Source of the DNA: Austropuccinia psidii
Taxonomy: Eukaryota > Basidiomycota > Pucciniomycetes > Pucciniales > Sphaerophragmiaceae
DNA: 64,000 bases
NCBI GenBank assembly: GCA_023105745.1
Contig: JALGQZ010000002.1
Location: 43,390,997 to 43,454,996, forward strand
Reading direction: 5' to 3'
Shown: positions 1 to 64,000 of the stretch, piece after piece
How positions within the stretch are numbered: the stretch's first letter is position 1
How the letters are laid out: every line of letters starts with the position of its first letter
The notes under the pieces: generated by a model
Told to the model about the DNA's origin: nothing
The model's input: the letters and a program-made list of their open reading frames with translations, nothing else
Database searches by the model: none
Translations under genes and position numbers: made by a program

Positions 1-2345
1 GCATCAAAGAGATGCAATCCTTTATTGTACTTGCTAGCTACTACAGAAGCCACATCAAAAATGTTGCTCATATAGCTAGTAGTTTATACAAGTTACACTC
101 AAAAGATTTAGTTTTTGAAATAACCAAGGAAAGGATAGATGCATATAAAAGGATCAAAAATGAACTCACCAATGTACCTGTCCTGATACTCCCTGACTTT
201 TAATTACCATTCAAGTTGTAAATAGATGCAGCTTGAGCTCAAGTATTGGGATCTGCCCTTCACCAAAGACAAATTGTAGATGGTGAACCAAAGGAAGGAG
301 CAATATGCTACATCTCCAGGAAACTGAAAGACTCATAGGCTAGTTATGGAGCAACTCAGACTGAATGCTAATGTCTATCATGGGCCCTAAAAAACCTCCA
401 CTATTATCTGGAGGGTGCAGTATTTGAAGTATACACAGATTTCACAGCACTCAACTCTTTACTCAGCATGAAAACTACCAATAGACACATGCTGAGATGG
501 AAAATAGCCATTCAAGAGTATAGAGGTAATATGATCATAATATACAAAGAGGGAAAAGGCTACACTAATTCTTATGGCCTCAGCAGATGGCCATTGGATA
601 ATTTCAAAAGCAACCCAGCTTATGACCCAGAATGAGCTGCCAAAATTCCTATCCATTTCATTGGAATAGACAGGAGGAAAAACTTCAAATTTTTTGAATG
701 GGCACCGGAATTTGGTACCTCAGAAAGTGATAAAACTGAACCAGAAGGAACAGAAACTCCCATATTGGGAATAAGCTCCTCAGAACTGCATAATAAATTT
801 TTCAGTTCAGTAACCAAAACTTATGCCAAAGACAAACAGTGTAGCATATTGTTGCAAATCCTTCAACAAAAATACAGGAGCCCAGAGCTGGAATCCCAGC
901 TAGAGGGACCCTGGCTGAGGGACTTCAAGGACAACAAGTTTTCCTTATAAATGTACCTCTGTACCACAGAGAGAAGCACACCAGTGCACTCACAGTGATA
1001 GGAAGAGACCATATTTACCTAATCTTTCAATAATGCCATTATTGCCCCTATATGGGACACATGAGTGAATACAGGAAAAAAGAGATGGTAGCAAGCACAG
1101 CTTAGTGGCCTCAATGGAAACAATAGTTGAATGAATACATCAACACTTGTGAGAGATGCCAGAAGGCAAACATGAAACATGGGAAGAAGTATGGGTTAAT
1201 TAAACACAGAGAGGAACCTAAACACCCATGGGAAACCATGAACATGGACTGGGTAAAAGGACTTGTCCCATGAGGCAAAGAAAACTTCAGTTCTTGCCTA
1301 GTCATAGTGGACAGTTACAGTAAAGGTTTCAGATTCCTACCATGCCACAAAGAGGATACAGCTATGGACACAGAATTTATATTCCAGAATAACATCATAG
1401 CCACTTGTGGAGTCTCAAAAATTATTATTAGTGATAGGGACCCAAAATTCACATTGGAATTTTGGAATAACCTTTATGATATGCTTGGAACAAAACTTGC
1501 ATTTTCTACAGCCTACCACCCACAAACAGATGGTTTGGCTGAAAGGACAATCCAAACAATGGAGGACATAATTAGAAGATTCTGTGAATATGGAATGGAA
1601 TAAAAAGGCAATGAAGGGTACACTCCTACTAGCAATTCAGCTGGCTTACAATACCAGCCTACACTTCACCACAGGTAAATCACCCTCACTGGCGGAAAAA
1701 GGATGGAATTCCTTACTGCCTGTGGATCGCTTGAAGAAAAATCCTCTTACCATCCACCCCACTGCCAAAGACTTGCATTATATGTGGAAGAAGGCATTTG
1801 ACCCAGCCGCTAGATGCATAGCACAGGCAAAGGAATACAACAAGAAGAGATATGACAAGACCCACAAGGAACCAGAATTCAAGGAAGGAAACCAAGTGCT
1901 AGTGTCTACTCTGAATTTTAATAATCTTAAAGGCCCAAAGAAAATGAGAGACACATTTGTGGGGGCATTCACTATCATTAGATTGATAAGAAAAAATTAA
2001 GTGGAAGTCCAACTCACAGAGGATTTCTCCAGGAATCACCCAGTGTTCCCAGTGAGTCTAGTGAAACCTTACCACCAAACAGGAGAGGATAAGCTCCCCT
2101 GTAGAAGCAAAAACCCTACTCCCAAGACATAGTGGAAGTAGAAGACCCCCTGGCCAGTGAAGAAAATCATTAAGGCAAGGAAGATCAGACTTAATGGAAA
2201 GGACTGTAGACAATATCTGATAAGATTCAAAAACCAAACAGCTGATAAAGATAAATGGCTAGCTGAAGATGCTATACCATATGGTGACCTTCACCTGAGA
2301 AGATTAAGAACCTCCAGGAGGGATAAAAAGTTTCATAAATTATGA
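1..2345 (+). pseudogene. Decayed Ty3/gypsy pol, 3' half (Gypsy-D): RNase H, integrase, chromodomain
   Basis: The window opens in the RT/RNase H connection of a chromovirus-type polyprotein (SYYRSHIKNVAHIASSLYKL), followed by RNase H around 200-590 with the late motif YGLSRWPL. The integrase zinc region has CERCQKAN near 1150 and the core has SDRDPKF near 1430 and [10 protein letters not shown] near 1520. The C-terminal chromodomain-like part is at 2157-2343 (KARKIRLNGKDCRQYLIRFK). The frame is broken by many stops and shifts, for example TAA after 200, TGA near 630 and TAA near 1602. The protein is a distant relative of the Gypsy-B polyproteins further right, sharing NRHMLRW and [10 protein letters not shown]. 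It is an old, inactive copy, and its 5' part lies outside the window. Confidence 0.9.
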
Positions 2346-2354
2346 ACCTTTTTC

Positions 2355-2379
2355 AAAGGGAGGGTTTTAAGGGAGGGTC
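2355..2379 (+). other. Polypurine tract of Gypsy-D
   Basis: Twelve bases after the pol stop codon is a purine-rich stretch with two AAGGGAGGG-like blocks separated by TTTT. It lies directly before a TG dinucleotide that would open the 3' LTR. This is the expected position for plus-strand DNA priming in LTR retrotransposons. Confidence 0.6.
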
Positions 2380-3700
2380 TGTCAGCCTTTGACTTGAAAC
2401 CAGAGCACAAGCATGACAGCCAAAATACCATAAACTAATGGTAGAACAAAATAGCACCAAAAGATAGAGCTGAGACAAACCAGCTCAAAATTTATGAAAA
2501 GAAAAAGGAAACTCACCTCTTGCCAAATATACAAGTCCCATAATCATAGGACAAAGAATAACAAAGTTATTCAAGCTTAAAGCAGTTTCTGAGAATAAAC
2601 CTTAATTTTCACCTCTCATCTAAAATCCAGAGTTAGAGGCTGAACCCCAGTAAATGGGTCTTCAAATTGAATCTCTCAATCAGGTCTATCCAATGGTACT
2701 AGCTAAACCAAGCTAGCATCAAAACCACAGAAGTTATGGCCAAAATAAAGCCAAATAAGGGTAAATAGAATATTCACCTCTCATCTGACTTCTACATTTT
2801 AGTGTGAGATACCTGAAGTGGGGTCATTTTTGAAAAAGAAAAATCAGGGCTATTTTATGGTGCCATCAACTTCCCCATAGCCCATCTAGAACAAAAGTTA
2901 TGGAGTAAACAAGTTCCATATAAAATTTCAGAAAAATCCATGTCTAAATAATGGAAATTTAAAATGGTATAGCTTCTCCTAATTTAATTTTATCCATGCC
3001 AAATGAGGTACAATTGTGTAGACCCTGTCAAGGGCTGTACAATGAACAAAACTTTAGCTCACTATCTTGAAAACTGACAAATCTATGACAGTGTTAAGGT
3101 TAAAATCCCCCATCTGGGCCAATGCACCTTCACTGTGGGATACTTTGCCATATCCTTGAATGATGAATTTTAAATCTACAAAGAAGCTTTCTTATCCTTC
3201 AATACCTCATACGTTTGTCAATATGGGGTCCTCATACAGGTTCTGTACAGAATTCTACATGTCATACATGTCAGAAGAGGGCTGTGTGGTTCCCAGATGA
3301 AAATTTTCATCCTGTATTGGTTAAAACTGTCCAGATATGGTTTCAAAGCCACATCTGAGCCCAATACAGGTTATATAGGTATGGTAAGAGCCATGATCTA
3401 GTCCTTTGAAGTGAAAAGTCTTCACTCTTCCTATGTGAACAGTTCTAGAGAACCTTTTCACCTATTTTCAGGATAAAAAGAAACCTTTCTCTTCCAAAAA
3501 GAGAAATTCCCATCCTGCTCTTAAATTCCTATGTACTAAATCTTTAAAAAACAGTTCTACTCTTGGAAGATGATTAGGTATGCCTCTAATCTTAAGTATT
3601 GTAGTCTCTGTTATAATAAGCCAATTGATAAAGCCAAACCAAGGCCTCTCAACAGTGCTCACCACCACTATATCTCTATAGTAAAGCCCTTATACTTTAT
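2380..3700 (+). repeat. Putative 3' LTR of Gypsy-D, right end not defined
   Basis: The sequence begins TGTCAGCC right after the polypurine tract and has no coding capacity. By position it should be the 3' LTR. The matching 5' LTR lies outside the window, so the right boundary cannot be set. The end given is only where composition becomes plain AT-rich DNA. Confidence 0.4.
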
Positions 3701-4234
3701 TTTCAACCTATTTTAACTTTATTAATCTGTTTCATGGTTATATTGAAAGTTTTGAATTCATTTATTATCACTCCATCATACACTCAGCCTTCCACATATT
3801 ATCAAATGGAATAATTATCTTTTTTTCAATGAACCCTATTGTAATCTAAATTATTTAATAATTTATTCCTTATATCACTTGTAAGAGGAGTTGAAATTAT
3901 AGGATTTGAAGCTGGTTCCAAATTCAATTCTTAATAAAAGCTTTCATATATAATCTCAATATTTTAATTTGAATCAATTCTTGGTGCCATTCAATTGACA
4001 TACTTTTTACCTTTGTTTAACTGCATTCCAAAAACAAAATAAGAACATCTGTGATAAATAATTAAAAATCTGAATAAAATACAGAATTATTTAATTTAAA
4101 TTCTTTTTTTTAATTACTAATAATTATATATATATATTTTCTATAATTTGAGTTTAATTGGAAAATATATTTTATTGGCTTTTTTTAGCTAACAATTTAC
4201 TTATTAATATGAGTTTTTTTCTGAAAATAATATA
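3701..4234. other. AT-rich interval without recognisable features
   Basis: I see only AT-rich sequence with homopolymer runs and no convincing coding or repeat structure between the Gypsy-D LTR and the TIR of the Tc1 element. Confidence 0.6.
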
Positions 4235-4262
4235 CAGTGATCTCCAGAAAAGATCCAAACAC
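4235..4262 (+). repeat. Left terminal inverted repeat of the Tc1 element
   Basis: It starts CAGTGATCTC and contains AGAAAAGATCC. It matches the right terminus in inverse orientation with four mismatches in 28 bases. Beyond the core both ends share a poly-T/GGGG segment and GGTTTCT. Confidence 0.9.
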
Positions 4263-4801
4263 TTTTTTTGGGGGCCATTATTTTTCTTTTGGTTTCTGAA
4301 TCAATACCCTTAACTCCATTTTGTAATCTTTTTTTTTCTTTTTTTACACCTCCTCTGTTATTTTTCAACTCTAACAATAATTTCATTATATATTTTTTTC
4401 TCTTATACCCTTTCTTCTCTTTAATTTTATTTTATTTTATCCTCAACAACATCTCTTGCCACTTGTCTTTTTCTTTAAAAAGGAAGTTCATTGTGTTTTT
4501 AAATTTTCTTTTTATCCTAATTAAATCAATCAATTGGGACTAAAGGTCAGTTGCCATAATTTTATTTGGCTATATCAAATTTCTGACTTGTTCTGACTTT
4601 CAAGTAGCTGTCAGATGGTATTTAACACCATCTTGTCTCCAACCATCATAAAATAGCCAATCAATACGTGTTTGTTTTGTGGTCTCTGCAATGGTTTAAC
4701 TATTAAAATATTGATCTTTGAGTTTTTTTTAGGAAAGAAAAAATCATAATTTCTTAAAAATACTTTGAATTTTTACTTATATATATAATTTTTTTATTAT
4801 C

Positions 4802-5827
4802 ATGCCCTGATCACTTGATGAAGGAACTCAGGGTCAAATTGTGGGAATGAGAGCTGCTGGAGCCTCAATACAAACCATAAGCAATCATTTGCAAGTCCCA
4901 CCAACTACGGTTCATGATATGATTTTCAAGCATCAGGAGTGTGGCCATCTTTAATTGCTACCAATACCAGGCAGACCCAGAAATCTCAACAACCGCAATC
5001 TGCGCCAGTTAGCTCGTGTAGTTTAACATAATCAATGCAAGAAGCTAGCTGAAATAAAAAGCCTCATTACTGTTGATGTCTCCATAAATACCCTTTGCAT
5101 TGCTATTCACAAGGACCTTGGTAATAAATCTTGCATTGCAGTCAAGAAGCCTTATCTCTCACCTGCGCACATGCAACAACAATTAGACTTTTCATGGCAA
5201 CACCTTAACTGGACCATTGAAAAATGGTCCAGGGTGATTTTGACCAATGAGTCACTGTTTGAGCTTGGAAAACAATCAACAAGGACTTGAGTCTGGCAGA
5301 CACCTAAAGAGAAGTATGCACTCAATTCCATGACTGTTAACCACCAATCTGGCCAAAGAGCGTTTATGGTATGTGGGGCCATTCAATCCAAAATTGTTCT
5401 TTTACCTCCTGGCCAGTGTTCAGTAGCCAATTTTATTGCAAACGTTTATGAACCTGGCCTGCTTCCTTTCTACAAAGAACTTATCAATGCTAGCGTGGCC
5501 AAGAATTACAACCAGCTTACACTCATGGAAGATGGTTCTCCCATACATACAGCTCAACTAAGCAATGATTGGAGACAATCAAACAACATCCACAAACCTC
5601 AATGGCCTGCAAGCTCACCTGACTTAAATCCAATTGAGAACATATGGTTCAAAATTAAATACATGGTCACTAACCTTTTCAATACGAAGACAATGGATGA
5701 ATTGAAGGCAGCAGTCAATGCTGCATGGGAGGAAATTCCATTTGAGTACTTAGACAATGTCCTTTTGTCTCTGCCTCACTGGATTCAAGCTGTGGTAAAT
5801 GCAAATGGAGCACCAGTGCAATGGTAA
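4802..5827 (+). pseudogene. Tc1-family DD34E transposase, broken by stops
   Basis: The frame runs from ATG at 4802 to TAA at 5825-5827, 341 codons, the usual Tc1 length. The N-terminal helix-turn-helix region reads GQIVGMRAAGASIQTISNHL. In-frame stops lie at 4808, 4952, 5024 and 5288. The catalytic triad would be residues 149, 244 and 279. Positions 244 (LMEDGSPIHT) and 279 (DLNPIENIW) are D and E spaced as DD34E. Residue 149 is N (ILTNES) where the family has D. The last 165 codons from 5330 are open. Most of the damage fits C-to-T change on one strand or the other. The enzyme cannot have been active in this state. Confidence 0.92.
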
Positions 5828-6057
5828 ATAAAAATAGGAATTTTTTGAATTATTTTTTTTTCCATTTCATCAAATAGTTGTAACAATAAAATCAAAAAAG
5901 CTATACACAAAATATTATCCTGCTTTTTCAGCCAGCTATGGTTGTGTGAGAACTTCTACAATAATGAGAACCCCAAAAAAAACTTAAGTGTCCCCCAAAA
6001 AAAGTGATACAACCATGAGAAACCAAAAAAAAAAAATTAAGTGCTCCCCAATAAATA

Positions 6058-6085
6058 GTGTTCGGATCTTTTCTTGAGGGCACTG
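6058..6085 (-). repeat. Right terminal inverted repeat of the Tc1 element
   Basis: Read on the minus strand it starts CAGTGCCCTC and carries AGAAAAGATCC like the left end. It is followed on the plus strand by the TA target duplicate and a (TA)n microsatellite to about 6109. Confidence 0.9.
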
Positions 6086-6087
6086 TA

Positions 6088-7169
6088 CATATATATATAT
6101 ATATATATAGGAGATATAACATACTGCATGAATATTAAAAGATTTCTCAATCTTAATTCAATTATCTAAATTTATATTTTGGAAATCATAACTTGGGATT
6201 GAAGTTAAAATTGATTTTGACAAAAAAGAAAAAAGTCATCTAATTAATTGTCAAATATCATGGGAAAAAGGTTTTCCAGTTTTTTGAGTCATTATATCAA
6301 TACCATCTTTCATTTTTATAATAATGAAATAAATGATGCAAGTGAATACTTCAACATTCTTTTTCCATATTTAATTTGTTTCATTATTTTACCATTAGTA
6401 CTTCAAGCTCTTTGGCTTGAGTTTTAGTCAATCTTTTGTGCCTTTTGTTAGCTCTATTTTCCATCAATTGAACCTGAATTTGCTTTCATACTGTTAGGTT
6501 TCCCATTGAGGTTTCTCAGAAATAAGTTCCAAACCAGATTCAAAATTCTTTTCTAATTCAACCCAGCTTATTATGTCAAAATGATTGGAATTTGTAAGAT
6601 TTGAAAAGGATGTGAAAAATTGATTCTTTTTTAAGATAAAAGTAATTTCTGTGGAATTGAATCAAAATCCTTATTAGCTATATCAATTTGAAAGATAACT
6701 AAAAGCTGGTGAATTATTAATTATTTACTTCAATTTTAACTTTTTCTGAGGGCTGGAATTCCACTTAATGAGTTTAACTTTTAAAGCCTAACCAAAATTT
6801 CTTTTGAAAAACACCAGAATTTAATTTTAATATAAAAAAGCATTCATTTGGAGCTTGATTGGGAGTTTGAGTTGACTTCAAAAAAATCAATATATCTCAA
6901 TATATTTTCAGTTCAACATCCCAAATTTAATTAACTCAACATTTTTTAGCTTTTGAGGGGGAGATTATTATTATTTGTTGATTTCTGTTTTATTTTTTGA
7001 GTTTGAAAGTTATTAATTTGAATTTTGAAAATATATTTTTCCATAAAAAAATTGAATTTAAATAAGACTTCAGATAACACTAATGATAGAAAGATTAGCA
7101 TATGAACCTTAAAAAAATGGAAAAAAGTTGAATATAAATGGCTAAAAATAGATAAAAATAATAAAAATG
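6088..7169. other. AT-rich interval; (TA)n microsatellite at its left edge
   Basis: A (TA)n run occupies about 6088-6109. The remainder is AT-rich and contains no reading frame I can support on either strand. A 27-codon lysine-rich frame on the minus strand was considered and rejected. Confidence 0.55.
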
Positions 7170-7213
7170 GGGTGTTGGTAAATTCACGTAAGCTTTTAGT
7201 AAAAACACGTAAG
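7170..7213 (+). repeat. Left terminus of the MULE with subterminal motif
   Basis: It starts GGGTGTTGGTAAA and contains GTAAAAACACGTAAG at about 7199-7213. The terminal 13 bases match the opposite end inverted. The terminal identity is short, as in many fungal MULEs. Confidence 0.75.
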
Positions 7214-7384
7214 TGAGCTTATTTTTCTAAAAGAATTCCTCCGGCTCAGTTTTGAGGATTTTTTTAATTTTCTTTTGCCATATTTTTCCCGACTTGGCAT
7301 GTCAATAAGCACAAATTTTTTCAAAAAAAAATTTTTTGCTAAATTTCGCCAATTTGGCCAATATGCCAAAATGGCATATTTTTT

Positions 7385-7765
7385 CAAAAATTCATTTAAA
7401 ATCTTCCCACTTATGAATTTCCTTCATTTTTTTAACATGAAGGGTTCAATGTGAAGAATGAAGCACAATAATCTCATAATTTTGGTAATTTGTTTGGGTG
7501 GGACGAGTGAAGGTGCAAAAAGGGTTTTTTTTCAAATGTTTTTTCCCGTCATTGTAATATGCCTATTTTTAAAAAGTGAATTTAATAACTTCCCACTTAT
7601 GAATTTCCTTCATTTTTGCTTTAAATTAAAGGGTTCAATCTGAACAATAAAGAACCAGAAGCTCATGAATTGGGAAAATTTTTTTGGTGGGACAACAAGT
7701 GAAGGCGCAATGAGTGCTTTTTTTCAACTGTTTTTTTTCTTGTGTTTAATATGACTATTTTCAAG
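7385..7765. repeat. Diverged tandem duplication, unit about 186 bp
   Basis: A block containing CCCACTTATGAATTTCCTTC, then GAAGGGTTCAAT and later GGTGGGAC and AGTGAAGG, appears twice, starting near 7405 and 7591. It lies between the left end of the MULE and the 3' end of its gene. The same sequence family recurs in the non-autonomous copy near 12030-12380. Confidence 0.7.
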
Positions 7766-8497
7766 TACAAAAGCTCCACATGTTTGATAAAGAAGGAGAC
7801 TGAGGTAGGATTTAAGCAATAAATATGACTGAGGAGGGGGATAATTGGCATAAATTGTATATACAAAAATCATTCAATCAGAATCAACCTCCAAAATAGT
7901 GGGTTTTTTCTGAGAGGGGGGGAGGAAGATTGGACAAATACAACATTCTGTGTTTCTTAAATTTATCAGCCCACCCCAGGGCTTGTGTTTGGACATGAAT
8001 CTCCCAGTTCACAGTAATGGGGGGGACTGGATAAACTTTAGAAATGATGATGTCTAAAGGAACAAAATGAGCACAACTATTCAAGAAGCAGATGAAAATG
8101 GGGGATTATCATTTGGAGGACAGAAATAAGGGAAAAAATAAAAAGATTGGGCTGTGGAATAAAAGACAACTGGTCTTTTATACTTATTTGCAATTGGATC
8201 CCCCATGTCAGGCATGGACATCAACTTGCTTTTTGGAGCCTGGCCAACATCTTCATACCATTCAATTCTTTCCAAATAAGAGGATATTGAGGGAATTAAG
8301 GTGTTCATGGCTTCATAAAGGTCTTGATTTTGGTGAATTTTTTCAGCCAAGTCACCTCTGACATCAGCCCATTGATCTTGAGTCTTGTAAATGAAGTGGG
8401 ATACTGTTCTGTAGCCACAGTTTCCATCACCCTGGACATTGATGGCCTTGAAGGTGTATTTCAATATAAACTTGGGCAAGTCTTCTGAGCCAGTTAT

Positions 8498-8576
8498 CTG
8501 ATAAAATAAGTTCAAAAAATGAATAAATATCAAAATAAACCACAGAAAATTACATTAAAAATAATCAGAAACTCAC
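8498..8576 (-). other. Predicted intron 3 of the MULE gene
   Basis: On the minus strand it opens GTGAGT and closes TTATCAG, 79 nt. Splicing joins the linker exon to the OTU exon in frame (CSKLF to ITGSED). Confidence 0.8.
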
Positions 8577-9239
8577 AAACAGCTTGGAGCATTTATCACT
8601 TGTATGATAATTGCTTTGAAAATGCTCACAGGTGAAGTCAATTGCATCATAGATATTCAAACTGGTGGCAGGCTTGTGTGATTTTCTTTGTGAGGTTTTG
8701 CTTCCAATTGCCAATCTTCTGGACCTTCCGAGGGTTACTTCTAATTTATTCAATTCAGTTGCTGAGGGTAGTGAATCTGATGAACTGATGGATTTAGATA
8801 ATGAGTTCTCAGAATCTTCAGAATCTTCAGATGAGTCCACTTTCATAATTGGAGAGGGGACATTTGATTGTGATCTTGATGTTGCTGTACTGGTTACTTT
8901 TGATGGAGGTCTTCCTCTTCTCTTGGATTGACTTTCAATAATTTCAAATCTTGAAGGTTCTCTTTTGTTTTGATTTTTGTTTTTATTCTTGGCTCCTTGG
9001 GGTCTTCCATGGATATTCTTGCATTCTAGAGGGTCTTCATAATATTGATCATCCTCTTGACTCTTGGGAGTTTGATCAAATGGGACTTTTCCAGTCAAAA
9101 CATCTTGAAAATGTTGAAGTATTGGAGTGATTTCTGCCATTGGTCTTTGAAACAGGTCTTCCCCAATGTCTTCAAATATTTTCTTGGCTTCATTCATTCT
9201 TTCTTTTTCAACACTTTGATCATCACCTGGAAAACCAGC

Positions 9240-9312
9240 CTGAGAAGAACATGACAAATAAAATCAGTTAATAAGAAAAAAAAATAATAAGAAGAAATTA
9301 AAAAACACTCAC
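9240..9312 (-). other. Predicted intron 2 of the MULE gene
   Basis: It opens GTGAGT and closes TTCTCAG on the minus strand, 73 nt. It keeps the frame from HLHFP into AGFPGDDQ. Confidence 0.8.
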
Positions 9313-9864
9313 AGGAAAATGCAAATGCGACTGAGGATGGAAGTCTGATAATTCAAGCCTTTGGTGCTTGGCAAATTCCTTTTGGGTCTTATGCTTGCAA
9401 GGAATGCCTTTATAATTGTTTTATTTGTTGGTGCATTTTTCATTTGGAGGAAATTTTGTTTTGAAATTTTCAAAGGCAATTTGCAGAGCATAATTAGATA
9501 CCTTGCCGTTGAGGGCACAGATGTGTGAAGGAAAATTCTTGACATGGACAATCATTTCTTTGGAGATTCTATTGATTATTTCCATAAATTGTTTTCTGAA
9601 TGCCATGTGGAGAGCCCTGACTACCTCCAGGATAGTACCAGTGGACCTTTGGAGCCAAAGTTTAACCATGGCATGGGCACCTTGAACTCTGGAGGTGGAG
9701 CCCACACCTAGGTGGCAATGGTGGTTGGTCAAGGCTGGCACATAATACTCCTTTAGAGGAAGCCATGTCTTTTCCAGATATTGCAAGACCTCAGGATTTT
9801 TGACTTGATTTTGAAGCTTCTTCCAGTTGTCTTTGAAAGACTTTTCAGTGGATGCATACATAAC

Positions 9865-9946
9865 CTGAGAAATGAATCCCAAAGTCATTAATAAAAACAA
9901 TAATAAGAAAAAAAGTGAAATAAAGTGAAAGATAAAAGTATATTAC
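9865..9946 (-). other. Predicted intron 1 of the MULE gene
   Basis: It opens GTAATA and closes TTCTCAG on the minus strand, 82 nt. It joins GLWNE to VMYASTEK in phase 0, restoring the transposase core. Confidence 0.8.
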
Positions 9947-11446
9947 TTCATTCCAAAGGCCCATAAAATTTTCAAAATCAGTTCCATGACCAATTTTCTT
10001 CATGCAATGAGCAGATACATCCTTGTTGATGTGCCAAATGCATAGCATGACTTTGGAGTCTGGGAAGAGCTTCTTAATAGAGGTTTTCAAGACCAGATCC
10101 CTGTCAATAACAATAACTGGAGGGGGAACAAGATTGGTGTTGTTGAGGACCTTTTCTATGTATTGATTTAATGCCCAAGTATATGAAGTTTCATTTTCAT
10201 TCTTAATCAAACAAAAAGCCCCAGAAAAGGTCTTATTGGTTGAGCTGAATCTAACAATATGAAAAGGGGCATTTTGTACTTATTGGTTTTATAAGTACAA
10301 TCCATAAGAATGACATGAGGAAAGACATGAGGAAGTTTTATGGCCAGGGGGTGAGTAAAACACAAGGAGGTAATGTGTCCCTCAGAATCCCTTGCAGAGG
10401 ACCAAACAAAATTTTCTTCTTTGAGAGTGTCAATAAGAGCATCAATGGGCCTTCTGCCTTGCAGTTTGTCTTTCTTGATTTTCTTTACTTGGTTGTAAAT
10501 GTCTTGAAGGATTACAGGCCTGTCAAACTCCCTCTGGCTGCATAATTGGGCCTGAATTTGCCTTGGCATGAGCAGTGATTCAGATATTTGAGCAATTTGA
10601 GATGTTTCTTGCTCATTGAATTTCCTGAAAGCAGGATTTGCCATGATATTTTCAGTGGCATCATGGCTATGTTCAGAATTTTTGACTTTAAGAGTCCAAG
10701 TGGTACTCTTGGCATATTTCCTGGCATAAAGTCTAAAAGTACAGTCAAGCTTTCTTAAGGTGACTGTTTTGGAGGGGCTTTTGTTGGGATTTGGGGTGCC
10801 AGACCTGTCACAACATATTTCAATTTGGTTGTGGGTCATATTGGACCTCAAGGTGGACACAGCATACCCCTGAACCCTGGCAACATTATGCACATGTTGC
10901 CAAAGAAGCTCAAGGGTCTGAAATTCACCTTCAGTGGGGGGTGAAGCATTTTTTAATGAAAAATATGTATAAAAGTGAAAAAAAGGGGAATTGGGGGATT
11001 TGGAATGGGGTAAGAACCTTTCGAAATGTGAAAAAGAGGTGAAAGAAGGTGTGAAAAATGAACAGAAGTGGTTAATAGTGAAAGAAAGTGGTTTAAATGT
11101 GGGATTAATAGATGAGGGAAGGTAAAAAATTGAAAATTGAGAGCCTTCAAAGCAGGTTTTTGTGGTGAAAAATGCAGTGTTTGGGGGAAAAAAAGAAAAA
11201 AAAGTGTGAAAAGCTTTGCAAAATGGCTTTGTTAATGCTGTTTTTCCAAAAAAACAATGGTTTGGGGTGGGGATAATGTGGATTTTTGGGGTGTTTGGGC
11301 TTGTTTTTTTGGGGGAACTGGGCAAAAAATCTGAAACAATTTGGAGTTAGAGAGTTTTTGTGGGGAAAAAACCTGTTTTGGGCATGTTTTGGCCCAATAC
11401 AGGTCCAATTGTGTTTCATTTTTAATTAAAAATGGGCCCAGGGCAC

Positions 11447-11533
11447 CCCTTACGTGTTTTTACCAATTTATGGCCAAAACACGTAATTGTTTAGTAAAAA
11501 GATGTAAGCTCTTAGGTGTTTTTACCAACACCC
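11447..11533 (-). repeat. Right terminus of the MULE with subterminal motifs
   Basis: Read inward it starts AGGGTGTTGGTAAA and contains GTAAAAACACCTAAG and GTAAAAACACGTAAG, the second about 65 bases further in. It therefore has more motif copies than the left end. Confidence 0.75.
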
Positions 11534-11535
11534 TA

Positions 11536-11935
11536 AAAATAAATAAATATACATAAAAGAAAATAAAAATAAATAACAAATAAAGAAAAATAAAGAAAAA
11601 TAAATTAAAATAAATTCAAATGAATTAAAATAAATTTAAATAAATTGAAATAAATTAAAAAATAAATTAAGATAAATTGAAATGAATTGAAATAAATTGA
11701 AATAAATTAAAATAAATTAAAATAAATTCAAATAAATTAAAGTAAATTTAAATAAATTCAAATAAATTAAAATAAATTAAAATAAATTAAAATAAATCTA
11801 AATAAATTAAAATAAATTGAAATAAATTAAAATAAATCAAAATATATTAAAATATATTCAAACATATTGAAATATATTAAAATATATTCAAACATATTGA
11901 AATATATTAAAATATATTACAATATTTTGATAATT
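11536..11935. repeat. A/T minisatellite, AAATAAATTAA-type units
   Basis: About 400 bp of almost pure A/T made of variants of AAATAAATTA, with a period of about 10-11 bases. It drifts into AATATATT-type units at its right end. It sits directly outside the right end of the MULE and may be the insertion target or an expansion after insertion. Confidence 0.85.
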
Positions 11936-11936
11936 T

Positions 11937-12796
11937 CTTTCAATATTTTTTTGCTGTTTTTTTTACATAGGATTTCAAGACCCCAAAGTCATTTTTGCCA
12001 AATTTCTCAAAATTGGCCAATATTTTTGAAAAATTCATTTAAAATCTTCTGACTTGTGAAATTCCATAAATTCTTTTGAAATGAAGGGGAGAATTTGTTA
12101 AAACAAATTAAGCCTTAAGTAAGTACATGTAAGTGACCTATTTTTCAAAAGGAATTCCCCAGGCTTAGGTTTGAGAATTTTTTCAATTTTTTTTTGCTGT
12201 TTTTTTTACATGGGATTTCAAGACCCCAAATTTCTCAAAATTGGCCAATATTTTCAAAAAATTCATTCAAAATCTTCTGACTTATGAAACTTCATATTTT
12301 TTTTTGAAATGAAGGGGAGAATCTTGAGAATCAAAAACCAAAATTCCATATTTTTGGGAATTGCTTTGGATGAGACAGTTGTAGGCCAAAAGGTGGGTAT
12401 TTTTATTTCTTTTTGTTCATGTTTGTAATTCAATTTAAAATTCCATTTATGAAATGAATGGAATTAACAATTCAATTTATGGCATTAGCAATGCCCAATT
12501 CCAACTATGGAATCAACAATGACTAATAATGATATAAATGGGATCCACAATGAGATGAAATGACATAGAAATTCCATGAATCACAGTAACAGTGTCATTT
12601 ATGAAATCAACAATGACATTTATTCCATTTATGGTGTTTGCAATGCCATAAATGGTTATCTTTAGCTACATTTTAATTGAAAGACAACCCTTATGTGATT
12701 TTACCAATTTACGAGCAAACCATATAAGGTTTTAGTGAAAACATGTAAGGGCTTACATGTTTTTACTGAAATTCTTATGTGGGCTTACCAATGCCC
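11937..12796. mobile_element. Non-autonomous relative of the MULE, left end not defined
   Basis: Its right end (CTTACCAATGCCCT then A/T repeat) parallels the right end of the full MULE (TTACCAACACCCT then A/T repeat). It has GTGAAAACATGTAAG and related subterminal motifs at about 12740-12780. The segment 12118-12330 resembles 7185-7420 of the MULE, and 11937-12095 duplicates 12190-12330. It has no coding capacity. It may be a deletion derivative that used transposase from a full copy. Confidence 0.6.
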
Positions 12797-13175
12797 TAAA
12801 TAAAAATAAATGAAAGAATAATTAAATAATATTAATAAAACAGGTTATAAACCTCAATAAAAATTAATTAATTTCTTAACCTTTTCAAAAAAAATAACCA
12901 AAAATTAGAAGAAAAATATTTAATAACTGATATATATATATATATATATATACTTACAATATATATTTTTAACTTAATTGAATAAATACATGAGAATTTT
13001 CTCAAAATTTCTCAGTATATTAATCAAGCTAACCAAAAAATAGTTTACAATATTTCAATAAAAGTGGTTTTTTGTTCATTTTTGTAAGAAAATTGAAAAT
13101 GACATTTATAATATTTATGGAATTAACAATTGAATTTGTGGAATTAGTGACATTAAAAATTCCATTTTTTTGAGG
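12415..13175. repeat. Degenerate repeats of ATTTATGGAATTAACAATG type
   Basis: Between 12425 and 12660 and again at 13080-13170 there are many partial copies of a unit of about 20-28 bp with CATTTATGGAAT and AACAATG. The first block lies inside the non-autonomous MULE relative and the second outside it. A (TA)n tract lies near 12929-12951. Confidence 0.5.
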
Positions 13176-13689
13176 TTCTTCACAAAACATCTTCATAATA
13201 ATTTCTAATCTCATAAAGGTCATTTTCAGGAAAAAAAATCAATATAATTGTTGTTTTCTTTTGAAAAATCGTGTTTTACCTTTTGTAAATAATTTTAAAT
13301 ATCATCAATGAATTTTTCAATAGGCCTTTGTAAAGCATTAACATGAAATATTCAATAAAGACCACCAATTTTGGTTTTCAAGAAACAAAGAAAGAATCCT
13401 TTGGGTACTTCATTAAAAAAATCCATCTCTGTTATCCAAACTAAATTAAAAAGCCCTTTCAAGATCAAGCATCACTTGTTTCCTTTTCCTTCAATTCAAG
13501 TCCCTTTCTCATATTCCATCACATTCATTGTGTTTATTTTTAGCTCAATTTTCCTTCTGATTGTTTCTATTTTAGGGTAAAAATTTAATTATTTTTTAAA
13601 AGGAACTCAGCCATTATCCATTACTTTTCACTACTGCACACAATTTTATACATTGTATGACCACTAAAAGCTCACTGGAAGAAAGCTTA
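13176..13689. other. AT-rich interval without recognisable features
   Basis: Only short frames are present and none has a recognisable motif. Confidence 0.5.
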
Positions 13690-14960
13690 CATGATAATTC
13701 ACAAAATTTAAAGAGGTATTGTAGGAAAAACACAATTTTCTGTGAATATTATAATTTAGAAAAATCAGGATATTAATCAGATTGCAAAATTTAATGAGGA
13801 GGAGTATAAATTTGTTTTCTCATACATTGAAGATAAGGGAAACTACAATGGTAAGGGTCATATGATGAATGATCACAGCTTTCTTTTTTATTATTTATTA
13901 AGACATGAGCTACCCTAGATATATGTCTTTTTTAATTATTTAGTTACCCCAATGAATCACCTTGAGTCATTAAGAAGATGACAGAAAGTCAAGAATTTGA
14001 ATAATTTGCAAATTACTTCAATGGTAATCATAAAAATAGTAATTTCAACCTTGATAGTTTTAAATTTTAGAAATATTGTTTCACTTATGAAAAATTTCTA
14101 TGATAATATCCAGTGGGATATCAATACAAGTGCTGGTCTCCCAAATGAAGAACAAGAAAACTTACCTGATGTACTTGATAGTAAATGTCCATGATTTGAA
14201 TAAATGTGGAAAATATTTGGTTAGAATGCAAATCTTCAACCTTTTGATAATATGAGAATGGAATAATCAAGTCCAATTAATGTGTTGATTCACTTCAACT
14301 CAATGCAAAAAATGATCACCAATATTTTTCACCATGCAGTACTAGTCCCAAAAAGATGATAGATTCCAGAAATTTTCTTCCAAAATCAATTAGTATAGAA
14401 TTTTCCTAATCACAATTTAAGAAATAATCAGAGGATGACTCTCGTTATGGGTTAAATTGGAGCACTTCCACCCATAGGTGCCATGACCATAGAATATGAA
14501 TTTCCTCATCATCTCCCATAAAGACTTATAAAAGAAAGAATGGATTTGTGGAACATCAGATTCAATATTTAAAGGTAATTCTAAACTCAAGAGAAAGAAA
14601 AAGATCAGTATTAGCCTTTTTTAATAATGTTATCTATTCACGAGACCTGGTGCCACAAAAGTATCTGAAATATCAATTTGAAAAGGACAGAGCTGATTAA
14701 CAATACCAACAAAATATTGAAGCTTTCAATTTTGATTCTGAATTATACAAAGCTAAATGTAATAAGTCTTGAGTATGCAAAGAATACCACTTCCACATTC
14801 TTGACTTGGAGCACCATTGTGAAGAATTAAAATCAAAAATGGAAATAGATGTCAGAGATTATTGAATATCTTCTGTTATTCGATTGGCTGATACAGAATA
14901 ATCCCCAGAAGAAATTGAATAATTTCTTCTTATTACCTTAGTTTAACTGTAATACACATT
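13690..14960 (+). pseudogene. Decayed coding region of unknown family
   Basis: Several adjoining plus-strand segments read like worn protein sequence. One is FNEEEYKFVFSYIEDKG near 13795-13845. Another is NFYDNIQWDINTSAGLPNEE near 14095. A third, about 14580-14930, has pieces such as SVLAFFNNVIYSRDLVPQKY, NIEAFNFDSELYKAKCNKS and CKEYHFHILDLEHHCEELK. Stops and frame changes separate them. The last segment is the most coding-like: charged residues, Cys/His and few stops over about 110 codons. I do not recognise the family. It could be the accessory gene of the Harbinger relic to the right, another transposon, or a captured host gene. Confidence 0.4.
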
Positions 14961-15693
14961 ATCTTAGTCTTTTAAATTGTCTCTCATATCCAATTTATTC
15001 ATCTTATCTGAGAAATTCCTAATGATATTTTGGGAAAAAGGGATGAATTTTATGTTTTTCTTCTTTTTTTATGTTACTTTTTTGTTTTTGATATAATCAT
15101 ATTATCTCAATTGAATAGCTATTCCTCTTACCAAAATATAAAACATAAAGTAATTGTAATACAATGGCCACTAACTAGAATAGTCATAATACAACATTCT
15201 TTCAATTATGAAATAGACATTCCCTCTTAGTCCTTTCTTGTAGTATTTTTCCATTCAAATTTCCTTTATTATTTGTGATATACTTATCTTCAAATCCAAA
15301 TTCATCTATTTCAATTTCTTCCCACCCATCCCTAAATTGTAAAAGTCTTTTTTTCCAAAATACAACATCTCTTTATCAAGTTCATACTATCAGACATGTT
15401 CTAATTCTTGTATAGTATCAAGAATACTTCCTTTGAAGACCCCCATCTACCCTTTATCATCTCAATAAGGCTCTCGCTGCACACCCTTGATAATGAAAAT
15501 ATGAATTGAAATAATTATTTTTTGTTATATTTGGTTCTGAATCCTTATCTGGAGATATTAAGTGCTAATATAGGAATTAAAATTAATCAGATAATTGATA
15601 TTTACTTTTAAGGTCTCTTAGTAAACAATCTCAAAAAATGCTATATATTATAATATCAATAAAAATACTTTCATCAAAAAAAGTCCTTCTATT
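14961..15693. other. AT-rich interval without recognisable features
   Basis: One 66-codon plus frame (15030-15230) is hydrophobic and low in complexity and does not look genuine. I see no repeat or RNA gene. Confidence 0.5.
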
Positions 15694-16101
15694 ATAACAT
15701 CATTTCCTTGTATACCTTGAAATACCCTCAAGAGCCAGGACAACCTGTTGAAAATCCAATTATTTTTTTATCACAATCAAATACAATTTTCTCATTGAGC
15801 TAATATTTTTTCCTGTAAAAACGTTTTTCATCATCCTTTCTTGGATTTTTGATACATAGGAATTTCTTGTGTCATCAATGAAGCCAGTGTAACCATCAAA
15901 CCCCTCCTGTTTCATAAATTGGGAAATTGGCTGTCTTCTTTCTGAAATGTTCCACCTGAGATAATCCCTTTAAAATGAGTCAATTTCCGAAATAACCCTT
16001 CTTGAAGCTGGAATAACTGATCCTCTGCCAATATTCAAGCTTATTTCTATCCTTTCAGCTGAGTTTCCATTCCCATTTGATCCTATTCTCTCAAAATTTA
16101 T
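15694..16101 (-). pseudogene. PIF/Harbinger-type DDE transposase relic
   Basis: A minus-strand frame from about 16101 reads NFERIGSNGNGNSAERIEIS, then NIGRGSVIPASRRVISEI, a TAA stop, and then EGFDGYTGFIDDT. After a frameshift near 15825 it continues YRKKY, stop, LNEKIVFDCDKKIIGFSTG and CPGS. This order (helix-turn-helix-like GxGRGSV, RRVI, GFxGxxGFIDxT with the first catalytic Asp, RKKxxLN, DxxKxIxGFxTGxPGS) is that of HARBI1-like nucleases. The second Asp expected after PGS is lost. The 3' part with the catalytic Glu is missing. The order of motifs makes the family call fairly firm despite the decay. Confidence 0.75.
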
Positions 16102-16587
16102 GGCCAATTAATTAGTAAATGCCAATTTTTTATTATAATCATTAATTTTAGAAATTTTGAGATGAAATTAATAAAATCCCTATTTGATTTTTCTAAAATA
16201 TTCTTTAAAATCTTCATACCTCATAGAAAAGAAAATTTGCATATTAAAGGGTTGATTTTTTTTTCCAAGTATCCAAAATTAATTATATTTAATATAAAAT
16301 TTTTTTGAAGACTTTATTTATTTTCTTTAAGATCACAAATGAGCTCAAAAGTTAAGCTATTTGGAGCTAGGATGAAACCTATTTTTGAAATTGTTGATAA
16401 TCCCAAAATTGAGTCTTTGATTATATTATATATTTCTATTTCTACTAAATACTATTGATTAATTAAAAACTTTTTATTATCATTTTTTCTTAAATATCTT
16501 AGGAATGTTTGGAGTACTAAAACTTTTATTCAATTTTGAAATAGAATTATTATTCAAAAGAATAAAATAAAATGAAAAATCAAAATG

Positions 16588-17997
16588 TGTCACAACCATG
16601 GAAATTACCCTCCTGGACTCCATATGGAATATCAGTGCCATATCAATCTTATGGCAATTTGGCCATATCTATAATCACTAGCCAAATTGGCCCTCTCATC
16701 TTTCCTGGCCTTTTATGGTCATTTCACTCCTGGGCCAACCTGCCCCCTTCATAATCATCAGGCCCTTCCTGGCCTTTCTCTGCTTTTGGGAACTCTTTTG
16801 TATTTTCCAGTAAACAGGGAAAATACAGCCCAAAAGCCTGTATTTGGCTTTTTGAGCTATAAATACATTTTGCACACTTTGACACAGTTTGTGCACTTTG
16901 ACACATTTTGCGCACTTTGCGCAAATAAAGTTTTTAAGCTGTATTAGCTGTATCTGGCCAAATACCTTAAAAGACACTTTTTCACCTCTGAAGCCTCAAA
17001 AACCCAAGTTTCACTCTTATCCTCTTGGCATAATTCCAAAAGACCTTTGGCCACATTCAGCCTCCAATAACCCAAAATGCCATAAATGGTGTTACACACC
17101 ATTATGCACCTTTTTTCACCAGAAATTCAATGGCGCACAAATCAAATGGTTATTTCAACCTTTTATTCAGGTCATCAAGGCATCACGTCATTCATAGGAT
17201 TCACCAAGGCTCAAGGACAAGTGTCAATCTCAAATACCAATGACACCATCAAGCAATCATTGGTTACTCACATTCACAGTATTCCTCCAAGGGAATACTG
17301 GAAATACATTCTCAAGGGATATTCAAGAGGCAGTTCAGAACAATTTTGTCAAGGGTCAGTGCTCCATCAATCCACCTTGCCAACCACACTCATTTCAATA
17401 CAGTCTGTATTCATCAAGACCTGTATTTCAATCATACATCATGGGAAAATTATTCAACCCAGTTCATTTCCCAATCTGGCAAGGTATACACTTCATCAAG
17501 CTTTCAATACAGCTTCAAGTATTCAATACAGACCAGCTGTCAGCCTGAAGGAGTCAAGCTCTAAACTTTTCAGATATACCAGCCTCCTTTGACCCTTGTG
17601 GGTTTTCCCCCAGTTAATTAATATATTTTGATTTTATTTTATATTTATTTATCTTACCATTTTTGTTAAGTGAATACTGATATTATCGAGTCAGTCATTT
17701 AGAACCTTTTCTCTTTTTCTCTTTGCCTTTCAATGGATATTTGGTTTTCATATCCTTACTCATTCCATTTTTCATTTTGGCAGGTTGAAACAGTGATTAA
17801 GGACTTACTTGGTTGGCTCTTTGGCCATTTGGCTTCTCATTTCTCTTATTGCATCTCATCTTTGCACTTGCAATGTTCTTAGAAAAATTCAATTCTTTAT
17901 TTTTCTTTTCTTTATTCTTTTGGAGTCTTCCAAGTAGGTTCCCTAATTGCTGACTGCCAGGCCACTCTTGTTTTTCTGTCCAAGAGCCCCTGTGACA
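16588..17997 (+). repeat. Putative 5' LTR of Gypsy-A
   Basis: It starts TGTCACAACC and ends CCCCTGTGACA, so its termini are short inverted repeats (TGTCAC/GTGACA), and it lies upstream of the Gypsy-A gag. It has a TATA box at 16857-16865 followed by about three copies of a CACTTTGACACA-like unit. No second copy was found in the window, because the right end of Gypsy-A is interrupted. The assignment rests on termini, position and promoter only. Confidence 0.6.
16857..16865 (+). promoter_or_regulatory. TATA box in the Gypsy-A LTR
   Basis: CTATAAATA lies about 270 bases inside the putative LTR, just before short direct repeats. Confidence 0.5.
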
Positions 17998-18807
17998 TTA
18001 TGTTAATTAACTCATAATTTTTTTTCATTCTGTTCATTTTTTCTTTATAATTTCATTCACTCATTTCATTGAAATTATGACTCTTTAATGCTTATGAGCT
18101 TTATGATTCGTTGTCACCTCTCAATTTTCTCTCATTCATTCTTCATTTGAAAATTGAAAGCTGACCCAATTTTATTTTTGTTTCTCTTTTTTAAATCTTA
18201 TTCAAATCATCACATTTCTAATTCATTCATAACTCAGGTGGAATATTAAATTTTCATTTGATTTTCAAATTTTTCATCAAGTTATTCAGACACATTCTTC
18301 ACATCAAAATTCATATTTGATTCATTTTTTGAGAATTTTGACTTTTAAAGAAGAATTAACTTGATTTTCATTTGATTGATTGATTTGACATAAATTGATA
18401 TTGACCTCAAGAAAATTGATTGACCTGAAGATTTCAGTGATTTTGCTGATCTTTCACATTAAGAATTTTGACATAAGTTGATTTATCCTGAAGAATTCAT
18501 TTGGTTGATTGATTTATTTTGCAATATTTTGATTTTTTGATTGATTTGACTTATTGATTTATTGAATTCAAGATTTCATTTGACCTGAATTGATTGATTT
18601 TCCTGAAGTTTTCATTTTGACTTATTCGATTTGATGACTTCAAGTTTTCATTTGATATTTAATTGATTGATTTACCTGAAGATCTCATTTTGATTTATTG
18701 ATTTTTCTTCAAGATATTGATTTTGACTTTTTACTTCAAGCTTTATTTCCTATTGCCTCAAGTTTTCATCTTCAAATCTTGATTCTTGTTCATTTTATCC
18801 TGAAATC
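17998..18807 (+). repeat. Gypsy-A 5' leader with degenerate tandem repeats
   Basis: The untranslated stretch before gag contains, from about 18345 to 18790, roughly ten imperfect copies of a unit like TTGATTTNCCTGAAGNTTTCATTT spaced about 35-60 bases apart. No reading frame is present. Confidence 0.65.
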
Positions 18808-20140
18808 ATGCCCATGCAACACTCACCTCCTGCAAGGCAGACAATATCTCAGGCCAGAACTCAAGCTGTTCTCACTCCAACTACAAGGGCTCTTCTTGAG
18901 GGCACCCCAGCAGTTCCTCAACTGAGGGCAAAATTGGACAGAGGACCCATTTTGGAAGGAGCAGCATCATCCAGGAAGAAGGAAGAGGGCCAAGAAGATC
19001 AAGTTCATTTTCAAGAGTAGTTGGCGGATTTCCAGGAACTTTAACAACCATTTTCAGAGTTCCTGGGGAAGATGGTGAAGAGGAGGAGGAGAATTCTGTG
19101 GAAGAGGAAGAGTCTTATGGTACTGAAGGTGTTACTGCTCCTGTGGGGCATCCCAAGGTACTGAAGGATCAACTCTAGCCCAGTCTAATCAGCCTGGCTC
19201 TCATCATTCTGAACCATCTTTATTGGCCATTATGCAGCAAATGACTCAGATTATGGCCAATATTCAAGCAGCTTCATCCTCTGAAGCATCAATACCACCA
19301 GCCTTCAATACTCCATCTATGAAGGCACCAGAATGCTTTGAAGGGACTCAACTCTTCAAAGTTAGAAGCTTTATTCAGTCTTGTCAGCTGATTTTTCATA
19401 ATGATCCGGCAAACTTCTCTCAATGAAGAAAGAAGTTCCTTTATGCCACTTCCATTTCTCATTGGCAGGGCTTCAAAATGGATTGAGCCTTATCTTTCCA
19501 ATCTTACCAATGAAGCTCCAAATTGCCTTCTCAATTCATGGAAATTATTTGAATCTCAACTCTTCACCTTATTTGCAGACCCAAATGAAGTCAGAAAAGC
19601 TGAAGCAGAATTGGATTCTTTAAGAATGAAAGAAGATGCGCATGTATCTTTATACATTGCTGATTTCAGAAGTCTGGTCTCAAGAATTGGAGATTGGGGT
19701 GAAAGGGCTCTTATCCATCATTTCAGGAGGGGGTTGCCATCCAGGAATTTGGATCAATTGGCCTCCCATCCTTCAAGAATTGACTCTCTTCAAGACTTAA
19801 CAGACATTACCTTGGAGCTTGATACCAGGTACCATGAGAGGCAAAATGAAAAGAGTCATCATCAAGAGAAGACGCCAGAAGCCTCAAGGTCAAATTCTTC
19901 TCATCCTCAAAGCTCTTCAAGCTCAAGTAAAAAGAGGAAGAATTTTCAGAAGAGAGACAAGCCCCATTCTTCTTTATTATATTAATATTTCAAGTTGAGG
20001 AATTCTGAAAAATAAAGAAGAATCAAGGAGGGTTTATGTACCTATTGTGGTGGGAAGCATGGTCTTGAGTCCTGTTTCAAATGGCCTCAAAACAAGCTTA
20101 CCCAACTGTCAGGCAAATTTCCCAGCCAGGGAAAATCCTG
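18808..20140 (+). pseudogene. Gypsy-A gag with zinc knuckle, frameshifted
   Basis: It starts with an ATG at 18808 (MPMQHSPPARQ), an N-terminus I recall from Austropuccinia gypsy Gag proteins. A first break lies near 19016, and the frame resumes at 19223 (IMQQMTQIMANIQAASSSE). The Retrotrans_gag domain runs over 19340-19800 (FEGTQLFKVRSFIQSC, ASKWIEPYLSNL, ADFRSLVSRI). A Ser-rich basic tail follows, then a CCHC-like knuckle at 20037-20075 (CTYCGGKHGLESC). At least three frame changes and several stops interrupt it. Gag would form the particle shell and bind element RNA. Confidence 0.85.
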
Positions 20141-20259
20141 AGTGAAGATCATGTTGTGTGCAATGGTCTTCACTGTTTTCCATCCAGAGCACAATTGTGC
20201 ATTCTGAATACTGGTGTCAAAAATTCTCTTAAATTCTTTTTTTTCTCTTTTCTCGCTGA

Positions 20260-21026
20260 TATGTTTTTAGTATTCTCCTTGATTCTGGTGCTACCAACTC
20301 ATTTATTGCAAAGCAGTTTGTTCACAAGTATCCTTTGACCATGTCAGAGCTTCCAGAGAATATTCCCCTTATCATTCTTGACTCCTCAGAGTCTCCTTCT
20401 TTATTTGTGACTAACCATACTAAATATATGGTTGAGCTCCCTTCTTTCCCAAGCTTTGAATGGGACTTTTTAGTCATTGATACTCCCAAGGGAGAAGACC
20501 TCATATTGGGCTTTGACTTTCTCAATTATTTGAATCCATCTATTGATTGGAGGAAAGGGCTGATCACCTTTAATACTGATCATAAGGACTATTATGATCC
20601 TTCAAAACCTTTCAGTAATGACTTTTCTTCTTCCGAATCATGTGCAGCTCTGGTTGGTGATTCTAGAACACCATCATTTCCATCTTCTGTCCATATTGCT
20701 TCCCTTAATTCCCATCAGTCATTACTATCATCTGGAGATGAAGTCTTTGAAGAGATTCAAGATGTTGGAGAAGATAGTTCTGTATCTTCACTTCATCTAT
20801 TATTTGGGAATATGGACCTTCCTCCTTCATCTTATCATGACTCCCTGGAGGAGTTGTGGGATGAAGAGGAAGAGCCAGAAGAAATATAAACCGTGATGAA
20901 GGTTGTGCCTTCTGTTTATCACCACTATTTGGATGTATTCTCCAAGTTGAAAGCAGAGAAACTTCCTCCTCACTGTGCCTGTGATCATCATATTGAGCTG
21001 GAGGGGTCTCTACCTCCAGTTGGGGT
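20260..21026 (+). pseudogene. Gypsy-A retropepsin and start of reverse transcriptase, cut by copia-1
   Basis: The protease active site LLDSGATNSFI has its Asp codon at 20281. The frame continues through DLILGFDFLNYLNPSIDW, a usual feature of fungal gypsy proteases, to a stop at 20887-20889. After a break the RT lead-in HYLDVFSKLKAEKLPPHCACDHHIEL reads to 21026, where the copia-1 LTR begins. A stop before the protease near 20260 separates it from gag. Confidence 0.85.
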
Positions 21027-21413
21027 TGTTAGGTTTGCGCAGCACGGCTCCTGAGTGAAACCTAATCCAAGTATAGTTTCAAGTTTGATTCACGCCTCCT
21101 CCTATTTTATCCATCACTTTTCCTTCTCTCAACAATTCTTCTTATCTCTTCTCCACACAAAATACTCTCTCTCTCTTCCTCTTTGATTGCTATTTTTGTC
21201 TCCGCTTTACTTACTCATCTATTCACGAGCCCTTTGTCTGATATTACTGTCTTGTGAGCTTACTGATACCATAAGTCAATCACCATTGCATCAACTATTT
21301 ATTATTTTGTTTATCATTGTTTGTCCTTTAGGTAGATTTTGTTTCTTATAATTAGTTCTAACTATACTGCTGCTGAAATTTGTCCTTTAGTTTGATCTTT
21401 CTAAACCACATTA
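21027..21413 (+). repeat. Copia-1 5' LTR
   Basis: It begins TGTTAGGTTTG and ends CCACATTA. It is closely similar to 35449-35838, with few substitutions and small indels in a CT-rich run. Confidence 0.93.
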
Positions 21414-21453
21414 GATCTACAGTCTTGACTAAACTAGGACAAACAATCAAGGC
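21414..21453 (+). other. Copia-1 leader with probable primer binding region
   Basis: The internal region begins GATCTACAGTC. The same junction sequence, GATTTACAGTC, follows the LTR of copia-2 at 52201, so this conserved block is the likely primer binding site. I cannot name the tRNA. Confidence 0.5.
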
Positions 21454-22291
21454 ATGAACAATTCAGATCCAATAAGCGATCTTAGGAAAAGCATCCCCAC
21501 TCTAACTGAGGAAAACTACCCGGAATGGAGGCTTTGTATTTCAATCTACCTAAGACAGAAGAAGCTGCTGACATACTGCAACAATCCAATCATTCCAGGT
21601 CTGGATACCGCAAAGCCGACAAAATCAGAAAGCGATGATCTCGATGCAAGCAATGAGGCCTGTGCCCTAATCACAAGCACACTAGACTCACGGATGTTCG
21701 CCAAAATAATAAATGAGGAAACCTCTCAGAAGAGTCATGAACTCTGGAGGAGGATAAACGAGTGATTTGCCTCCTCTTCATTTAACAGCAAAGCCAGAGT
21801 ATGGAGTCGTTTTCTCAAAGTAGCATACCAAAACGGCCTTAGAACATTCATCTCAGAGTGCCGTCAATGTCTCAATGAAATCTCCTCGGTTGGTTTGGAG
21901 GTAGGAGACATAATCCTAGCCTTCACCATTCTCACTAAGCTTCCTGAAGAGTTCCAACCTCTAATCGAGAAAATCACTCTAAACGCCGAACAACAAGGAA
22001 ACCCAGACAACGTACTCAAAACACTTCATGAAACGGTCTTAAAAGGCAAAGCCCTATCAAGTGAGTCATCCAAGACTATAGCACTTAACTGCGAAACATT
22101 TCCATCCAAAACAGTTCTCTACTGTGCAAATGGAAAGCACAACCCACTAGTTAAAAGTCACAGACCCAAAAAATGTTGGCAACTGTATCCGGAACTTAGG
22201 CAGGAGAAAAAGACAAGAGAAGCTTGTTCCAATTTTACCGTTTCCCAACTCTCCTAACCCAAAAGGAGAACAAACTAACCGCAACTTCTCT
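21454..22291 (+). pseudogene. Copia-1 gag, one early stop, cut by Gypsy-B1
   Basis: ATG at 21454 opens MNNSDPISDLRKSIPTLTEE with ENYPEWRLCISIYLR, typical of UBN2-type copia Gag. A TGA at 21763-21765 (between INE and FASSSFN) probably replaces CGA. The frame continues with KLPEEFQPLIEKI to a Cys-rich piece, YCANGKHNPLVKSHRPKKCW, a knuckle-like motif. It ends at the Gypsy-B1 junction at 22291. Confidence 0.88.
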
Positions 22292-24120
22292 TGTGAGCCT
22301 TAGAGGTAATTTCATATACCCAAAAGACCACAAAATACAAAATTAACATATAAATATAAATAAAATAAATTTATTTATATTATTAAAAGAAAATCAAAAT
22401 ATAAATATAAAATTAAAAATTTAATTACAATTTAAAAATAAAATTACATTAAATTTTGAAATTGTAAAATTACATTTATACTTGAAAAAATTAAGTAAAA
22501 ATGAATTTTTAATAAAATTGTAAAAAATTAAATAAATTTGGAAAAAATTTAAATGAAAATTATTATAACTTTTTATCCAATAAATAAATGTATAAAAATT
22601 ATTTCACCATTTGATTCCTCATAAAAAATTAGGTTGGGTCACCTCTGAGTGAAATTTTTGTAACTCAACTCTAAATAAGCTTAAATTAAGTTTTTAGTAT
22701 TTTCAATACAAAAGTTGAAAATCCTCAAAACTCTAATTTAATTCCCACCACATGTGGTGTCAACCATCAATTTTTTGTGTTAAAATTGAGGTGTTATGTT
22801 TAGTTTAGAAGTTATGAGGAATTGAAGTATTTTCAATTGAATTCAATTGAAATGTCAAAATGTGCGCATGTATTACATAAGTGAACTTTGATTTACATAT
22901 GAGGTGTCAATTATTACTGTATTGTACTGTAAAATTCAACTGAATTACATATGTAAATTATAAGTATAATACATGATGAGGAATTAAAGGAAAAAATAAA
23001 TTGGAAAGATTAAAATTGGGGGGGAAAGGAACTCTAGCTCTAAGGGGGAGCCAGACCCCCAAAATCCTTTCTGACAGGCGTGGGATGTCAAAATTCATGC
23101 AAAAGTTCATCACTTTTGGCCTGGAATTGAGTAACAGGGTCTGTGAACTCAATTGATGATGAGGTTTTGATACCAACTGGGGTAGTTTTAGCTGTTTCCA
23201 AGAGGGTAAAACTACCCTTAAGATAAAACAAACTTGGAAAAAAACCATTTTAACTGGTTTCTACGCCTCTTACACACATTCTGACATGTTTTGAAGGCTC
23301 TAGACCAGGTATTGCTATAGTAATGGCTGATTTAAGGGTCTAAAATGGCTAAAAATGGCTAAAAATGGCTTAAACCAGCCCTTTTTTGGTCCAAACCAGG
23401 GTTCAATGATGCCATAATTGGCTTTTCTGTTGTCAGACTGTTTTTCACGACTGACAAGAGTAAGTTTTACTTTTGGAGTAAGAAAATTGGTGGCTATAAA
23501 AGAATGTCTTCTTTGCCCCACTTTTCTCTTCATGTTAGAATCTTTTCCTTTTATTAATTAGTTTAAACACTGTTAAAACAATCAATAAAAGATTCTAACC
23601 TCCATTTTTAAATCATTTTAATCCTTTTAACCACGTGAAAAAATCATTATAATCATTGTTTGTAACTCTTATAATCATTTTTACCCCTGAACCACCCCAA
23701 AAGTGAATTAAAGCATCTTTCATCACTGTAAACTTTGTCACTTTGTTTCCAAATTCACTCTGGTCACTTTTGGGCGTGTTTTCTCTTTAATATTCTTTTG
23801 AAAGACTTTGTTCTTTAATTAATTGCTTGCAGCTCTTTGCTCAATTAATTCCAATTGAAATTGCTCTTGAAGAAATTTCTTTTGTAGCCTTAAAATATCT
23901 TTTGTAGAGTATTTTTTGGATAAATTTTTATTGTTGGTAAAACAATAAATTTTTATGATATTATTTTTTTATACTAATAAAGTTATAAACAATAAAACTG
24001 GCGTGTTTTCTCTTAAAAATAATATTTCATACTATTTTCAATTGATTTTTACCTTATACAAATTTTGAGGACAGGAAAAGTACTTGATTTTTAATCAAAG
24101 TTTCATATCCACACCTTACA
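22292..24120 (+). repeat. Gypsy-B1 5' LTR
   Basis: TGTGAGCC to CTTACA, 1829 bp. A TATA box is at 23495-23502 (TATAAAAG). An 11-bp unit TAAAAATGGCT is tandemly repeated at about 23341-23373, with one more copy than in the 3' LTR. Confidence 0.95.
23495..23502 (+). promoter_or_regulatory. TATA box of the Gypsy-B1 5' LTR
   Basis: GGCTATAAAAGAATG is conserved at the same place in all three Gypsy-B LTRs (23495, 31735, 57133), about 1.2 kb into the LTR, so it probably marks the U3/R transition. Confidence 0.7.
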
Positions 24121-24122
24121 TT

Positions 24123-24136
24123 TGGGGGCCCAGCCA
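24123..24136 (+). other. Probable primer binding site of Gypsy-B1
   Basis: TGGGGGCCCAGCCA lies two bases after the LTR. It begins TGG, as expected for pairing with a tRNA 3' CCA end. The same block follows the Gypsy-B2 LTR. Confidence 0.6.
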
Positions 24137-24343
24137 TGATATTTTACCTGTGACATATTTTTTTTACTCTTTTTAAATCTTTTTTCTTATATTGAAAAAT
24201 TTAAAAACATATAAAAAATACTTATAATCAAAAAATCCATAAAAAATAAAAAAAAATTCATATTATAAGTGAGGCTTATATTTTCATTTATTTTTGAGAA
24301 TATTTTTTTTTACTTAATTAATTGGTTTTTTCATTAATTTTAG

Positions 24344-25256
24344 TGTCTGACCACGTGGTAAGACAAGAAAACATTGAAACAGCCTCAACAGTAACCAGCA
24401 TTATTCCTGCCAGTACTGTTAATTCTGATCATAATAGTACTATTATTGTGACTCAGAATATTCAACCAGAGCCAATTTCTTCTGAATTAGTCAACTCAGA
24501 AACAAGTAATACTCTTCAGAAAGCCAAAGATTTGGCCAATAGTAAGTTTTTTTGACGTAAAATTACTATTTTGAGCCTTTTTTAACCATAATTATGCCTT
24601 CAACCAGGTCAGGAGCCAGCTATAACCCCTCAAGCAGCTTTCAGAAAGGTAATAGACGTGATTATGGCAGAGGCCAATCAGGTACAGAAGGAAAAGGGTC
24701 AGTTGATGACTTCCAAACAACTAAAATAGGTCATTCTGAAGCTGATAATACCATTTTACCTTCAAAAAGAGCTGACACCGTCACAACAAGCCTTTGTGGA
24801 CATATACAAAGCCAGCCACAGTGAATACAACAATGCACTTCAGTTCAAGGAGTACCAGATCCTTGCAGACCTGTGGAATAATTGCATTAATTCTTACCTG
24901 ACTGTGAGAAAATTCCTGGGCCATCCCAATACTTGCAAATTGCTCAATGGATGGCATCCATTGATGGAGAAGAAAAACATGATGCTTTTGACACTAGAAT
25001 GGAGGAAAAACAACCCTTCACAACACAAACCAGTGCCAAAAATAGCCCCAGTGCCAGCAGCAGCAATTCCAACGTGCAAAAGCAGCCACAAGCTCCAAAA
25101 AAAGGCAAAGGGAAGGCACCAGCCCCAAAGCCTTACAGCCAGGGCTACAGAATCCCAAAGATTCAACAGGATGCCATGGGAAATGTATTTCAGATGGCCA
25201 GAACCATGATGGAATTACAGAAGAAGGAGGAAGCCAGATTAAAATATCAAAAATGA
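24344..25256 (+). pseudogene. Gypsy-B1 ORF1 (spliced leader protein), damaged
   Basis: Exon sequence from about 24344 (VRQENIETASTVTSIIPAST) runs to 24541. A GTAAGT...CAACCAG intron at 24542-24607 follows, then a second exon to the TGA at 25254-25256. The second exon includes KEYQILADLWNNC, LTVRKFLGHPNTCKLLNGW, LEWRK and a basic Lys/Pro-rich tail before QMARTMMELQKKEEARL. This copy has a TAG near 24727 and a one-base loss near 25052 relative to Gypsy-B2. The stop overlaps the next ATG as ATGA. The start codon is not identified; TTTTAG at 24343 looks like another 3' splice site. Function unknown. Confidence 0.65.
24542..24607 (+). other. Predicted intron in Gypsy-B1 ORF1
   Basis: GTAAGT to CCAG, 66 nt, with TTAAC as a possible branch site. 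The same intron is predicted in Gypsy-B2 (58181-58244), and in both copies splicing shifts the reading into the frame that ends at the ATGA overlap. Confidence 0.65.
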
Positions 25257-28200
25257 TTTCTGATACTTTTGATTGTATTCCAGAGTTGTATAAAGCTATT
25301 TCTGATGTAAAAAGTCATCTTTCTGATAAAAATACATCAATTTGTGACAATCTTAAAACAAATAACTTGAGTCTGAGCCAAATAAATGATACACTTAAAT
25401 GCTTTGAAAGAGTTTTAAGAACAATAAAAACTTCCAATAATTATAATTCTTTTGGCATTAAAATAAATGAACAATCTGCCATTATTAAAGAATTAACAGA
25501 TAAATATTCTAAATTCAATATTGATGACATAATTGAAACAAGAATAAAACAAGCCATAAACACTATCAAAGAAGATAATAAAAAAGCTCTTGATGATATT
25601 TCAAAATCATTTGCTGAAGTAAAGACAAATACAATTGCCTTGAAAAAGCATTTTGATACCTCAAAAGAGGAAATATCAAAATTAACAATAAAGTTAAATG
25701 AAGTTATATCTGATAAGAATAAACAAACAGAATTATGGAATGAGCTTACATATAAAGAGGATGATCATAAAAAGAATGTCATAGACTCTATACAAAGCTT
25801 ACAACATGAATTAAGAAGTTCACAAAGGTGTAACAACAGTAAAATAAATGATATTGAGCAACTGCTAAACACCTTGCCAAGAATGTCTACACCTCTGAAC
25901 CAAAACAAGGGAGCAAGAATTCCTAATTCACAAGTATTGGATATTGAAAATTCACAGTTAAGAGAGGAATTTTCTGCTTCTTTTCATCACTTGGAACCAT
26001 CAATGGGCCAAGCACTCTTGAAAGAAGTTCCAAAACTTAAAGAATGGCCTCACTTCAGTGGTGAAGGAGAGTATGACCATATGGAATTCATTAGAGGTAT
26101 TGACATGATCAAAGAGCATTTTGAATTACCAGAAAGATTGGTAACAGCAAGATTTAACACCTTGTTTACCAAATCAGCTCACAGATGGTACATCAAAATA
26201 AGACAAGCACATGGACACCAGAGTTGGACTTGGTGGAAAACCCAAGTCATTAACAAATGGGAAAATGATGCTTGGAGGTTTAAAGTTGAAACAGCCTTTG
26301 AATCTGCCAAATTTAATTCTGATAAAGACAAAGCTTTACCATGGTTTTGCCAACAAAAAGACAGATTAACAGCATTATATCCAGACATGTCATAATTTAT
26401 GATCCATAGAAAAATTCTGAGACAATGTGGAGGTGACTTAGAGAATGCTGTCAAAAGCAGGACTACTGAACAGTCTTCAGCAGAAGATATTATCAATATA
26501 TTAGAAGAAGTAACCACCAGAACCAAAATTGGTTCTAGTAAGGTGAATCTCAAAACAAGGCTTAATACACCTTGGAAAGATTCTGTGGACAAAAACTCCA
26601 AAGAAAATTCTAGTAATATTAAGTATAAATCTGCAGATACAGTCAGAAAGTGCCATATTTGCCAAAGTACCACCCATTTAGCCAATACATGTCCAAAAAG
26701 AGGGAAAATCAATGAAATTTACATTGAAAAAGATCCTGATGTTGAAAAAGAAGACATAATTGAAGACAATTCAGATGATAAGTCATCCATATTTTCTGAA
26801 TCTTCAAAAGATATAGAAAATATCAATGCCACTTTTGAAATCATGGAATCTTATTCCCACTTGCCACAATTGAGAAATGGTCAACTTGATTTATCAAAAG
26901 TTCAAGATGCACAACTTATGAAAACAAAACCAAACAGGGGGAAAGGTTATACAGCTGGTAACTCCTGTATAACAGAAGTGGTGATTGACAACAAGCCCAC
27001 CAAACTTTTACTTGGCCCAGGAGCCTTCTGCTCTTGTGTTGGAAAATCTTTTCTTAAGACTTGTGTACCAAATTTTGAAGACCAATTGTTACCAATTGAT
27101 GGTATAAAATTCAATAGTGCAAGTAATCCAATGAAAGAATTAGGAATTTTTGAGACCAATGTCATATTCCCACACATAAATGGGAATTTAAGAATTACAG
27201 TTGAATTTTTTGTTATGGAAAATTGCTCTAGTACCCATTTCATATTGGGAAATGACTATTTAATCATGTATGGGATAGATTTGCATAACAACAAAGACAG
27301 ATACTTTACTATTGGAGACAATAAGCGCCAAAAATTTGCCTTTTTACCATTTAAAAGACAAATTACAGTAAACAAAGTATCACCAGTCAACTTAGAGTTA
27401 GAGAAATTCAAGTCTGAACAGTTAAATGAGGCTGAAATAAGCCTTCATCTGACTGATAAACAAGAGAATGAACTTTCTTCCCTTTTGTATGACCACAGAG
27501 GAGCATTTGCTTCAGACAAAGAACCTCTAGGAGCAATTATTGGTCATGAAGTTGACATCATTCTTAACATTGAGAGACCTTATCCACAACTCTTAAGAAG
27601 ACCTGCATATCTAGCAAGTCCAAAATCAAGAGAAGCTCTAGAAATTCATATCAAAGAACTTCTGGACCTTGGTGTAATAAGCAAAGTAGGCCACAATGAA
27701 GAAGTAGAAATAACTACACCAGTCATAGTGGCATGGCATAATGGAAAATCTAGAATGGTTGGGGACTTTAGAGCTCTGAACACTTACACTGTGCCTGACA
27801 GATACCCAATACCAAAAATCCAAATTGCCCTTACTCAAATATCTCAAGCAGTGTATATAACCACTATGGATGCCCTTAAAGGTTTCCACCAAAATGTGGT
27901 GAAACAACAAGAAAGAAAATACTTGAGAATTATTGTTCATTGTGGAGTGTATGAATACTTAAGGATGCCCTTTGGTATCAAAACTGCACCTTCACACTTC
28001 CAAAGAATGATGAATGAAATCTTCCCTGAAGAACTCTCAGAGGGATGGTTAATCATTTACATTGATGACATTATTGTCTGTTCCAAAACTTGGGAGGAGC
28101 ACATGTACAGATTTTCCAGAGTTTTGACAAAAATTCAATCAGTAAACATGAAAATCTCCTTGAACAAATGTCATTTTGGATTTAAAGACCTTAAAGCACT

Positions 28201-30518
28201 AGGACATGTTGTATCTGGTTTGGCCCTTGGAATTGACAAAAACAAAGTTGCAGCAGTATTGCTAAAACCCATGCCTCAGAATAAGAAGGAAATTCAGTCA
28301 TTCTTAGGTTTTTCAGGATATTACAGGCAACACATTAAAGATTTTGCATCCATAGCAAGACCACTTTATAAATTGTGTGACAAAGACACAGTATTTGAAA
28401 TGACTGTTGACAGAGTCAAAGCTTTTGGGTCTCTAAGAGAAGCCTTGACCACTGCTCCACTCTTACTGATGCCAGACTTTAAATTGCCTTTTAAATTGTA
28501 TATTGATGCATCAGGGGATGGGCTAGGTGCTGCACTTCACCAAGTTCAGATCATAAATGACAAACCTGTAGAAGGACCCATATGTTTCATATCCAGGCAG
28601 ATCAAACCAACTGAAGCCAGATATGGAGCAAGTCAAATGGAATGTCTATGCCTTGTCTGGTCCTTGGAAAAATTGAACTACTTCTTGGAGGGATGTGTTT
28701 TTGAGGTAATAACAGATTGTACAGCTGTCAAGTCACTTTTAAACATGAAAACACCCAAAAGACATATGCTCAGATGGCAAATAGCCATACAGGAATACAG
28801 AGACAATATGACTATTGTTCATAAGGATGGGAATATTCATAAGAATGCAGATGGACTAAGCAGATGGCCATTACCAAATAATATTGATAATTCTGCTTAT
28901 GTGCCAGAAGAAGCTTCACCACAAATCCCAATAGAAGGAATAAGTGTTACAGACTTGAACACCACCTTCTTTGAAGAGGTCAGGAATAGTTACACTCAAG
29001 ATAAGAATTGTAGCATCTTATGCCAATTACTTAACAAAGACTGTAAAGACAACTCTCTAATACGTGCCTTGGATGAAGTATGGAAAAAATCTTATGATGA
29101 AGGAAGATTTCACCTACTGGATGGTATAATTTACCACAGAACCAAGCACACATGTGTCATGACAGTTGTAGACAGGTCATTAATCAATCTTGTACTAAAA
29201 GAATGCCATGATTGCCCCTTTTCAGGACATCTGTCTGAAGAAAGAACAAGAGAGAAAGTAAAAGACCTGCATATGGTGGCCAATGTGGAAAAACGATGTT
29301 GCAGAGTATTGCAAAACCTGTGACAGATGTCAAAAAGCAAATAAATCCACTGGCAAAAGACTTGGAAATATGATCAAAATCCAAGAACCCAACAGACCTT
29401 GGGAAATTGTCCAGATGGATTGGGTAACTGTCCTACCACCAGGAGGTGACAGGAGTTACAATGCTTGCCTAGTAATTGTGGACAGATTTAGTAAAACTCC
29501 AATCTTTTTGCCATGTCACAAAGATGATACATCCATGGATACAGCTCTTCTAATATGGAATAGAGTAGTATCATGGACTGGAATATTTACAAATATCATT
29601 AGTGACAGAGATCCTAAATTCACCTCAGCACTGCGGAAAAATCTTCACCAGCTATTTGGGACAAAATTATCCTTCTCCACAGCCTACCACCCACAAACTG
29701 ATGGCCTCGCTGAAAGAATGATTCAAACCTTATAAGATATGGTGAGAAGATTTTGTGCATATGGCCTTGAATTTGAAGATAGTGATGGATTTACCCATGA
29801 CTGGTGTACTCTGTTGCCAGCCCTGGAATTGGCATATAAAACATCAATCCATGCCAGTACCAATCAAACTCCTGCTATTCTAGAAAAAGGATGGAACCCC
29901 AAGTTACCCCAAGATTCCTTGAGGAAAGATTTAATTGAAATACATCCCACAGCTTCTAGCTTCAAAGGAATTCTAGACAAAGCTAGAAAGCATGCAATAA
30001 GGTGCATGGAGGACTCTTTTTCATATGCTAAAGACAAATGGGATAAATCACATGCAACTCCAGATTTCAAAGTGGGGGACCTAGTTCTTGTATCCACCAC
30101 TAACTTCAATAACATCAAAGGATGTAAAAGATTGAAAGACTCCTTTGCAGTACCTTTTGTTATTAAGGCCCTCCATGGAGAAAATGCTGTTGAAGTAGAG
30201 TTATCTGAAGAACTTAGCAATAAGCATCCTACATTTCCAGTGAGCTTAATAAATCCATATAAATCTGGTGATGCTGAGAAATTTCCCTTGAGGAATAAGA
30301 TTACCCAAGTTATACCTCTTATTGAGACATCTGGTACTAAGAAAATTACCAAAGTTCTTAAAGAAAGAAAATTAAGAACCAAGAAAGTGAGGGAATACCT
30401 TGTTAGGTACAGTGACCCAACTTGTGAAGATGAATGGTTAGAAGAAAAAGATATACCAGAGGTTACCAAACTCCTCAGGAGATTCAGACACACTAGAAAT
30501 ACCAATATTACAAAGTAA
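25253..30518 (+). pseudogene. Gypsy-B1 Gag-Pol polyprotein, five lesions
   Basis: From ATG 25253: coiled-coil Asn/Lys-rich N-part, gag domain near 26040-26390 (EWPHFSGEGEYDHMEFIRG), CCHC knuckle [14 protein letters not shown] near 26650, protease at 27010, RT with YIDD near 28060, RNase H, integrase, and a C-terminal chromodomain (KVREYLVRYSDP). Lesions relative to Gypsy-B2: TAA at 26393-26395 in place of GAA; protease Asp changed to Gly (LLLGPGAF); an extra A near 29260 in the integrase zinc region; TAA near 29733; and the RT motif NVVTPRARK is NVVKQQERK. The integrase core keeps ISDRDPKF and [10 protein letters not shown]. Confidence 0.93.
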
Positions 30519-30523
30519 TATTC

Positions 30524-30541
30524 TTTTTTAGGGGGAGGGAA
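30524..30541 (+). other. Polypurine tract of Gypsy-B1
   Basis: AGGGGGAGGGAA lies immediately before the 3' LTR and just after the pol stop codon. Confidence 0.8.
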
Positions 30542-32359
30542 TGTGAGCCTTAGAGGTAATTTCATATACCCAAAAGACCACAAAATACAAAATTAACATA
30601 TAAATATAAATAAAATAAATTTATTTATATTATTAAAATAAAAATCAAAATATAAATATAAAATTAAAAATTCAATTACAATTTAAAAATAAAATTACAT
30701 TAAATTTTGAAATTGTAAAATTACATTTATACTTGAAAAAATTAAGTAAAAATGAATTTTTCATAAAATTGTAAAAAATTGAATAAATTTGGAAAAAAGT
30801 TAAATAAAAATTATTATAACTTTTTATCCAATAAATAAACATATAAAAATTGTTTCACCATTTGATTCCTCATGAAAAGTTAGGTGGGGTTGCCTCTGAG
30901 TGAAATTTTTGTAACTCAACTCTAAATAAGCTTAAGTTAAGTTTTTAGTATTTTCAATACAAAAGTTGAAAATCCTCAAAACTCTAATCTAATTCACACC
31001 ACATGTGGTGTTAACCATCAATTTTTGTGTTAAAATTGAGGTGTTGTGTTTAGTTTAGAAGTTATGAGGAATTGAAGTATTTTCAATTGAATTCAATTGA
31101 AATGTCAAAATGTGCGCGTGTATTACATAAGTGAGCTTTGATTTACATATGAGGTGTCAATTATTACTGTATTGTACTGTACAATTCAATTTAATTACAT
31201 ATGTAAATTATAAGTATAATACATGATGAGGAATTAAAGGAAAAAATAAATTGGAAAGATTAAAATTGGGGGGGAAAAGGAACTCTAGCTCTAAGGGGGA
31301 GCCAGACCCCCAAAATCCTTGCTGACAGGCGTGGGATGTCAAAATTCATGCAAAGGTTCATCACTTTTGGCCTGGAATTGAGTAACAGGGTCTGTGAACT
31401 CAATTGATGATGAGGTTTTGATACCAACTGGGGTAGGTTTAGCTGTTGCCAAGAGGGTAAAACTACCCTTAAGATAAAACAAACTTAGCAAAAACAGTTT
31501 TAAGTGGTTTCTACGCCTCTTACACACATTCTGACGTGTGTTGAAGGCTCTAGACCAGGTATTGCTATAGTAATGGCTGATTTAAGGGTCTAAAATGGCT
31601 AAAAATGGCTTAAACCAGCCCTTTTTTGGTCCAAACCAGGGTTCAATGATGACATAATTGGCTTTTCTGTTGTCAGACTGTTTTTCACGACTGACAAGAG
31701 TAAATTTTACTTTTGGAGTAAGAAAATTGGTGGCTATAAAAGAATGTCTTCTTTGCCCCACTTTTCTCTTCATGTTAGAATCTTTTCCTTTTATTAATTA
31801 GTTTAAACACTGGTAAACCAATCAATAAAAGATTCCAACCTCCATTTTTAAATCATTTTAATCCTTTTAACCATATGAAAAATCATTATAATCATTGTTT
31901 GTAACTCTTATAATCATTTTTACCCCTGAACCACCCCAAAAGTGAATTAAAGCATCTTTCATCACTGTAAACTTTGTCACTTTGTTTCCAAATTCACTCT
32001 GGTCACTTTTGGGCGTGTTTTCTCTTTAATATTCTTTTTAAAGACTTTGTTCTTTAATTAATTTCTTGCAGCTCTTTGCTCAATTAATTCCAATTGAAAT
32101 TGCTCTTGAAGAAATTTCTTTTGTAGCCTTAAAATATCTCTTGTAGAGTATTTTTTGGATAAATTTTTATTGTTGGTAAAACAATAAATTTTTATAATAT
32201 TATTTTTTTATACTAATAAAGTTATAAACAATAAAATTGGCATGTTTTCTCTTAAAAATAATATTTCATACTATTTTTAATTGATTTTTACCTTATACAA
32301 ATTTTGAGGACAGGAAAAGTACTTGATTTTTAATCAAAGTTTCATATCCACACCTTACA
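30542..32359 (+). repeat. Gypsy-B1 3' LTR
   Basis: TGTGAGCC to CTTACA, 1818 bp, highly similar to the 5' LTR. It lacks one 11-bp TAAAAATGGCT unit and has scattered substitutions. It has a TATA box at 31735-31742. Confidence 0.95.
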
Positions 32360-35300
32360 TCTCTAGTCCTGGACACAGGAGCGTTGAATCACATGTTTAA
32401 CAACAAACGTTTTTTCTCATCAATCAAACCCTGCTCTACTAAAATATTGACAGGATGCAACAGATCATCTCTGAAAGCAGAAGCCATCAGAACTGCCAGG
32501 ATTACCAACAGGCAAGGAAAAACCTGGAACCTACACAACAGTCTTTATGTACCAGCACTCACCACAAATCTGCTCTCTCTAACTAACTTTGCCACCTCAG
32601 AAACTATAATCAAGAAGGAAAAAGGACACCATGAGGTGTACTTAGACAAGGAGATCAAGCCATTGTTCATTCGCTCCATTACCAACTCAGTACTAGAAAC
32701 AAAAATCCAACTACTGACAAACCAATGTTACCACACCAAGCATCAAGACCAACCATGGCATGATCGACTGGGTCACATGAATGAAGCAGGTATTGTGAAG
32801 CTAGTAAACAGTCAAAAAGGCAAGCAAAGCTGTGATATCTGCCTTAAAGGAAAAATAACTGCCTTACCTTTCTCCTCAAAATTCACACCGGCATTTTCAA
32901 TTCTAGAAAACATTCATCTCGATCTGTGTGGACCTATTGCCGCACCAACAGTATCGGGAAGCCAATACTTCATGATCATTATCAATCAATTCAGCAAATT
33001 CATCTTGGTCAAATTACTGAAATGCAAAAATGAAGTGTTCAAAAATGCAGCTGAAAACCTCCACTCAACAAGAATCAAGAGAATCATTTCAGACGGAGGA
33101 GGCGAATTCAAGAACCACTCTTTCAAAAAACTATGTCTTGAAAGTGGCATTGAACACCGTTTCAGTCCAGCCTACACCCCTCAACACAATGATATATTGG
33201 AGAGAGGAAACCGCTCGGTCATCAAAAAAGCTAGGTGTTTGTTGATCCAATCCTCCCTTCCTTTGAAATTCTGGGGTGAAGCTGTATCAACTGCGGCTTT
33301 TCTATGCAACCTAATACCTAAACAAGGTAGCAACAAAACCCCATTCGAAAACTGGTATCACCAAAAGCCCCCTCTTAAACATTTAAGACCCTTTTGATGC
33401 AAGGCCTGGATCCAAATTCCAGCACAATTACGTACTCACAAGCTTTCCCTGGTGTCATGGGAAGGAATATTTCTAGGCTATGAAAACAATGGATCAAGCT
33501 ATAGAATTCCCAGAAACTTAGATCAGGCAGTGGTAATCAGCAGGCACGTGTACTTTGACAAAAAAACCTTCCCATCAATCTTCCCACATGATGTCACATC
33601 ATTCAGCCCTGACCTCAGATCCCTCTTTCTGTATTTCAACAGGAATTGCAAGGAGCCAAATGCAATGACTTTACCCGAATCAAGCACAGAACAGTTGGAA
33701 CAACCAACTGAAGAGGGAGAAGATCAGGAGTCCTTGTACGCAATTCCAGAACTTCAACCCAGCAAAATCAGAGTCATTGGTCCAAGACACCCCACTCTGA
33801 TCAGCAGCAACATTGATACAACAAACATCCTCTCATACCAAAGAAGACCAAGAACCAACCTCACTCAAATCAAGGTAAACAAAGCCCCCAAATCTTACAA
33901 TGAAGCTTTATCCGGACCAAACAAAGAAAGGTGGGAAGCAGAAATTCAGACCAAGCTTGGTAACATAGAGAAGTTGAATGTATGGACTCCTCGCCCAAAA
34001 ACTGCTGACGACAAACCAATCACCTGCACCTGGGCTTTCAAAATTAAAAAAGACGGCACAGGGAAGCCTACCAAATACAAGGCTTGTCTCTGCGCTCAAG
34101 GTTTTTGACAAATTCCAGGGGTTGACTACCAACACACGTTCTCTCCAACCAGTCGACTCAGCTCTCTCCAACTCTTATTTCCTTTGCAGCCTCCAACCAC
34201 TACCAATTTCACCAGATGGACGTCAAAAGTGCATTCCTAAATGCCCCAATTGAAGACAATGTCGCCATAGAAATCCCACAGGGCCTGACACTCAACAAAA
34301 CCTCTCAAGTTCTCCAACTGAATAAGGTCCTCTATGGATTAAAGCAATCTCCCCTGGCCTGGCATAATCATCTCCCAAAATGGCTAAAAAGCATCAATTT
34401 CTATCAATCAGTTTCTGACCCCTGTGTTTTCTGGAAATCAGACCCAGATCCCATCTGGATTTACGTCCATGTAGACAGCCTTGCTCTGTTTGGTCCAAAT
34501 CTTGACTCATACAAGAACACTTCAAAATGAAGGATCTCGGGGAAGCAAACCTGCTCCTTGGAATAACCATTCACCACCTCCAGAACAAATTCTACCTGTC
34601 TCAAGCTCACTACATAAACCAACTAGCAGAAACCTTCAACATTTCCGAACTCACTCCATCTAACACTCCACTGAAACCCCATCTTCAACTCTTACCTGCC
34701 TCTAGTGAAGAGATCAAAGAATTAAAAGATACAGGAATAAACTATTGAAGTGCTGTAGGATCCCTAAACTAAATCAGTTCTAATACAAGACCAGATATCA
34801 CTTTTGCCATAAGTCACCTCTCTCAATTTCTGGAAAAACCCGGGATTCTCCATTGGAAAGCCTGTCTTCAAGTCTTACAATACCTGTTCCACACAAGGCA
34901 TCTCTCTCTCCATTTCCATCGTCAAGAAAATAACCAGATCATCAGCTATTCCAATGCCGACTGGGGAAACAACCCAGTTGACTGCTGATCAGTTTCAGGG
35001 TACATTGTAAGCAGAAATCACCACCTTATCTCTTGGCGCTCAAAGAGACAAAACACTGTCTCCCATTCAACCACAGAAGCCAAATACAAGGCCCTGTCCA
35101 ACGTCACAAAAGAAACCATGTGGTTACACAATTTCTGCAGGGAAATCAATCTTCCTCTCTTGGACAAGCCTAGAATCCTAAATGACAATAAAGGAGCAAT
35201 TGATCTGGCTCTCTGTAAAGCAAATCACAACAGTTTTAAGACCAAACACATGGACATCAAACTTCACTATATCCAAGAACTCCTACAAGATAACACAATC

Positions 35301-35480
35301 ACAATCCAACACGTCTCAACACATAATATGATTGCAGATCTTCTAACCAAGGCTGTAGGTAAGACTGCCCTGAGGAACTCCTGTCTCTCACTCAACCTCC
35401 TTCCTAATCCAACATGCTCTCCCCCTGACAGTACATTGCAAGGGAGGGTGTTAGGTTTGCACAGCACGGCTCCTGACTGA
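32360..35480 (+). pseudogene. Copia-1 pol: protease, integrase, RT, RNase H, decayed
   Basis: Protease LVLDTGALNHMF begins right after the Gypsy-B1 target duplicate. Next come the GAG-pre-integrase region (WHDRLGHMNEAG), CDICLKGK, and the integrase core with HLDLCGPIAAP, SDGGGEF and QHNDILERGNRS. A TGA at 33395 follows LRPF and another near 34108 follows CAQGF. A frameshift lies near 34170. RT resumes at MDVKSAFLNAPIED, but the catalytic box is YVHVDSLALFG, with the second Asp changed to Ser. Another shift is near 34525. RNase H (SNADWGNN, STTEAKYKALSN) runs to the end, and the last codons lie inside the 3' LTR. Confidence 0.92.
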
Positions 35481-35838
35481 AACCTAATTCAAGTATAGTT
35501 TCAAGTTTGATCCACGCCTTCCTCCTATTTTATCCATCACTTTTCCTTCTCTCAACAATTCTTCTTATCTCTTCTCCACACAAAATACTCTCTCTCTCTC
35601 TTCCTCTTCGATCGCTACTTTTCTCTCCGCTTTACTTACTCATCTATTCACAAGCCCTTTGTCTGATATTACTGTCTTGTGAGCTTACTGATACCATAAG
35701 TCAATCACCATTGCATCAACTAGTTATTATTTTGTTTATCATCGTTTGTCCTTTAGGTAGATTTTGTTTCTTATAATTAGCTCTAACTATACCGCTGCTG
35801 AAATTCATCCTTTAGTTTGATCTTTCTAAACCACATTA
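35449..35838 (+). repeat. Copia-1 3' LTR
   Basis: It begins TGTTAGGTTTG after the polypurine tract AAGGGAGGG (35440-35448) and ends CCACATTA. The second copy of the GGGGT target duplication follows. Confidence 0.93.
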
Positions 35839-35843
35839 GGGGT

Positions 35844-38654
35844 GATCTACTCTTTATCAAACCAAAAGTCAGATACACTCAGGGCCTACATTTCAGAGAA
35901 TGTAGAGAAAGGTTTCATCCAGCCAAGCTTGTCTTCAACAGGAGCACCTCTCCTCTTTGTCAAAAAGAAAGATGGTGACCTCCGTTTGTGTGTTTATTAC
36001 CGCAAACTCAATACTTTTACTAGGAAGAACAAGTATTCTGTTCCTCCTATGAATCAGCTTCTTAATTTCTTCAATGGTTCTTCTATCTTCTCCAAGATTG
36101 ATTTGCATGGTGCATATAACCTGCTCATAATCAAGGAAGTTGATGAACATTTGACATGTTTTAGAACTAAATATGGCAGCTATGAATATTTGGTTATGCC
36201 ATTTGAGCTCACCAATGCTCCTGCCTCTTTTCAAAACCTTGTCAATGATTTTTTTTATTATCTTCTTGATATTTATGTTGTGGTTTATTTGGACAAAATT
36301 ATGGTCTTTTCCAAATCTGAAGAAGAACATGTCACTCATGTGACCACTGTTCTTTCCAGACTCAGAGCCAATAACCTCTTTGCTAAGGCCTCCCAGTGCC
36401 TATTTCATGTTTCTATGTAGAGTACTTAGGTTATGTTGTTTCTTCTGAAGGCATCAAGATGGATGCAGCAAAAGTCCAGCAAATTCTCAATTGGCCACCT
36501 CCAAGAAACCTCAAGTCACTTCAATCATTCCTTGGCTTTGCCAACTTTTACCACTGTTTCATCAAGAATTATTCAAAGAAAATTAGTTCACTCACAAGTT
36601 TACTCAAGAAAGATTCCCATTTTCCCCTCAATGAGGAAGCTCTTAGATAGTTTCCTCAACTCAAAGAGGCATTCACCATTGCGCCAATCCTTTCTCACTT
36701 TGATCCTTCTCTACCCACCATTGTAGAGACTGATTCATCAGATTATTCCTTGGGTGCTGTACTGAGTCAGATCTCTGACTCAAGAAAACATCCCATTGCA
36801 TTTGATAGCCACAGGCTTCTCCCATCTGAGCTCAATTATGAGATTCATGACAAGGAACTCCTTGGCATAGTCTGGGCTCTTAAGCGCTGGAGAGCTTTTC
36901 TCCTTTGAAGTTCTCACCAATCATTCCTCACTTCAATATTTTATGTCATCAAATATTCTCACTTTCCATCAAGCCCGCTGGGCTTGGTTTCTCTCTGAGT
37001 TCCACTTTTCAATCACCTACCGCCCTAGCCGCTTGGCTACTCTTCCAGATGCATTTTCACATCGGGTCGACGTTTACCCAGAGAGGGGGGAAGATTTCAT
37101 TAGCAAGAATCCAATGACTTATCAAAAAATAATCAAGCAAGCTGAAATTCAAGCCTCAAAATTCTTTGCAGTCAAGGTGGAAGCATTTTAAAATTTTATT
37201 GAATCAATTCAGAAGGCATTATGGCAAGATTCTCAATATAGAGGTATTCTTGAAGATTTGGGTAAAGGTAAATCTGTCCAAGATTGTTTTCTTGATTCCT
37301 CTTCCCAACTTCTCCTGTTCAAAGATCCGGTGGTGGTCCCAAATGACCCCAAAATTCAGCTCAGCATACTTCAAAAGAGGCATTACTCTCCTCTAGCTGG
37401 ACACCGTGGCCAAGAGAAGACTCTCAAACTTGTCAAGAGGGATTTTCACTGGCCTGGAATGACTCATTTTATCAATGATTATGTATCATCCTGTCAACAG
37501 TGTTCAAGAAACAAAAATATTCACCACAAGAAGTTTGGACTCCTCAAACCTCTTCCAATTCCAAATGGTCCTTGGATTTGTCTTTCAATGGATCTCATCA
37601 CTCAATTGCCACTGTCCAATTCCTTTGACTCAATCCTTGTCATAGTGGACAGATTCTCAAAAATGGCAGTTTTTATTCCAACAATGTCTTCAATAACTTC
37701 ACTGGATTTGGCTCATTTGATCATCAAGAATATTTTCTCAAAGCATGGCCTTCCTTCAAGCATTGTTAGTGATAGAGGTTCTCTTTTTGTTTCTTCCTTT
37801 TGGACCAATCTTTGTCAGCAGCTCAAGATTTCAAGAGATCTGTCAACTGCTTATCATCTAGAAACTGATGGACAGACAGGGAGGGTAAATCAGATACTAG
37901 AACAGTACCTTTGGATTTATGTCATTTATCATCAAGATGATTGGAACACCTGGCTTCCTCTGGCTGAATTTGCCTACAATAACTCTGACCACTCTTCAAC
38001 AAAACAATCACCTTTTTTCACTGTTTATGGGAGAGATCCTCATTTTGACTCAGTTCACATTACTCAAGATACTCCTTCTGGAAATTTATCAACAAAAATC
38101 CAATCAGTACAGCAAGATGTCAAGAGAGAACCTGAAATTTCCATAAACAGGTTTAAGAGGTATGCAGATAAAAGTAAAGCAAGCTCACCTGTTTTCAATC
38201 CTGGTGACATGGTATGGCTTTCTTCCAAGAACATCAAATGAACTAGACCCACCAAAAAACTGTCTGAAAGATGGTTGGGTCCTTTTCCAATCTTGAAGAA
38301 AGTCAGCACTCATGCCTACCACCTCAAGCTCCCATCTCAATGGAAGTCTATCCACCCAGTCTTCCATATTTCACTCTTAAAACCAGTCAAGACATCAACA
38401 ATCCCAAATAGACATCAAGAGCCTCCTCCTCCAATCATAATTGAAGAAGAAGAAGAATGGGAGTCTCTCAAATACTGGACTCAAAGCTTAAGAGAGGAAA
38501 ATTATGGTATTTGGTGGAATGGAAAGGTTTCAGTCAAGACTCAGAAATATCCACTTGGGAACCAACTGAAAACCTCAAGAATTGTCCCAAACTGGTCAAG
38601 AATTTTCATTCTTTATATCCTGACAAGCCAGGAGCCAGTTCTTCAAGAGCTTGA
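35844..38654 (+). pseudogene. Gypsy-A RT, RNase H, integrase and chromodomain, right of copia-1
   Basis: RT resumes with YSLSNQKSDTLRAYISENVE, then FVKKKDGDLRLCVYYRKLN. The catalytic box is VVYLDKIMVFS, where the second Asp is Lys. Frame breaks lie near 36415, 36647 and 36908. RNase H pieces include VETDSSDYSLGAVLSQ and LPDAFSHR. The integrase reads YSPLAGHRGQEKT, CQQCSRNK, SMDLITQLP, VSDRGSLFVS and TDGQTGRVNQ; the last should be TDGQTERVNQ, so the catalytic Glu is Gly. A TGA at 38239 splits the C-part. The chromodomain is at 38460-38600 (LVEWKGFSQDSEISTWEP), ending near 38652. Two catalytic losses make the element dead. Confidence 0.92.
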
Positions 38655-39236
38655 TTTTTTATGGTGCTTGGTGGGGAGAGGAACTACCAAAATTAAGTCC
38701 CACTCCTGGTTTGCACCCTTAGAGGTATTCTACCCTTTTTGTTGTAAGCATCACCTTGGCCACTCTGTGAGCACTCTGCAATTTTTTGGAAACAGATATT
38801 GGCTTGGCTTTCAACATTTTTTTTTATACGGATCATCTACCAACACCACTTACAGATCATAAGCTTATTGTATAGACAATTTTTTTTATGGCCATTTTCA
38901 CTTGGGCAAATGGACCATTCATTTTTTCATTTCACATTCCAAGTCATTCTTTCAGCAAATTTATTTTCTTTTATGGCACTGGCGGGAGTGGTAATTACCA
39001 AAAGTAAGTTCCTCTCCTGGTCTGCACTTCCCTGAGGGGTCTACAATCTGTCAAAACATCACCTTGGCCACTTTGTGAGCACCTGGCATCAAATTTCTTG
39101 TTTCAGGTCCTTGGCCAATTTCAAAATCAGTTATCAACCTCTGTGATAAAGATTGGAACCTCCTGAATATTCATTTCTCTTTTATTTTTTCCTTTCTTAA
39201 TTTCATTTTCATTTCAAATTTTCTCTTTATTTACGT
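38655..39236. repeat. Gypsy-A 3' flank containing a diverged direct duplication
   Basis: Two blocks near 38664-38790 and 38967-39110 share the order TTATGG, ACTACCAAAA/ATTACCAAAA, CTCCTGGT and CATCACCTTGGCCACT, at roughly 65 percent similarity by eye. No LTR start matching TGTCACAACC is found here. No coding sequence. Confidence 0.55.
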
Positions 39237-40955
39237 TGTGGGAACTCCTTTTGGTGTGGGATGAAATAAGGCAGTACCTTGAGGGGGAAATTATTGGTAA
39301 GTCTGTTTTGAATTTCAGAATTGTCCAATAACCATGGGTGCTAAGGTGTATTAGCTGCCCCTCTAAATAATACTGAATAGTCAGCCTACAGAGAATCACA
39401 AAATAAAATAAGATTTGTGGCCTAAACAGATAGAGAAGACTTATCAGCAGTCTCTAAATCAGACCTTTCGATAACACTTCAGTAAAACTCTGATTTTAAA
39501 AAAAAAACTAAAATTTCTGATACAGTAAAAGCTAAGATTTTTTTTTATTATTTTGATAAAAGTAATGATAATATTTTTTTTTGTTATTTAATAGAATTAA
39601 TAAGAATTATTTTTTTTCGGTTTTATTTTGATTATAATGATTTTATATATATTAATACTAATAAAAAGACTACTGGATATTCTTTTTTTTATATTTTTTA
39701 TGTTAAGTTGATATCACTACTTCTTTTCTTTTAATAATACTAAGCTTCTGAGCTTTTCACTATTGTTATACTACTATTCTTTGAAAACACTAAGCTACTG
39801 AGCAAGGCTACTGAGCTTTTTACTACATTAATACTACTTATTCTTCAACAATACTAAGCTACTGAGCAAGGCTACCAAGCTTTTTTTACTACTAAAACAC
39901 TACTACTACTCTAGATATCCTGCTAGTTCAGGGATGGTTGTGATCCTGGATAGTGGGAACTTGTTCCATGATGCTGGGGAAAATGAGGGAGAGAGGACCT
40001 CTATTTATAGCAGTTGGGCCTCCATAGGGCTTCTCAAAATAGGGTACTCAGAAAAAATCATAGCTGAGAGGCTTTAGCTGGTGAGACGTGTAGTTTTGAT
40101 GTAGCAATGTGTTTGCTGAGAGAATTGTGCTGGTGGTTCTTTTTTCTTATCAAAATCATGTGATGTATTTGAGATAATTTGGCTGGTGAGATTTTCTTTT
40201 TTCTCCCAGAAAGTGGAAAAAATACAGCTCCTGACAATTGAACTTTCTTCTAGTCATATGATATATATGAGAAAGTTATGCTGGTGTTTCTGTTTCTTAT
40301 CAAAATCATGTGATGTCTTCGAGATAATTTTGCTGGTGACATTTTCATTTTTGGTGACTTTGTTACGTATTTTCTGAGAGAATTATGCTGGTGGTGCTTT
40401 TTCTTATCAAAATCATGTGATGTATTTGAGATAATTTGGCTGGTGGTGTTTTCTTGAAGGTGGGGAAAGTATTTGTTGGTTCTATTTTTACGTATGTCAT
40501 GAGAGAATTATGCTGGTGTTTCTGTTTTAGTATTGTATCATTCAATATGGAGATTGCATCATTCCTATCAATTTTGATGCATGTCATTATTACTAAGCAA
40601 GCATTTGTTCTTGGAAATTATATTGTAATTTTATGCATAGCCTTGAGGTATTTCTTCTTTCAATTGAGTCAAGGTGGGGAAAATACAGCTCTGATGCTGT
40701 GGTCCGTCTTCATATACCTTTATTTAGATTAACTCCTTTTAATTGCATAATTTGTTATTGATGATGCAATAAGGTGGATAAATTCTTTGATACTATACTG
40801 TTTTGATAAGATCTTGAGGCTGTGTATTGTATATTTCTTTTTGAAATTTGTAATTGTAATGTGTAAATCTGTTTTGCATAATTCTTTTTATTATCATTTT
40901 TTTCTTTTGTTTTATTGGTAAGCTTGAAACTGGCACTAATGGTATGGAATACCAC
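39237..40955 (-). repeat. Gypsy-C1 3' LTR (minus-strand element)
   Basis: Plus strand: TGTGGGAACTCC to GGAATACCACA, 1719 bp, with TG...CA ends. The adjacent minus-strand integrase ends 57 bases away and the polypurine tract (minus strand AAATGGAGAGAGGG) lies at about 40956-40971. The U3 part (about 40110-40530) holds tandem repeats of about 105-150 bp with TCATGTGA at 40156, 40306 and 40413. The TATA box is at 40001-40009. Confidence 0.88.
40001..40009 (-). promoter_or_regulatory. TATA box of the Gypsy-C1 LTR
   Basis: On the minus strand it reads TATAAATAG followed by AGG. An equivalent box sits at 42490-42498 in the Gypsy-C2 LTR. Confidence 0.65.
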
Positions 40956-40971
40956 ATCCCTCTCTCCATTT

Positions 40972-40989
40972 AATGCTGTCCCCAGCATT
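40972..40989 (-). other. Hairpin with GGGA tetraloop before the Gypsy-C1 polypurine tract
   Basis: Minus strand AATGCTGGGGACAGCATT: a perfect 7-bp stem closed by GGGA, which fits the GNRA loop class. It lies between the pol stop and the polypurine tract and is identical in Gypsy-C2. Confidence 0.7.
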
Positions 40990-41011
40990 CCAGTTGAAAA
41001 GCTTGCCAGTA

Positions 41012-41592
41012 TCAATCATATTCATTTTGTTCAATTTCTTTTCCCTCCAATATTGACTCTTCGTCTTCTATTTCTTCACTGCTTTCAATTTCTGACTCTG
41101 AAATTGATTGAACTTTCTTTCCTCTGGGATAAAACCTTTTGATGTGACTTGCTGCAAATTTTCTTGTAAGTTTAGTGCCATCCAATTCTTCAAGCTCATA
41201 AGGTCCATTATTAATTTGATTTATGACTCTATAAGGTCCATTCCAACGGTTCTTGAAGAGTAAACCCCATTGTGACTCAAGTGGTTTATTATAAACTAAT
41301 ACCAAGTCCCCTGGTTCAAGTGGATTTTTCAGTCTATTTGCCATCCTTTTGTCCAAATATTGAACCGATTTGTGTTGTGAATCTCTTAATTTCTTTGCTT
41401 CTGCTAATCTTGTTTCCTCTTTTGCTGCAATCCTTATAGTTCTTGCTTCCAATAGCTCTTCTGTTGTTGAGATTTTATTCCATTCTATGGCCAGGTATGT
41501 GTTTGTTTCTATGTCAATTGGTAAGACAGCCTGCTGACCAAACTGTAGCTCAAATGGTGAGTATCCTGTTGTTCTTTTTACCGAAATTCTAT
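41012..41592 (-). pseudogene. Gypsy-C1 integrase C-terminal part, cut by Gypsy-C2
   Basis: The minus-strand frame begins at the Gypsy-C2 LTR border (NRISVKRTTGYSPFELQFGQ) and reads through the integrase tail (WGLLFKNRWNGPYRVINQIN, HIKRFYPRGKK) to an acidic end and stop at 41012-41014. It is about 60-70 percent similar by eye to the end of the Gypsy-C2 pol. The upstream part of Gypsy-C1 should lie to the right of Gypsy-C2 but is not seen in this window. Confidence 0.88.
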
Positions 41593-43574
41593 TGTGGGAA
41601 CTCCTCTTGTGTGGGATTAAAATGAGGCAGTACCTGGAGGGGGAAATCACAGGTAACTAGTTTTGAATTGCTAATAACTCCTGTAACCAAGGGTGGCAAG
41701 GGTGTATTGCCTGCCCCTCCTAAAATACTGAACAAAATCTTCCTTGGAGCTCACAAACCAAAATAAAATTAGTAAGTGGCTTTACAACTGCAGAAGACAA
41801 AATTCAGCAGTCTCAGATCAGACCTATTTGATAAATAATATAAAGAAATAAAGTCAGTTATTTTTGGTTAAATTTGAGATTTTAATGAAATACTTGTCTG
41901 TTTAATTTTAATATTTTTGGTTAAATTGAGGTGAGTTGTTTCTTCTTGGTGATAAATCCTTGGTAGGATGGGTTATTTAAGGGTTTCTGAAAAATTTGAT
42001 TGGTGTTGATAAAGGTAATTTTGTTAAGGTATAGCTATAATAGAGTAAAATAATTTTTTTAAAGGTTTGTTATTTTTTTTAAGAGGGGTTAATAATAAGA
42101 TAAAATTGTATTTGTTAAATTTAAGAGGTAAGGTTATTTGATAATGGATTTTTTAAAGGGGTAAGTTAATTTTAAATCTTGATAAATGGTGTTGATTTTA
42201 CTGGATAAAATATTTTAATTGAGTAGTAACCCTAATTTTGGGTACTGGATAATTTTTATTTTTATTTTAATAATAATAAGATTCCACTGAGCTTAGCTAC
42301 TGGGCAATCTTTAACACTATACTTCCACTGAGCTTAGCTACTGGGCAAGTAAAATTCACTATAATTTTCTGGACTACCTCCCAGGTGAGGGATGACTTAT
42401 TCCTGTGCTTGTAATGTGCAGAGGATATATTGTGCATGGGATATAATTTGCATGGGATATAATGTGCATTTTGGGGGGAGAAAGCCCCTCTATTTATACC
42501 TTTTTGGGAGCCCAGGGGGCCCTCCATGGGAGCTGTCTTTTTCCACTTTAATTCCTCTTGATTTCATCATGTGACTCTGTTTTTGGTGAGGACCTTTCTT
42601 GCATGGGTCAGGTGATTTAAGGTTTGGTGATAATTTTCTCTCTGCACAGCCTCCATTTATCACATGATCATCTTTTGGTGGACTGATTATGATGTGATAT
42701 TCTTGAATTTTCCTTGCATGCATGAGGTGATTCAATTTTGGCTGGGGATTTTTGTTGTGCACAGCCTCTTTCTTGTCACATGATATTCTGTTGGTGGATG
42801 CAGTATCACATGATGACCTTGTAACTCCTTTGCATATGTCCTATTTTAGGTTTGGTAGAAGTGGCTGTGTAATTTATGCAGGTGTCATGTTTTTTTTCTT
42901 CTTTTTGAATTTTAAAATGGAGTCAGGTGATAATTTCTTGCATTGGTGAATTTACTGTTATGTATGAGATGGTGTGTTTTTTAAGTTTGACACATGCTGT
43001 GCATAGTCATGTGGTTGAGATTTAATTAGAATTGTGTACTGCATGCAGCCTGTTGTAACTAGCTTTGGTTTGCATGAGGTGATTAGTGGTGTATGTAATT
43101 ATGATTCTGTTTTAAGGTTTTAAGTGGTGTTACTGTGGATATAAGATAAGGTACTCCTGTGGCTGTGTTGTAAATGAGCTGCAGGAATTCCATGGAGTTG
43201 AGCTTTGCATCATGTGACTTTTCTATGTGGAGTTTTAGGTTGCTGTGTAATTCATGCAGGTGTCCTTTTCTTGCTGCATGAGTCCTGTGGCTGTAAGGGG
43301 GTGTAAAGCTGGGTGGTACCTTGTTTGTTGTAACTAGTTTACTATATGTAACTTGATTTTACATATGCATAATGAAATTGAATAATTTATTTAAACACAT
43401 ACACTGCCCTTTGGTGCCTGTGCAATGGTTTTATGAGTTAAATCCAGCTTCTTGCTGTAAAATTGACCTTTTGGGTGTAAATTTGAGTGTAAGTCTGCCT
43501 GTAGGCTGGAATTACTGCTGTTTTGGGGTACTATGAGCTTGAGCCTGGTGAAAAAAATGGTATGGAATACCACA
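41593..43574 (-). repeat. Gypsy-C2 3' LTR (minus-strand element)
   Basis: TGTGGGAACTCC to GGAATACCACA on the plus strand, 1982 bp. It is related to the Gypsy-C1 LTR at both ends but diverged inside. It has a TATA box at 42490-42498 (minus). It also has a diverged tandem duplication near 42595-42685 and 42711-42800, and TCATGTGA or its complement at 42567, 42660, 42776, 42806 and 43210. Confidence 0.88.
42490..42498 (-). promoter_or_regulatory. TATA box of the Gypsy-C2 LTR
   Basis: TATAAATAG followed by AGGGG on the minus strand, at a position equivalent to that in Gypsy-C1. Confidence 0.65.
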
Positions 43575-43589
43575 TCCCCCTCTCCATTT

Positions 43590-43607
43590 AATGCTGTCCC
43601 CAGCATT
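43590..43607 (-). other. Hairpin with GGGA tetraloop before the Gypsy-C2 polypurine tract
   Basis: Same 18-base hairpin as at 40972-40989. The polypurine tract on the minus strand (AAATGGAGAGGGGG) follows at about 43575-43589 and the LTR starts directly after it. Confidence 0.7.
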
Positions 43608-43622
43608 CTAGGTGAGAGCTCT

Positions 43623-46600
43623 TTATTCCTCATCTGATTCTGTGGTTTCCTCCAATACCCCTTCCTCATTTATTGATTCATCTTCTTCACTTTGTTCTTC
43701 TTCTGTGTCTTCTTTTGTGTTTATCAACTTTCCTCTTGGGTAGAACCTCTTGACTTGAGATGCTGCAAATCTTCTTGCTAATTCTGTTCCATCAAGTTCC
43801 TCAAGTTCATATGGTCCATTGTTTATTTGTCTGATTACTCTGTAGGGTCCATTCCATTTGTTTTTGAAAAGTAGCCCCCAATTAGTTTCTATTGCTTTGT
43901 TGTAAATTAGGACCAAATCTCCTGGATTGAGTGGTGTTCTTAGTTGATGTGCCATTCTTCTATCCCAATATTTTATTGAGTCTTCCCTTGATTTTTTGAG
44001 TTTTTCTGCTGCTTTTCTTCTCATCTCTTCTTTTCCTTCCAACTGCTTGGCTCTGGCTTCCAATAATTCCTCAGTTGTGGATATTTTGTGCCATTCTACT
44101 GCTAAAAAGGTTTTTGTTTCAATGTCAATTGGTAATACTGGTAGTTGTCCAAATTGGAGTTCATATGGTGAGAAACCAGTTGTCCTTTTAGTGGAGATTC
44201 TGTCAGCCAAGGTAACCAAAGGTAGATATTTTTTCCATTTTCTTCCATTTTCTCCACACATTTTGACTAATGCATCTTTAAGTTGTTTATGGCCCCTTTC
44301 AACCATTCCTTGAGACTCTGGGTAATAAGGTGTGGTGACTCTGATCCTTGATCCTGCTTTCTTTACTGCATCTTGAAGTTCTTTTCCAAACTCTGGCCCC
44401 CCATCAACAGTTACTTCTTTTGGTGAGCCATACCTGCATATCCATTCTGAGGTGAACCATTCTGCAACTACTTTTGCTGTTAATTTGACTAGTCCAACTG
44501 TTTCTGGCCATCCTGAAAAATCATCTCTGGCCACAACCATATATTTCCATCTTCCAGATTTGATATGGACTGCATCCATACTTACTCTTTCAAAGATTGT
44601 TGATGTTGCTGTAGATTTTCCTTGTTCTCTTTGTAAGTTTTGACTTCTCTTTTGGCAGGCTAGGCAAGATTGAACCCATTTCTTGACTGATTTCTTCATT
44701 CCTTCCCACCAATATCTTGCTTTACATCTTCTGTAAGTTTCATTTTCCCCTCTATGGCCCATGTCTTCATGAAGTGACTTTAAAATGTAGCTTTGAGCTT
44801 CTTGACTTGATATCACCAGTTGAGGGTTTGGGTTGTTTCTTCTTTTGAGTTGGCCATCTTCCAAGAAAAAGTTGGATGACCTTCTTTTTATCCTTCTAAA
44901 TTCTTCATCTTTACTTGATTGTGGTTTTTTCATTGTACTTAAGTATTCTTGCATTCTCTTCCAAAATCCTTCTTGTTTGGTTGGTACTTGTACTCCTGAA
45001 AAATGGAGTGAATTTACATTCTTAGCCCCAAATCCAGGGTGTGGCTTGATCCAATCTTCTTCTTCATCAAATTCTGGTGCATCTTCATCTTCTTCTTCTG
45101 AGTTTTTTGGTCTTCTGGATAGCCCATCTGGCATAGTGAAAGTCTTTCCTGGTTTGTGTACCAAATCAAATGAAAATAGCTGAATGAAAGCCACCCATCT
45201 TGTCATGGGGGCATTGGGTAAGCAAGGGGTGTTGATCATTTCAATTAAAGCTTTGTCATCAACTTGTAATTCAAAATGTTGTCCCCAAAGTATTGTCTGA
45301 AGCTTCTTGAGAATTCTTGCAACTCCACAGAGTTCCAATTTGGGTTGTGAGTATTTTGATTCTAATTTTGAAAAAGTTATTGATTCATATAATACTGGTC
45401 TGTCTTTTCCTTCTTTGTCTTCTTGAGTGAGTACTGCTCCTGCAGCAATGTAGCTTGAATCTACTGCTAGCTTAATTTTCCCTGCCCCTTTGTCATAATC
45501 CAATTTCTTGAGAGTTATTTCTTCTCCAACTATTCTTCTGAGCTTATGGAAAGCTTCTTCACATTTTTGATCCCAATCCCAGTCAACATCTTCTCTGGTG
45601 AGCCTTCTGAGTGGTGATGCAACTTGTGAAAAGTTTTCAATAAACATTCTTACATAGGCACAAAGACCAAGAAATCCTCTTATTTCCTTTTTGTTGAGAG
45701 GTGTTGGCCAATTTTGAATCTTGTTAATCTTTTGTTTTGAGATTGTTCTTCCTTTGAATGATACAACATGCCCTACTATGTCCAAAGCTGGAACACAGCA
45801 TGCAAACTTGGATCCTGAGATAGTAAGTCCTGCTTCTTCAATCCTGAATAAAATTCTTTCTAAAGTTATGGCATATTCCCATATAAATCTTCTTATTGAT
45901 GGGTTTTCTGGTAGTGTTTCCTGGTTATAAAGTGATCTTGGTCCTTTTATTCCTCCATCATCAATAAAAATTCCTACACTTTCTGGTATTTCTTCTTGTA
46001 GTATCCAGGTCATTTGGGCTTGGTATACTGCTACTGAGTTGGTGGCTCCTTGGGGTAGTCTTGTGAGTTGCATCCTTCCAAGGGGTGTTTCAAAAGTGGT
46101 GAGGGGTCTTGTAGTGACATCTAATTATCTTTCATCATACCCTCCCATGATGTCTCCTAGTCCATAACATGCTCTTCCTGCAAATGCATCTACAAATTCT
46201 TCAATGTGAGGTGGTAAGCCAGCATCATTGATGGTGACTTTGTTGAGTTCTTGAAGGTCATGGACAATTCTGAGTTTCCCATTTGATTTGGCCACACAAA
46301 AGATTGGGCTTGTGTAGCTTGAGGTGGATTGCTCATAGAGTCCAGTCCTGATTCTTTCTCTTATTAATTCAGTAAACTGAGGTAAAATTGATTTGGGTAT
46401 AGGAATAGGTTTCTTCTGCCAAGGTTCATGAGGTATTACTGGTATCTTGTAAGGTTTTCCATATGAGTGTTTGAGTAATCCTCTTTCTTCTTTACAGAAA
46501 GCTATTTCTTTTTCCCTTAAGGTAATAGAATTTTTGAGTAAGTTGATTTCTTCATTTGATAACCATCCTGGTGGGCCAAAATTGACTGCTTGGAGTCTTT

Positions 46601-46790
46601 CATGGGTGACCTTGAAGGTTTCTTGAAATATAGGTGGGTTGGGTGATAAAGGTGTTTCATAAGGATCTCTTGACAAAGGTGGTCTTTCCAAAGGTGGGTT
46701 AAGGTCTTGAGGCATTGGCTCATTGACTGGTCTCACCTTCTTCAGGACTGATTTGTATTTGGCTGCTAAAATTTGGTGATTCATCTTCAA
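43623..46790 (-). pseudogene. Gypsy-C2 pol (RT, RNase H, integrase), one in-frame stop
   Basis: One minus-strand frame of 1056 codons from ATG 46788-46790 to the stop at 43623, broken only by TAA at 46125-46127 (GGYDER stop LDVTTR, probably from CAA). RT: SSYTSPIFCVAKSNGKLRIV, YGLGDIMGGYD, GIFIDDGGIKGP. RNase H: LAVDSSYIAAGAVLTQ and MPDGLSRR. Integrase: HEDMGHRGENETYRRC, CLACQKRS, VSMDAVHIKSG, VDGGPEFGK, ESQGMVERGHKQ, with all three catalytic residues. The end is acidic with no chromodomain. The FIDDGGIKGP type of RT is a basidiomycete gypsy lineage. No gag or protease is visible upstream, which is unusual. Confidence 0.93.
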
Positions 46791-46814
46791 TTAGTTATTT
46801 TGTTTCTTCTTCTC

Positions 46815-46839
46815 TTTTTTTTTTTTTTTTTTTTTTTTT
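46815..46839 (-). repeat. Poly-T run (poly-A on the pol strand)
   Basis: Twenty-five T lie directly upstream of the Gypsy-C2 pol start. Longer runs occur at 47847-47884 (38 T) and 48115-48148 (34 T). Confidence 0.9.
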
Positions 46840-47843
46840 AATTATTTCTAAGAATTTGCTAGTGTCCTGAAATCTTGAGGTCTTCACAATTCTTCTTTCT
46901 TCTATAAAAAATGTAGTTTAAGGTCATACAGGACCTACAACTAGGTGTGTAACCCCTGTATATTAGGTATACAAGTCCTGCAGTTTAAGTCATGCAAGGA
47001 CCTCCTGGCCTAATCCAAGGGCTTATCTTTATTCTTGAGCTCCTTTGGGCTTGCTTTTGGATTCCACCTGACTCTTGTGTTATTCTTCAATCTTCATGAT
47101 TCCCACTTGATGCAAGATTCTTCTGGTTGTTTTGTTTCTTGATAAGGAATTTTCTTGTCTTCATTGATGGCTTGAGACTTCACTTTGTTCATTATGGCCG
47201 ATTTGATAATGATAAACACCTGTAAAACCCCTTGTTCCTGTTACACAAAGGAAGCAGTTTATTGTCATGCTAAGGACAAAAATGGTCCTTCAGCACTTCT
47301 CCTGACTAGGACAATCCCCTCCAGCTTCTTGGCTGTTATTTTTTTATAAGTTTCCCTGCCCAAGTCCACAGGGGAAGCAGTTTACTGTCATGCTGAGGAC
47401 CTCTTGAGTCTTCAATCTTCTTTAAAATCCCAAGGGCAATTTGAGTTGAGTGTTTTCATAATCTTGTTGGTCCATCATGTTGAGTGAGTCCTGAGTCAAT
47501 AATTAATCCAGTGAGTCATCCTTCAGTCCATAAATCCTGGCCCGTGATTCTTGAATTCCAATTGAGTTTCAATCCAGAATCAAAGAAATTTCCAAGGTCT
47601 GGTGTTCTCCAAAGGTCAATCCATAAGAAACTCCTGCTTTTCTTCATAAATAATATTCTTCATTTTTAGTATTCTGAATAATTGTCCTATGATAAGTTGT
47701 TTCCCAATTCTCTTGCTATTTCTTCAAAATAATTTATGTCCTTTTGTTCTTTTGTATTCCTGAATTATACCTGTTATAAAGAAATGAAAAATAAAAAATT
47801 GTAATAATAAGGTGATTTAAAATTGATTTTAATATTAATTTAT

Positions 47844-47888
<45 letters not shown>

Positions 47889-48113
47889 AATATTTGTTTG
47901 GATGAGGGCCCCCCTCTCCATTTAAAAATCTTGAGTTGGTTTTCAAATTTTTGAAGAAGATATGTTCTCATTCCCCCAAAACTTCCACTATAAGGGATAG
48001 TGTAAGAAATAAGTTTACCCACCCCTTATTTTTTATAGTGATTTTGATAAGGATAAATAATGATACATAAGATTTACATAATTTTATTTTGATGATGATT
48101 CAATAATAAGTTG

Positions 48114-48151
<38 letters not shown>

Positions 48152-49082
48152 GTGAGTATAAAATAACCATTAAGTGAGATATCTGAGTAAAAATCAAATT
48201 TCAAAAGAAATGATCCTGAATCACAATCAAGATCATGGAACTGTTTGGTTGAAGGTGGTAATTTGTGCCAATCAGTAAAAATTGATGCTCTTGAGAGGTT
48301 TTATAATTAATATGACATAATTGAATGATCATAATTTGAGTCCTTTAATCATATAATGACCCTTATGATGCCACAACTCTTCCTTTTTGGAATCATCATT
48401 GTGACTCAGACTTTATTTCAAGTCCATCCCCTTTATGGTTCAGATTTTCTGTTACCCATAAATGCATTTTAGTTGTTAAAAAAAATAAACAGTGAAATTG
48501 AAAATTTGTACAATTTTAAAAAACTCTTGTTTGCTTTTGGGGGGCTTTTCAATTCCATTTGGAATAAATAGCACATTGAGGTGTTATTAATATGTAAATT
48601 CCCCAAATTATGTCATCAATTTATGAGTTTTTAATATAAATAACTCCTTCAGAGTTCAATTAATGCCTTCATGGCACAAATACTTCTTCCTTTCAAACAA
48701 GTTCCAATCACTCTCTTGTAATTGAAGAAATATTTCAAATAAATTGATCATTTTTTTTTTAAAAAAAAAAATAATACTTGATGTAGAGTTTTTTTTTTTT
48801 TTTAATTATTGTTATTATTGAGTTGGAAAATTAAGCCAACTTAATGGCTCTTGCTGTAATAGTAGGAAAAGTATAATAAAAGTAATAAATAGAATACTCT
48901 TGAGATCATGAATGGGATATGCCCCTAATTCTCAGGGAAAATAAATAAATAGTTGAATTTTGGGATAAAAAATAAAATAAAATAAAAAATATGTTCAAAA
49001 GCTTAAGTCAGTACATCTTTCCAATTCTTTTTATAATGACATAAAATTAGAAAGTAGAAAAATAAAGTAAAATAAAACCTCA
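46840..49082. other. Gene-free tract upstream of the Gypsy-C2 pol, with early hairpin-motif copies
   Basis: No coding frame is supported on either strand. It includes poly-T runs at 47847-47884 and 48115-48148, an inverted T10/A11 block near 48751-48771, and four diverged copies of the GCAGTTT-hairpin motif at 46914, 46980, 47254 and 47377. Confidence 0.6.
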
Positions 49083-49872
49083 GGTAGTTTATAGTCTTGC
49101 CTAGGACTTATCCTCCTTTTGTAGTCCTTGTCAAATCTTTTTGAATACTTTAAATAGGCAGTTTATGGTCTTGCTAAGGACCATTGGTTGATTGTTTTTT
49201 ATTTTATTTGAGTCCTTATTGATAATTCTAATGGTGGGCAGTTTATGGTCTTGCCAAGGACCATTGGTTAATGTTTCTTGATTATTGTTGATAATTTGAG
49301 TGGGCAGTTTATGGTCTTGCCAAGGACCATATGTTGTCTTTGCTTTGGTCCTTGTTGATAATCTTAGTGATTTGTTTTTTATATTTGAAGGGGCAGTTTA
49401 TGGTCTTGCCAAGGACCATATGTTGTGTCCAGGAACCTGATTGTTGCCTTTGGGGTTTCATGGCATCAGATTTATCTTCAAAGCCAAGTTGTATAAGTAG
49501 TTCAAGCAGTTTATAGTCTTATTGAGGACTCCTATAAAAAAATGAAATATATCAGTTTTAATTTAATATCCAAAAAATAAAGTAAGAATGAAAAATAAAA
49601 CAAAATAAGCAGTTTATAGCCATACTGAGGGCTTGCATTGTCCTTTATGGCCCTGTAGCACATAAAAGGTAAAATATGTCAGCTCAATTTAATATCAAAG
49701 ATAAATAAGCTCAAAAAGATAAAACAAGCAGTTTAAAGCCTTGCTGAGGGCTCTCTTTTTTTTTTTAATTTATAAAATACATTAATAAAAAAAAAGAAAC
49801 ATCAGTAATATTCAGCTTTGATTATAAAAATAGAAAATACAAATAAACAGTTTTAAGTCTTGTTCAGGACTT
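46914..49872. repeat. Interspersed GCAGTTT-hairpin motif, 13 copies
   Basis: Copies start at 46914, 46980, 47254, 47377, 49083, 49158, 49238, 49304, 49393, 49506, 49609, 49728 and 49847, the last nine spaced 66-119 bases apart. Each is GCAGTTT (or one base off) followed by a stem-loop; the clearest reads ATGGTCTTGCCAAGGACCAT. Stem arms vary together: ATGGTC/GACCAT, TAAGTC/GACTTA, AGCC/GGCT, AGGTC/GACCT, TTGTC/GACAA. It lies upstream of the minus-strand Gypsy-C2 pol and may be its RNA leader. Function unknown. Confidence 0.8.
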
Positions 49873-49894
49873 ATTTGCTATAAATTTATGTTGG

Positions 49895-50958
49895 GAAGCC
49901 CTTGAGGTTGGCTTCATTGTGCTGCTGTAAGCAGCTTCCAGTTAGTGATTTTTCTTTAGTCTATTGAGCCTTAGATAGTGGTTAGAGTATTTGGGTGGTT
50001 AAAGCACTTAAATACCCCCTATGGCACTTAAAATGTGGTCGGGTACTCTTGGTTTGGGCTTTGAGGTGGCCAGAACACTCTTTACTACCTGCGATCAGTT
50101 CAAGTGGCTGATGTTTAATTATAAGGGACTTTGGCTTCCCCTGTAAGGCTTCACGCCTCATCTGGTAGCTGTATTTGGGCTGTTACAGGTGTTATTACAC
50201 CTTTAAAGTGCTGAGAAATACAGTTGTGGTTTGTTTTTGTTTTGACTAAGTTTTTGAAGTCGTTCATGATAGTTCTTCTTTTAAACAGTAGGTGCTATAA
50301 GCCCTGTAAATCTGCTCGGAAGCCTCTCGGGTGGGTTGCAGAGTCATTTGGATGGGTTTTGATACCCCGTATCCTGTCTAGAACAGTGTTGGGTAGCTGC
50401 AGTTTGGTTGAGAATTGAGTTGGTTTGGGTATGGGGTTCTCTAATACTCTTTAGGGTGCTTTGAATTTGATCGGAAGAGCTACTTTGTTCATATGGGTGC
50501 CACAGCATCCTCTAGACTTCTCGGAAGCATTTGTTTATGCTTCAATACCCATGAAGAGCACTTCCTTGTGCTTTGAACCACTTTGAGTGGTTTTTTTTTT
50601 TTGTTGATTGGTCTTGAATAACATTTAAACAGCTTCGGGCTAGAAGCTTTGGGCTCACTAGGTGTCGAAACACCATGTGATTAAGCTTGAATGCTTCCAC
50701 TTCCAGTACTCATAATTGAATCAGATTTGGGTACTTTGCTAGCCGGATGGTGTCGATATGCCTTAAATTAGTCGAGTGTGGGCTCCCAGGCTCCAGAAGT
50801 TGATAGTGACCTTCATAAACAGTTGAAATACCTCTGAGTGAGGTTTTGGTCACCTTCCAAGTGCTCCAATGCGATCCTAACCGAATTGACTGGTAGTGCT
50901 GACTGTAACCTCCTTTTCCGGTAGTTGCATTTGGGGTGCTACAGGTGTTATTACACCT
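49895..50958. repeat. Second chain of short perfect hairpins, CpG-richer sequence
   Basis: Perfect inverted repeats with short loops lie at 49895-49915, 49921-49935, 50187-50202, 50361-50373, 50524-50543, 50557-50572, 50578-50590, 50661-50674, 50830-50844 and 50943-50958. The segment AGGTGTTATTACACCT occurs twice (50187 and 50943) in similar context. Stem sequences otherwise differ, so it is structure rather than sequence that repeats. No coding frame. Confidence 0.6.
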
Positions 50959-51700
50959 TTATAGTACTTCATAAAAGTCTTCAGATGTGATCATAACCAC
51001 ATCGGTCATACGTGTCTGGTGTGGAATCACATATCCGAGCTAAATCCGCCGATCTAAAAAAAATCTGACAATATTGCTGTCATCCGTGCCTAAAGTCCTG
51101 TATTTCAATCTCCCTCCTTTAAGGAGTTAGTAACTCAATCCCCTTATTTCCACATACAGCTGTTTTCTTTTCTCAATTTAACCAAATTCTCCTCCGATAA
51201 GATTGCCTGGTGATGACGGCTGTGTAAAACCAATTCCAAGCTAAATAAGCCTGCCGAATTGAACCTGTGATTGATACTGAGGAGGGCATTAGTTGGCAAA
51301 GTCTAATTGTATTTGAACTGTTTGTCCTCGCTTATTCCTTCGGTTTAGTGCTTCTGCCAGCTTCTTTGGCTATTGTCGTAATTCCATTGTTTAAAAGAAT
51401 AGATTCCCTGCAGACGGATTTTTTTATTTGGGCCTGGTTTTAAGGTTGTGTATTATTACTTCAGTGCAGTGATAGCACTTGTTAAACGGAAATACTGTAT
51501 CCATTGGGCTTGTTCATTTGTACCTGTCTTGTGGGGTTAGTGAGAGCTGCCAAGACTAATTCAGGTAGGTGATAATTGTTTTTTGTAATAGATATCGCCC
51601 GATGCAATTGAAGAAATATTGACCCAAAGAGGTCTAGGTGAGCACTATTCCAAACCCAGTGCAAAAGCACCAGCTACGTAAAACTGATTGAGTCATGCTT
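50959..51700. other. Gene-free CpG-containing interval
   Basis: No supported coding frame. CpG is frequent compared with the AT-rich DNA to the left. The left limit of the copia-2 LTR probably falls near the right edge, but no clear TG start could be fixed. Confidence 0.4.
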
Positions 51701-52200
51701 ACTCAGATCAGTAAAGATGCGGACACTGTCCAGTACCTGCCCGCAGCTAAAATCCGCGGTGCACAAACACCAGCAGAAGGGATAAAAAGCCTGACGCTCC
51801 TTCATCACGAAGGGGGGGCAGAACAATCTCGAACACTTTTCTTCTCCTACTTAATTTCCTTTATCGTATATTCCTCTTCTCTTTATTTTATCTTATTTTT
51901 TTCATACACTGTATTTAGTACCATCACATCGTCGTAAAATCGTCCATTAATCTTATTATTAAACGCTGTAACCACAAAGGTACGAGCTATTATTTTACTC
52001 ACTAACAAGTGAAGAAACACTGACCCTGCAATGCTCTAAACAGATCATTGCTACTACTGTACTGTTATTACTTAGTCTACTTAGAATATCGTTGTATCTC
52101 CGTATTCCACCTTTAAAGGTACTTTTATTCTTAATCTAAAAACTACAAACATAACTTGCACGTTAATTCATACCATCTTTAAAGTTCTCAAATTATTACA
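51700..52200 (+). repeat. Probable 5' LTR of copia-2, left border uncertain
   Basis: The right border is set by comparison with copia-1: the LTR ends ATTATTACA at 52200 and GATTTACAGTC follows. A GATAAAAAG TATA-like element lies at 51781-51789. The left end is an estimate. Confidence 0.5.
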
Positions 52201-55200
52201 GATTTACAGTCTCGATCGCTCTCAAAACGAACAAGGTGGTCTACGAGTAATCATGTCCGACAGACTAATCGATACAAAAGACATCAGCAACATTCCATTG
52301 CTTGACGGCACCAACTACGGCCACTGGCACATGCGTTTAAAAATCCATCTCAGATCCCGAGACCTCATCGACGTCTGCGAAAAACCACCTCCTGAAGATG
52401 TATCGACGACCGCCGTAAACAAATGGTCAAAGGCAAGCTACGAAGCGATAAACCTAATAACAAGTAGACTCACAGAAAGAGTCTTTCGAGAAGTAGTAAA
52501 CGCCACCACAATCGAAAAAGCAAACTTACTCTGGGCTAAAATAGAAGACCAATACGCATCAAAAAGAGCAGTAAACAGAGGTCGGGTATGGATGGACTGG
52601 CAAAGAATTTTCTACGATGGCAACTTACAAAACTACATAGACACATGCAGAAAACTAATGATGGAATTAGATGCCGTAAGCATTACAGTACCAGCAGAAC
52701 TACTCTCCTACTCCTTACTTGGCAAGCTAGGTGGCGATGCGAATCTTCACCAATTCGTCGAAAACCTCACCCTGAATGAAGACATTATTGAAAAACCGGA
52801 AAAAAAATACTTACCCGTCTCCAAGACCTAGCGCATCTGGTCATCTCCGAAAAGAAAAGTCAATTCACCTCTCCAACCGCTCTAGTCTCTAATGTAGAAG
52901 AACCGCACAAGATAGTGTACTATTGTGTTAAAGGTAAACACAACATCAAATGCACCTCCCACAAAAGAGAAGATTGCTGGTCGGAAAACCCACATCTAAG
53001 ACCCCCTAGAAGAGATAAAAAACGACGACACTTCGATGCAACAGCTCATCTCACCACTGCTCAAGCTCTCATGACAACACTCAAGCCACAGCAACCGGAC
53101 GAAGACCAACTCATATTAGACTGCGGAGCCACCCACCATATGTTTAATTCACTAAAACCTTTTGTAACCACACCAAAAAGCACCAACATTCGAGTAGCGA
53201 CAGGAGATGCGAATAGCAAACTCACCGCAATAGGCATAGGCACTGTAAAAATCTTAAACCACAACAACACACTAACACTCGAAGAATGTCTATACGTACC
53301 CAAATTGAAATGCAACCTAATCAGCCTCCTAGAACTCTTCAAAAAGCAACTCACTGTGAACCGAAGGGACGACGCCTTCAGTCTAAATGCAAATGGTAAA
53401 GATATTATACACGGAAAAATAGTAAATAAATTAATGATAATCACTTACACCATTCCGAAAGCACTAATCACCAACGCAACCAACACCCTTTGGCACGACA
53501 GATTAGGACACCCAGGTGTATCTGTTCTCAAGCAACTAGGACTTCAAACTCTGCAAGGTAGCTGCTTGACCTGCGAAATGTACAAAGCACACAAGCTCCC
53601 CTTTCGAGATCAGTTTGAACCAGCTATGTTGAACCTAGATTGCGTACACATGGACGTAGTAGGGCCAATCAGTCCACCCTCGATGTCCGGCAAACGTTAC
53701 TTCCTTACAATAGTGGATCAAGCATCATCCTTTAAGTTTGTCAAATTCCTGCAAAAGAAATCTGACGCATTCGAGCAATTTCAATTCACCAAAAACGCAA
53801 TGGAAAATAGTCCAGACAAGAAACTAAAGAAACTAATATCTGACAGAGGAGGAGAATTTCTCAACAACAGCTTCAAAAAACTCTCAGAAGAATGCGGCTT
53901 CGTACATATCATGGCTCCCCCTGAAACACCACAACACAACAGATTCGCAGAAAGAGCGAATCGCACCATACTTGAGAAGGCTCGCTGCTTACTAGGCAAA
54001 TCTAATCTTCCTGCACAATTTTGGGCCGACGCTGTTAATACAGCGGTCTTTCTTTCCAACTTAACGCCAACACCCTCGAGGATGGGTCAGTCTCCAAACT
54101 CCTTGTGGACTAACTCCCCTGCAAGACTCTCAAGACTAAAAACCTTCGGATGCCGGGCAATTATCTACAACCTCACAAGACATACGAGATGGAAACTCAA
54201 CCCTCCAGGACAACCAGGTATTTTCATCGGCTACGAAAACAACAACACCGCTTACCGGATCTTGCGGCTAACCGACTTAAAGGTATCAATAACTCGACAT
54301 GCCACATTTAACGAAGTTATCTTCCCTTTCATACCGCAATACGCTCCAAACACAACCCGCTTTGTAACCGAACTCGACGATCAACCCACATCCCTCGAGA
54401 ATTGCAGTACAACCGACGAAACCGTCGAAGAACCTAGCCTGGCACCTGAGGTAAGCGAAACACAAGTAGGGGAGACCTCAGAGGAACCGACAACACAGGA
54501 AGACATCCAGGCGCCAAACAATCAAGCTAATCCCCGCCTTAAGATCATTGGACCACGCCATCCGACGCTCATCTCAGCCGACCTCAACGATTTGAATATC
54601 CTACCCTACAAAAGAAGACCAGAAGCTCTCCTAACAACAGCCGACGAAACCCCTCGAACGTATCGAGGGGCACTAAAATCCAACGATCACGCACTCTGGC
54701 AAGACGCGATTGATCGGGAACTGAATAGCATGAACGACTTAAAAGTATGGGAAGTCGTCGAAAAACATGAGCACTACAAACTGGTAGGAACTACGTGGGT
54801 GTTCAAGATAAAAAAGAACGACACCAATGAACCGACCATATACAAAGCTAGGCTCTGCGCGCAAGGCTTCACGCAAGCCATGGGCATTGAATTCAGCAAA
54901 ACATATGCTCCGACCGGACGCCTGAATTCCTTAAGGACTCTAATCGCCTTCGCTTGCGTGAACAAACTACAATTCCACCAAATTGATATTAAGAGCGCCT
55001 TCCTTAATGCGCAACTAAAAGAGACCGTCTACCTGGCAGTACCTCAAGGCTTACAAATCGACAAGCAGAAGTTCTGCCTCCGACTCAACAAAGCAATCTA
55101 CGGGCTAAGGCAGGCACCACTAGCCTGGTACGAGCGACTTAAAACTTGGTTAAGATCAGTAAATTTCGCGGTATGTACACTAGACCCTTGTGTATTTTAC

Positions 55201-55569
55201 AGGTCAGGAAGCATCCCAGTGTGGCTATACGTGCATGTGGACGACATTGGGATTTTTAGCAGTAACACGAGTATTTTCAAAGCCGAAATAAGCGAAGAAT
55301 TCAACATCACGGACATCGGCGTGGCCGACCTAATGCTGGGGGTAAAGATACGCCAGACAGAAAGCGGCATAAGCCTTGACCAACAACACTTCACCGAAGC
55401 CTTACTGGAGCAGTATGGGATGGAGGGATGCAAGGCAATGGTAACACCGCTAACACCAAATGAACATCTCGCACAAGCCACAGAAGAAGAAGTGGCCGCA
55501 TTTAGTAAACTGAAAGAAAACTACAGAAGCGCCATAGGAAGTATAAACTACCTCAGCACAGCTACAAGG
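52201..55569 (+). mobile_element. Copia-2 (Ty1/copia) internal region, cut in RT
   Basis: It is CpG-rich, unlike its neighbours, and nearly free of stops, so it looks young. It is interrupted at 55569/55570 within the reverse transcriptase C-terminus by another LTR. RNase H and the 3' LTR are not in the window. It is similar in protein order to copia-1 but clearly a different family. Confidence 0.85.
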
Positions 55570-55575
55570 TGTTGA
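52253..55575 (+). pseudogene. Copia-2 Gag-Pol, one frameshift and truncated 3' end
   Basis: ATG 52253 opens MSDRLIDTKDISNIPLLDGT, with NYGHWHMRLKIHL typical of UBN2-type Gag. A frame change lies in the A8 run at 52800-52807; the next frame is open from 52832. Then come a Cys/His cluster (YCVKGKHN, DCW), protease LILDCGATHHMF near 53110, WHDRLGHPG, integrase with HMDVVGPISPP, SDRGGEF and QHNRFAERANR, RT with FKIKKNDTNEP, DIKSAFLNAQLKE and the intact catalytic YVHVDDIGIFS. It ends at YLSTATR, where the inserted LTR supplies the last codons. All catalytic residues seen are intact. A single-base indel, real or from sequencing, separates gag from pol. Confidence 0.92.
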
Positions 55576-55916
55576 ATGTTATATTAGAAAGCAATAAGGG
55601 AAGAGGTCAATCCTCTTCCCAAATCAAAAAGCACTCTTAGATCTAAGATACAAAAAGGTCATCTTATATAGACACAAGAATATCATCGCATAGTTAAGAT
55701 ATGTTGTTAGTCACCTTTGTCAACATAAATAGAGTCGATGACACTTGTTCCATTTACCCATCGACTCTTAACCATTTTTGTATCTTACACCTTTCTAGGT
55801 GTGCTCGTCGTCTCTACTGTTTCTCCTCGCTTGTTCTAATCAAAGGTATTAATACCTGTTGTTCAGGTTAGTTCTGTCAGAACTATTGACATGCAATTCA
55901 CCCATCGACTCTTAAC
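55570..55916 (+). repeat. Copia-type LTR fragment inserted in copia-2
   Basis: It begins TGTTGAATGTTATATTAG directly inside the copia-2 RT and is cut at 55916 by the Gypsy-B2 LTR. Inside is a perfect hairpin, arms GGGAAGAGG (55598-55606) and CCTCTTCCC (55612-55620). A second pair of arms is AGAGTCGATG and CATCGACTCT (about 55730-55771), with a repeat of CCCATCGACTCTTAAC at the right edge. A TATA-like CATAAATAG is near 55723. Whether it is a solo LTR or the start of a full element cannot be seen. Confidence 0.65.
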
Positions 55917-57757
55917 TGTGAGCCTTAGAGGTAATTTCATATACCCAAAAGACCACAAATATAAAAAATAATAACATATTAATATAAATAAAATAAATTT
56001 ATTTATATTATTAAAATAAAAATAAAAAATATAAATATAAAATTATATTAAAAATAAAAAATTAATTATAATTTAAAAATAAAATTACTTTAAATTTTGT
56101 AAATATAAAATTACATTTATACTTGAAAAATTTAAGTAAAAATGAAATTTTAACAAAATTGTGAAAAAATAAATAAATTTGGAAAAAAGTTAAATAAAAT
56201 TTATTATAACTTTTTATCCAATAAATAAACATATAAATTTTATTTCACCATTGGATTCCTCATAAAAAATCAGGTGGGGTCACCTCTGAGTGAAATTTTT
56301 GTAACTCAACTCTAAATAAGCTTAAATTAAGTTTTTAGTATTTTCAATACAAAAGTTGAAAATCCTCAAAACCTTAATTTAATTCACACCACATGTGGTG
56401 TTAACCATCAATTTTTGTGTTAAAATTGAGGTGTTGTGTTTAGTTTAGAAGTTATGAGGAATTAAAGTATTTTCAATTGAATTCAATTGAAATGTCAAAA
56501 TGTGCGCGTGTATTACATAAGTGAACTTTGATTTACATATGAGGTGTCAATTATTACTGTATTGTACTGTACAATTGAATTGAATTACATGTGTAAATTA
56601 TAAGTATAATACATGATGAGGAATTAAAGGAAAAATAAATTGGAAAGATTAAATTTGGGGGGGAAAAGGAACTCCAGCTCTAAGGGGGAGCTAGACCCCC
56701 AAAATCCTTGCTGACAGGCGTGGGATGTCAAAATTCACGCAAAAGTTCATCACTTTTGGCCTGGAATTGAGTTACAGGGTCTGTGGACTCAATTGATGAT
56801 GAGGTTTTGATACCAACTGGGGTAGTTTTAGCTGTTGCCAAGAGGGTAAAACTACCCTTAAGATAAAACAATCATAATAAAAACAGTTTTAACTGGTTTC
56901 TACGCCTCTGACACACATTCTGACGTGTTTTGAAGGCTCTAGGCCTGGTATTGCTATAGTAATGGCTGATTTAAGGGTCTAAAATGGCTAAAAATGGCTA
57001 AAAATGGCCTAAACCAGCCTTTTTTGGTCTAAACCAGGGTTCAATGATGCCATAATTGGCTTTTCTGTTGTCAGACTGTTTTTCACGACTGACAAGAGTA
57101 AAATTTACTTTTGGAGCAAGAGAATTGGTGGCTATAAAAGAATGTCTTCTTTGCCCCACTTTTCTCTTCATGTTAGAATCTTTTCCTTTTATTAATTAGT
57201 TTAAAACTGTTAAACCAATCAATCAAAGATTCCAACCACCACTTTTAAATCATTTTAATCCTTTTAACCACGTGAAAAAATCATTATAATCATTGTTTGT
57301 AACTCTTATAATCATTTTTACCCCTGAACCACCCCAAAAGTGAATTAAAGCATCTTTCATCACTGTAAACTTTGTCACTTTGTTTCCAAATTCACTCTGG
57401 TCACTTTTGGGCGTGTTTTCTCTTTAATATTCTTTTTAAAGACTTTGTTCTTTAAGTAATTGCTTGCAGTTCTTTGCTCAATTAATTCCAATTGAAATTG
57501 CTCTTGAAGAAATTTCTTTTGTAGCCTTAAAATATCTCTTGTAGAGTATTTTTTGGATAAATTTTTATTGTTGGTAAAACAATAAATTTTTATAATATTA
57601 TTGTTTTATACTAAAAAAGTTATAAACAATAAAATTGGCGTGTTTTCTCTTAAAAATAATATTTCATACTATTTTTAATTGATTTTTACCTTATACAAAT
57701 TTTGAGGACAGGAAAAGTACTTGATTTTTAATCAAAGTTTCATATCCACACCTTACA
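55917..57757 (+). repeat. Gypsy-B2 5' LTR
   Basis: TGTGAGCC to CCTTACA, 1841 bp, collinear with the two Gypsy-B1 LTRs but more different from them than they are from each other. TATA box at 57133-57140. Confidence 0.95.
57133..57140 (+). promoter_or_regulatory. TATA box of the Gypsy-B2 LTR
   Basis: GGCTATAAAAGAATG, conserved with both Gypsy-B1 LTRs. Confidence 0.7.
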
Positions 57758-57759
57758 TT

Positions 57760-57773
57760 TGGGGGCCCAGCCG
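57760..57773 (+). other. Probable primer binding site of Gypsy-B2
   Basis: TGGGGGCCCAGCC, two bases after the LTR, identical to Gypsy-B1 over this stretch. Confidence 0.6.
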
Positions 57774-57982
57774 TGATATTTTACCTGTGACATATTTTTT
57801 TTACTCTTTTTAAATCTTTTTTCTTATATTGAAAAATTTAAAAACATATAAAAAATACTTATAATCCAAAAAAATCCTTAAAAAATAATTTTTTTCATAT
57901 TATAAGTGAGGCTTATATTTTTATTTCTTTTTTGAAATATCCTTTTTTTTACTTAATTAATTGGCTTTTTCATTAATTTTAG

Positions 57983-58894
57983 TGTCTGACAACGTGGTAA
58001 GACAAGAAAACATTGAAACAGCCTCAACAGTAACCAGCATTATCCCTGCCAGTACTGTCAATTCTGATCATAATAGCACTGTTATTGTGACTCAAAATAA
58101 CCAGCCTGAACCAATATCTTCTGAATTAATTAACTTGGACATATGTAATACCCTTCAGAAAGCTAAAAATTTGGCCAATAGTAAGTTTTTTGACGTAAAA
58201 ATACTATTTTAAGCCTTTTTAACCATAATTATGCCTTCAACCAGATCAGGAGCCAGCTACAACCCCTCAAGCAGCTCCCAAAAAGGTAATAGACGTGATT
58301 ATGGCAGAGGCCAACCAGGTACAGAAGGAAAAGGGTCAGTTGATGACTTCCAAACAACTAAAATGGGTAATTCTGAAGCTGATAATACCATTTTACCTTC
58401 AAAAAGAGCTGACACCGCCACAACAAGCCTCTGTGGACATATACAAAGCCAGCCACAGTGCATACAACAATGCACTCCAATTCAAGGAGTACAAGATCCT
58501 TGCAGACCTGTGGAAGAATTGCATGAATTCTTACCTGACAGTAAGAAAATTCTTGGGCCATCCCAACACTTGCAAATTGCTCAATGGATGGCATCCATTG
58601 ATGGAGAAGAAAAACATGATGCTTTTGACACTAGAATGGAGGAAAAACAACCCTCCACCAGCCAAACCAGTGCCAAAAACAGCCCCAGTGGCCAGCAGCA
58701 GCAATTCCAACGTGAAAAAGCAGCCACAAACTCCAAACAAGGGCAAAGGGAAGGCACCAGCCCCAAAACCTTACAGCCAGGGCTACAGAATCCCAAAGAT
58801 TCAGCAGGATGCCATGGAAAATGTATTTCAGATGGCCAGAACCATGATGGAATTACAGAAGAAGGAGGAAGCCAGATTAAGGTTCCAGAAATGA
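57983..58894 (+). CDS. Gypsy-B2 ORF1: spliced protein upstream of Gag-Pol
   Basis: Exon sequence from about 57983 (VVRQENIETASTVTSIIPAS) ends at 58180. A 64-nt GTAAGT...CCAG intron (58181-58244) is removed. The second exon then reads in the frame that holds QASVDIYKASHSAYNNALQF, SYLTVRKFLGHPNTC, LEWRKNNPPPAKP, a Lys/Pro-rich stretch and QMARTMMELQKKEEARLRFQ, and stops at TGA 58892-58894. Exon 1 ends on codon position 1 and exon 2 begins on position 2, so the frame is kept. The stop overlaps the Gag-Pol ATG as ATGA. The start lies upstream, possibly in an earlier exon ending before TTTTAG at 57982. The second exon looks like a genuine globular protein; I do not recognise a domain. It may be a Gag-like or RNA-binding partner. 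Confidence 0.6.
58181..58244 (+). other. Predicted intron in Gypsy-B2 ORF1
   Basis: GTAAGT at the 5' end, TTAAC upstream of the 3' CCAG, 64 nt, matching the short introns of the MULE gene in size. Conserved in Gypsy-B1. Confidence 0.65.
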
Positions 58895-61800
58895 TTTCTG
58901 ACATATTTGATTCCATCCCAGAGTTGTATAATGCTATAAATGACGTGAAAAAACATCTTTCTGATAAAAATGAAACCATTTGTAACAACATTAAAACAAA
59001 CAACCTGAGTCTGTGCCAAATTAATGAAACACTTATGTGTTTTGAAAAAGTTTTGAGAACAATTAAAAATTCCAATAATGATAATTCTTCTAACAATAAA
59101 ATAAATGAACAATCTGCCATTATTAAAGAATTAACAGATAAATATTCTAAATTCAATATTGATGACATAATTGAAACAAGAATTAAACAAGCCATAAATA
59201 TTATCAAGACAGATAACAAGAAAGTCCTTGATGACATTTCAAATTCATTTACTGAAGTAAAGACATATACCATTGCCTTGAAAAAGTGTTTTGATGCTTC
59301 ACAAGAAGAAGTATCAAAATTATCAATGAAATTGAATCAAGTCACTGCTGATAATACAAGACAGACAGAGTTATGGCAAGAACTTACACATAAAGAAGAC
59401 ATGTATAAAATTGAAGTAATAAATTTAATACAAAGATTCCAACATGAATACAGAAATTCCCAAAGGTGTAGCAACAGTAAAATGAATGACATTGAACAAT
59501 TACTGAACACCTTACCAAGAATGTCTACACCTCTAAATCAAAATGAGGGCACAAGAATTTCAAATCCACAAGTATTGGATCCTGATAATTCACAATTAAA
59601 AAATGAATTATCCACTTCTTTTCATAACTTGGAACCATCAATGGGACAAGCACTCTTGAAAGAAGTTCCAAAACTTAAAGAATGGCCTCACTTCAGTGGT
59701 GAAGGAGAGTATGACCATATGGAATTCATTAGAGGTATTGACATGATCAAAGAGGATTTTGAATTACCAGACAGATTGGTAACAGCCAGGTTTAACACCT
59801 TGTTTACCAGATCAGCTCACAGATGGTACATCAAAATAAGACAAGCACATGGACACCAGAGTTGGACTTGGTGGAAAACCCAAATCATCAACAAATGGGC
59901 AAATGATGCTTGGAGGTTTAAAGTTGAAACAGCCTTTGAATCTGCCAAATTTAATGCTGATAAAGACAAAGCTTTACCATGGTTTTGCCAACAAAAGGAC
60001 AGATTAACAGCATTATATCCTGACATGTCAGAATTTATGATCCATAGAAAAATTCTGAGACAATGTGGAGGTGACTTAGAGCATGCTGTCAAAAGCAGGA
60101 CTACTGAACAATCTTCAGCAGAGGATATTATCAATATACTGGAAGAAGTAACCACCAGAACCAAAATTGGTTCTAGTAGGGTGAATCTTAAAACAAGGTT
60201 TAATACACCTTGGAAAGATTCTGTGGACAAAAACCCCAAAGAAAATTCTAGTAATATTAAATATAAATCTGCAGATACAGTCAGAAAATGCCATATTTGC
60301 CAAAGCACCACCCATTTAGCCAATACATGTCCAAAAAGGGGGAAAATCAATGAAATTGACATTGAAAAAGAACCAGATGTTGAAAAAGAAGACATAATTG
60401 AAGACAATTCAGATGATAAGTCATCCATATTCTCTGAATCTTCAAAAGATATAGAAAATATCAATGCCACTTTTGACATCATGGAATATTATTCCCACTT
60501 ACCACAATTGAGCAATGGTCAAGTTGATTTATCAAAAGTTCAAGATGCACAACTTATGAAGACAAAACCAAACAGAGGAAAAGGTTATACAGCTGGTAAC
60601 TCCTGTATAACAGAAGTGGTGATTGACAACAAACCCACCAAACTTTTACTTGACCCAGGAGCCTTCTGCTCTTGTGTTGGAAAATCTTTTCTTAAGACTT
60701 GTGTACCAAATTTTGAAGACCAATTGTTACCAATTGATGGTATAAAATTCAACAGTGCAAGTAACCCAATGAAAGCATTAGGAATCTTTGAGACCAATGT
60801 CATATTCCCACACATAAATGGGAATTTAAGGATCACAGTTGAATTTGTTGTTATGGAAAATTGCTCTAGTACCCATTTTATATTGGGAAATGACTATTTA
60901 ATCATGTATGGGATAGATTTACATAATAACAAAGACAGATAATTTACAATTGGAGACAATAAGCGCCAGAAATTTGCCTTTTTACCCTTTAAAAGACAAA
61001 TTACAGTAAACAAAGTATCACCAGTCAACTTAGAGTTAGAGAAATTCAAGTCTGAACAGTTAAATGAGGCTGAAATAAGCCTTCATCTGACTGATAAGCA
61101 AGAAAATGAACTTTCTTCCCTTTTGTATGACCACAGAGGAGCATTTGCTACAGACAAAGAACCCCTGGGAGCAATTATTGGTCATGAAGTTGACATCATT
61201 CTTAACATTGAGAGACCTTATCCACCACTCTTAAGAAGACCTGCTTATCCAGCAAGTCCAAAATCAAGAGAAGCTCTAGAAATTCATATCAAAGAACTTC
61301 TAGACCTTGGTGTAATAAGAAAAGTAGGCCACAATGAGGAAGTAGAAATAACTACACCAGTCATAGTGGCGTGGCATAATGGAAAATCCAGAATGGTTGG
61401 GGACTTTAGAGCTCTGAACACTTACACTGTTCCAGACAGATACCCAATACCAAAAATCCAAATTGCCCTTACTCAAATATCTCAAGCAGTGTATATAACC
61501 ACTATGGATGCCCTTAAAGGATTCCATCAAAATGTAGTAACACCAAGAGCAAGAAAATACTTGAGAATTATTGTTCATTGTGGAGTGTATGAATACTTAA
61601 GGATGCCCTTTGGTATCAAAAATGCACCTTCACACTTCCAAAGAATGATGAATGAAATCTTCCCTGAAGAACTGTCAAAGGGATGGTTAATCATTTACAT
61701 TGATGACATTATTATCTGTTCAAAGACTTGGGAGGAGCACATGTACAGATTATCAAGAGTTTTGACAAAAATCCAATCAGTAAACATGAAAATCTCCTTG

Positions 61801-64000
61801 AAGAAATGTCATTTTGGATTTAAAGAACTTAAGGCACTAGGACATGTTGTATCTGGTTTGTCCCTTGGAATTGATAAAAACAAAGTTTCAGCAGTATTGT
61901 TAAAACCCATGCCTCAGAATAAGAAAGAAATTCAGTCATTCTTAGGTTTTGCAGGATATTACAGGCAACACATTAAAGACTTTGCATCCATAGCAAGACC
62001 ACTTTATAAGTTGTGTGACAAAGACACAGTATTTGAGATGACTGTTGACAGAGTCAAAGCTTTTGAGTCTCTAAGAGAAGCATTGACCACTGCTCCACTC
62101 TTACTGATGCCAGACTTTAAATTGCCTTTCAAACTGTATATTGATGCATCAGGGGATGGACTAGGTGCTGCACTTCACCAAGTTCAGATCATAAATGACA
62201 AACCTGTAGAAGGACCAATATGTTTCATATCCAGGCAAATCAAACCAACTGAAGGCAGATATGGAGCAAGTCAAATGGAATGTCTATGCCTTGTCTGGGC
62301 CTTAGAGAAATTGAACTATTTCTTAGAGGGATGTGTTTTTGAAGTAATAACAGATTGTACAGCTGTGAAATCACTTTTGAACATGAAAACACCTAACAGA
62401 CACATGCTCAGATGGCAAATAGCCATACAAGAATACAGAGGCAATATGACTATTGTTCATAAGGATGGGAATATTCATAAGAATGCAGATGGACTAAGCA
62501 GATGGCCATTACCAAATAACATTGATAATCCTGCTTATGTTCCAGAAGAAGCTTCACCACAAATTCCAATAGAAGGAATAAGTGTTACAGACTTGAACAC
62601 CACCTTCTTTGAAGAAGTCAAAAATAGTTACACTCAAGATAAGAATTGTAGCATCTTATGCCAATTACTTAACAAAGACTGTAAAGACAACTCTCTAATA
62701 CATGCCTTGGATGAAGTATGGAGAAAATCTTATAATGAAGGGAGATTTCACCTACTGGATGGTATAATTTACCACAGAACCAAGCACACATGTGTCATGA
62801 CAGTTGTAGACAGGTCATTAATCAATCTTGTACTGAAAGAATGCCATGATAGTCCCTTTTCAGGACATCTTTCTGAGGACAGAACAAGAGAGAAAGTAAA
62901 GACCTGCATATGGTGGCCAATGTGGCAAAAAGATGTTGCAGAATATTGCAAAACCTGTGACAGATGCCAAAAGGCAAATAAATCCACTGGCAAAAGACTT
63001 GGAAATATGATGAAAATCCAAGAGCCAAACAGACCTTGGGAAATTGTCCATATGGATTGGGTAACTGGCCTACCACCAGGAGGTGACAGGAGCTATAATG
63101 CTTGCCTAGTAATTGTGGACAGATTCAGTAAAACTCCAATCTTTTTACCATGTCACAAAGATGATACAGCCATGGATACAGCTCTTCTGATATGGAATAG
63201 AGTAGTGTCATGGACTGGGATATTTACAAATATCATCAGTGATAGAGATCCCAAATTCACTTCAGCTCTATGGACAAATCTTCACCAATTATTTGGCACA
63301 AAACTGTCTTTCTCTACAGCCTACCACCCACAAACTGATGGTCTGGCTGAAAGAATGATCCAAACCTTAGAGGACATGGTGAGAAGATTTTGTGCATATG
63401 GCCTTGAATTCAAAGATTGTGATGGATTTACCCATGATTGGTGTACTCTGTTACCAGCACTGGAATTAGCATATAAAACATCAATCCATTCCAGTACCAA
63501 TCAGACTCCTGCTATTCTAGAAAAAGGATGGAACCCCAAGTTACCCCAAGATTCCTTGAGGAAAGACTTAATTGAAATACATCCCACAGCTGCTAGCTTC
63601 AAAGGAATGCTAGACAAAGCTAGAAAGCATGCAGTGAGATGCATGGAGGACTCTTTTGCATATGCTAAAGACAAATGGGATAAATCTCATGCAACTCCAG
63701 ATTTCAAAGTGGGGGACCTAGTTCTTGTATCCACCACTAACTTCAATAACATCAAAGGATGTAAAAAGTTAAAAGACTCCTTTGCAGGACCTTTTGTGAT
63801 TAAGGCCCTCCATGGAGAAAATGCTGTTGAAGTAGAGTTATCTGAAGAACTTAGCAATAAGCACCCTACATTTCCAGTAAGCTTGATAAAGCCATACAAA
63901 TCTAGTGATGCTGAGAAATTTCCCTTGAGGAATAAGATTCCCCAAGTTATACCTCCTATTGAGACATCTGGTACTAAGAAAATAACCAAAGTTCTTAAAG
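58891..64000 (+). pseudogene. Gypsy-B2 Gag-Pol, one nonsense codon, 3' end outside window
   Basis: From ATG 58891: coiled-coil-like N-part, gag domain from about residue 265 (EWPHFSGEGEYDHMEF), CCHC knuckle [14 protein letters not shown] near residue 467, and a protease with the unusual active-site box [13 protein letters not shown] (Asp near residue 588, codon near 60652). A TAA at 60940-60942 replaces the TAC of Gypsy-B1. Then the frame is open to the window edge: RT with YIDDIIIC near 61696, RNase H ([25 protein letters not shown]), integrase zinc region (CDRCQKAN), core [18 protein letters not shown] and [10 protein letters not shown]. The chromodomain start KKITKVLK is at the very end. 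One point change separates this copy from an open polyprotein over the visible part. Confidence 0.94.

Follow-up and report, generated by a model that had tools for sequence, protein, structure and literature searches.

A tandem array of predicted coremin-like RNA pseudoknots ahead of pol in a Gypsy retrotransposon of Austropuccinia psidii, with counterparts in viral contigs

Why a Gypsy LTR retrotransposon of the myrtle rust fungus Austropuccinia psidii should carry a long array of short hairpins ahead of its pol gene is the question raised by this locus, which we analysed in a 64,000-nucleotide stretch of the genome (the window). The original prediction described thirteen copies of GCAGTTT plus a stem-loop, and all 13 could be located and aligned, each 23-26 nt long and each on the minus strand, which is the sense strand of the Gypsy pol. 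The strand that matters is this minus strand, on which the hairpin is followed by AAACTGC; GCAGTTT is its complement. A scan of all 64 kb with a 23-base pattern, allowing up to three mismatches, returned 11 of the 13 copies and no other match, with 0.01 matches expected in shuffled sequence; the two short-loop copies (46912 and 46978) escape this pattern and were added by eye, and the same structure fits them. The array ends at about 49,889, coinciding with a change in composition. The interval 46,791-49,889 has shorter stop-to-stop frames but is not overlapped by any ORF reaching 150 aa, and a coding signal was therefore rejected for the array region.

Judged from sequence, each copy can form more than a hairpin, namely an H-type RNA pseudoknot. 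The stem of the originally described hairpin, S1, is GUC/GAC or GCC/GGC, and it is crossed by a second stem, S2, in which the motif loop pairs with bases that follow UAAAC. The copies are as follows.

Copy 1, 49847..49870, minus strand: in sense, GTC-CTGAACAA-GAC-TT-AAAACT-GT
Copy 2, 49728..49751, minus strand: GCC/GGC variant
Copy 3, 49609..49632, minus strand: GCC/GGC variant
Copy 4, 49506..49529, minus strand: mismatch in S2, hence escapes the structural descriptor
Copy 5, 49393..49416, minus strand: found by the 23-base pattern and the structural descriptor
Copy 6, 49304..49327, minus strand: found by the 23-base pattern and the structural descriptor
Copy 7, 49238..49261, minus strand: found by the 23-base pattern and the structural descriptor
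Copy 8, 49158..49181, minus strand: found by the 23-base pattern and the structural descriptor
Copy 9, 49084..49107, minus strand: one C.A mismatch in S2, spacer UAAACUAC, escapes the structural descriptor
Copy 10, 47377..47400, minus strand: found by the 23-base pattern and the structural descriptor
Copy 11, 47254..47277, minus strand: found by the 23-base pattern and the structural descriptor
Copy 12, 46978..47001, minus strand: loop of 7 nt and 1 nt before UAAACU, a form also seen in related loci
Copy 13, 46912..46934, minus strand: the copy nearest to pol, with a 6-nt loop CUGUAU followed by CU-UAAACU-ACA, a form also present in related loci

The pair changes described originally are borne out in the window, where the fourth pair is A-U in five copies, G-C in five, U-A in one, G-U in one and unpaired in one, and the second pair is U-A in 11 and C-G in two. 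The unpaired bases C8, U9 and A22-A24 are invariant in all 13. A wider sample came from a pattern blind to the middle base of S1 and to four of the five S2 pairs, which found 246 sense octaloop copies and no antisense copy in 16 other loci of the genome; these copies of related elements are not independent of one another and collapse to 85 distinct rows. Among the 246, the middle pair of S1 is U-A in 148, C-G in 94 and something else in four. In S2, pair 12-28 is G-C in 190, A-U in 34, U-A in 14, G-U in five and otherwise composed in three; pair 13-27 does not rise above independence, pair 14-26 is almost invariant and the outermost pair is formed in just 37%. The covariation score reached 0.363 in the 13 window copies against 0.170 +/- 0.027 after shuffling, 0.393 in the 85 distinct copies against 0.199 +/- 0.013, and 0.262 in 104 viral copies, described below, against 0.120 +/- 0.008, with 0 of 500 shuffles in each case. 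On two of five covariation measures the copies do no better than shuffled ones: the count of pairs in which both partners have changed, where shuffles equalled or exceeded the observed value in 453 of 500 (85 copies), 153 of 500 (viral) and 14 of 500 (window), and pair types, with 385, 331 and 88 of 500 respectively. A control for S2 was not empty, GCA/UAC occurring in 26 stretches versus 15 for GUA/UAC. In the 18 unique GCA/UAC contexts the next S2 pair is kept every time (18/18) and the outermost in 13, and a single C.A mismatch is therefore tolerated.

It is on this covariation that the proposed fold rests. Conservation of an RNA structure through compensatory changes, as first proposed, is supported by the window, the 16 other loci and the viral copies, while the plain hairpin gives way to a pseudoknot whose crossing stem covaries too. 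A DNA cruciform was rejected and a simple palindromic protein site is disfavoured: crossing stems cannot coexist in one cruciform, all 13 window copies share one orientation, and the copies found in the related loci are all in sense.

Simple tandem amplification, which the original prediction set against stem conservation, was also rejected, with the motif conserved and its flanks at background identity. Mean pairwise identity over the 26-nt motif is 0.78 in the 11 octaloop copies of the window, and 0.77 in eight copies when one of four recent duplicates is kept, whereas every flanking block lies at 0.26-0.35 against a background of 0.29 (the short-loop copies at 46912 and 46978 being excluded). 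Some neighbouring array units share stretches of 97-204 nt that are 70-76% similar, and duplication has therefore contributed. In an alignment of 16 segments, from the window and 15 of the loci (one of the 16 loci having been dropped for incomplete coverage), divergence was 2.4% in the motif columns and 4.5% in the remainder; 160 of 5,000 random placements gave a value at least as low as that of the motif columns.

The element that follows the array in the window comprises these features.

46125..46784, minus strand: N-terminal part of the pol ORF, with ATG at 46784, terminated by an in-frame stop
43623..46073, minus strand: RNase H-integrase part of pol (Pfam RT_RNaseH, Integrase_H2C2 and rve)
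41594..43577, minus strand: 3' LTR of about 2 kb, ends placed by eye

The start of the N-terminal part resembles A. psidii gene models, and the 3' LTR matches those of related elements at 89.7-93.5%. BLAST found no second full-length LTR within the window and no full 5' LTR, only a 247-nt piece at 74%. To the RNase H and integrase of the window, related elements add the LTRs and protease that a Gypsy LTR retrotransposon should have, as in other rust Gypsy elements: five carry LTRs at both ends, and an RVP protease domain was confirmed in L221, the sole element tested for it. One strict form of the motif has 2,014 exact matches in the genome and none for a reversed control. All 16 other loci hold arrays of at least 10-25 copies, counts that are lower bounds (the variant last copy of L215, for instance, escapes), and for part of these loci extra copies were seen upstream of the stretch shared with the window. 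By tblastn, the 219-residue N-terminal part of pol follows the array in 14 of the 16 loci and the RNase H-integrase part is also present, whole or partial, in 13; L213 gave no pol match after the array and L206 only one of 35 residues.

The original prediction placed the array in an LTR leader. In the elements that could be read upstream it lies instead between a gag-protease ORF and a separate pol ORF several kb away, an arrangement that may set them apart from other rust Gypsy elements. This holds for all five elements whose 5' LTR could be reached (six upstream pieces were examined, that of L229 being without an LTR of the same family), and in three of the five the gag-protease ORF is broken. 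From the gag-protease stop to the first octaloop motif is 3.6-5.8 kb in these five; small ORFs lie between gag-protease and the array, and the several-kb region before pol is without a long ORF. Between the first motif and the pol AUG there are 46-89 AUGs in the nine loci amenable to scoring (seven of the 16 had no match to the start-of-pol pattern). We rejected two candidate features of the pol start. That its AUG is the first after the last motif is true in the window but false in all nine scored loci, each of which has a short upstream AUG there, and the AUG-free stretch is therefore peculiar to the window copy. A long poly(A) tract before pol was dismissed too, with an A-run that varies from 5 to 34.

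The motif resembles the plant-virus exoribonuclease-resistant RNA coremin, the likeness lying in GUC-C..A.-GAC-NN-UAAACU.C. In PMC10520033, coremin is given as GUCCGAAGACGUUAAACUAC, with a loop of YGAD or YGNNAD and an octaloop version that was tested; it stalls Xrn1, which it blocks in vitro without a partner, and slows scanning ribosomes. Motifs of this type are small, occur in intergenic and untranslated regions and have been reported as repeats in some viruses (PMC5869530). The first coremin stem, hp1, has its three inner Watson-Crick pairs in all 13 window copies (GUC/GAC in 11, GCC/GGC in two) and its outer fourth pair in 12. The NN-UAAACU-NC spacer is likewise recognisable, with UAAACU in 12 of 13 copies and the C in 12 of 13, one copy having a single base rather than two before UAAACU. 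The loop, YG...AD in coremin, differs: it is 6-8 nt long and can form S2, its first base is C and its second-last A in 13 of 13, its last base is C in none, and position 2, where coremin requires G, is U in every copy. The fungal motif is further distinguished by its long tandem array, its chromosomal retrotransposon setting and an inconstant second hairpin. In the 30 nt following the motif, the best hairpin is no more stable than -1.2 kcal/mol in eight of the 13 copies; five have a hairpin with z < -1.4 against mononucleotide shuffles, of which two reach about -2 to -3 kcal/mol, and three of the four pol-proximal copies reach -6.7 to -10.4 kcal/mol. Flaviviral xrRNAs are RNA barriers too, and the one tested in PMC5760640, from a tandem pair, held up Xrn1, Dxo1 and bacterial RNase J1 alike, so that the mechanism need not be enzyme-specific; their fold is larger, ring-like and multi-helix. 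Rfam 15 offered no known family within the scope searched: with E allowed up to 1, positions 46700-50600 of the window gave two matches to microRNAs, both well short of their gathering scores (E of 0.012 and 0.35), and ten viral loci from at least 120 gave tRNAs only at gathering level.

The same pseudoknot core, GUCCU..GCA.GAC.AUAAACUG, occurs in IMG/VR viral contigs; the core is fixed by the search pattern, and the free pairs covary. The scan covered at least 120 stretches, in which 124 matches reduce to 101 unique contexts; adding the GCC form gives 107 unique copies, of which 104 were aligned after removal of flankless or identical-context copies. S1 is restored as GCC/GGC in seven stretches and broken as GCC/GAC in none. 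Unlike the fungal arrays, the viral loci mostly carry one copy (108 of 127 loci, which include overlapping and near-duplicate contigs; the maximum is eight), often just after a stop codon: 47 of the 107 unique copies start 6, 7 or 8 nt past an open-frame stop (25, 11 and 11). These distances cover all three frames, and a readthrough or frameshift stimulator was rejected for the viral copies. Nine of the 104 viral copies end the loop in C, as opposed to 0 of 13 in the window and 0 of 85 in the related loci. One viral copy, L113, carries GUCCAUGCAUGACGUUAAACUGC, and canonical coremin is present in eight viral stretches; on sequence criteria, the viral copies link the fungal motif and coremin. 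A pol search in the viral contigs gave four stretches, none of them a relative, no named relative of L113 was found, and neither Rfam nor the open-licence literature searched gave a name for the viral pseudoknot. By eye, the genes beside the viral copies look diverse. Among the matches listed, a region of S-CAM9 has one UAAACUGC, with the stems absent by eye. The search with L048 gave 741 records, seven of the eight matches listed lying on tRNA-Arg and one being unannotated, and that with L185 gave 15, mostly Firmicutes phages at low cover.

These comparisons enable us to propose that the tandem copies work as a barrier of the coremin kind, against both 5'-3' decay and scanning ribosomes, and may define where a pol RNA begins, a reading to which we give a probability of roughly 0.6. 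A block to a 5'-3' exonuclease, absent from the roles originally suggested, is the leading idea. In this model, decapped element RNA would be degraded from its 5' end by an exoribonuclease, in the fungus Xrn1, which would stop at the hairpin and leave pol-carrying RNAs with 5' ends at the array or inside it. Cap-derived scanning ribosomes would halt there as well, full-length RNA would then yield gag-protease and not pol, and the high copy number would tighten the block.

Other functions can account for parts of the data. Binding of an element or host protein, for packaging, assembly or translational repression and with no mechanical block, is unlikely: cooperative binding suits multi-copy arrays and the small ORFs lie between gag-protease and the array, but viral contigs with the same core and diverse-looking neighbours would all need one binding protein, and the motif that ours resembles blocks Xrn1 unaided in vitro, as PMC10520033 reports. 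A translation signal, one of the original suggestions, is a possible role. That the array should be mainly translational, as a ribosome stop between gag-protease and pol or an aid to internal entry, with exonuclease resistance incidental, we hold to be improbable. The proximity of the viral motif to termination, in no fixed frame, speaks for it, as does a coremin spacer mutant with about five-fold more in vitro translation than wild type (PMC10520033); the kilobases separating the gag-protease stop from the first octaloop motif speak against it, and ribosome blocking alone leaves pol expression unexplained.

About equally improbable is an array that is a by-product or intronic, the pol RNA arising by splicing or at an internal promoter. 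The lack of a long ORF in the several-kb region before pol would suit such an origin, which leaves the one-strand covarying stems and the viral counterparts unexplained; splicing of pol could also be compatible with a barrier role. Template switching is known to generate perfect inverted repeats, and a mutational artefact, by such switching between hairpin arms or by cytosine deamination in a methylated genome, might match pairs without any RNA function. The genome is AT-rich and its elements are CpG-depleted, as PMC8063080 indicates. Against this stand the rarity of half-changed S1 middle pairs (4/246), the second, independent correction that S2 would require and the invariance of the unpaired window bases as well, and we consider an artefact very improbable.

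The tandem barrier itself may have a more speculative consequence, in that the trapped RNAs would be the pol mRNA, replacing the frameshifting or readthrough of other LTR elements. Translation of a decapped RNA would need a cap-independent start, which is doubtful because of the variable A-run and the upstream AUG in nine loci. We offer only tentatively, and with some doubt, the fuller scheme of pol expression by RNA decay. Here Xrn1 would trim genomic RNA as far as the 10-25 pseudoknots of the array, and what is left on the 3' side would serve as pol mRNA. The barrier class would be shared with bacterial DNA viruses, halting RNase J or ribosomes in the intervals between their genes, and, as coremin, with plant and fungal RNA viruses.

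No earlier report of such an array was found in the open-licence literature searched. The motif class is common to plant RNA viruses, viral contigs and the fungal element, by convergence or exchange, and its behaviour towards Xrn1 and RNase J in vitro would be informative for all three settings. If the exonuclease block is true, it would extend exoribonuclease-resistant RNA, as a class, to a chromosomal retrotransposon and to bacterial viruses. It might also give an element that is abundant in a fungal genome of gigabase size a means of expressing pol that needs no frameshift.

Covariation shows the array to be an RNA pseudoknot, repeated in many copies on the sense strand between gag-protease and pol. 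The Gypsy pol of the window lies on the minus strand, so the relevant RNA is the reverse complement of the stretch as read. In this sense RNA the motif reads xGUC-CU..NNGCAN-GACx'-N-UAAACU-GCNN. Its hairpin stem, S1, is formed by GUC/GAC pairing plus one outer pair, and the loop bases NNGCA are able to pair with UGCNN 3' of UAAAC, giving a second stem, S2, that crosses S1 in an H-type pseudoknot. All thirteen copies of GCAGTTT plus a stem-loop with compensatory changes, as described in the original prediction, are present; the predicted stem stands as S1, while the fold is corrected to a pseudoknot, with pairing at 98.1% in S1 and 80.6% in the crossing S2 across the 13 copies, the outermost S2 pair failing in 9 of 11.

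Features of the window
39,236-39,474 and 40,938-41,650: second Gypsy fragment, related to the array-bearing element (about 70% similarity at the end of pol, about 74% in a piece of LTR)
46,815-46,839, 47,847-47,884 and 48,115-48,148: poly(T) runs of 25, 38 and 34 (sense poly(A)), with lengths and places varying among loci
46,914-49,872, minus strand: motif array
49,889: composition break with a TG start, adjoining the array

A 23-base pattern allowing up to three mismatches recovered 11 of the 13 copies and had no other match in the window, against 0.01 matches in shuffled sequence. A structural descriptor combining S1, the loop, UAAACT (one mismatch allowed) and at least three S2 pairs gave 11 matches in 64 kb, against a mean of 1.3 and a maximum of 4 in Markov-shuffled windows; ten lay inside the array, all on the minus strand, and three of the 13 copies were missed. 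Judged by eye, copies 46,934 (6-nt loop) and 47,001 (7-nt loop) retain S2 in a form built from different bases. The proposed covariation of the stem is borne out by the whole-structure score of the 13 copies, 0.363 versus 0.170 +/- 0.027 in shuffles (0/500 as high), which fell to 0.245 or less when the structure was slid by 1-3 columns; pair types were not unusual relative to shuffling (88/500).

Exact matches of GCAGTTTATNGTCNTGCNNAGGAC numbered 1,001 forward and 1,013 reverse in the window's own genome (1,015,390,075 bases, 84 contigs), where its reversed control gave none in either direction. Sixteen further array loci, L203-L218, were picked among the first contig's matches listed.

Motif copies per locus (lower bounds)
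L203, L208: at least 22 each
L204, L210, L213: at least 19 each
L205: at least 16
L206, L209, L216, L217: at least 14 each
L207, L215: at least 20 each
L211, L212: at least 10 each
L214: at least 25
L218: at least 15

Downstream of the array, 14 of these 16 loci carry the 219-residue N-terminal part of pol at 93-97% identity, the exceptions being L206, with a 35-residue match only, and L213, with none; the RNase H-integrase part is also present, whole or in pieces, in 13. A loose pattern that leaves free the S1 middle base and all but one of five S2 pairs found 246 copies with an eight-base loop (octaloop) in sense and none in antisense.

Pairing in the 246 octaloop copies (observed versus expected if independent)
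S1 middle pair: U-A 148, C-G 94, others 4; 98.8% versus 75.8%
S1 outer pair: 87.8% versus 54.8%
S2 pair 11-29: 95.9% versus 80.3%
S2 pair 12-28: G-C 190, A-U 34, U-A 14, G-U 5, others 3; 98.8% versus 77.5%
S2 pair 13-27: 88.6% versus 89.6%, no excess
S2 pair 14-26: almost invariant, partly fixed by the search pattern
S2 outermost pair: weak, 37.0% versus 31.7%

Over 85 distinct rows the covariation score was 0.393 versus 0.199 +/- 0.013 in shuffles (0/500; slid controls at most 0.148), with double-changed pairs (453/500) and pair types (385/500) not above shuffling, but as copies of related elements are non-independent these numbers are not probabilities.

Simple tandem amplification would explain the copies without conservation of the stem, and some stretches of neighbouring array units are indeed 70-76% similar. 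Against this, mean pairwise identity over the 26-nt motif is 0.78 among the 11 octaloop window copies, and 0.77 among the eight that remain when one of four recent duplicates is kept. Flanking blocks all lie at 0.26-0.35, against a background of 0.29. The similar stretches and the conserved motif together argue that the array was made by duplication and that something has kept the motif. An alignment of 16 segments, each about 610 nt long and taken from 15 loci and the window, shows differences of 2.4% in the motif columns, which are gapless, and of 4.5% in other columns; random placements were as low in 160 of 5,000 cases, and we take this lower sequence divergence as moderate evidence for recent conservation.

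The context of the array was read from five elements with a 5' LTR, whose upstream pieces (L219, L221, L223, L225, L227) were read separately from their array pieces (L214, L212, L216, L217, L204); in a sixth upstream piece, L229, no LTR of this Gypsy family was found. Each of the five carries an LTR of about 2 kb, matching the window's 3' LTR at 89.7-93.5%, and has the order LTR, gag-protease ORF, small ORFs, array, pol. Since these parts precede it, the array is an intergenic region 5' of a separate pol ORF; its predicted location in non-coding DNA upstream of the Gypsy pol holds, but in the five elements the site follows gag-protease and is not an LTR leader. The gag-protease ORF is intact in L221 (1,312 aa) and L227 (1,299 aa) and broken in the other three, where shared sequence identifies it. 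Residues 834-930 of the L221 ORF, the sole one of the five tested, form a retroviral aspartyl protease domain, and its N-terminal part would, from its position, be gag. The distance separating the gag-protease stop codon from the first octaloop copy is 3.6-5.8 kb in the five elements (lengths only). Small ORFs in this interval are alike in several elements (L221:8522-9058, L223:6959-7339, L227), and the two tested had no Pfam match.

The window copy has no upstream part: GC shifts from 0.31 to 0.43 at 49,889, likely the site of an insertion that cut the element. Neither a full second LTR nor a second copy of the 49,889 end was found in the window. The element's own LTR appears to have inserted into the second Gypsy fragment. 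The most identical named matches of pol are A. psidii fragments (81-83%), the best-scoring named match being from Puccinia striiformis (67%); a copia protein best matches A. psidii models (72% over its whole length, 85% over part). Window GC is 35.4%, the available text of PMC8063080 giving 33.8% for the A. psidii genome of about 1.02 Gb; size, base composition and these protein relatives together make the myrtle rust fungus the probable source.

The exact motif pattern also occurs in at least 120 viral stretches of IMG/VR, versus 14 matches in 257 Gb of prokaryote genomes (14/14 in metagenome-assembled records), a rate that bounds chance and indicates enrichment in viral contigs. The pattern fixes the viral core bases, leaving the free pairs as the informative part: over 101 unique contexts, S2 pair 11-29 is A-U in 76 and G-C in 23, and pair 10-30 is G-C in 66, A-U in 23 and U-A in 2. 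The 104 viral copies, of which 100 are distinct, have 96.2% of their cells paired and a score of 0.262 versus 0.120 +/- 0.008 (0/500), double-changed pairs (153/500) and pair types (331/500) again not exceeding shuffling. The restored S1 form GCC/GGC occurs in seven stretches and the broken GCC/GAC in none. The control on the middle S2 pair was not empty, with GUA/UAC in 15 and GCA/UAC in 26 stretches (9 and 18 unique contexts); all 18 GCA/UAC contexts keep the next S2 pair and 13 keep the outermost. A single C.A mismatch, which window copy 49,107 also has, is therefore tolerated. Three viral stretches matched a hexaloop pattern in which one pair was left free, and all three have C-G at that pair.

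Viral copies often lie close behind stop codons: in 47 of 107 unique copies the motif starts 6, 7 or 8 nt 3' of the stop codon that ends an open frame (60 codons or more), and in 77 it starts no more than 30 nt 3' of one, while 100 of 107 have no stop within 30 nt in antisense. A looser descriptor found 156 copies in 127 viral loci (some overlapping or near-duplicate), up to eight per locus, and none in one shuffled set. Five viral loci (L006, L015, L022, L040, L104) carry 3-8 pseudoknots each on one strand, L022 and L040 being stretches of one near-identical contig. The eight in L015 include several close behind stop codons, by eye, and one with S2 double-changed to GGACA/UGUCU.

The closest known structure is coremin, a plant-virus exoribonuclease-resistant RNA (xrRNA) that, according to the available text of PMC10520033, stalls the 5'-3' exoribonuclease Xrn1, slows scanning ribosomes, is present in mycoviruses, and is active with hexaloops, two heptaloops and the one octaloop tested. 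The fungal motif shares with it GUC-C, a second-last loop A, GAC, a two-base gap and UAAACU. However, it carries U at the loop position for which coremin requires G, and its second hairpin is inconstant, so we do not class it as coremin. At the level of sequence, viral copies bring the two closer, through a copy in L113 (GUCCAUGCAUGACGUUAAACUGC) and through canonical coremin (GTCCGAAGACNTTAAACTAC) in eight viral stretches (L183-L190, some near-duplicates). In seven of these eight, a U-rich run resembling a terminator ends within a few bases 5' of coremin; on its 3' side coremin is followed by a GAGA-loop hairpin, of three pairs in L184 and L189 and of two in L185-L187. Downstream of coremin in L184 is an open frame that by eye resembles a phage head-scaffold protein. 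The reverse strand of L113 (about 10,480-10,760) holds, in a non-coding stretch, three coremin-like copies found by descriptor and an irregular one seen by eye, a small array resembling the fungal one. A flaviviral xrRNA blocks bacterial RNase J1, yeast Dxo1 and Xrn1 (available text of PMC5760640), and by analogy such a barrier could also operate in bacteria. Among the open-licence papers listed by searches on coremin, on xrRNA with phage, bacteria or retrotransposon and on phage structured RNA (including PMC10520033, PMC5869530 and PMC10612056), the available text, mostly title and start of abstract, gives no report of the motif in phages or retrotransposons, and that of two rust genome papers makes no mention of such an array.

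The nine scored loci have 46-89 AUGs from the first motif to the start codon of pol, which ordinary scanning would therefore fail to reach. All nine, however, also carry a short upstream AUG 3' of the last motif and 5' of pol (two counted in L215, one of them inside its variant last copy), and the A-run 5' of pol varies from 5 to 34 among loci. Pol may be expressed by splicing or from an internal promoter. In the mechanism that we propose, the pseudoknot array would stop both a 5'-3' exonuclease and scanning ribosomes and, more speculatively, the RNA left after the exonuclease had stopped would be the pol mRNA.
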